Origin: Rhodospirillales bacterium
GTDB lineage: Bacteria; Pseudomonadota; Alphaproteobacteria; UBA828
Length of the DNA stretch: 36,251 bases
Reading direction: 5' to 3'
Assembly (NCBI GenBank): GCA_028820995.1
Contig: JAPPHR010000017.1
Coordinates: forward strand, 27,732-63,982
Shown one piece after another: positions 1 through 36,251 of the stretch; positions within the stretch are counted from its first letter, which is position 1, and the number at the start of each line of letters is the position of its first letter. Made by a program: the position numbers and the translations under genes. The notes beneath the pieces were generated by a model that saw only the letters and a list, made by a program, of their open reading frames with translations, did not search any database and was not told where the DNA came from.

Positions 1-120
1 CCCCCCGGCCGCGCCCCCCCCCCCCCGCGCGTGCCCGCCCCGCCCCCCCCCGGGCCCCGGGGCTCCCCCCCCCCCCCCCCGCCCGGCCCCGGGCGGGGGC
101 CCCCCCCCCCCTCGGCCGTA
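1..120. other. Low-complexity C/G homopolymer tract, probable contig-end or sequencing artefact
   Basis: Runs of 8-13 C with almost no A/T, abruptly becoming normal coding sequence near position 120. Confidence 0.7.
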
Positions 121-154
121 TTCCCCAACTGCGGGGCATACGGGTGTATCCTTC

Positions 155-1054
155 GTGATGGACTACGGCCGTTACCTTCGTGGCTGGGCGCAACATGCGT
201 TGCCCCGGCTTGTCCTCGCGCCGAGTTTTGCGGCGATCGTTCTCTTCGTATACGGCTTTATCGTTTTCACCGCGTACCTGTCGTTCACCAATTCCCGCAT
301 CCTGCCCAAATTCAATCTGATCGGCTTCGAGAATTACGAGAAGCTGTTCGGGCTGCGCCACTGGTCGACGGCGATCGAGAACCTGGCGATCTTCGGCGGG
401 CTCTATATCGCCATCTGCACCGTGATCGGCCTCACGCTGGCAATCCTCCTCGACCAGAAGATCCGCAGCGAAGGCGTGCTGCGACCGCTCTACCTCTACC
501 CGATGGCGCTCAGCTTCATCGTCACGGGCACGGCGTGGAAGTGGTTCCTCGACCCCGGCATCGGGCTGGAGCAGACCCTGCAGAGCTGGGGCTGGGCAAG
601 CTTCGAGTTCGACTGGATCAAGGACCGCCAGATGGCGATCTACACCATCGTGATCGCCGCGGTCTGGCAGACCTCGGGCTTCGTCATGGCCATATTCCTG
701 GCCGGATTGCGCGGGATCGACAACGAGATCATCAAAGCGGCGCAGATCGACGGCGCGTCGAACTTCCGGCTCTATGCCCGGATCATCATCCCTCAGCTCA
801 GGCCCGCATTCCTCTCGGCGTTCGTCGTGCTCGCCCACATGGCGATCAAGTCCTACGACCTGGTGGTGGCACTGACCGGCGGCGGACCGGGGCGAGCGAC
901 CGAGATGCCGGCGACCTTCATGTATTCCTACACCTTCACACGCAACCAGATGGGCATCGGCGCGGGCTCGGCAGTCATCATGCTCATGATGATCGCTGCG
1001 ATCATCGTGCCCTACCTCTATGCCGAGCTGCGGGAGCGACGCCATGGCGGCTAG
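155..1054 (+). CDS. Carbohydrate ABC transporter permease (MalF/UgpA-like)
   Basis: 299 aa hydrophobic protein; EAA-like loop 'EIIKAAQIDGASNFRLYARIIIPQLRPAF'; followed by a second permease and an ATPase. Confidence 0.9.
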   Translation: MMDYGRYLRGWAQHALPRLVLAPSFAAIVLFVYGFIVFTAYLSFTNSRILPKFNLIGFENYEKLFGLRHWSTAIENLAIFGGLYIAICTVIGLTLAILLDQKIRSEGVLRPLYLYPMALSFIVTGTAWKWFLDPGIGLEQTLQSWGWASFEFDWIKDRQMAIYTIVIAAVWQTSGFVMAIFLAGLRGIDNEIIKAAQIDGASNFRLYARIIIPQLRPAFLSAFVVLAHMAIKSYDLVVALTGGGPGRATEMPATFMYSYTFTRNQMGIGAGSAVIMLMMIAAIIVPYLYAELRERRHGG

Positions 1055-1925
1055 TGCCATCGAGACCGCAGTGCGCACGGGGCGGCTCACGCGAGCGTTG
1101 ATCTACGCGGCGCTGCTTGTCTTTGCCGTCTACTACCTGCTGCCGCTCTTCGTCATGATGGTGAACTCGCTGAAGGAGCTCGACGAGATCCGCGGCGGCA
1201 ACATGCTGGCGCTGCCCGAGATCGTCACCATCGCGCCCTGGATCAAGGCCTGGAATCAAGCCCAGATCGGCGTCCAGCCCACCGGGCTTGCGCCCTACTT
1301 CCTGAACTCGATCAAGATGGTCGTGCCGGCCGTGATCATCTCCACGCTGCTGGGGGCGCTCAACGGCTATGTGCTCACCAAGTGGCGCTTCAGGGGCGAT
1401 ACCCTGGTCTTCGCGTTGATGTTGTTCGCCTGTTTCATCCCATTCCAGATCGTGCTCATCCCGATGGCCCGCGTGCTCGGCTTCCTCGGCATCGCCGGCA
1501 CAACCTGGGGCCTGGTGCTGGTGCACGTGGTCTATGGCCTCGGCTTCACCACGCTCTTCTTCCGCAACTACTACGCTGCGTTCCCCACCGAGCTGGTGAA
1601 GGCCGCGCAAATCGACGGCGCCAACTTCCTCCGCATCTTCTATCGAATCCTGCTGCCGAGCTCGGGCCCCATCATCGTGGTCACGGTGATCTGGCAGTTC
1701 ACCAACGTGTGGAACGATTTTCTGTTCGGCGCCTCGTTCGCCGACTTCGATTCGCAGCCCATGACCGTGGCGCTCAACAATCTGGTCAGCTCGTCGACGG
1801 GCGTGAAGGAGTACAACGTGCATTTTGCCGGCGCGATCCTGGCAGCGATCCCGACGCTGCTGGTCTACATCGTCGCCGGCCGCTACTTCGTGCGCGGCCT
1901 CATGGCCGGCGCCGTCAAAGGGTAA
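1044..1925 (+). CDS. Carbohydrate ABC transporter permease (MalG/UgpE-like)
   Basis: EAA loop 'ELVKAAQIDGANFLRIFYRILLPSSGPI'; ATG at 1044 overlaps the end of the preceding permease. Confidence 0.9.
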   Translation: MAASAIETAVRTGRLTRALIYAALLVFAVYYLLPLFVMMVNSLKELDEIRGGNMLALPEIVTIAPWIKAWNQAQIGVQPTGLAPYFLNSIKMVVPAVIISTLLGALNGYVLTKWRFRGDTLVFALMLFACFIPFQIVLIPMARVLGFLGIAGTTWGLVLVHVVYGLGFTTLFFRNYYAAFPTELVKAAQIDGANFLRIFYRILLPSSGPIIVVTVIWQFTNVWNDFLFGASFADFDSQPMTVALNNLVSSSTGVKEYNVHFAGAILAAIPTLLVYIVAGRYFVRGLMAGAVKG

Positions 1926-1929
1926 GGAC

Positions 1930-3042
1930 ATGTCCTTTCTGGTGGTCAGCGGCCTCGAAAAGCGCTTCGGCCCGGTCGAAGTGCTCAAGGGTATCGACAT
2001 CAGCGTGCCGCAAGGCGGCTTCCTCGTGCTGGTCGGGCCGTCGGGCTGCGGCAAATCAACGCTGCTCAACACAATCGCCGGCCTGGAGACCGTTTCCGCC
2101 GGGGAGATTCTCATCGACGGCGCCCGGGTGAACGAGCTTCATCCCTCCAAGCGCGACATCGCCATGGTGTTCCAGTCCTACGCGCTCTATCCCAACATGA
2201 ACGTCGCCAAGAACATGTCGTTCGGCATGGAGATGCGGGGCGTCCCCAGAGCCGAACGCAAGGAGACCGTGGCCAGGGTAGCCAACATGCTGCAGATCGA
2301 AGACCTGCTCGACCGCAAGCCGGGCCAGCTTTCGGGCGGCCAACGGCAGCGCGTTGCCATGGGGCGCGCCCTTGTGCGCGACCCGAAAATTTTCCTGTTC
2401 GACGAGCCGCTGTCCAACCTGGACGCCAAGCTCCGCGTCGAGATGCGCACGGAAATTCAGAAGCTGCACCAGCGGCTGGGCACGACCATCGTCTACGTCA
2501 CCCACGACCAGATCGAGGCGATGACGCTTGCAACCGTGATCGCGGTGCTGAAAGGCGGCGTCCTGCAACAGGTCGGCAGCCCGGCGGAGATCTACAACAT
2601 GCCCAACAATATCTTCGTGGCGGACTTTATGGGCTCGCCCTCGATGAACCTGGTGCCGGCGCGGCTCGACCGGGCCGACGGGGCTCTGGTCGTGAGCCTC
2701 AAGCGGGCCGACGGCTCGACCACGGCGCTGCCTCTTCACCGGCCATCCGATGCTGCCCGCGCCCATGTCGGCCGCGACGTGATCCTGGGACTGCGGCCCG
2801 AGAACATCGACGATGCCCCTGAACCCGGCGCGACTAGCGGCTATCATCATCCGCTCGAAGCCCACGTGGAGGTCACGCAGCCGACCGGGGCCGATACGCT
2901 GGCGATGATCAGGCTGGGCGGTAGGGAAGCCGTCGCCCGGCTCCGGGCAGAAACCGGCGCGCGTGCCGGGGAGCGCCGCAGGTTCACAGTGGACATGTCC
3001 AAGGCGGTGCTGTTCGACCCGGAGACCGAGGAGAGACTCTGA
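1930..3042 (+). CDS. Sugar ABC transporter ATP-binding protein (UgpC/MalK family)
   Basis: Walker A GPSGCGKST, signature LSGGQRQRVAMGRAL, Walker B IFLFDEPLSNLD, C-terminal TOBE-like region; ATG at 1930. Confidence 0.93.
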   Translation: MSFLVVSGLEKRFGPVEVLKGIDISVPQGGFLVLVGPSGCGKSTLLNTIAGLETVSAGEILIDGARVNELHPSKRDIAMVFQSYALYPNMNVAKNMSFGMEMRGVPRAERKETVARVANMLQIEDLLDRKPGQLSGGQRQRVAMGRALVRDPKIFLFDEPLSNLDAKLRVEMRTEIQKLHQRLGTTIVYVTHDQIEAMTLATVIAVLKGGVLQQVGSPAEIYNMPNNIFVADFMGSPSMNLVPARLDRADGALVVSLKRADGSTTALPLHRPSDAARAHVGRDVILGLRPENIDDAPEPGATSGYHHPLEAHVEVTQPTGADTLAMIRLGGREAVARLRAETGARAGERRRFTVDMSKAVLFDPETEERL

Positions 3043-3046
3043 GCCG

Positions 3047-4549
3047 GTGCCCGCCCGCTTCGATGTCGTCATCATCGGGTCCGGCGTGGGCGGCGGCTGC
3101 ATTGCGCACGTTCTGGCTCCCAGCGGCGCCCGCATCGTGATCCTCGAGCGCGGCTCGCGGCTGCCGCGGGAAGACCGCAACTGGGACCCGGAGGCGGTCT
3201 ACGCCGATGCCGCCTACAAGTCCGACGAGCGCTGGGTGGACGGGAACGGCCGCTCGTTTCGGCCCGGGCAGTTCTACTATGTCGGCGGCCACACGAAGGT
3301 GTTCGGCGCCACCATGTTCCGCTTCCGCCGCGAGGATTTCTCGGCCATGGAGCACGCCGGTGGGCTGTCGCCGGCCTGGCCCATCGACTACGAGACGCTG
3401 GAGCCCTACTACGCCCGGGCCGAGCGCCTCTTCGGCGTGCACGGCGAGGCCTGCGCCGACCCGACGGAGCCGCCGCGCTCGGGCCCGTACCCGCATCCGC
3501 CGCTGCGCCACAACCCGGTGATTGCCGAAGTCGCCGAGCAATTGCGCGCCCAGGGCCTGCACCCCTTCCCGGTGCCATCGTCGGTGCAGAACCACGAGGG
3601 CGGCGCCTGCGTGCGCTGCAACACCTGCGACGGCTTCCCCTGCCGTCTGGGTGCCAAGGGCGACGCCGAGACCCGGCTCATCGACCCGGTGTTGCAGCAC
3701 GAGAACGTCGAGTTGCGATGCCAGGCACAGGTCGTCCGGCTACGTGCGGACGCGAGTGGCCGGCGCGTCGCCGCGGCCGAGCTGGCCGACGGGACGAAGG
3801 TGCAAGGCGATCTCTTCGTGCTGGCGGCGGGCGCCGTCAACAGCGCCGCCATCCTGCTTCGCTCGACCCACGCGAAGCACCCCGAGGGCCTTGCCAACGC
3901 GTCCGGCACGGTCGGGCGCCACTACATGAACCACAACTGCACCGCAGTGATGGCGATCAGGCCGCTCCGAGCCAACAGGGAGGTTTTCCAGAAGACGCTG
4001 GCGCTCAACGACTTCTACCTCGACGATGGCGCGGACGGCCCGCCGCTCGGCAACATTCAGCTCCTGGGCAAGATCATGGAGCCGATGCTGCGCAACGAAA
4101 TCCGCCGCGTGCCGCGATGGGCGCGGACCTGGCTCGCGGCTCACAGCATCGACTGGTATGCCATGTCGGAGGACCTGCCGCATCCCGAGAGCCGGGTCCG
4201 TGCACGCGATGACGGCGCCATCGTCCTCGACTGGCGGCGGACGAACCTGGCCGCGCACGAGACACTGGTCGCCAAGGCGCGCCGCATGCTGCGTGCTGCA
4301 GGCTTCCCCATCGTGCTGACCAAGGCGTTCTCCAAGGACACGCCGTCGCACCAGTGCGGCACCGTGCGCTTCGGCCACGACCCGGCGAACGCGCCGCTCG
4401 ACCCCTTCTGCAAGGCCTTCGACCTCGACAATCTCTACGTCGTCGATGCCTCGTTCTTTCCCTCGTCCGCCGCCGTCAATCCCGCGCTCACAGTCGCCGC
4501 CCAGGCGCTGCGGGCCGGCGAGCACATCGCGCAGGCGGCGCTGCACTAG
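3047..4549 (+). CDS. GMC family FAD-dependent oxidoreductase
   Basis: N-terminal FDVVIIGSGVGGG dinucleotide-binding motif; C-terminal 'SHQCGT...VVDASFFPSSAAVNPALT' with catalytic His/Asn; likely GTG start at 3047. Confidence 0.88.
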   Translation: MPARFDVVIIGSGVGGGCIAHVLAPSGARIVILERGSRLPREDRNWDPEAVYADAAYKSDERWVDGNGRSFRPGQFYYVGGHTKVFGATMFRFRREDFSAMEHAGGLSPAWPIDYETLEPYYARAERLFGVHGEACADPTEPPRSGPYPHPPLRHNPVIAEVAEQLRAQGLHPFPVPSSVQNHEGGACVRCNTCDGFPCRLGAKGDAETRLIDPVLQHENVELRCQAQVVRLRADASGRRVAAAELADGTKVQGDLFVLAAGAVNSAAILLRSTHAKHPEGLANASGTVGRHYMNHNCTAVMAIRPLRANREVFQKTLALNDFYLDDGADGPPLGNIQLLGKIMEPMLRNEIRRVPRWARTWLAAHSIDWYAMSEDLPHPESRVRARDDGAIVLDWRRTNLAAHETLVAKARRMLRAAGFPIVLTKAFSKDTPSHQCGTVRFGHDPANAPLDPFCKAFDLDNLYVVDASFFPSSAAVNPALTVAAQALRAGEHIAQAALH

Positions 4550-4558
4550 CGGGTTCCC

Positions 4559-5356
4559 GTGGCCGAAACCCCGATCACCTCACTCCGCAGCCGCCCCGTC
4601 GCGCTCGTCACCGGCGGCCGACGCGGCATCGGCGCGGCCATCGCCGTCGAGCTGGCCGCAGCCGGCTGCGACGTCGCCTACACGGACCTGCTGCCGGCAG
4701 AGGCCGATGATCTAGTACAAGCCGGCATCGAGGCGGCCGGCGGCCGGGCGCTCTATGTCGAGAGCGACATCGCCGACCTCGACGGCCACCAATCGCTGAT
4801 CGAGGCCGTGACCGATTGGGGCGGCGGGCTCGACGTGCTGGTCAACAACGCAGGCATCGGCTCGCCCCGGCGCGGCGACCTGCTGTTGCTGACGCCCGAA
4901 CACTTCGACAGGGTCATGGGGGTCAACCTCAGGGGCACATTCTTCCTCAGCCAGCGCGCCGCCGCGTGGATGGCGGCGCACCCGCGCGGCGACGGCTTCC
5001 GCCGCGCCATCGTCACCATCGGCTCCGTCAGCGCGGAGATGGCCTCGCCGGAGCGCGGCGAATACTGCATCTCCAAGGCAGGGCTTGCCATGGCGACCAA
5101 GCTGCTGGCACTGCGCCTCGCCGACGAGGGCATCTCGGTCTTCGAGATTCGCCCGGGTATCATCCGCACCGACATGACCGCCGCCGTCGCAGACGTATAC
5201 GACCGCAGGATCGCCGAGGGGCTGAGCCCCATCCGGCGCTGGGGCGAGCCGGCGGATGTCGCCCGCGCTACGGCGGCGCTGGTGCGCGGCGACTTCGCCT
5301 TTGCCACCGGCAGCGTCGTCCACGTGGACGGCGGCCTTTCCATTCAGCGGCTGTGA
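4559..5356 (+). CDS. SDR family oxidoreductase (3-oxoacyl-reductase-like)
   Basis: TGGRRGIG cofactor motif, NNAG, YCISK (YxxxK) active site; GTG start. Confidence 0.9.
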   Translation: MAETPITSLRSRPVALVTGGRRGIGAAIAVELAAAGCDVAYTDLLPAEADDLVQAGIEAAGGRALYVESDIADLDGHQSLIEAVTDWGGGLDVLVNNAGIGSPRRGDLLLLTPEHFDRVMGVNLRGTFFLSQRAAAWMAAHPRGDGFRRAIVTIGSVSAEMASPERGEYCISKAGLAMATKLLALRLADEGISVFEIRPGIIRTDMTAAVADVYDRRIAEGLSPIRRWGEPADVARATAALVRGDFAFATGSVVHVDGGLSIQRL

Positions 5357-5358
5357 CC

Positions 5359-6945
5359 ATGCACGAATTCGATTACGTCATCGTGGGCGCTGGCGCGGCG
5401 GGCTGCTGCCTCGCGGCGCGGCTTTCCGAGGACCCCGATGTCTCCGTCCTGCTCCTGGAAGCCGGCGGCAAGGACCGGCACCCCTACATTCGCGTGCCGG
5501 CCGGTTTCGCCAAGCTGACCGGATCATCCCACACGTGGGGCTATTCCACGGCGCCCCAGGGCGAGATCGACGGGCGCGCGATGTGGTACCCGCAGGGCCG
5601 CGTGCTGGGCGGCGGCAGTTCCATCAACGCCATGATCTACGCGCGCGGCAACGCCAAGGACTACGATGCCTGGGGCGAGGCGGGCTGCCCCGGCTGGTCC
5701 TATTCCGACGTGCTGCCCTATTTCAGGCGGCCCGAGGACAACGAGCGCTTCCACGACGAGTACCACGGCTCCGGCGGCCCCCTCGGCGTAAGCGACCCTG
5801 TCCGCCCCTTGCCGATATCGGCGGCGTTCCTGCGTGCGGCACAGCAGGCGGGGCTGCCCTTCAACCCCGATTTCAACGGCGCGTCGCAGGAAGGCTGCGG
5901 CTACTACCAGGTGACCAATCGCGACGGCCGGCGCTGTAGCGCGGTCGATGCCTTCCTGCGGCCCGCGATGGCGCGGCGGAACCTCAGGGTGGAGACCCGC
6001 AGAATGGCGACCCGGGTGGTCATCGAGAGCGGGCGCGCGGTCGGAGTCGACTATGGCCACCCAGGGAGGACCGTGCATGTGCGGGCCACCCGCGAAGTGC
6101 TGGTCAGCGCCGGCGCCGTCGGCTCCCCCAAGCTGCTCATGCTCTCCGGCATCGGCCGCGCCGACGACCTGAAGGCACTCGGCATCGACGTGGTCCACGA
6201 CCTGCCGGGCGTCGGCCAGAACCTGCAGGACCACTTCGACGCTTACGTGGTGAGCGAATGCCGTGGCGACTTCAGCTACGACAAGGTTAAGCAACCCCAC
6301 CGCACCCTCTGGGCCGTCCTGCAGTACGCGCTCTCCCGGCAGGGTCCGCTCGCGTCCACACTGATCGACGCCGGCGGGTTCTGGTACGCCGACCCGGACG
6401 CCCGCTCGCCCGACATCCAGATGCATTTCGTGCTGGGCTCAGGGCTGGAGCATGGCCTCGCCAAGCTGAAGAACGCCGGAGTCACCCTCAACTCGTGCTT
6501 TTCCCGTCCGCGCTCGCGGGGCACTGTCACTCTTCGGGATTCCGACCCGCGCACGGCGCCCGTGATCGACCCCAACTACTGGAGCGACCCCTACGATCGC
6601 GAAATGTCGCTGCGCGGCTTCAAGCTCGCGCGCGAGATCATGGCTCAGGACGCCTTCCGGCCCTTCGTCCTGTGCGAGCGCTATCCGGGCCCCGACGTTC
6701 AGAGCGATGCCGACATCGCCGCATACGCCCGCAAGGTGGGCAAGACGGACTACCACCCGGTCGGCACCTGCAAGATGGGCACCGACGACATGGCGGTTGT
6801 GGACCCCGCATTGAGGGTGCGCGGACTGGAGGGCCTGCGCGTCATCGACTCCTCGATCATGCCGTTCCTGCCCAGCAGCAATACCAACGCGCCCACCACT
6901 ATGGTGGCGGAGAAGGGCGCCGACCATGTGCGCGGCCTGATCTGA
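5359..6945 (+). CDS. GMC family oxidoreductase (choline/alcohol dehydrogenase-like)
   Basis: FDYVIVGAGAAGC; 'GRVLGGGSSINAMIYARG'; C-terminal 'YHPVGTCKMG...SSNTNAPTTMVAEKGAD'. Confidence 0.92.
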   Translation: MHEFDYVIVGAGAAGCCLAARLSEDPDVSVLLLEAGGKDRHPYIRVPAGFAKLTGSSHTWGYSTAPQGEIDGRAMWYPQGRVLGGGSSINAMIYARGNAKDYDAWGEAGCPGWSYSDVLPYFRRPEDNERFHDEYHGSGGPLGVSDPVRPLPISAAFLRAAQQAGLPFNPDFNGASQEGCGYYQVTNRDGRRCSAVDAFLRPAMARRNLRVETRRMATRVVIESGRAVGVDYGHPGRTVHVRATREVLVSAGAVGSPKLLMLSGIGRADDLKALGIDVVHDLPGVGQNLQDHFDAYVVSECRGDFSYDKVKQPHRTLWAVLQYALSRQGPLASTLIDAGGFWYADPDARSPDIQMHFVLGSGLEHGLAKLKNAGVTLNSCFSRPRSRGTVTLRDSDPRTAPVIDPNYWSDPYDREMSLRGFKLAREIMAQDAFRPFVLCERYPGPDVQSDADIAAYARKVGKTDYHPVGTCKMGTDDMAVVDPALRVRGLEGLRVIDSSIMPFLPSSNTNAPTTMVAEKGADHVRGLI

Positions 6946-6961
6946 CCACACACACGATCCG

Positions 6962-8134
6962 ATGACCTCTCTCGCCATCGCTCTCCCCGACGAGACGGGC
7001 CGCCTGGTCACCTATGAACCGGCGGCGCGGCCGATCGCGGCGCCGACCGGCCCGCACCGCTTCAACCGCACGGCCTTCGCGGCGGTGCACGTCGTGGCCG
7101 ACCCGCTGACCGCGCGGGAGCCGAGCCTCGGCCCCGCCATCGACTGGGAGGCGACGCTCGCCTTCCGCCGCCATGTTCTGGATCTCGGCCTCGGCGTCGC
7201 GGAGGCGATGGACACGGCCCAGCGCGGCATGGGCCTCGACTGGCCCGCCGCCAGGGAGCTGATCGAGCGCTCGCTCACCGCTGCGGCCCCGGCAGAGCGC
7301 AACCGCATCGTCTGCGGCGTCGGCACCGATCACCTCGACCCCGAGGAGGTCCGCTCGCTCGACGACATCGTGGCTGCCTACCTTGAGCAGCTCGCCGCCG
7401 TGCAGAAGGCGGGCGGGCGGGTCGTCCTCATGGCGAGCCGCGCGCTGGCCCGCATCGCAACCAGCCCCGCCGATTACGAGACTGTTTATCACCGCGTTCT
7501 GGCCGAGGCCGACGCGCCGGTGATCTTGCACTGGTTGGGCGAGATGTTCGACCCGGCGCTCGCCGGCTATTGGGGCGCGAACGACTTCCCGCCCGCGCTC
7601 GAGACCGCGCTAACCGTCATCCATGCCAACGCGGCACGGATCGACGGGATCAAGCTGTCCCTGCTCGACGACGGCAAGGAAATCGAGATGCGCCGGCGCC
7701 TGCCGGGCGGCGTCAGGATGTACACGGGCGACGACTTCAACTATCCGGCGCTGATCGAGGGCGACGATCAGGGCCACAGCGACGCGCTGCTCGGCATCTT
7801 CGATCCCATCGCGCCTGCGGCCTCTGCGGCGCTCTCGGCGCTGGCGGAGGGCGATTCGGCGACTTACCACCGGCTGCTGGAGCCCACCGTCCCGCTGTCG
7901 CGCCTGATCTTCCGCCCGCCCACCCGGCACTACAAGACAGGCGTCGTGTTCCTGGCTTACCTCAACGGTTTCCAGGACCATTTCGTGATGGTCAGCGGCG
8001 CGCAGGCGATGCGGCCCCTGCCCTACTTCACCGAACTCTTCCGCAAGGCCGACAGCGCCGGCCTGCTACGTGATCCCGAAAGCGCGGTCGCCCGCATGCG
8101 TTCGCTCCTCCGCCTCTACGGCATCGAGGGTTAG
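6962..8134 (+). CDS. DUF993 family protein (dihydrodipicolinate synthase-like TIM barrel)
   Basis: 390 aa; N-terminal 'GPHRFNRTAFAAVHVVADPL' and whole-protein pattern recalled for DUF993. Confidence 0.7.
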   Translation: MTSLAIALPDETGRLVTYEPAARPIAAPTGPHRFNRTAFAAVHVVADPLTAREPSLGPAIDWEATLAFRRHVLDLGLGVAEAMDTAQRGMGLDWPAARELIERSLTAAAPAERNRIVCGVGTDHLDPEEVRSLDDIVAAYLEQLAAVQKAGGRVVLMASRALARIATSPADYETVYHRVLAEADAPVILHWLGEMFDPALAGYWGANDFPPALETALTVIHANAARIDGIKLSLLDDGKEIEMRRRLPGGVRMYTGDDFNYPALIEGDDQGHSDALLGIFDPIAPAASAALSALAEGDSATYHRLLEPTVPLSRLIFRPPTRHYKTGVVFLAYLNGFQDHFVMVSGAQAMRPLPYFTELFRKADSAGLLRDPESAVARMRSLLRLYGIEG

Positions 8135-8230
8135 CGGTGGAGCATCAACGGGTTGTCCATCCGGGACTGGTTTTCGAAAACCGATGGGTGACGGGAGGAT
8201 CGGGGCCGGGACTGCGGCGAGACATGCCGC

Positions 8231-9028
8231 TTAGCGGTCGCCACTCCGGCGGCGCTTGAGCCGCTCCGCGCCGGCGCGCAGGCGGGCCTGCGCCTCGTCT
8301 CCGCTCCAGATCTCGACCTGCCGGGCGATGCGGGTGGGCATCTGCTCCCGCAAGTCGGCGCAGAACTTGCCGAGCCGCATGCGCTTGGATTCCTGGAACG
8401 CGTCCGGTGCGAGGTCGCACAGGAAGAGCAGGCGCTGCCACGCCACCCCTTCGATCTCCGCCTTCGGCCCGGTCTCGTGAACGAGGTTGAGGGCGCGCGC
8501 CTCCTCGGCGCGGACCAGCTTGCCGGTGTAGATCATGTCCGAGGCGACGAAGTCTCCGGCCACGAAGCGCAGAAGCTGATCGCCGTAATAGGGGTTGGGC
8601 ACGCCGAGCAGGATTTCGGGCTTGCCGATCAGCACGCGGCCTGCGGCGGCGTAACGGTAGTCGCAGGCGAGGTAGATGGCCATGCCGCCGCCGATGGCGT
8701 GGCCCTTGATGGCGCCGACGATGGGGAGCGGCGATTCCAGCATGGCCAGGATGAGGCCCGCGAGCGCGTGGAACATCTCTCCGATCTCGGCGCGCGACCG
8801 CGCCAGCGCCCAGTCGAGGTCAAGGCCGTTGCAAAAGAATTTTCGGCCGCCGCAGAGCATCGCGCCCCGGGCATCGCGGTTGGCCTCCTGGACTGCGTTG
8901 GCAAGGTCCCGGATCACGGCCGTCGTCAGCGCGTTGGCGGTGCCGCTGCTCAGGCGGATGCGGAGGCAGCCGTCCTCGCGCTCGCAGAGAATGTTGGCCA
9001 AGACCCTTTCCCTCCTTTTGACGCTCAA
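8231..9028 (-). CDS. Enoyl-CoA hydratase/isomerase (crotonase) family protein
   Basis: 'GAIKGHAIGGGMAIYLACDYRYA' and 'IGKPEILLG' crotonase motifs. Confidence 0.88.
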   Translation of the reverse strand: MSVKRRERVLANILCEREDGCLRIRLSSGTANALTTAVIRDLANAVQEANRDARGAMLCGGRKFFCNGLDLDWALARSRAEIGEMFHALAGLILAMLESPLPIVGAIKGHAIGGGMAIYLACDYRYAAAGRVLIGKPEILLGVPNPYYGDQLLRFVAGDFVASDMIYTGKLVRAEEARALNLVHETGPKAEIEGVAWQRLLFLCDLAPDAFQESKRMRLGKFCADLREQMPTRIARQVEIWSGDEAQARLRAGAERLKRRRSGDR

Positions 9029-9438
9029 CCCCGGCGGGGCCGGAAGCGCGGTAAGGTGAGCGTGTCCGTAACCCGGTCGAACACGACCTCGACGGGCAGG
9101 CCCACCCGCAGTTCATCCGCCGGGCAGTCGACGATGTTCGCGGTCACGCACACGCCCTCCGCAAGCTCGATCTGCGCCACGGCGTAGGGGATATCGGCCT
9201 TGAACGCCGGGAACCAGTCCTTGTGGACCACGGTCCAGGTGGAGACCGTGCCATGGCCGCTCGCCTCCTCCCAGCCGATCCGATCGGAGAAGCAGTCCGG
9301 GCATACCGGGCCGGGCGGCCAGTGCCACGCCCGGCACGCCTTGCAGCGGGGCAGGCGGAGCACGCCCTCGTGCGCGCTCTCCCAGAACCGCGCGTTGTCC
9401 GGGTTGATGCGCGGCGTGGGCTTTTCGTATCCGCTCAT
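9025..9438 (-). CDS. DUF35 / Zn-ribbon OB-fold protein (acyl-CoA-binding partner of a thiolase-like enzyme)
   Basis: CxxC...CxxC ribbon (CKAC...CPDC) and OB-fold-like C-terminus; adjacent to a thiolase-fold gene. Confidence 0.88.
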   Translation of the reverse strand: MSGYEKPTPRINPDNARFWESAHEGVLRLPRCKACRAWHWPPGPVCPDCFSDRIGWEEASGHGTVSTWTVVHKDWFPAFKADIPYAVAQIELAEGVCVTANIVDCPADELRVGLPVEVVFDRVTDTLTLPRFRPRRG

Positions 9439-9457
9439 CTGTCGCCCGTTGGCCGTA

Positions 9458-10636
9458 TCACTTCCGCAGGATCACGGAGTCGCCCCAGGCCGTCGCCCAT
9501 TGCAGCGCGCGGGCATCGGCGATCTGGCGCGGCCCCGCCTCGCCTCGCAGCTGGCGCACCATCTCGCACAGGGAGTTCCAGCCGGCGACATGGGCTTCGG
9601 AGAGGAGGCCGCCCGAGGTGTTGACCGGTAGCGCACCGCCGGGGCCGATGCATCCATCCTGCACCCAGGCCGCAGCCTCCCCCGGCGCGCAGAAGCCGAA
9701 ACGCTCCAGCACGAACAGCACCAGCGGCGAGAAGGCATCGTAGGTATAGAGGCCCTGGATCGCTTCGCGCGGGATGTCGGCCCAGCCGTACACGGCAAGG
9801 TCGCGCGCGGCCGGGCGCGCCGCACGCACGCCGCTCTGCTGATTGATGCCGAGACCCGGCGGCGCGAAGATGAACTCGTCGCGGCCCGCCTTCATGCCCT
9901 GCATTCCGGCGACGTAGACGGGGCGCTGCCGGAGGTCGCGTGCGCGTTCGGCCGAAGTGACCAGCACCACGGCCGCGCCGTCGCTCACGATGCAGCAGTC
10001 GAAGAGCCGGAGCGGGTCCACCACCATGCGCGAGGCCTGGTGATCGGCAATGCTCATGGGCTCCTGCATTACGGCCTTCGGGTTGAGGCGCGCGTGTGCG
10101 CGGAGCGCCACCGGCACCGCAGCCAGCTCGGCGCTGGTCGTGCCGTAGAGCGCCATGTAGCGCTGCATGGCGAGCGCGGCGCCGCCCGCCGGCGCGGTCA
10201 GCCCATAATGCGGCGTCTCCGCATGGGTGCCGCCGGTCTCGCGGTAGCCCTCGAAGTCGTGCGGCCCGCCGAGGATGTCGCGCTCGCGCGTGAAGCTCAG
10301 CACGTTCACGCAGGCGACGACCTCCGCCATGCCGCAGGCCACAGCCATCGCCGCCGTCTGCAGGCTGCCGGTAACGAAGCGGCCGTGGGTCCAGGCCTGG
10401 TTGACGAAACCGATCTCCAGGCCGAAGGCCTGCGCGACCTGGTCGTAGTCGACGCCGAGCGGCCAGCCGATGTGGATGGAGAGGCTGTCGATGTCGCCCC
10501 GTTCGAGCCCGGCGTCGTCAAGCGCCGCTTTGAACGCGGCGGCGGCGAGCGCAAGCTGGCTCTCCGGCAGATGGCGGCCGAACCTGCTGGTGCCGATGCC
10601 GACGATCGCCGCCTTGTCGCGCAGCGCTTCCGTCAT
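9458..10636 (-). CDS. Thiolase-family protein, SCP2/Ltp2-like
   Basis: 'KAAIVGIGTSRFGR' N-terminus; 'YDAFSPLVLFVLERFGFC'; 'LPVNTSGGLLSEAH'. The ATG at 10636 overlaps the upstream stop (ATGA). Confidence 0.88.
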   Translation of the reverse strand: MTEALRDKAAIVGIGTSRFGRHLPESQLALAAAAFKAALDDAGLERGDIDSLSIHIGWPLGVDYDQVAQAFGLEIGFVNQAWTHGRFVTGSLQTAAMAVACGMAEVVACVNVLSFTRERDILGGPHDFEGYRETGGTHAETPHYGLTAPAGGAALAMQRYMALYGTTSAELAAVPVALRAHARLNPKAVMQEPMSIADHQASRMVVDPLRLFDCCIVSDGAAVVLVTSAERARDLRQRPVYVAGMQGMKAGRDEFIFAPPGLGINQQSGVRAARPAARDLAVYGWADIPREAIQGLYTYDAFSPLVLFVLERFGFCAPGEAAAWVQDGCIGPGGALPVNTSGGLLSEAHVAGWNSLCEMVRQLRGEAGPRQIADARALQWATAWGDSVILRK

Positions 10637-12222
10637 CAGGCAGAGTCCGCATCGAAGAACTCGACGAGGCGGGCCTTCTGCAGCTTGCCGGTGGTGGTGA
10701 GGGGCAGGTCGCCGGCGCCGACGAAGCGGTACTCCCGCGGCACCTTGTAGGCGGCCAGGTGCTCGCCGCAACGTGCGATGAGGCTATCCGCCGTGGGCGC
10801 GGCGCCGTCGCGCGGCACGATGACGGCGGCCACCCGCTGGTCGCGTTCGGGGTCCGGCAGGCCGATCACGTAGGCGAGCTCGACCTCCGGCACCTCGGCC
10901 AGCACCGCCTCGACCTCCGCCGGCGAGACGTTGATGCCGCCGGTCTTGATCATCTCCTTGAGCCGCCCGCGGAAGTGGAGGAAGCCCGCGTCGTCGAGCA
11001 GCCCGAGGTCGCCGGTGCGGAACCAGCCGTCGTGAAAGGCCCGTGCGTCCTGTTCCGGGTCCTTGTAGTAGCCCACCGTGACGTAGCCCCGGACGAGGAT
11101 CTCGCCCACGGAGCCGGCAGGCAGCGGCGCCAGGGTCTCGGGGTCGGCGATGCGGATCTCCGTGCCCGGCAGCGCGCGGCCCACGGTGTTCAGGCGCTTC
11201 TCCAGCGGGTCGTCCACGTCGGTGACGTTGGAGTTGCCGTAGGTCTCGGTCAACCCGTAGATGTTGCAGGTCTCGCTCACGCCGAGGTCGATGAGGCGCC
11301 TGATCTGCTCGGGCGAGCCCAGCGTCGCGCCGGCACGGAGCGAGGAGATGTCGCGCGCCGGGCGCTCGGGGTGGCGCTCCAGCGCGTGCACCATGTTGGG
11401 CGTGCCGTAGAAGACGGTGCAGCGCTCGGCCTCGATCAGCCGCAGCGCCTCGCCGGCATCGAAGTGCTCCTGCAGCACGATGCAGCCCGCGTGGGTCATC
11501 ACGGCGAAGAGCGCGTTCTCGCAGCCGAGGCCCCAGAAGAGCGAGACCGCGAGCCAGAGCCTGTCGCCGGGGCGCAGGTGCAGGCGCTCGCCGATGTTCC
11601 ACATGTTCTCGATGAGCGCGTAGTGCTGGAGCTGCACGCCCTTCGGCAGCGCCGTCGTGCCGGAGGTGTAGAGCAGGTAGGCCACGTCTTCGCCGCGCAC
11701 GGCGGCCTGTTCTCGCTCGATCGCCGCATCGTCGACCGTCTCCGCCAGCTCCCACAATGTCTCGAAGCGCCGCGCCGGGTGGTCGGGCGGGCCGCCGACG
11801 CGCACGATCTCGCGGATGCCGGCGAGCGCGTCGCCCTCGCGGCCCAGCGCGGCCAGGGTTTCCAGGTAGTCGTACTTGAGGAAGCGATCGACCGTGATCA
11901 GGAACTTGATATCCGAGTGCCTGAGAACGTGAGCGAGCTCCCGCGCCGTCGCCCAGGTGTTGATGGCGACCATGGTGCCGCCGAGGAGGGTGATCGCGAA
12001 GTCTGCGAGAATCCACTCGGGCCGGTTGCCCATGAGGAGGCCGACCTTGTCGCCCCGGCGAACCCCCAGCGCGTGGAGCCCCTTGGCGAGCCGGCGCACC
12101 TCCTCGCGCAGCGCGCGATAGCTGAGCCGCGTCCCGCCGCCGACCAGCGCCTCATAGTCGGGATATTGAACCGCCAATTCGTCGAGCAGGTCCGGAATCG
12201 TCTTCGCGTCGGGCGGCCGCAT
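10636..12222 (-). CDS. AMP-dependent acyl-CoA synthetase/ligase
   Basis: YLLYTSGTTALPKG P-loop; 'GWFRTGDLG'; 'GRLKEMIKTGG'. Confidence 0.93.
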   Translation of the reverse strand: MRPPDAKTIPDLLDELAVQYPDYEALVGGGTRLSYRALREEVRRLAKGLHALGVRRGDKVGLLMGNRPEWILADFAITLLGGTMVAINTWATARELAHVLRHSDIKFLITVDRFLKYDYLETLAALGREGDALAGIREIVRVGGPPDHPARRFETLWELAETVDDAAIEREQAAVRGEDVAYLLYTSGTTALPKGVQLQHYALIENMWNIGERLHLRPGDRLWLAVSLFWGLGCENALFAVMTHAGCIVLQEHFDAGEALRLIEAERCTVFYGTPNMVHALERHPERPARDISSLRAGATLGSPEQIRRLIDLGVSETCNIYGLTETYGNSNVTDVDDPLEKRLNTVGRALPGTEIRIADPETLAPLPAGSVGEILVRGYVTVGYYKDPEQDARAFHDGWFRTGDLGLLDDAGFLHFRGRLKEMIKTGGINVSPAEVEAVLAEVPEVELAYVIGLPDPERDQRVAAVIVPRDGAAPTADSLIARCGEHLAAYKVPREYRFVGAGDLPLTTTGKLQKARLVEFFDADSA

Positions 12223-12249
12223 GGGGTCGAATGCGCCGACGCGCGGCGC

Positions 12250-12978
12250 TCAGGCCCAGCCGCCCGCGAAGGGCATGACGTGGCCGGTGATGAAGTCGCT
12301 CTTGTCGGAGGCGTAGAAGGCCACGAGAGCGGCAACCTCCTCGGGCTTGCCGAGGCGCTTCAACGGGATGTTCCGGGTCATCTTGGCGAGCGTTGCCGGG
12401 TCGCTGACCAGCTCGGGCGGAAAGTACGTCGGGCTCTCGACGTAGTTGGGCGCGATCGCGTTGACCTGGATGTTGTCCCGCCCGAGCTCCTGGGCGAGCG
12501 ATACTGTGAGCGCATTGGTAGCGCCGCGCGCGGTCACGTACATCGAATAGTTCGGCAGCCCCCGCAAGGGCGTCGCCGAGGTGATGAACAGGATCTTTCC
12601 GCTCTTGCGTTCCTTCATTTGCGGCACGACCGCGCGCGCCATCTCGAAGGGAAAGACCACCATCTCTTCGAGCGCCGCCCGCAAGTCGTCCGGGCTCGCC
12701 GTCTCGATGGGCGCGCGGACCGCAGCGCCCGCGTCGTTACAGACGGCCACGTCGACCCGGCCGCAGGCTTGGGTCGCGGCCGAGACGATCTCGGCCGGCG
12801 TTTGTGCGCGGATCACGGTCAAGCCGGGATTGGTCGCGGCAAATTCTTCCGCCGCGTCCGCATCCACCAAGCTGCTATCGTGGCAGACCACTGTCGCCCC
12901 CTGAGCGGCCAGCTCGGCCGCGACGGGCCGACCGACGAAATGCTCCACGTTGGTGATCAGGACGACGCGGTCCTTCAT
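12250..12978 (-). CDS. Putative halohydrin dehalogenase (SDR-derived)
   Basis: T-X4-F-X-G motif (TNVEHFVG) replaces the SDR cofactor motif; S-X12-Y-X3-R (SATPLRGLPNYSMYVTAR) replaces S-Y-K; PNY where canonical SDRs have PG. Confidence 0.75.
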   Translation of the reverse strand: MKDRVVLITNVEHFVGRPVAAELAAQGATVVCHDSSLVDADAAEEFAATNPGLTVIRAQTPAEIVSAATQACGRVDVAVCNDAGAAVRAPIETASPDDLRAALEEMVVFPFEMARAVVPQMKERKSGKILFITSATPLRGLPNYSMYVTARGATNALTVSLAQELGRDNIQVNAIAPNYVESPTYFPPELVSDPATLAKMTRNIPLKRLGKPEEVAALVAFYASDKSDFITGHVMPFAGGWA

Positions 12979-12999
12979 CCGCTTGCCCTTTGTTCCATG

Positions 13000-14643
13000 T
13001 CAACGAGCGGCCTGCCCGGAGTCGAGCGCGCCGTCCTCTCGATCCTGCGCGATCCTCTCGGGAGAACGCCGAGCCAAATCGCCGTAGCCCGCGCCGCCGC
13101 CGGTGCTCATCACCAGGCGATCGCCCTTCGCCAGCCGGAAGCTCGTCTTGGAACCGAGGTCGATCTTCTCGTTGCCGCGCAATACGCAGGCGAACGCCGC
13201 GCCGCCGTCATCGCCGCCGAAGAGCCCCTCGGGCGGGATCGTGAATCGGTCGGAGTAGGACTGGTACTCGACATCGTCGGCCAGCACTTCGTACACGCGC
13301 CGGATGCCAAGCCCGCCGCAGTTTTCTCCCTTGCCGCCGGAACCCGCCACGAGCGCGTACTCCGCCACGCGGAAGAATTCGTGCTCCATGTCGATGGCTT
13401 CGATGGGGATGTTCGAGCAGTTGGAGAGGGGACTGTCCACCGCATCGCAGCCGTCGCCAACCGCGCTCGCGCCATAGCCGCCGCCGAAAATTTCGAGATA
13501 GATGCCGTAGCCCGCTTCGCCCAGGTGCGACATGCACGTGGCGTGGGTGGTGTCGAAGCCGGCCGCCATCACCTGCTCGGGCACCGCGTCCGCAAGCGCC
13601 TTCATCACTGCGTTGTAAGCGCGGTAGGCAGACAGCATGCGCGCGCGCACCGGCGCGGGTGGGCGCGGATTGAGAAGCGAGCCGTAGGGCGCGGTAACGC
13701 TGATCGGCCGCTTCGCACCCTCGTTGAAGGGGATGTCGGGGCTCGTGAGCACCGACTTGATGCACGAAAGCCCCGCCGCGATGGTCGATGCGAAGGGGCA
13801 GTTCACGTTGGTCCGCACCTGGTCGCAGGTGCCCTCGTAGTCCACCGTGACGGTATCGCCCGCGATCTCCACCCGCGCGCGGACCACCAGCGGCTCGTCG
13901 TTCTCGCCGTCGCTGTCGAGCTGGTCCTGGCCAACGTAGACGCCGTCGGGGGCCGCCGCGATCCCGGCACGCATGCGCTGCTCGACGTAGTCCAGCAGCC
14001 CGGCCATCGCCTCCGTCACCGCGTCTGCGCCGAATTTCTCGCAGAGCTCGATCACACGCCGCGCGCCCACCGCGTTCGCCGCGAACTGCGCGTTGCAGTC
14101 ACCGATCGTCTTCTCGGGCACGCGCACGTTGGCGCGCACCAGGCGCTCGAAGGGGCCGCCGTTCCAGTCGCGGTTCACGTTGTAGCGGCTCGGCGGGAAG
14201 ATGAGACCCTCCTGGTGGACATCGCCGGCCGCCATGTTGAGGCCCGGCGCGCCGCCGCCGAGGTCGAGGTGATGGGCGACGGTCGCGCTGAAGCCGACGA
14301 GCCTCGCGCCGAAGAAGATGGGCGTGAAGATGAAGATGTCGGGGACGTGCTGGCCGCCGTGGTAGGGGTCGTTGTTGATGTAGAAGTCGCCGGGCTCCAG
14401 CGTTTCGGGCGGATAGAGTTCGGCGCAGGGGCGGAAGGTCGTGCCGATCGGCCCGAGCTGCATGGGTATCAGCTCCGCCTGGCTCACCACGTTGCCGCCC
14501 ACGTCGAGCAGCGCGGCGGAGCAGTCGTTGGCCTCCCGCACGATCGGCGAATAGGCCGAGCGCACGAGCTTGATCCCCATTTCCTTCGCGGCCGCGATCA
14601 GCGCCTGGGAAATGATCGCCTGGTCGACCTGGTCGAGCGCCAT
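13000..14643 (-). CDS. hyuB: Hydantoinase B/oxoprolinase family protein
   Basis: 'YSPIVREANDCSAALLDVGGNVVSQAELIP' and 'NDPYHGGQHVPDI' motifs; adjacent to hyuA. Confidence 0.92.
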   Translation of the reverse strand: MALDQVDQAIISQALIAAAKEMGIKLVRSAYSPIVREANDCSAALLDVGGNVVSQAELIPMQLGPIGTTFRPCAELYPPETLEPGDFYINNDPYHGGQHVPDIFIFTPIFFGARLVGFSATVAHHLDLGGGAPGLNMAAGDVHQEGLIFPPSRYNVNRDWNGGPFERLVRANVRVPEKTIGDCNAQFAANAVGARRVIELCEKFGADAVTEAMAGLLDYVEQRMRAGIAAAPDGVYVGQDQLDSDGENDEPLVVRARVEIAGDTVTVDYEGTCDQVRTNVNCPFASTIAAGLSCIKSVLTSPDIPFNEGAKRPISVTAPYGSLLNPRPPAPVRARMLSAYRAYNAVMKALADAVPEQVMAAGFDTTHATCMSHLGEAGYGIYLEIFGGGYGASAVGDGCDAVDSPLSNCSNIPIEAIDMEHEFFRVAEYALVAGSGGKGENCGGLGIRRVYEVLADDVEYQSYSDRFTIPPEGLFGGDDGGAAFACVLRGNEKIDLGSKTSFRLAKGDRLVMSTGGGAGYGDLARRSPERIAQDREDGALDSGQAAR

Positions 14644-14682
14644 GCTCCCTCCCCGCGCGGCTCCCGGCTCTCCGCCCCGCGC

Positions 14683-16704
14683 TCAGCGTGTCAGGATGAC
14701 ATTATGGTGCGCGTCCACGTGCGCGCGCCATCCCGGCGGTACGTAGGCGGTGGACGTCTCGTCGGCGACGAGCAGCGGCCCCTCGCCGGCGCCGGACTCG
14801 AGCAGCGCGCTGCGGTTGAGCCGGCGGGCGGGCCTGCGCGCGCCGCCATCGAAGAGCGTGACAGTCGCTGCGTGCGGGGCGTCGTCCGTGGCTTCGAGCG
14901 CAGGCACGCCAGGCGGCGGCGATGCGATGCCGAGCCGGAAGGAGACGATCTCCGGCCGGTTGGTGCGCGAATCGTCGAACTCGAAGATGCGGTGATGCGC
15001 CTCGTTGAAACGCTCACGCAGCAGTCGAGCGTCCAGGCCCGCAATCTCTTCTTCGCCGAGCGGTATCGGGACTTCGAAGGCCTGTCCCACGTACCGCATC
15101 TCGAGCGTGTGGGTGTAGCGGAGCCCACTCGTGAGCCCGAGTTCCGCAAAGGCGGCCTCGGCGTCCGCGCGCATGGCCGCAAACTGTTCGCGAACGCGCT
15201 TCGCCGCGCCCGCCTCGTCGAGGGCAAACCGCACGGTGCGGCTCTCGTACCGCACGAAGTCCGAGGCGACGAGGCCGAAGGCGGAGAGCACGCCGGCCGC
15301 AGGCGGTATGACGATGGTGGAGATGCCGAGCACGTCGGCGACCCGTGCCGCGTGCAGCGGACCTGCGCCGCCGAAGGGGACGAGCACGTAGTCGCGTGGA
15401 TCCCGGCCCCGCTCCGTCGAGACGAGCTGGATCGCCCGCACGATGTTGTGCTCGGCCAACCGCACCGCGTCGTCGGCGATCTGCTCGGCGCTTCGGCCGA
15501 ATTGCTGCGCCAGTGCGTTGAAGGCGCCGCGGGCGAGCCCGGCATCGACGTCCATGCGCCCGCCGAGGAAGGTATCGGCCAGCACGGTGCCGCGGACGAG
15601 ATGGGCGTCGGTGATCGTCGGCTCCGCGCCGCCGCGCCGGTAGCAGGCGGGTCCCGGCTCGGCGCCGGCCGAGCGCGGGCCGACGCGCAGCATGCCGCCG
15701 TCGTCGCGCCACACGATCGAGCCGCCGCCCGCGCCGACCGTCACGATGTCGAGCACCGGAATTCGGATGGGCAGCCCGTCGATCTCGGCGTCGCTCGTCA
15801 GCACGGGTGTGCCGTCCCGCACCAGGCACACGTCGGTGCTCGTGCCCCCCATGTCGAAGGTGATGAGGTCGCGATAGCCTGAGCGCCCGGCCTGTCGGAT
15901 CGCGCCCATCACGCCCGCCGCCGGCCCCGAGTAGAGCGAGGTGATCGCGTTGCCGGCCATGCCGCGCGCGGGCAGCCGGCCGCCGTTGGACTGCATGAGG
16001 CTGAAGCGGCCCTCGAAGCCCCGGGAGTCGAGCGCCCGCCCGAATTCACCCAGATAGCGGTCTATGACGGGCTGCATGTACGCCGCGAGCACAGTGGTCG
16101 AGGCGCGCTCGTACTCGCGAAACTCGCGGGTCACGTCGCACGAGCAAGTGATGCCGACGTCGGGAAAGCGCTCGGCGATCAGCGCCGCCAAGCGCCGCTC
16201 GTGCGTGGGGTTCGCATAGCTGTTGAGAAAACAAATCGCGACGGACTCGTAGTCGCCGCCCTGCAACGCCTGCACGAGTCGATGCTGCGCTGCCTCTTCA
16301 TCGAGCGCGGCGACCACCTCGCCGCGCGGGCCGACGCGCTCCGGGATTTCGAACGTGTCGCGGCGCGGCACCACGGGCTCTGGCTTGCGGTAATGGATGT
16401 CGTAGATGGAGCGCCGGCTCTGCCGTTGCAGTTCGAGCAGATCGCGGAACCCCTCGGTGGCGAAGAACGCCACGTTCGCGCCCTTGCGCTCGAGAACCGC
16501 GTTGGTCGCCACGGTCGAGCCGTGCACGAGATCGCCGGCGGCCTCCAGCGCCAGACCCGACTGGTCGAGCGCGGCGATGGCCCCGCGGTGCGGTGCCGCC
16601 GGCGTGCTCGGCACCTTGGTGATGCGAACGCCGCCGGCCTCGAACGCGACGAGGTCGGTGAACGTGCCGCCGACCTCGACCCCCACCCTGACCCCGTCGC
16701 TCAT
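14683..16704 (-). CDS. hyuA: Hydantoinase A/oxoprolinase family protein
   Basis: 'VGVEVGGTFTDLVAFE' ATP-binding motif; 'STVATNAVLERKGA'; 'TFDMGGTSTDVCLV'; ATG at 16704. Confidence 0.92.
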   Translation of the reverse strand: MSDGVRVGVEVGGTFTDLVAFEAGGVRITKVPSTPAAPHRGAIAALDQSGLALEAAGDLVHGSTVATNAVLERKGANVAFFATEGFRDLLELQRQSRRSIYDIHYRKPEPVVPRRDTFEIPERVGPRGEVVAALDEEAAQHRLVQALQGGDYESVAICFLNSYANPTHERRLAALIAERFPDVGITCSCDVTREFREYERASTTVLAAYMQPVIDRYLGEFGRALDSRGFEGRFSLMQSNGGRLPARGMAGNAITSLYSGPAAGVMGAIRQAGRSGYRDLITFDMGGTSTDVCLVRDGTPVLTSDAEIDGLPIRIPVLDIVTVGAGGGSIVWRDDGGMLRVGPRSAGAEPGPACYRRGGAEPTITDAHLVRGTVLADTFLGGRMDVDAGLARGAFNALAQQFGRSAEQIADDAVRLAEHNIVRAIQLVSTERGRDPRDYVLVPFGGAGPLHAARVADVLGISTIVIPPAAGVLSAFGLVASDFVRYESRTVRFALDEAGAAKRVREQFAAMRADAEAAFAELGLTSGLRYTHTLEMRYVGQAFEVPIPLGEEEIAGLDARLLRERFNEAHHRIFEFDDSRTNRPEIVSFRLGIASPPPGVPALEATDDAPHAATVTLFDGGARRPARRLNRSALLESGAGEGPLLVADETSTAYVPPGWRAHVDAHHNVILTR

Positions 16705-16873
16705 GTGCGCCCGCGCGTACTCTTGCCGATGCGAATGGAGGGCGGGGTCATCGCGCTCTCCCGATTGAAAGGAGCGGCAGATACTAGCCCGGAACACCCA
16801 TTCCTTGGTACGAGCCTTGCGTGACGACAGACTCCGCCATTTGGGCGGGCTCGAAGCAGGGGGAAATCCGACC

Positions 16874-17590
16874 GTGACAGGCAGAGCGGACGTTCAGCGC
16901 GATGCCGAGCGGGCCTTCGCCGTTCTCGAACGGGGCGGAATCGCCATCCTGCCCATGAGCGTCGGCTATTCCGCGATTGGCGGGTCGGCCGCGGCGCTGA
17001 AGACCATCTTCGAGACCAAGCGCCGCGCGCCCTCCAAGCTGAACGCGATGCTCGGCGACCTCGCTCTGCACCGTGAGCTTCACCTCCTCGACCAAAAGGG
17101 GTGGGACGTCGCCAGCACCCTGATCGAGGACTACGACCTGCCGCTCGGGGCCATTGCGCCAGCGCGCATGGATCACCCCATCCTGCGCGAGATGGAGCCG
17201 GAAGCGCTCGAAGCCTCCACCAGCGAAGGCACCGTGCTGATGCTGCTCAATGCGGGCCCGTTCCATGCGGCAATTACCCGGCTCAGCCGCGAGGCGCTGC
17301 ACCCGCTGTTCGGCTCGTCCGCCAACCTCTCTCTGTCCGGCACGAAGTTCCGGGTGGACGACATCGAGCCGGAGCTGATCGCCATCGCCGATATCGTCAT
17401 CGACCACGGGCTTCGCCTCTACCACCTGTATCGGGCCTCATCGACCCTGCTCGACCTGGAGACGTTCGAGGTCGTCCGCTACGGTGCCTGCTTCGAGCTC
17501 ATCGCCGACGCCCTGAAACGCCGCTTCGGGATTGCGCTGCCGCCACCACCGCCCGGCCACATCCGCGATCTGGTCGGCGACCTCCCGTGA
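16874..17590 (+). CDS. Divergent Sua5/YciO/YrdC-family protein
   Basis: 'RGGIAILPMSVGYSAIGGSAAALKTIFETKRRAP' and 'LFGSSANLSLSG' keep KxR and SxN; start probably GTG 16874 (ORF extends to 16805). Confidence 0.72.
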   Translation: MTGRADVQRDAERAFAVLERGGIAILPMSVGYSAIGGSAAALKTIFETKRRAPSKLNAMLGDLALHRELHLLDQKGWDVASTLIEDYDLPLGAIAPARMDHPILREMEPEALEASTSEGTVLMLLNAGPFHAAITRLSREALHPLFGSSANLSLSGTKFRVDDIEPELIAIADIVIDHGLRLYHLYRASSTLLDLETFEVVRYGACFELIADALKRRFGIALPPPPPGHIRDLVGDLP

Positions 17591-17624
17591 CCTGCCTTCG
17601 ACATTCCACGCTGGAGATGGACCC

Positions 17625-18743
17625 ATGAAGATCGCCCGCATCGAAACGATCCCGCTTGCCATCCCGCACGATCACGGCGGGCCGCCGCCGGCCTGGGGCG
17701 GCCAGGCATGGCAAGGGCTCACGATCCTCCTCGTGCGGGTCGAGACCGAGGACGGCGTCACCGGCTGGGGCGAAGGCTTCAGCTACAACTGTATGCCGGC
17801 CCTGCAGGCGGTCGTCGATGCAACGGTGGCGCCCATCCTGATCGGCCGCGACGCCACCGATATCGCCGCGATCAGCCGCGATCTCCAGCAGGCGCTGCAC
17901 CTCTTCGGGCGCTACGGCATCACCATGTTCGGGATCTCCGCCATCGACATCGCCCTCTGGGACCTTGCCGGCAAGCGGGCGGGCCTGCCGCTCGGCCAAC
18001 TCCTCGGCGGGCCGGCCGCGCCGCCGCTCGTGCCAGGCTACGCCAGCCTGCTCAAGTACCGGGACCGGGAGCTCGTCGCGCAGACGACCCGTGCTGCGCT
18101 CGACGAGGGCTACCCCGCCATCAAGCTCCACGAGACGGGCGAGGCCGAGATCGCCGCGGCGCGCGAGGTCATGCGCGACGGCTTGCCACTCTGCACGGAC
18201 ACGAACTGCCCGTGGACGCCGGCCGAGGCGCTTACCATGGCAACCCGCCTCAAGCCTTACGACCTCCACTGGCTGGAAGAGCCCATCTTCCCGCCGGAGG
18301 ATTACGCGGCGCTGGCGCGGCTTCAGCAGGAGTCCGGCGTGGACTTGGCCTGCGGCGAGAACGCCTGCACCGCCTTCGAGTTCCGGCGCATGCTGGATGC
18401 GGGCGCGGTGCGCTACGTGCAGCCGAGCGTCACCAAGGTGGGCGGCGTGACCGAGTTCCTCAAGGTGCTGGGGCTGGCCGAAGGCTACAGCGTGACGGTG
18501 ATGCCGCACTCGCCCTACTTCGGCCCCGGCTGGCTCGCGACCCTGCAGCTCCTCTCCGCGATGCCGCTCACCGGCAGCCCCGGTGGCGGCTGGGCGGAGC
18601 GCTTCTACACGCGGCTCGAGGCGACGCTCTATCCGGGGTACGTCTCGCCTGACGAGACCGGCCACTTCCACGTCCCCACCGGCCCCGGCCTCGGCGCCGA
18701 GCCGGACCCGGACGTCATTCGCGATTACCGGGTGCCCGCATAG
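17625..18743 (+). CDS. Mandelate racemase/muconate lactonizing enzyme (enolase superfamily)
   Basis: Metal-ligand pattern TDTN...WLEEPIF...CGENAC; 'VMPHSPYFGPG'; ATG at 17625. Confidence 0.92.
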   Translation: MKIARIETIPLAIPHDHGGPPPAWGGQAWQGLTILLVRVETEDGVTGWGEGFSYNCMPALQAVVDATVAPILIGRDATDIAAISRDLQQALHLFGRYGITMFGISAIDIALWDLAGKRAGLPLGQLLGGPAAPPLVPGYASLLKYRDRELVAQTTRAALDEGYPAIKLHETGEAEIAAAREVMRDGLPLCTDTNCPWTPAEALTMATRLKPYDLHWLEEPIFPPEDYAALARLQQESGVDLACGENACTAFEFRRMLDAGAVRYVQPSVTKVGGVTEFLKVLGLAEGYSVTVMPHSPYFGPGWLATLQLLSAMPLTGSPGGGWAERFYTRLEATLYPGYVSPDETGHFHVPTGPGLGAEPDPDVIRDYRVPA

Positions 18744-18758
18744 GCGCCGGAGCGCTTC

Positions 18759-19577
18759 TCAGTCGTCAGGCACGCCGAGCCGCAGCGCGCCGACGCGGAT
18801 CAGCAGATAGATCACGAACAGAAGGACGAAGACCAGCGCATTGACGATGGTCGCGAGCGCATAGAGCTCGGGCTCGATTCCGTGGCGCAGCGTCCCCCAG
18901 GCGATGGTGGGGAGCGTCGGGATGGCGGCCACGTTGTAGAAGGTGATCTCGAAATTGTTGAAGCCCAGAATGAAGCTGATGATGAAGGCGCCGAGCACGG
19001 CCGGCCAGATGTTCGGGAACGTGACCTCGCGAAAGCAGCGCAACGGCCGCGCGCCGAACACCTGCGCCACCTCGTCGAAGCGCCAGTCGTAACGCACGAG
19101 CTGCGCCAGGATCACGAGGAACGCGAAGGACACGCTGTAGGTCGTGTTGGCCACGATCGCCGATTCGATGTTGCCGGGAATACCGAGCACGTTGCGGTTG
19201 AACATCAGCGTCGAGATGCCGATCAGGATCTGGGCGATGAAGAGCGGCGCCAGAAACACGACCACGACGAACCCGCGCCGCCGCAGCGGATAGCGCAGAA
19301 TCCCGATTGCTGCGGCCGTGGCGAAGAGCGTGGACAGCACGGCGGTGCCGACACCGATGAAGACGCTGTTCAGCAGGCCGACGTGGAAATCGCTCATGAT
19401 CATGAGGCGGCCGTACCACTCGCCGGTGAACACCGGCGGGAAGGGCCACACGGTGTTCTCCGTGACCGACAGGTAGCCGATGTAGAAGATCGGGAAATAG
19501 AGGAACAGGTAGAGCACCAGCAGCAGCACGGTCTGGCCGCCGATCACGAAGCGCTCGCCCGGGTTCACCGCCGCCAT
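18759..19577 (-). CDS. ABC transporter permease (PotC-like)
   Basis: 'DEVAQVFGARPLRCFREVTFPNIWPAVLGAFIISF' EAA loop; last gene of an ABC operon. Confidence 0.9.
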   Translation of the reverse strand: MAAVNPGERFVIGGQTVLLLVLYLFLYFPIFYIGYLSVTENTVWPFPPVFTGEWYGRLMIMSDFHVGLLNSVFIGVGTAVLSTLFATAAAIGILRYPLRRRGFVVVVFLAPLFIAQILIGISTLMFNRNVLGIPGNIESAIVANTTYSVSFAFLVILAQLVRYDWRFDEVAQVFGARPLRCFREVTFPNIWPAVLGAFIISFILGFNNFEITFYNVAAIPTLPTIAWGTLRHGIEPELYALATIVNALVFVLLFVIYLLIRVGALRLGVPDD

Positions 19578-19578
19578 G

Positions 19579-20460
19579 TCAGGCCTCCGCGCCGGTGAAG
19601 CCCGCCCGGCGCAGCCTGATCGTGCGCCAGAGCATGAAGGTGACCACGAGCGAGGCCACACACATCACCACCCCCATCGCCGAGCCCAGCGCCCACGTGC
19701 CGGCCGAGCCGAACTGGTGCTCGAGGCGGTTGACGAACATCGCGCCGTCCGTGCCGCCCAGGAATCGCGGCGTCACCGAAGCGGCGAAGGTGGGGATGAA
19801 CACGAGGACGATGCCGATAGCCGTTCCGATCCAGTTGAGCGGCCACGTCACCTCCAGGAATGCCCGCCACGGCCTTGCGCCGTTTACCTTCGCCACCTCC
19901 AGCAACTCGAAATTGAAGTTGAAGAGCGAGAGGTAGATGGCGAGCAGCATGAAGGGGATCCACAGGTAGATGAGGCCGACCGCGCTGGCGACGTTGGTGT
20001 ACATGAGCACTTCGACAGGCGGCAGACCGAGCTCCATCAGCGCCATGTTGACCAGCCCGATGGGCCCCAAGATTTGCTGCATCGCGGTGATGCGCAGCAA
20101 GATGCCGGTCAAGAAGGGGGCCGCCGTGAGCAGCACGAGAATCAGGCGGTAGCGTCCGCCGTGCTTGGCGATCAGGTATGCGCAGGGCCAGGCATAGAGG
20201 AGGCAGACGGCGGAAACCGCCGCGGCCATCGCGAGCGAGCGGAGCAGAAACTTGAGGTAGATCCACTCGCCCAGAACGGATGCGTAATTGTTCACGTTCC
20301 AGTCGGAGATCAGCTCGTAGCTTTCGGTCCGCCAGAAGCTGAAGACCAGGATCGAGAGCAGCGGTATCAGCAGGAACAGGACGATGAAGAGGGCGCCCGG
20401 CCCAACCAGCGCGGCGAAGCGCACGCGCGGGTCGAGATGCAGGGCGCGGCGGGCCGTCAC
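19579..20460 (-). CDS. ABC transporter permease (PotB-like)
   Basis: 'LLEVAKVNGARPWRAFLEVTWPLNWIG' EAA loop; GTG start overlaps the ATPase stop (GTGA). Confidence 0.9.
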   Translation of the reverse strand: MTARRALHLDPRVRFAALVGPGALFIVLFLLIPLLSILVFSFWRTESYELISDWNVNNYASVLGEWIYLKFLLRSLAMAAAVSAVCLLYAWPCAYLIAKHGGRYRLILVLLTAAPFLTGILLRITAMQQILGPIGLVNMALMELGLPPVEVLMYTNVASAVGLIYLWIPFMLLAIYLSLFNFNFELLEVAKVNGARPWRAFLEVTWPLNWIGTAIGIVLVFIPTFAASVTPRFLGGTDGAMFVNRLEHQFGSAGTWALGSAMGVVMCVASLVVTFMLWRTIRLRRAGFTGAEA

Positions 20461-21551
20461 GGCTCGCCGTCCTCGACCGTGAACACGTCGGCCGCTTCGA
20501 GCGCCCAGCCCAGGCTCACGCGGGAGTTGCGATCCACGCCTGCAATGCTGGGCGGCCCACTCACGACCAGTTCGGCCTCGTTGTCGGCGCGCACGATGTA
20601 GTCGGCGAACTGGCCCTTGAAGATAATGTCCCGCACCGTCACTTCGAAGCGGTTCTCGTGCCGAATGCCCTCGGCCGTGGGGCTGAGCTGGATGCGCTCG
20701 CTCTTGAGATAGAGCTCCACCGGATCATGCGCCCGGGCGCCGCTCACACCGCGCCCGGTCAGCGTGATGCCCCCCCAGTCGATGCGCAGGCGCGCGCCGT
20801 CGCCGTCGATCACCCGCCCGGTGAGCTTGTTCGGCGCGCCGACGAAGGAGGCGACGAAGCGCGTGGCAGGCGCGTTGTAGACCTCCAGCTTGGGGCCGAT
20901 CTGCTCCAGGACGCCCTGGTGCATCACCGCCATGCGGTCGCTCATGGTCAGCGCTTCTTCCTGGTTGTGCGTCACGTAGACGAAGGGGATGCCGAGCTCC
21001 TCCTGATAGCGGCGCACCTCGATCTCCATCTCCTTGCGCAGCTCGCGGTCGAGATTGGCCAGCGGCTCGTCCAGAAGGAGAAGCTCGGGCCGCGCGATCA
21101 GCCCGCGCGCCAGCGCCACGCGCTGCTTCTGGCCGCCGGAGAGCTGGTGCGGGAAGCGGTCGCCCAAGCCTTCCATGTGGACGAAGCCCAGGATCCAGTT
21201 GAGCTGCTCCTGGCGCTCGGCCTGGCTGCGGCCCTGCATCTTGAGTGGGAACGTGATGTTCTCGGCGACCGTGCGATGGGGGAAGAGGAGGAAGTCCTGG
21301 AACACCATGCCGATGCGGCGCAGATAGGGAGGCAGCGCCGTTACGTCGGCACCGCCAATCTCCACCCGGCCGCGATCAGGCGTCTCCAGGCCGGAGACGA
21401 TGCGGAGCAGCGTGGTCTTGCCCGAGCCGCTCGGCCCCAGCAGCGCGAAGAACTCGCCCCGCCCGATCTCGAGGCTCACGCCGTCGACCGCGCGGACGGC
21501 GCCGAAGCGCTTCTCGACCGCCTCGATACGCAGGATCGGCTGATCGCTCAT
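20457..21551 (-). CDS. ABC transporter ATP-binding protein (PotA-like)
   Basis: Walker A GPSGSGKTT, LSGGQKQRVALARGL, LLLLDEPLANLD; ATG at 21551. Confidence 0.93.
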   Translation of the reverse strand: MSDQPILRIEAVEKRFGAVRAVDGVSLEIGRGEFFALLGPSGSGKTTLLRIVSGLETPDRGRVEIGGADVTALPPYLRRIGMVFQDFLLFPHRTVAENITFPLKMQGRSQAERQEQLNWILGFVHMEGLGDRFPHQLSGGQKQRVALARGLIARPELLLLDEPLANLDRELRKEMEIEVRRYQEELGIPFVYVTHNQEEALTMSDRMAVMHQGVLEQIGPKLEVYNAPATRFVASFVGAPNKLTGRVIDGDGARLRIDWGGITLTGRGVSGARAHDPVELYLKSERIQLSPTAEGIRHENRFEVTVRDIIFKGQFADYIVRADNEAELVVSGPPSIAGVDRNSRVSLGWALEAADVFTVEDGEP

Positions 21552-21637
21552 CGCGCCCAGGTTCTCAGCACCCGCAATGCTGCGGCGAGCGCCATCCTCC
21601 CGCGTCGCGGCCTGCCGAGCAACGACAGTGCCCACAA

Positions 21638-21669
21638 AGAGGGACCGGACCGTGGGGTCCGATCCCTCT
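21638..21669 (-). promoter_or_regulatory. Intercistronic stem-loop between the solute-binding protein and ATPase genes
   Basis: AGAGGGAcCGGACC-gtgg-GGTCCGaTCCCTCT: 14-position stem with one mismatch and a 4-nt loop. Confidence 0.75.
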
Positions 21670-21695
21670 CAGCCCAGGTGTCTCCAATGTCAGGG

Positions 21696-22892
21696 CTAGG
21701 CCGCTTCCACTGCCGACCAGATGCGCTCCCACTTCTCGGGCGAAGACGGCGCGTCGAACTGGTAGAGGCCGTGAATCGACTCGGTCTCGTTGAGGAAGAG
21801 CGTGTCGACGTAGCGATCGTCGAGCATGTCCCGAACGTCGACCGTGGGCGCCCAGCCGATCTCGACCGCCACCGTCTTCATGCTCTCGCGCTCGAGCCGG
21901 AAGTCGATCCACTTGTGGGCGATCTCCATCTTCTCGCTGTCGGTCACGCCGGACGTGATGGACCACTGGTCCACCCATCCGAGCCCGCCTTCGGTGGGCT
22001 TGAGGACGTGGCGCATGTTGAGGTCCGACTTGCCGTCAAGCTTGTCGAAGTGAATGCGCCGGTAGATGCCGGACCACTCCGGCGACGCCCACACCACCTG
22101 CGCGCGCAGCAGGCGCTCCAGCGTGTCCTCGTCGTTCCAGCGATTGACCAGCAGCGGCTTCTGCTTGATCAGCAGACGCTTGCACTCCTCGAGCTCCTCG
22201 TCCGACAGCACGTAGGGGTTGAAGCTCTTGCCGTCGGGCCGGGGGCCGTCCTTCGTCCCCATGTTGTGCGCGGCGAGGATGCCGGCCAGCGCGATGTTCT
22301 CCTCGAAGCGGGCGCTGGTGGAGAGGTGCCCGTCGTACTTCTCGTTGAACAGGAGGTTGACCGATTCCTGATCCTCGGCCGCAACCTTGTCCATGTTGAC
22401 CGTGAACCCGTATCCGCCCCAGCAGTTGGGGGCGGCGATCATGTCCTCGCTGTCCTCCGCACGAAGCAGCGTGAACTTGGGCGGCACGAAGTCGTCGAAC
22501 ACGTTGCTGAGGTCGAGCTTCGAGTAGTCGACCGACTGGACCAGCCCCTGCTTGGCGTAGAGGCGGGGCCAGAAGCCGTCCGCCATCACCAGGTCGAAGT
22601 CCTGGGTGCCGCCGGCCCGGAGCTTGTTCCAGGCCTCGGAGTTGCCGTCGAAGAAGCCGGCGCTGATCTTGACGTCGTGCCGGGCCTCGAACTCGGCGGT
22701 GAGGCTCTTGACGTTGTAGTGCTCCCAGCCGAGCCAGCGCAGCTCCAGCGTCGCCGCCTTCGCGTCTCGCACGAAGGGGCCGGTGCTCTTCCAGGTGAAC
22801 CCGGCAACCGCTGCTGCGGCTGCGCCCTTGAGCACGCCTCGCCGCGACACGCGGCGCGATGTCGGCTCCGATTTCGACTTGGTCTTGCTCAT
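21696..22892 (-). CDS. Extracellular solute-binding protein of an ABC transporter (PotD-like), Tat signal
   Basis: 'SRRVSRRGVLKGAAAAAVAGF' twin-arginine leader; first gene of the ABC operon. Confidence 0.9.
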   Translation of the reverse strand: MSKTKSKSEPTSRRVSRRGVLKGAAAAAVAGFTWKSTGPFVRDAKAATLELRWLGWEHYNVKSLTAEFEARHDVKISAGFFDGNSEAWNKLRAGGTQDFDLVMADGFWPRLYAKQGLVQSVDYSKLDLSNVFDDFVPPKFTLLRAEDSEDMIAAPNCWGGYGFTVNMDKVAAEDQESVNLLFNEKYDGHLSTSARFEENIALAGILAAHNMGTKDGPRPDGKSFNPYVLSDEELEECKRLLIKQKPLLVNRWNDEDTLERLLRAQVVWASPEWSGIYRRIHFDKLDGKSDLNMRHVLKPTEGGLGWVDQWSITSGVTDSEKMEIAHKWIDFRLERESMKTVAVEIGWAPTVDVRDMLDDRYVDTLFLNETESIHGLYQFDAPSSPEKWERIWSAVEAA

Positions 22893-23218
22893 CGATAGTC
22901 CTCCCCTCGGTGTGGTGTGGCGAACCGGTTAACCCGGCCAGCCGCCGACGCAGCCGTCATTCCGTGCGGCCGCATGTCTGTAGATGGCGTCGCGGTCTGC
23001 TTCACCTGCGTGGATGATAACACCGCGCCCATACCTCCGCATGGTCAACATGGACCGCTTGCTCATCCATGAAACTCTTCACGCCTGTGGATGCAGGTCA
23101 TCTGCCGAGCATCGCCTTCGTCGCGACCGGCGGCTGACTCGGCCGAGGTCATGAGTCGGCGGCAGCAAGGCGTCTGCCGGCGGAGTTTCAAGGACAAGCA
23201 AGAGAACGATTTTCTTGG

Positions 23219-23273
23219 CGGGATTCGCCGGGATTAAGTGGGATTCAGGTGGGGCAAGTGGGATTCCGTGGCA
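23219..23273 (+). promoter_or_regulatory. 10-bp-phased (C/T)GGGA direct-repeat array, MraZ-box-like
   Basis: CGGGA 23219, CGGGA 23229, TGGGA 23239, TGGGG 23250, TGGGA 23259, TGGCA 23269; AAGTGGGATTC occurs twice at 20-bp spacing. Confidence 0.6.
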
Positions 23274-23341
23274 CGCGATCCCGCACGCGCGGGTCGGCTG
23301 CACCTGAACGGCCGCGCGAGAGGCGCACGACGCCGAGAGAG

Positions 23342-23368
23342 CGGGATCGATCTGTACTCCCGTTTTTT
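23342..23368 (+). terminator. Possible rho-independent terminator
   Basis: CGGGA...TCCCG stem (11-nt loop) followed directly by TTTTTT; the stem is short, so tentative. Confidence 0.4.
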
Positions 23369-23712
23369 CTCATTCCTCCAGCCAGCTCCCGTTCGTCTTC
23401 GCACTCCACGGCGCGATCCTGGCGCAGGTGCCGCGCCCGGTGCATCGCACCATGGTCCGGGTTGGTGCGCGTTTCTCCCCACGCTCATGGTTTGCGGGGC
23501 GTTCTCCCAGGGAATTCAATCCGTCGGCCGCCGCTCCTTGAAAGGGCAGACCCGGGCGACCACTCTCTACATTAACGTCAGGTAATTTGATTTGAGTTTA
23601 TGATGCGAGTCCGTTCTGTTTGCGAAGCGTGCGCAGTCCAGTCCTGTTTCGCGGTCTTGCATCGCGGCTGGAATAGGCAGAGTTGCAGGCAGTAGAGCTG
23701 AAGGAGGTGGCG

Positions 23713-24198
23713 ATGCGGAAGTGGATTATCGCGTTCTTCGTCGGCGGTGTTATGGGAACCGCCTTCGGCGTCGCGGTCGGATTTTTCATCTTTCCCTACG
23801 TGTTTCCGCCGCCGCCCGCGATGGAAACCCTCACGGCCGAGGAGAAGACCGACGTCCTCGCGCGGGGGATCTTCATTCACGCGAATCCCTCCGATCCCAT
23901 CCATTATGGAGAGGGAAGCGTCACGGTTTTCGAAGAACTGGTGTTCCTCGAAGACGACTTCAAAGTCGGTCCGGGGCCCGCGTTTCATGTCTATCTCGTA
24001 CCCAAAGAAGAAATCCGTGAATCCTCGGATGTCAAAGGAACGATGTACATCGACCTCGGCAAGTTGCGCGCCTTCGAGGGCAGCCAGAAATACCCCATCC
24101 CCAAGGGTGTCGACCTGAACGAGTATCCGAGCGTCGTCATCTGGTGCGTCCAGTTCGGCGTCCTCATCTCGCCCGCCGACCTTGAACTCGAGTCCTGA
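23713..24198 (+). CDS. DM13-domain protein with an N-terminal transmembrane segment
   Basis: AAGGAGG RBS at 23701-23707; TM 'WIIAFFVGGVMGTAFGVAVGFFIF'; DM13-like 'HVYLVPKEEI...VVIWCVQFGVLISPADL'. Confidence 0.8.
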   Translation: MRKWIIAFFVGGVMGTAFGVAVGFFIFPYVFPPPPAMETLTAEEKTDVLARGIFIHANPSDPIHYGEGSVTVFEELVFLEDDFKVGPGPAFHVYLVPKEEIRESSDVKGTMYIDLGKLRAFEGSQKYPIPKGVDLNEYPSVVIWCVQFGVLISPADLELES

Positions 24199-24207
24199 TC
24201 CGGACGA

Positions 24208-24960
24208 TCACGGCCCGCGCCGCGCAGCGATCAGAAACTCGGTGTTGCCGTCGCGGCCCGTGATGGGGCTCGCGACGAGGCCCGTCACCTGCCAGCCTTC
24301 AGCCGTGAGCCATTCGCGGATCGCCGCGCAGACCTCGTCGTGCACGGCAGGGTCGCGGACGATGCCGCCCTTGCCGACGCGGCCGCGCCCGGCCTCGAAC
24401 TGCGGCTTGATGAGGGCGATGAGCCGGGCGCCCGGGGCGGCGAGCGCGAGCGGCGCCGGCAGGACCGTTCGCAGCCCGATGAAGCTCGCGTCGCAGACGA
24501 TGAGATCGACCGGCTCCGGCACGTGCGTGCGCGTCAGGTAGCGCGCGTTGGTACGGTCCAGCACGACCACGCGCGCCTCGTCGCGCAGGCGGGCGTCGAG
24601 CTGGCCGTAGCCCACGTCGACGGCGTAGACCCGCCGCGCACCGCGCTCGCACAGCACATGGGTGAAGCCGCCGGTGGAGGCTCCGATATCGAGCGCGGTG
24701 AGACCCGCCGGCTCGACCCCGAAGTGCGTCAGCGCATGGTCGAGCTTGACCCCGCCGCGCGAGACCCAGGGGTGCTCCGCGCCACGGACCGTCAGAGGGA
24801 GGTCGCGGTCGACCTGCAGGCCCGGTTTCTCCAGGCGGCGCTCGCCGGAGAACACCTGGCCGGCCATCAGCAGCGCCTGCGCCTTGGCCCTGCTCTCGGC
24901 AAGGCCGCGCGCCACGAGCAGTGTGTCGAGCCGCTCCTTGCCGGGCGCGCGCCGGCTCAG
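24208..24960 (-). CDS. tlyA: TlyA family rRNA 2'-O-methyltransferase (S4 plus FtsJ-like domains)
   Basis: 'RLDTLLVARGLAESRAKAQALLMAG' S4 domain, 'WVSRGGVKLDHAL', 'ALDIGASTGGFTHVLCERGA'; start proposed as CTG 24960 (alternative GTG 24915). Confidence 0.85.
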   Translation of the reverse strand: MSRRAPGKERLDTLLVARGLAESRAKAQALLMAGQVFSGERRLEKPGLQVDRDLPLTVRGAEHPWVSRGGVKLDHALTHFGVEPAGLTALDIGASTGGFTHVLCERGARRVYAVDVGYGQLDARLRDEARVVVLDRTNARYLTRTHVPEPVDLIVCDASFIGLRTVLPAPLALAAPGARLIALIKPQFEAGRGRVGKGGIVRDPAVHDEVCAAIREWLTAEGWQVTGLVASPITGRDGNTEFLIAARRGP

Positions 24961-25844
24961 TGGCGCCGCTCCACGATATAGCGGGCGGCGGCGCGAAGGG
25001 GCTCAGCCGCCTCGCCGAATGCGCCGAGCGCCGCGATGGCGTCGTCGACCAGCGCCTCGGCCCGCCGCCGCGCTCCCTCCGCACCGAGCAGGCCCACGAA
25101 GGTCGCCTTGCCGGCCGCGGCGTCCTTGCCCACGGCCTTGCCGAGATCGGCCTCCGTGCCCTCGTGATCGAGCAGGTCGTCGGCGATCTGGAAGGCGAGC
25201 CCGATGCAGGCGGCGTAGTCGCGCAGCGCAGCGCGGGCAGCGCCGTCTTCCTGCGCGAGGATGGCTCCCGCCTCGCACGAGAATCCGAAGAGGGCGCCGG
25301 TCTTGAGCCGCTGCAGCTGGATCACTTCGTCCAGGGTGAGCTCCCGCGTCTCCGCCGCGAGGTCGATCGCCTGCCCGCCCGCCATGCCGTCCGCGCCGGC
25401 AGCCTGCGCCAGCGCGCAGGCGAGCTCAGCGCGCACTGCAGGATCCGGGTGCCCCTCCGGTGCCGTCACCGCCTCGAAGGCGAGCGTGAGGAGGGAATCG
25501 CCCACCAAGATCGCCGTCGCCTCGTCGAAGGCGATGTGGCAGGTCGGCTTGCCGCGCCGCAGGTCGTCGTCATCCATCGCCGGCAGGTCGTCGTGAACCA
25601 GAGAATAGGTGTGCACCATCTCGATGGCGGCGGCGGTGTTGACGGACCAGCCGCGCGGCACATCGAAGAGGTCGGCGCCCGAGAGCACGAGGAAGGGCCT
25701 GAGCCGCTTGCCGCCCGCGAAGAGCGAATACCGCATCGCCTCCAGGAGCCGCCCGTCGGCGCCGTCGGGCGCGGGGACCAGTGACTCGAGTGCTGCGTCC
25801 ACCGCCGCTGCGGAGTCGCGAAGGGCATCCTCCAGCGGCGTCAC
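24957..25844 (-). CDS. ispA: Polyprenyl synthetase (farnesyl diphosphate synthase)
   Basis: First Asp-rich motif DDLPAMDDDDLRRG, second DDLLD, GGKRLRPFL. Confidence 0.93.
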   Translation of the reverse strand: MTPLEDALRDSAAAVDAALESLVPAPDGADGRLLEAMRYSLFAGGKRLRPFLVLSGADLFDVPRGWSVNTAAAIEMVHTYSLVHDDLPAMDDDDLRRGKPTCHIAFDEATAILVGDSLLTLAFEAVTAPEGHPDPAVRAELACALAQAAGADGMAGGQAIDLAAETRELTLDEVIQLQRLKTGALFGFSCEAGAILAQEDGAARAALRDYAACIGLAFQIADDLLDHEGTEADLGKAVGKDAAAGKATFVGLLGAEGARRRAEALVDDAIAALGAFGEAAEPLRAAARYIVERRH

Positions 25845-25853
25845 CGGCTCCCC

Positions 25854-26102
25854 TCAACCGGTCTCGAGCGGCTCCGTCCGCTCGGCGCCGTCTGCATCGC
25901 CGTCGATCTTCTCGACCCGGAGCTCGGCCTGCCGCAGCTTGTCCTCGCAGAACTTCTTGAGCTTGACGCCGCGTTCATAGGCCGCAATGGCCGCTTCCAG
26001 GCCGGTGTCTCCCGCCTCCAGCTCGTGCACGATCCCTTCGAGCTCGCGCATCGCGCTCTCGAAGGTCTGCGCCTCGCCGTCCTTGTCGCCACCCTGTCCC
26101 AT
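25854..26102 (-). CDS. xseB: Exodeoxyribonuclease VII small subunit
   Basis: 'FESAMRELEGIVHELEAGDTGLEAAIAAYERGVKLKKFCEDKLRQAELRVEKI'. Confidence 0.93.
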   Translation of the reverse strand: MGQGGDKDGEAQTFESAMRELEGIVHELEAGDTGLEAAIAAYERGVKLKKFCEDKLRQAELRVEKIDGDADGAERTEPLETG

Positions 26103-26154
26103 GAAACGAGTCTAGAGTCTGCCCCGACGAGCGGCAAGCAGTTGGCGCGCCGGG

Positions 26155-26784
26155 CTAACCGGCGATGCTCGGGCGGGCGGAGACCTCGGCGTGCCAGCGG
26201 CGGGCGTTGGTGTGATCCTCAGGCAGCCCCACCTTGGCTCCCCTGGTCGCGAAGTCGACGATGCAGAGCGCGGTGATGTCGGCGACGCTGAAGCGAGAGC
26301 CAGCGATGAATCGGTTGTCCGCAAGCTGGTGGTCGATGCGCGCGTAGAAGCGGGCGAGCCGCTTCCTGCCGCGCTCGATCAGGGCCGGAATCTGCTCGAT
26401 CGGCTCCTCGAAGCCCGGCAGGCCGCGCCCCGCGAAGGCGGGGGTGGAATTGCGAAACACCTCCGCCACGCCGTTGAAGCCTTCGTTCTCGGCGCGGCGC
26501 TCCCACATGTCGACCATCGCGCGATCCCGCCGGTTCACGCCGAACAGCGGCGGCGCCGGATACGCCTCCTCCAGATAGCGGCAGATCGCCATCGCCTCGC
26601 CGATCTGCGTGCCGTCGTCGAGCTCCAGCATCGGCACGATGCGCCCGTCGAAGCGGGCGAGAAAATCGTCGGTGAGATGGGCGCCCTCGCCGGCCTCCAC
26701 GACTTCAAGCTCGATGCCCTTCTCGGCCACGTAGATCAGCACCCGGCGTGGATTGGGCGCTGCGCCCCAACTGTAGAGCTTCAT
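26155..26784 (-). CDS. Glutathione S-transferase family protein
   Basis: Thioredoxin-like N-terminus 'MKLYSWGAAPNPRRVLIYVAEKGIELE', 'GRIVPMLELDDGTQIGEAMAICRYLEE'; ATG 26784. Confidence 0.88.
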   Translation of the reverse strand: MKLYSWGAAPNPRRVLIYVAEKGIELEVVEAGEGAHLTDDFLARFDGRIVPMLELDDGTQIGEAMAICRYLEEAYPAPPLFGVNRRDRAMVDMWERRAENEGFNGVAEVFRNSTPAFAGRGLPGFEEPIEQIPALIERGRKRLARFYARIDHQLADNRFIAGSRFSVADITALCIVDFATRGAKVGLPEDHTNARRWHAEVSARPSIAG

Positions 26785-26818
26785 TGCGTCTTCCTTTCGG
26801 CTAGGCGGCTTCTCGTGC

Positions 26819-28246
26819 CTAGATCGCGGGCCGCTTGCTGTGCCACGGCTGGGTGGCGGCCTCGAACGCGGCGGACGCGCAGAACACCGCACGATCGTCG
26901 TGGGGCCGGCCCACGATCTGCATGCCGGTCGGCACGCCGTAGGACGAGAAGCCGGTCGGCACGCTCATCACCGGGCACTGGCTCACCTGATTGAAGCCGT
27001 ACGTCGCGATCCAGCCGCCGTAGGCCGAGAGCGGCACCCCGTTGATTCGGAATTCCGGGTCTGCATTGTCATGGTCGGCCTTGACCGCCGGCACCGCATT
27101 CGTCGGGCAGATCAAGATGTCGTGGGACTTGAGGATCGGCTGGAGCTGCTGCCACATCCGGCCACGCGTCGCGTAGCACTGGTAGAGGCGGGCGGCGCTG
27201 AGCCTGAGGCCCCGCTCCACCAGCCTCACGACGAAGGGGTCCATCTCGTACTGCCAGCGGGGCAGGTATTGGCCGACGAGGCCCGCGAAGATACCCTCCC
27301 ACCAGGTCACGCAGACGTCGAGGGCGCCGAAGTCCCAGCCAAGGTCCACCTCCTCCACGGTGCAGCCGAGCTCGCGGAGCACGTCCGCCGCCCGCCGCGT
27401 GTTCTCCTCCACCTCCGGGTCGATCTGGAGGTAGCCCAGGTCCATGGAGAGGGCGACCTTCCAGCCGCGGATGCTGTCGTAGGCCGCTGGCAGCCGGACC
27501 CTGCCCGGCAGGGAGCGGTGGTCCTCCGGGTGCGGGCCGGACATGACGTTCTGCATGAGCGCGGCATCGGCGACGCTGCGGACGATCGGGCCGTAATGCA
27601 GGATGGTCTCGAACGGGTGGTCGCGGTCCAGCGGATTGCGGCCGAAGGGTGGCTTGTAGCCGAATAGGCCGCAGGCCGAGGCCGGGATGCGGATCGAGCC
27701 GCCGCCGTCGGTGCCGTCTGCCAGCGTCGCCATGCCGGCGGCGACCACGGCGCCTGCGCCGCCGGAGGAGCCGCCGGGGGTGTAATCCAGATTCCACGGG
27801 TTACGCGTGACGCCCCAGAGCGGGCTGTGGGTCGCGCCGGAATGGGCGAACTCGGGCGTCGTGGTGCGCAGGTGCATGATGGCGCCCGCGCGCAGCAGCC
27901 GGTCCACCGTCGGCGCCGTGTAGTCGGGGCGGAAGTCCTGAAAGATCTTCGAGCCGAGGGTGGTGATCTCGCCCTTCACCGCGTGGAAGTCCTTGATCGC
28001 GACCGGCACGCCTTCGAGCGCGCGCAGCCGCCCGTCCGTCCGCGCGTACTTGGCCTCGGCCTTCTTCGCCTGCGCCCGCGCCCGGTCGAAATAGTCGTAG
28101 GTGATCGCGTTGAGCTTGGGGTTGACCGACTGGGCGCGCGCGATTTGGGCGTCCATCAGCTCCACTGGCGAGAGCGTGCGTGCCTTGAAGCGCTCCAGCG
28201 CCTCGCTCGCCGAGAGATAGCAAAGCTCCAGGTCCGCCGATGCCAA
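26819..28246 (-). CDS. Amidase (amidase signature family), copy 1
   Basis: Catalytic K in 'VAIKDFHAVKGE'; 'YTPGGSSGGAGAVVAAGM...DGGGSIRIPAS'. Confidence 0.93.
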   Translation of the reverse strand: MASADLELCYLSASEALERFKARTLSPVELMDAQIARAQSVNPKLNAITYDYFDRARAQAKKAEAKYARTDGRLRALEGVPVAIKDFHAVKGEITTLGSKIFQDFRPDYTAPTVDRLLRAGAIMHLRTTTPEFAHSGATHSPLWGVTRNPWNLDYTPGGSSGGAGAVVAAGMATLADGTDGGGSIRIPASACGLFGYKPPFGRNPLDRDHPFETILHYGPIVRSVADAALMQNVMSGPHPEDHRSLPGRVRLPAAYDSIRGWKVALSMDLGYLQIDPEVEENTRRAADVLRELGCTVEEVDLGWDFGALDVCVTWWEGIFAGLVGQYLPRWQYEMDPFVVRLVERGLRLSAARLYQCYATRGRMWQQLQPILKSHDILICPTNAVPAVKADHDNADPEFRINGVPLSAYGGWIATYGFNQVSQCPVMSVPTGFSSYGVPTGMQIVGRPHDDRAVFCASAAFEAATQPWHSKRPAI

Positions 28247-28305
28247 GACTCGCCTCCTGCCGCATCCCCGCCGCGCGCCCTACCCGGCCCGGCGGGTCCT
28301 CCCGC

Positions 28306-29733
28306 CTAGATCGCCGGCCGCTTGCTACGCCAGGGCTGGGTCGCCCCCTCGAAGGCGGCGGCGGCGCGGAACACGCTCAGATCGTCGTAGGGCCGGCCCA
28401 CGATCTGCATGCCGGTCGGCACGCCGTAGGATGAAAAGCCGGTTGGCACGCTCATCGCCGGGCACTGGCTCAGCAGGTTGAAGGGGTTGGTGCAGATCCA
28501 GCCGACATAGGCCGGCAGGCGGACCCCGTTGATCTCGAAATTGGGATCCGCGTCGTCGTGGTCGGCCTTGACCGCTGGCACGGCGAGCGTCGGGCAGATC
28601 AGGATGTCGTGGGTCTTGAGGATCGGCTGCAGCTGCTGCCACATCCAGCCACGGAACACCTGGCACTGGTAGAGCCGGGCAGCGCTGTGGCCCATGCCAG
28701 CCTCGAGCAGCCTCACGACGAAGGGGTCCATCTCGTAGCGCCAGCGGGGCAGCAGGTCGCCGGCGATGGCGGCAAACAGACCCTCCCACCAGGTCATCCA
28801 GCAGTCGAGGACGCCGAAGTTCCAGCCGACATCGACCTCTTCGACCTCGCAACCCAAGTCGCGCAGTATGTCGGCCGCGCGCCGCGTGTTCTCCTGCACC
28901 TCCGGGTCGATCTGGAAGTAGCCCAGGTCCATGGAGAAGGCGACCTTCCAGCCCCGGATGTCGTCGTAGGTCGCGGGCAGGCGCACCTTGTTCGGCAGAG
29001 TGCAGATGTCGTCCGGATGGGGGCCTGACATGACGTTCTGCATCAGTGCGGCATCGGCCACGCTGCGGACCATGGGGCCGTAGTGAAGGATCGTCTCCAG
29101 CGGATGGTCGCGGTCCAGCGGGTTGCGGCCGAAGGGCGGCTTGTAGCCGAAGATTCCGCAGGCGGATGACGGAATGCGGATCGAGCCGCCGCCGTCGGTG
29201 CCGTCGGCGAGCGTGGTCATGCCACCGGCCACCGCTGCGCCCGCGCCGCCCGAGGAGCCGCCGGAGGTGTATTCCAGGTTCCAGGGGTTGGGCGTGATGC
29301 CCCAGAGCGGGCTGTGCGTCGCGCCGGAATAGGCGAACTCCGGCGACGTCGTGCGCATGTGCATGATGGCGCCGGCGCGCAACAGCCGGTCCACCGTCGC
29401 TGCCGTGTAGTCGGGGCGAAAATCCTCGAAGATCTTGGAGCCAAAGGTCGTGATCTCGCCCTTGACCGGATGGAAGTCCTTGATCGCGACCGTCACCCCT
29501 TCGAGCGCACGCAACCGGCCGTCGGTCTTGGCGTACTTGGCCTCGGCCTTCTTCGCCTGCTCGCGCGCGCGGTCGAAGAAATCGTAGGTGATGGCGTTGA
29601 CCTTGGGGTTGATCGCCTGCGCGCGCGCGATCTGCGCGTCCAGAAGCTCGACCGGCGAGAGCGTCCGCGCCTTGAAGCGCTCAAGCGCCTCGCTTGCGGT
29701 CAGATAGCAAAGTTCGAGATCCGCCGTTGCCAT
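28306..29733 (-). CDS. Amidase (amidase signature family), copy 2
   Basis: Same length (475 aa) and near-colinear sequence with copy 1; 'VAIKDFHPVKGE', 'YTSGGSSGGAGAAVAGGM'. Confidence 0.93.
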   Translation of the reverse strand: MATADLELCYLTASEALERFKARTLSPVELLDAQIARAQAINPKVNAITYDFFDRAREQAKKAEAKYAKTDGRLRALEGVTVAIKDFHPVKGEITTFGSKIFEDFRPDYTAATVDRLLRAGAIMHMRTTSPEFAYSGATHSPLWGITPNPWNLEYTSGGSSGGAGAAVAGGMTTLADGTDGGGSIRIPSSACGIFGYKPPFGRNPLDRDHPLETILHYGPMVRSVADAALMQNVMSGPHPDDICTLPNKVRLPATYDDIRGWKVAFSMDLGYFQIDPEVQENTRRAADILRDLGCEVEEVDVGWNFGVLDCWMTWWEGLFAAIAGDLLPRWRYEMDPFVVRLLEAGMGHSAARLYQCQVFRGWMWQQLQPILKTHDILICPTLAVPAVKADHDDADPNFEINGVRLPAYVGWICTNPFNLLSQCPAMSVPTGFSSYGVPTGMQIVGRPYDDLSVFRAAAAFEGATQPWRSKRPAI

Positions 29734-29787
29734 GACTTGTCCCCCCTTGGCCTCCCCTCGCGTGCTCGGCCGCGGCGTTGCGTGCCG

Positions 29788-30864
29788 TCAGCCGAGATGC
29801 ACGACCTCCCGCCGCTTGATGCTCTCGTCGGCGGCGATGACGATGCGCAGGCTGTTGACCGCGCTCTCCATGTGCTCGGAGAGATCGACATCCTCGCGGA
29901 TCGCCTTGAGCAGGAACGCCTGCTCGCGATCGCACAGCTCCTGATGGGTCGGCTCGTCGGCCATGTCGACCCATTGGTCCTCGTGCACGAAATTGTTGGC
30001 CTCGTCGATCTCGCTCGAATGGCAGAGCAGCGCATTCGTCTTCGTGTGGGAATCGATGTCGTCGGAGGCGGCGTGATCCTGCCCCTCCTGCGGCATGACG
30101 ATGCTCACGCAGCCCTTGGGCCCGACCACGTCCTTCACGAAGAACGCGACCTCGCTCATCATCGGGCCCCAGCCGGCCTCGTACCAGCCGACCGAGCCGT
30201 CGTCGAACTCGACATGGAGGTGGCCGTAGTTCTGCACCTTGGTCTGGTCCGTAAGCTGGGCGCCCATGCCGTGCACGCGGACAGGCTTCGCGCCCGTCAT
30301 CTGGCACATGACGTCCACGTAGTGCACGCCGCAATCGACGAGCGGCGTCAGCGACTCCATCAGGTTGCGGTGCCAGTTCCAGGCCGGCCCCCGGCTCTGC
30401 TGATTGAGGTTCATGCGCATGACGAGCGGCTTCCCCAGCGTCCGGGCGCGCTGGATGAACTCCTGCCAGGCCGGGTGCACGCGCAGGATGTAGCCGACGA
30501 CCAGCTTCTTGCCGCTCGCGCGCGCCTTGTCCACCACCGCCTGGGCACCGTCCACAGTCGTGGCCAGCGGCTTCTCGACGAAGACGTGGCAGCCGGCATC
30601 GAAGGCCTTGATGCAGAGATCCTCGTGGGTATTGGGGTAGGTGTTGATCGAGACCGCATCGGGCCGGGATTCGGCAAGCGCCTCGTCGACGTTCTCGTAG
30701 CGCGGCAGCGACGCGAGCTCGGCCGGCAGGTCGTTGCGCCCGCGGATGCTTCGGCTGCACAGCCCCACAAGCTCGAAGCCCTCGATCTTGTCGTAAGCGA
30801 GCGCGTGGCTGAGCCCCATGTTGCCGACGCCCACGACGAGCACCCTGATCGTTCCGTTCTGCAT
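29788..30864 (-). CDS. Gfo/Idh/MocA family oxidoreductase
   Basis: 'IRVLVVGVGNMGLSHALAYD', 'HVFVEKPLATT' motif; ATG 30864 preceded by AAGGGGAGG. Confidence 0.9.
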   Translation of the reverse strand: MQNGTIRVLVVGVGNMGLSHALAYDKIEGFELVGLCSRSIRGRNDLPAELASLPRYENVDEALAESRPDAVSINTYPNTHEDLCIKAFDAGCHVFVEKPLATTVDGAQAVVDKARASGKKLVVGYILRVHPAWQEFIQRARTLGKPLVMRMNLNQQSRGPAWNWHRNLMESLTPLVDCGVHYVDVMCQMTGAKPVRVHGMGAQLTDQTKVQNYGHLHVEFDDGSVGWYEAGWGPMMSEVAFFVKDVVGPKGCVSIVMPQEGQDHAASDDIDSHTKTNALLCHSSEIDEANNFVHEDQWVDMADEPTHQELCDREQAFLLKAIREDVDLSEHMESAVNSLRIVIAADESIKRREVVHLG

Positions 30865-30982
30865 GGCTGCCTCCCCTTCGCCTTCCGCCCGTCGGGCGGA
30901 GCGCGTCATCCGCCGATTCTATTTCTTCTTGTTTCTCATTGTGCCGCCGCGCGCAGACCCGATCAAACGGCCGCAGCGTCGC

Positions 30983-31417
30983 TCAGGCGCCGAGCGGCGT
31001 CGCCACCATGCCCTCGATCTCGATCAGCATCCCCGGATGCGCGAGCTCGGTCACGCCGACGAGCGTCCGCGGCGGCGGGTTTGCCGGGTCGAAATGACGG
31101 GCCGAAATCTCGTTCACGACGTTCTGCCCCGACATGTCGGTGAGATAGATGTTGAGCTTCACGATCCGCGAGAAATCGGCACCCGCCGCCTCCAAAATCG
31201 TGCCGATGTTGGCGAATGTCTTCTCGGTCTGCTCGCGGATGCCGCCTGCCAGCCACTCGGCCTCGGCTACCGGATCGTGCGGGTGCGCGTGGTAGATCGG
31301 AATCGGCCCGCAGCCCGAGAACAGCAGCAGCCGGGCGTCTTCGACCGCGAAGGCCGCGCTGAAGGGGCTGCGGTATTCCGGCTTGAGTGGGATATGGTGA
31401 ATCGGCGTGATCGGCAT
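30983..31417 (-). CDS. RidA family protein
   Basis: 'REQTEKTFANIGTILEAAGADFSRIVKLNIYLTDM' and 'PPRTLVGVTELAHPGMLIEIEGMVA'; ATG 31417. Confidence 0.9.
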   Translation of the reverse strand: MPITPIHHIPLKPEYRSPFSAAFAVEDARLLLFSGCGPIPIYHAHPHDPVAEAEWLAGGIREQTEKTFANIGTILEAAGADFSRIVKLNIYLTDMSGQNVVNEISARHFDPANPPPRTLVGVTELAHPGMLIEIEGMVATPLGA

Positions 31418-31537
31418 GGCGGTGTCCCGTGGCTGGCGCTGGGGCGGCATGCTATCCCATGGCCCGCCGCACCGGAACGGCACGCGCAGGTACGGATTGG
31501 GCGCTCAGCGGACGCAACACGGGCAGCCGACGCCGAC

Positions 31538-31570
31538 AATAAACTGGGGCGGTCACGAGGACCGCCCCAG
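31538..31570 (-). terminator. Rho-independent terminator reading on the - strand
   Basis: Perfect 11-bp stem CTGGGGCGGTC-acgag-GACCGCCCCAG (31544-31570); TTTATT follows on the - strand (AATAAA at 31538-31543). Confidence 0.75.
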
Positions 31571-31664
31571 CTGGAGGATCGACCAGTCGTTGGGGGACAG
31601 CGGGAGGGACGAAGCGCTTCACCGTCACCCGTAGAGTGATGTAGCGGTCGATTGTGGCATTGAT

Positions 31665-32534
31665 GTGGCAGAATTGGGCATGATGGGCCGGCGGCCGGGC
31701 AGCGGCGAAGGCAACCTCGGGCTGCGCACGGCCTCGGCGGCCGTGCTTGCGCCCGCAGCGCTGGGCGCGGCCTATCTCGGCGGTCCCGTGTTCATCGCAG
31801 CAGTCGGGGCAGCGGGACTTCTCGCCTGGCTCGAACTGCGGCGGCTTCTCGGCAAGCCTGTCGTGGGTGTCGCAGGCGCAGCCGGCGTCACGGGCCTGGT
31901 CGCAGCCTGCGTCCTCTTCGCCGTGTTCGGAGCGCCGGCGGCCGTCGCCGCCGCGGCGGCGGCGGCGCTCGTCGTCGCGGGCACGGAGCGCGGGCGGCCG
32001 CGCACCCGTGCAGGAAGCCTGGCGGGGGCCGGGATCGTCCTTTTCCTCGTGGTCGTAACGCTCGCGCTGCGGGGCGACGACCCGGCAGGCCGGGCGACGA
32101 TCTTCTGGCTGTTCGCCGTCGTCTGGGCGAGCGATACGGGTGCCTATGCGGCCGGGCGGACATTCGGCGGCCCGCGCCTCGCCCCCCGCATCAGCCCGTC
32201 CAAGACCTGGGCCGGCGCTGCCGGCGGCGTGGCGGCCGGCGTTGGCGCGAGCATCCTGCTCGGCTGGCTGATGCCGCTCGCCGGCTGGGTGGTAGAACGA
32301 CCGTCGCTCGCTTCCCTGCTTGCCGCAGGCGCGCTCGCCTCGATCGTGGGACAGGCAGGCGATCTCGCGGAATCCGCACTCAAGCGGCGCGTCGGCGCGG
32401 ATGACTCAGGGACTCTCATCCCCGGTCACGGCGGGATTCTGGATCGCGTCGACGCCTATGCCGCGGCCGCGTTCGCGTTGATCCTGGCGACCGTGTTGAG
32501 CGGGGGGCAGCCGCCCTGGTCTTACTCGCCCTGA
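31665..32534 (+). CDS. cdsA: Phosphatidate cytidylyltransferase (CdsA family)
   Basis: 'SPSKTWAGAAGG' and signature 'KRRVGADDSGTLIPGHGGILDRVD'; GTG 31665 or ATG 31680/31683 start. Confidence 0.88.
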   Translation: MAELGMMGRRPGSGEGNLGLRTASAAVLAPAALGAAYLGGPVFIAAVGAAGLLAWLELRRLLGKPVVGVAGAAGVTGLVAACVLFAVFGAPAAVAAAAAAALVVAGTERGRPRTRAGSLAGAGIVLFLVVVTLALRGDDPAGRATIFWLFAVVWASDTGAYAAGRTFGGPRLAPRISPSKTWAGAAGGVAAGVGASILLGWLMPLAGWVVERPSLASLLAAGALASIVGQAGDLAESALKRRVGADDSGTLIPGHGGILDRVDAYAAAAFALILATVLSGGQPPWSYSP

Positions 32535-34150
32535 CCGCGTCGATTGGGACCCCAGTGGTGCCAGACGCCGACGGCGAACGTGACCGCCGTGGCGAGAAGC
32601 AGGAGGATGGCGAAGGTCCACCCCCCCAGCCGAGCGAACGGCGTCGGTGTTTCCAGCGCCGGCGGCAGCGGCACGTCGAGCACGCCGGCTACTCCCAGCC
32701 CGAGCTCGCCCACGACGCGGCCGTAGGAGTCGACGACGGCGGAGATGCCGGTGTTTGCCGCCCGGACCAGCGGCATGCCCTCCTCCACGGCGCGCAACCG
32801 AGCTGCCTGGAAATGCTGGTAGGGCCCGGCCGTGTGCCCGAACCAGGAGTCGTTGGTCACGTTGAGCAGCCATTGCGGCCGTTCGTTCGGCTCCGCACCG
32901 TCTGCGACAACCTCGCCGGGGAACACCGCTTCGTAGCAGATCAGCGGGCTGAAGGGCGGCACGTCCGGCAGTCTCAAGGTGCGCGGCCCCGGCCCAGGAG
33001 AGCTGTCGACCGCTCCGTAGGTCAGGACCCGGAAGTCGAGAATCCCGCGCAGCGGCATGTATTCCCCGAACGGCACCAGATGGTGCTTGTCGTAGCTCGC
33101 GACGATCTTCCCCCCCGGCGCCAGCGCATGGAGGCTGTTCCAGTAGGCGATGGCGCGCCCGGCCGACCGCGTGCGCCGGGGCGCGCCGGTAATCACGTAG
33201 CCGCCGGGCGGTGCGGCCCGTGACACGAAGGTCTTGAGCGTTGCGCTCTCGTCGAAGAAGAACGTCACTGCCGCTTCCGGCCAGATGATGATGTCCGCCT
33301 CGTCGAACCCTGGCTCGTGCGACAGGATGACGTGCTGCGCCAGTCCCGCCTCGCGCAAGCCTTCCTCCCATTTCCGGGACTGATCGACGTTGGCCTGCAC
33401 CAGGCGCAGGTTCACCCCGGTCGGCGCCAGATCGGGCGCCAGCGCGAGGCGCGCCTCGCCGCCGACCCAGATTGCCGCCAGCAGAGAGAACGCGACCGCG
33501 GGTATGAGCCATGTCCGGCGCCCGGCGCGCTCGTCCGCGCGCGGCGCTGCCAACGCCGCCGGCGCCGCCGCGGCGAGGACGGTCACGAAGCTGAGGCCGT
33601 AGACCCCGAACCATGCCGTGGACTGGATCATGCCGAGCGACGGCATCCAGACCGTGCCCATCAGGTTCATAGGGAAGCCGCTCAGGATGTTGCCGCGCAG
33701 CCACTCCACGGCGGTCCAGGCGACGGCGAAGGCGATCACCCGGCCGGCGAGAGGCAGTCTGTTCAGCCGCACCGCGAACGCAGCCAGCGCCGGGAAGAGC
33801 GCGAAGAACGCAGAGAGCCCGAGCACTGCCGGCGCCATCAGCCAGCCGAAGCGGGACGGGTCGGTCAGAAACGCGGCGCCGATCCAGTAGATGCCGACCA
33901 GAAAATGAGCGAAGCCGAACCACCAGCCCACGACGGCAGCCCGCCAGGGCGAGCTGCTGGCATGGATCAACCAGACCAGGCCGGTGAAGGACACCAGCAA
34001 GAGCGGCAGCGCATGCCCCGGTGGCAGTGCCGCCGCAGAGAGGGTTCCGAGGGCGGCCGCCAGCGCCGACCGCCGCCAACCGGTCAGAGCACCGACCGCG
34101 CGCGCAAGCGCCGCAAACCGCGCAGAGGCGGGCCGCCCCGGGTCGGTCAC
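32522..34150 (-). CDS. lnt: Apolipoprotein N-acyltransferase
   Basis: Nitrilase-type catalytic residues IIWPEAA (E), YDKHHLVPFGEYMP (K), SPLICYEAVFP (C); GTG start overlaps the upstream stop (GTGA). Confidence 0.93.
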   Translation of the reverse strand: MTDPGRPASARFAALARAVGALTGWRRSALAAALGTLSAAALPPGHALPLLLVSFTGLVWLIHASSSPWRAAVVGWWFGFAHFLVGIYWIGAAFLTDPSRFGWLMAPAVLGLSAFFALFPALAAFAVRLNRLPLAGRVIAFAVAWTAVEWLRGNILSGFPMNLMGTVWMPSLGMIQSTAWFGVYGLSFVTVLAAAAPAALAAPRADERAGRRTWLIPAVAFSLLAAIWVGGEARLALAPDLAPTGVNLRLVQANVDQSRKWEEGLREAGLAQHVILSHEPGFDEADIIIWPEAAVTFFFDESATLKTFVSRAAPPGGYVITGAPRRTRSAGRAIAYWNSLHALAPGGKIVASYDKHHLVPFGEYMPLRGILDFRVLTYGAVDSSPGPGPRTLRLPDVPPFSPLICYEAVFPGEVVADGAEPNERPQWLLNVTNDSWFGHTAGPYQHFQAARLRAVEEGMPLVRAANTGISAVVDSYGRVVGELGLGVAGVLDVPLPPALETPTPFARLGGWTFAILLLLATAVTFAVGVWHHWGPNRRGQGE

Positions 34151-35073
34151 AGGCGACCGTGAGCCGGGAGTGAGTCGGTACGGCTGACGCGGAGCCTCTT
34201 GATGCGCCGCGGGTCCGCCTCCAGGACATCGAAGGTGAAGCCGGCCGGGTGGCGGATGCGCTCGCCCGCACGCGGCACCCGCTCGGCGAGCGTGAAGACG
34301 AGACCGCCGAGGGTATCGACCGCGTCCTCCTCTTCGCCGTCGAGCAAGGAGACCGCCAGGTGGCGCTCCAGCTCGTCCACCCGCACGCGCGCATCCGCCT
34401 CCATCGCGCCGTCGTCGAGATGGATCAGGGCGGGGGCCTCGATCTCGTCGTGCTCGTCCTCGATCTCGCCGACGATCTCCTCGACCACATCCTCGATCGT
34501 GACCAGGCCGTGGGTGCCGCCGTACTCGTCGACGATCACCGCCATGTGCAGGCGGGTCTCGCGCATTTCCTTCAGCAGCGCAGGGATCGGCATGGACTCG
34601 GGCACGAACAGGATATCGCGCCGGATTGCGTTCAGGTCGAAGGGGCCGTCCCCGCCCCAATGGCCCATGACGTCGCGTATGTGGATCATGCCGACGATAT
34701 CGTCGAGATTGCCGCGATAGAGCGGCATGCGCGAATGGCCCTGCTCCTTGATCGTGGCGACGACCTCGTCGAGCGGGGCGGAGATCTCGACCGCCGTGAT
34801 GTCGTTGCGGGGCACCATCGCGTCTTCGGCCGTCAGCCCGCCGAAGCGGAGAAGGTTGAGCAGCAGGTCGCGCTCGTGGGGGCTTATCTGCTCGGCGATT
34901 TCCTCTTCCTTGAGGATTTCACCGAGGGACTCGCGCCAGGACACACCGTTGCCGCGGCCGAGCCCCTTGCGCAGCCAATTGCCAACGAGGCTCACGACCG
35001 ACGCGCGAACTCGCCCGCCTCGGTCGCCGCCCAATCTGTCGCCGCTAGATGGAGGTTTGTCGTCGTCGCTCAT
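34147..35073 (-). CDS. HlyC/CorC-family CBS-domain protein
   Basis: 'AMVPRNDITAVEISAPLDEVVATIKEQGHSRMPLYRGNLDDIVGMIHIRDVM', 'VVDEYGGTHGLVTIEDVVEEIVGEIEDEHD'. Confidence 0.93.
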   Translation of the reverse strand: MSDDDKPPSSGDRLGGDRGGRVRASVVSLVGNWLRKGLGRGNGVSWRESLGEILKEEEIAEQISPHERDLLLNLLRFGGLTAEDAMVPRNDITAVEISAPLDEVVATIKEQGHSRMPLYRGNLDDIVGMIHIRDVMGHWGGDGPFDLNAIRRDILFVPESMPIPALLKEMRETRLHMAVIVDEYGGTHGLVTIEDVVEEIVGEIEDEHDEIEAPALIHLDDGAMEADARVRVDELERHLAVSLLDGEEEDAVDTLGGLVFTLAERVPRAGERIRHPAGFTFDVLEADPRRIKRLRVSRTDSLPAHGRL

Positions 35074-35116
35074 CGTTCCGCCTCCGCGGCCGTCTGCCGC
35101 GGGGCATATAGGATTC

Positions 35117-35605
35117 TCACAGGTTAACGTAGGGATCGCATAAGCCAAGTGCCAATAGCGTTCGGGACTCGAGCGCGCGCATGCGGCGCTCGGCGACCGG
35201 CTTGTCGTGGTCGTGGCCAAGCAGATGGAACACGCCGTGGACCACCAGGTGGCTCACACGATCGGCGAGCCCCACGCCGGCTGACGCGCTGTCCCTCTCC
35301 ACGGTCTCGCGCGCGAGCACGACGTCGCCCAGCATCAGCGGTTGCTCCGCCTGCGGCTGGGCATGGCAGGGCTTCTCGTGAATCGGAAAGGAGAGAACGT
35401 CCGTCGCGCGATCCTGCCCCCGGTACGTCCGGTTCAGCGTTCGCACGAACGAATCGTCCGCCAGCACCACGCCGAGCTCGACCGAGTCGGGCATGTCTCC
35501 CGCGGCCTCCAGGGCTGCGACCGCGGCGCGGCGGGCCACGCTGCTGGCGTCAGGAAGAGCGGTCGACCACGCCGAATCGCGGAGGCTGATCTCGATCTCG
35601 GTCAT
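35117..35605 (-). CDS. ybeY: rRNA maturation endoribonuclease YbeY
   Basis: '[18 protein letters not shown]' and '[17 protein letters not shown]' zinc-binding motif. Confidence 0.93.
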
Positions 35606-36251
35606 CGTCGGGCGTTGCCGCGTCGTAGGCCTCGAGAATACGGGTCACCAGAGAGTGGCGCATGACGTCGGCGGTTCCGAAACGGATGAAGCTCACGCCG
35701 CTCAGCCCCTCCAGCGTCGAGACCGCGTGGCGGAGGCCGGAGCGCGCACCGGCCGGGAGGTCGACTTGCGTCAGGTCGCCGGTAACGACCATGCGCGAGC
35801 CCTCGCCGAGGCGGGTGAGGAACATCTTCATTTGCAGCGGCGTCGTGTTTTGCGCCTCGTCGAGGATGACGAAGGCTTGGGAGAGCGTCCGCCCGCGCAT
35901 GAAGGCGAGCGGCGCGATCTCGATCTCCGCCGAGTCGATGCGCCGCGCCACCAGGTCCGCCGGCAGCATGTCGTGCAGGGCGTCGTAGAGCGGGCGGAGG
36001 TAGGGGTCGATCTTGTCCTTGAGGTCGCCGGGCAGAAAGCCGAGATGCTCGCCCGCCTCCACCGCCGGCCGCGACAGCACGATGCGCTCGACCCGGCCGG
36101 CGAGGTAGAGCGAGACCGCCATCGCCACGGCGAGGTAGGTCTTGCCGGTGCCGGCGGGGCCGAGGCCGAACACCAGCTCGTTCTCCATCATGGCGCGCAC
36201 GTAATCGGCCTGGCGCGGCGAGCGCGGGCTGACCGGGCGCTTGCGGGTGCG
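35550..36251 (-). CDS. phoH: PhoH family protein, partial (runs off the window end)
   Basis: Walker A '[17 protein letters not shown]'; '[33 protein letters not shown]'; reading frame open to the window edge. Confidence 0.92.

Follow-up and report, generated by a model that had tools for sequence, protein, structure and literature searches.

The window analysed here, a stretch of 36,251 nucleotides from a Rhodospirillales bacterium, carries on one strand genes for HyuA- and HyuB-type subunits, a protein of the halohydrin dehalogenase (HHDH) family, an acyl-CoA synthetase, a thiolase, a DUF35-like protein and a relative of enoyl-CoA hydratase, in that order (Table 1). HHDHs convert halogen-bearing alcohols to epoxides with loss of the halide and find use in industrial synthesis. 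The HHDH gene encodes a protein of 242 aa (P0002), starting with an ATG at 12978 and ending with a TGA at 12252-12250; the first-pass annotation had given its position without a strand. It is probably co-transcribed with its neighbours in the window, since the genes lie on the same strand with gaps of 21-27 nt, the HyuB-type gene being 21 nt upstream. The curated models nearest to HyuA and HyuB are those of caprolactamase alpha and beta, with scores far under their cut-offs. Elsewhere in the window, two adjacent amidase-like genes on the minus strand (26819-28246 and 28306-29733) share 82% identity and represent a tandem duplication.

Table 1. Genes and sequence features at the HHDH locus (window coordinates)
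Feature	Position	Strand	Basis
Enoyl-CoA hydratase family	8231-9001	(-)	family/sequence evidence
DUF35/OB-fold-like partner	9025-9438	(-)	named from position and sequence
SCP-x-type thiolase	9458-10639	(-)	family/sequence evidence
Acyl-CoA synthetase, 27 nt downstream of HHDH	10636..12222	(-)	NCBIfam and PDB matches
Halohydrin dehalogenase family protein, P0002	12250..12978	(-)	ORF, phmmer against PDB, tree, AlphaFold2 and Foldseek
P177-N178-Y179 pocket segment	12442..12450	(-)	alignment and residue counts
Motif 2, S134-x12-Y147-x3-R151	12526..12579	(-)	sequence; conservation in 57 other distinct HHDH-type sequences
Motif 1, T9-NVEH-F14-V-G16	12931..12954	(-)	sequence; definition from PMC11976700, PMC4989007
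HyuB-type hydantoinase/oxoprolinase subunit	13000..14643	(-)	PDB 7hk5 N-methylhydantoinase 272 bits; CapB model 204 bits, cut-off 1000
HyuA-type subunit, link not conserved	14683..16704	(-)	CapA model 460 bits, cut-off 1000

General family models describe P0002 as a short-chain dehydrogenase (SDR), as the first-pass annotation had anticipated. Pfam returns adh_short_C2 (1.3e-40), and none of the NCBIfam models among the best 25 of 215 families matched scores above its own cut-off. The same annotation nevertheless proposed that the protein belongs to the HHDH family on the strength of two signatures, both of which are present. Residues 9-16 read TNVEHFVG, in agreement with the HHDH pattern T-x4-F/Y-x-G in its T-x4-F-x-G form, and residues 134-151, SATPLRGLPNYSMYVTAR, agree with S-x12-Y-x3-R. 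In known HHDHs, motif 1 takes the place of the glycine-rich NAD(P) motif of SDRs and lines the pocket for the halide or nucleophile (PMC11976700, PMC4989007). The Ser, Tyr and Arg of motif 2 form the HHDH catalytic triad, the Lys of SDRs being replaced by Arg. The classical SDR pattern, T-G/A-x3-G/A-x-G together with Y-x3-K, is broken in P0002 at both parts, with F14 occupying the position of a small residue and R151 that of the Lys. Neither can the coincidence of the two HHDH motifs be called common: none of about 60 fetched SDR-type homologues carries both, while nearly all have Y-x3-K and most a TGxxxGxG-like glycine motif. At the level of sequence, the motif match thus exceeds chance, and we infer that P0002 would have no usable NAD(P) site.

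A third likeness had been pointed out in the first-pass annotation, namely a PNY segment at the position where SDRs carry P-G. P177-N178-Y179 indeed aligns with P175-N176-Y177 of HheC from Agrobacterium radiobacter AD1, and is not to be confused with a second, unrelated PNY at residues 142-144 inside motif 2. In the phmmer alignment to the PDB, CHDSS and MKERKSGKILFITSATP of P0002 align to CHDES and MKKRKSGHIIFITSATP of HheC, bearing out the proposed resemblance. The correspondence runs at a constant offset of 2, the P0002 residues matching T7/F12/G14, S132/Y145/R149 and P175-N176-Y177 of HheC (HheC numbering partly from PMC11976700).

Comparison with solved structures points the same way. In a phmmer search of the PDB, 6a41 scores best at 249 bits, followed by HheC entries (169-182 bits) and HheA entries (146-152 bits); the first NAD(P)-dependent SDR, a FabG, comes in at 100 bits after further HHDH entries. 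Over the full length, P0002 is 50% identical to 6a41, 44% to HheC and 35% to HheA2. An AlphaFold2 model built from 41 sequences (mean pLDDT 95.8, pTM 0.92), a check that the first-pass annotation had suggested, is nearest by Foldseek to 6a41 (TM 0.96, rmsd 1.3), then to HheC (TM 0.94-0.95, rmsd 1.3-1.5) and HheA (TM 0.93, rmsd 1.6-1.7), ahead of any NAD(P) enzyme. The NAD(P)-dependent SDRs listed reach TM 0.84-0.90 with rmsd of at least 2.1, the first being the FabG 4nbu (TM 0.87, rmsd 2.5). The predicted fold is therefore closest to that of 6a41, HheC and HheA, and the residues of the putative halide pocket are kept.

A maximum likelihood tree of 73 proteins (IQ-TREE, LG+C20; the HheB row taken from PDB letters, and HheE, HheF and HheG references left out) separates 16 SDRs from 57 HHDH-type proteins with support of 100/100. 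The first-pass annotation had named a place among NAD(P)-dependent SDRs as evidence that would speak against its proposal; P0002 instead falls on the HHDH side. Within that side, HheB, HheD2 (7b73) and HheD8 (8xxb) form one clade (100/99), and the other branch (96/82) unites P0002, 6a41, HheC, HheA2 and 47 more sequences, nearly all of them alphaproteobacterial, with L126 as the outermost row. The order within this A/C-type branch, drawn in a tree lacking the E-G references, is poorly resolved and HheC forms a long branch, and for these reasons we assign P0002 to neither subtype A nor subtype C.

That P0002 is an NAD(P)-dependent SDR with HHDH-like letters by chance would fit the general models, which say adh_short_C2 or SDR, and a fold that is common to SDRs. 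However, this explanation is rejected by motifs, tree and structure together: T-x4-F-x-G stands in place of the glycine-rich motif and Arg in place of Lys, the split in the tree has full support, and the best solved relatives are all dehalogenases, so that we regard it as highly improbable. Since motifs, identities, the 100/100 tree and the AlphaFold2/Foldseek ranking agree, the family assignment is well supported: judged by sequence and predicted structure, P0002 is a genuine member of the HHDH family and not an ordinary dehydrogenase, as had been proposed at the outset.

The known enzymes resemble P0002 to different degrees. The closest, 6a41 (244 aa, named "dehalogenation enzyme" by its depositors), shares both motifs and 50-51% full-length identity; in contrast to P0002, it sits in a well-supported subclade of its own and has Ser at the position of Pro177, with the following N-Y kept. 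A search of the available literature found no paper on it, and nothing further on the physiology of HHDHs came to light there. HheC (PDB 1pwx and others) shares T-x4-F-x-G, the S/Y/R triad and the PNY segment, but Trp249 of HheC belongs to a C-terminal extension (PMC4989007) that P0002, ending in W241-A242, lacks. HheA and HheA2 (PDB 4z9f, 1zmo) also have both motifs and stand in the same branch as P0002, although they are distant from it, their motif 1 being THARHFAG. HheB, HheD2 and HheD8 (PDB 4zd6, 7b73, 8xxb) have both motifs and the fold in common with P0002 but differ in their separate clade, in a Gln in place of Pro177 and in an N-terminal part left unaligned by phmmer.

Residues of the proposed active site are strongly conserved across 57 distinct HHDH-type sequences other than P0002. 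S134 is invariant, and each of Y147, R151, N178 and Y185 is replaced in no more than one readable sequence. Tyr or Phe stands at position 179, and position 177 is Pro in most sequences, Ser or Ala in some and Gln in the HheD-like rows. Two SDR rows included as contrast have Lys for R151 and Gly for N178. Natural variation is found in motif 1. A clade of HHDH-type proteins from L183-L188 (genus g46, family f41; also L029 and L031), about 57% identical to P0002, shows Trp for the Phe/Tyr of the motif (T-x4-W-x-G) in each of the six sampled species, and Pro177 is replaced there by Ser or Ala. The motif-1 threonine is naturally replaced by Ser in L024, L108 and L112, by Met in L017 and L018 and by Ile in L126, all otherwise HHDH-type. 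In addition, an HHDH-type protein at L020:1468-2226, 38% identical, has Pro at the position of the catalytic Tyr147 with Ser134 and Arg151 kept; to judge from this substitution, it is possibly inactive or altered. Motif-based mining for HHDH sequences goes back to 2014 (PMC4989007). Variants with Trp for Phe/Tyr, or with Ser, Met or Ile for Thr, would escape the published motif filter.

The family had been described in the first-pass annotation as small, a view that the sampled genomes do not bear out for this class. A strong match (E<=1e-38) occurs in 43 of 385 genomes of the class (about 11%), and those matches that were fetched from the list and checked proved to be of HHDH type. A profile search of a phylum sample gave matches in 7 of 399 genomes at E<=1e-45, two of the seven being SDRs on inspection. 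The HHDH lineage is thus fairly common in Alphaproteobacteria. Near relatives in public genomes come from uncultured Alphaproteobacteria, Rhodospirillales and a bin labelled Defluviicoccus. Within the genus, the gene is present at 87-89% identity in the window genome and in G001, G002, G005 and G007; no copy turned up in G003 (62% complete), G004 (93%) or G006 (99%). The genome itself yields 46 matches to P0002, and the seven next-best that were fetched are all Y-x3-K SDRs at 31-34% identity. A phage or plasmid origin of P0002 was considered and rejected: viral contigs gave only two distant SDR-like matches (28% identity), and the best-ranked plasmid matches were mostly SDRs, with one HheA-type enzyme.

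The first-pass annotation had regarded the location of this copy in a defined CoA-catabolic operon as informative about function. The arrangement could mean that the HHDH serves the adjacent genes, forming or opening an epoxide or halohydrin intermediate that then passes through ATP-dependent ring opening or carboxylation of the HyuAB type, ligation to CoA and thiolysis; the single strand, the short gaps and a layout common to the window and G007 would fit such a pathway. However, among the congeners compared, HyuAB-HHDH-CoA ligase occurs only in the window and G007. G002 and G005 have the CoA ligase-thiolase-DUF35-enoyl-CoA hydratase block, the HyuAB orthologues (90-93%) and the HHDH gene at three separate loci, the HHDH gene there being located about 0.1-0.2 kb upstream of a gene that on sequence inspection resembles a Rieske oxygenase. 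No HHDH was found in G003, which carries the CoA-ligase block, or in G004 and G006, which carry HyuAB along with most of that block. The acyl-CoA synthetase thus has orthologues throughout G002-G006 without an adjoining HHDH, the thiolase-DUF35-enoyl-CoA hydratase block (8231..10639) is largely kept with the CoA ligase across the genus, and the HyuB-type gene occupies a separate locus in congeners, its link to the HHDH gene not being conserved.

Alignment of the DNA at the junctions also argues against a pathway shared with the adjacent genes. Similarity to congeners stops, for HyuB, close to its own stop codon and starts, for the CoA ligase, just before its own start, and the similarity of the HHDH gene to G001, G002 and G005 extends from its start codon to its stop codon or to within 16 nt of it. 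In more distant relatives, the neighbours vary by family, with only a few, generic groups (SDRs, an amidase and some pairs) recurring from one family of the class to another. Reading the function from the operon was accordingly rejected as weak after the congener comparison, and we consider a dedicated step in this pathway quite unlikely. Given the changing neighbours and the sharp breaks in similarity, the HHDH gene behaves as a self-contained unit, making the operon poor evidence for its role; being self-contained, it probably has a role independent of the adjacent HyuAB and CoA-ligase genes. HHDH function should therefore not be read from the neighbouring operon. As to other sites in the class, orthologues in L024 and L135 lie downstream of sfsA-like and methionine aminopeptidase-like genes (in L135 also a radC-like one), as named from their sequences, and this is perhaps an older location of the gene. 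HyuB-type (hydantoinase B/oxoprolinase) genes are themselves greatly expanded across G001-G007, each of the six better-assembled genomes having 20-29 matches and G003 having 9.

Taken together, we favour, with a probability of roughly 0.9, the reading that P0002 is a cofactor-independent HHDH-family member of the HheC/HheA/6a41 branch, with HheC-like chemistry and a role apart from its neighbours. The reaction would most likely be the reversible conversion of a halohydrin to an epoxide without a nucleotide cofactor. On the analogy of HheC and its solved complexes, Arg151 would lower the pKa of Tyr147, which would deprotonate the hydroxyl group of a vicinal halohydrin bound by Ser134; the alkoxide would then expel the neighbouring halide to form the epoxide. 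The expelled halide would enter a pocket formed by motif 1 (Phe14, Gly16) and the P177-N178-Y179 / Y185-F186 loop; in the reverse direction, a small anion would open the epoxide. Catalysis, pocket, tetrameric assembly and reversibility are all presumed from this analogy. A possible role would be the removal or interconversion of reactive halohydrins or epoxides.

An epoxide hydrolase gene belongs to the HheC host operon (PMC11976700) and adjoins the plasmid-borne HheA gene of Microbacterium, whereas none lies beside the P0002 gene. Epoxide hydrolases of the EHN type, the only type searched for, were not found in the genome (67% complete) or in six congeners, so that none of these seven genomes of the genus shows the usual downstream step, and the genome of P0002 gave no match to a tryptophan-halogenase partner. 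An operon with an epoxide hydrolase is known for just two HHDH genes, and other physiological functions are considered possible (PMC4989007); the halohydrins and epoxides tested are probably not the natural substrates of HheC (PMC11976700). These observations, together with the broad presence in the class, lend some substance to the idea that the native reaction of this HHDH-fold protein is a different addition or elimination, with a beta-substituted alcohol or an epoxide as substrate, activity on halohydrins being promiscuous. The residues of the halide pocket are conserved, however, and nothing positive speaks for any alternative reaction; we therefore treat the idea as a tentative possibility, appreciably less probable than HheC-like dehalogenation.

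P0002 is thus a confident new member of the known HHDH family, about 50% identical to its nearest solved relative. Two further results are of use: the gene's link to the operon proved not to be conserved, and its relatives carry natural variants of motif 1. A wider proposal, which we think unlikely, is that this alphaproteobacterial lineage uses HHDH-fold enzymes, encoded by a self-contained gene with changing neighbours, for a native reaction other than the dehalogenation of man-made halohydrins. If true, the joining of the gene to the HyuAB/CoA-ligase pathway in the window and in G007 would make the natural substrate testable.
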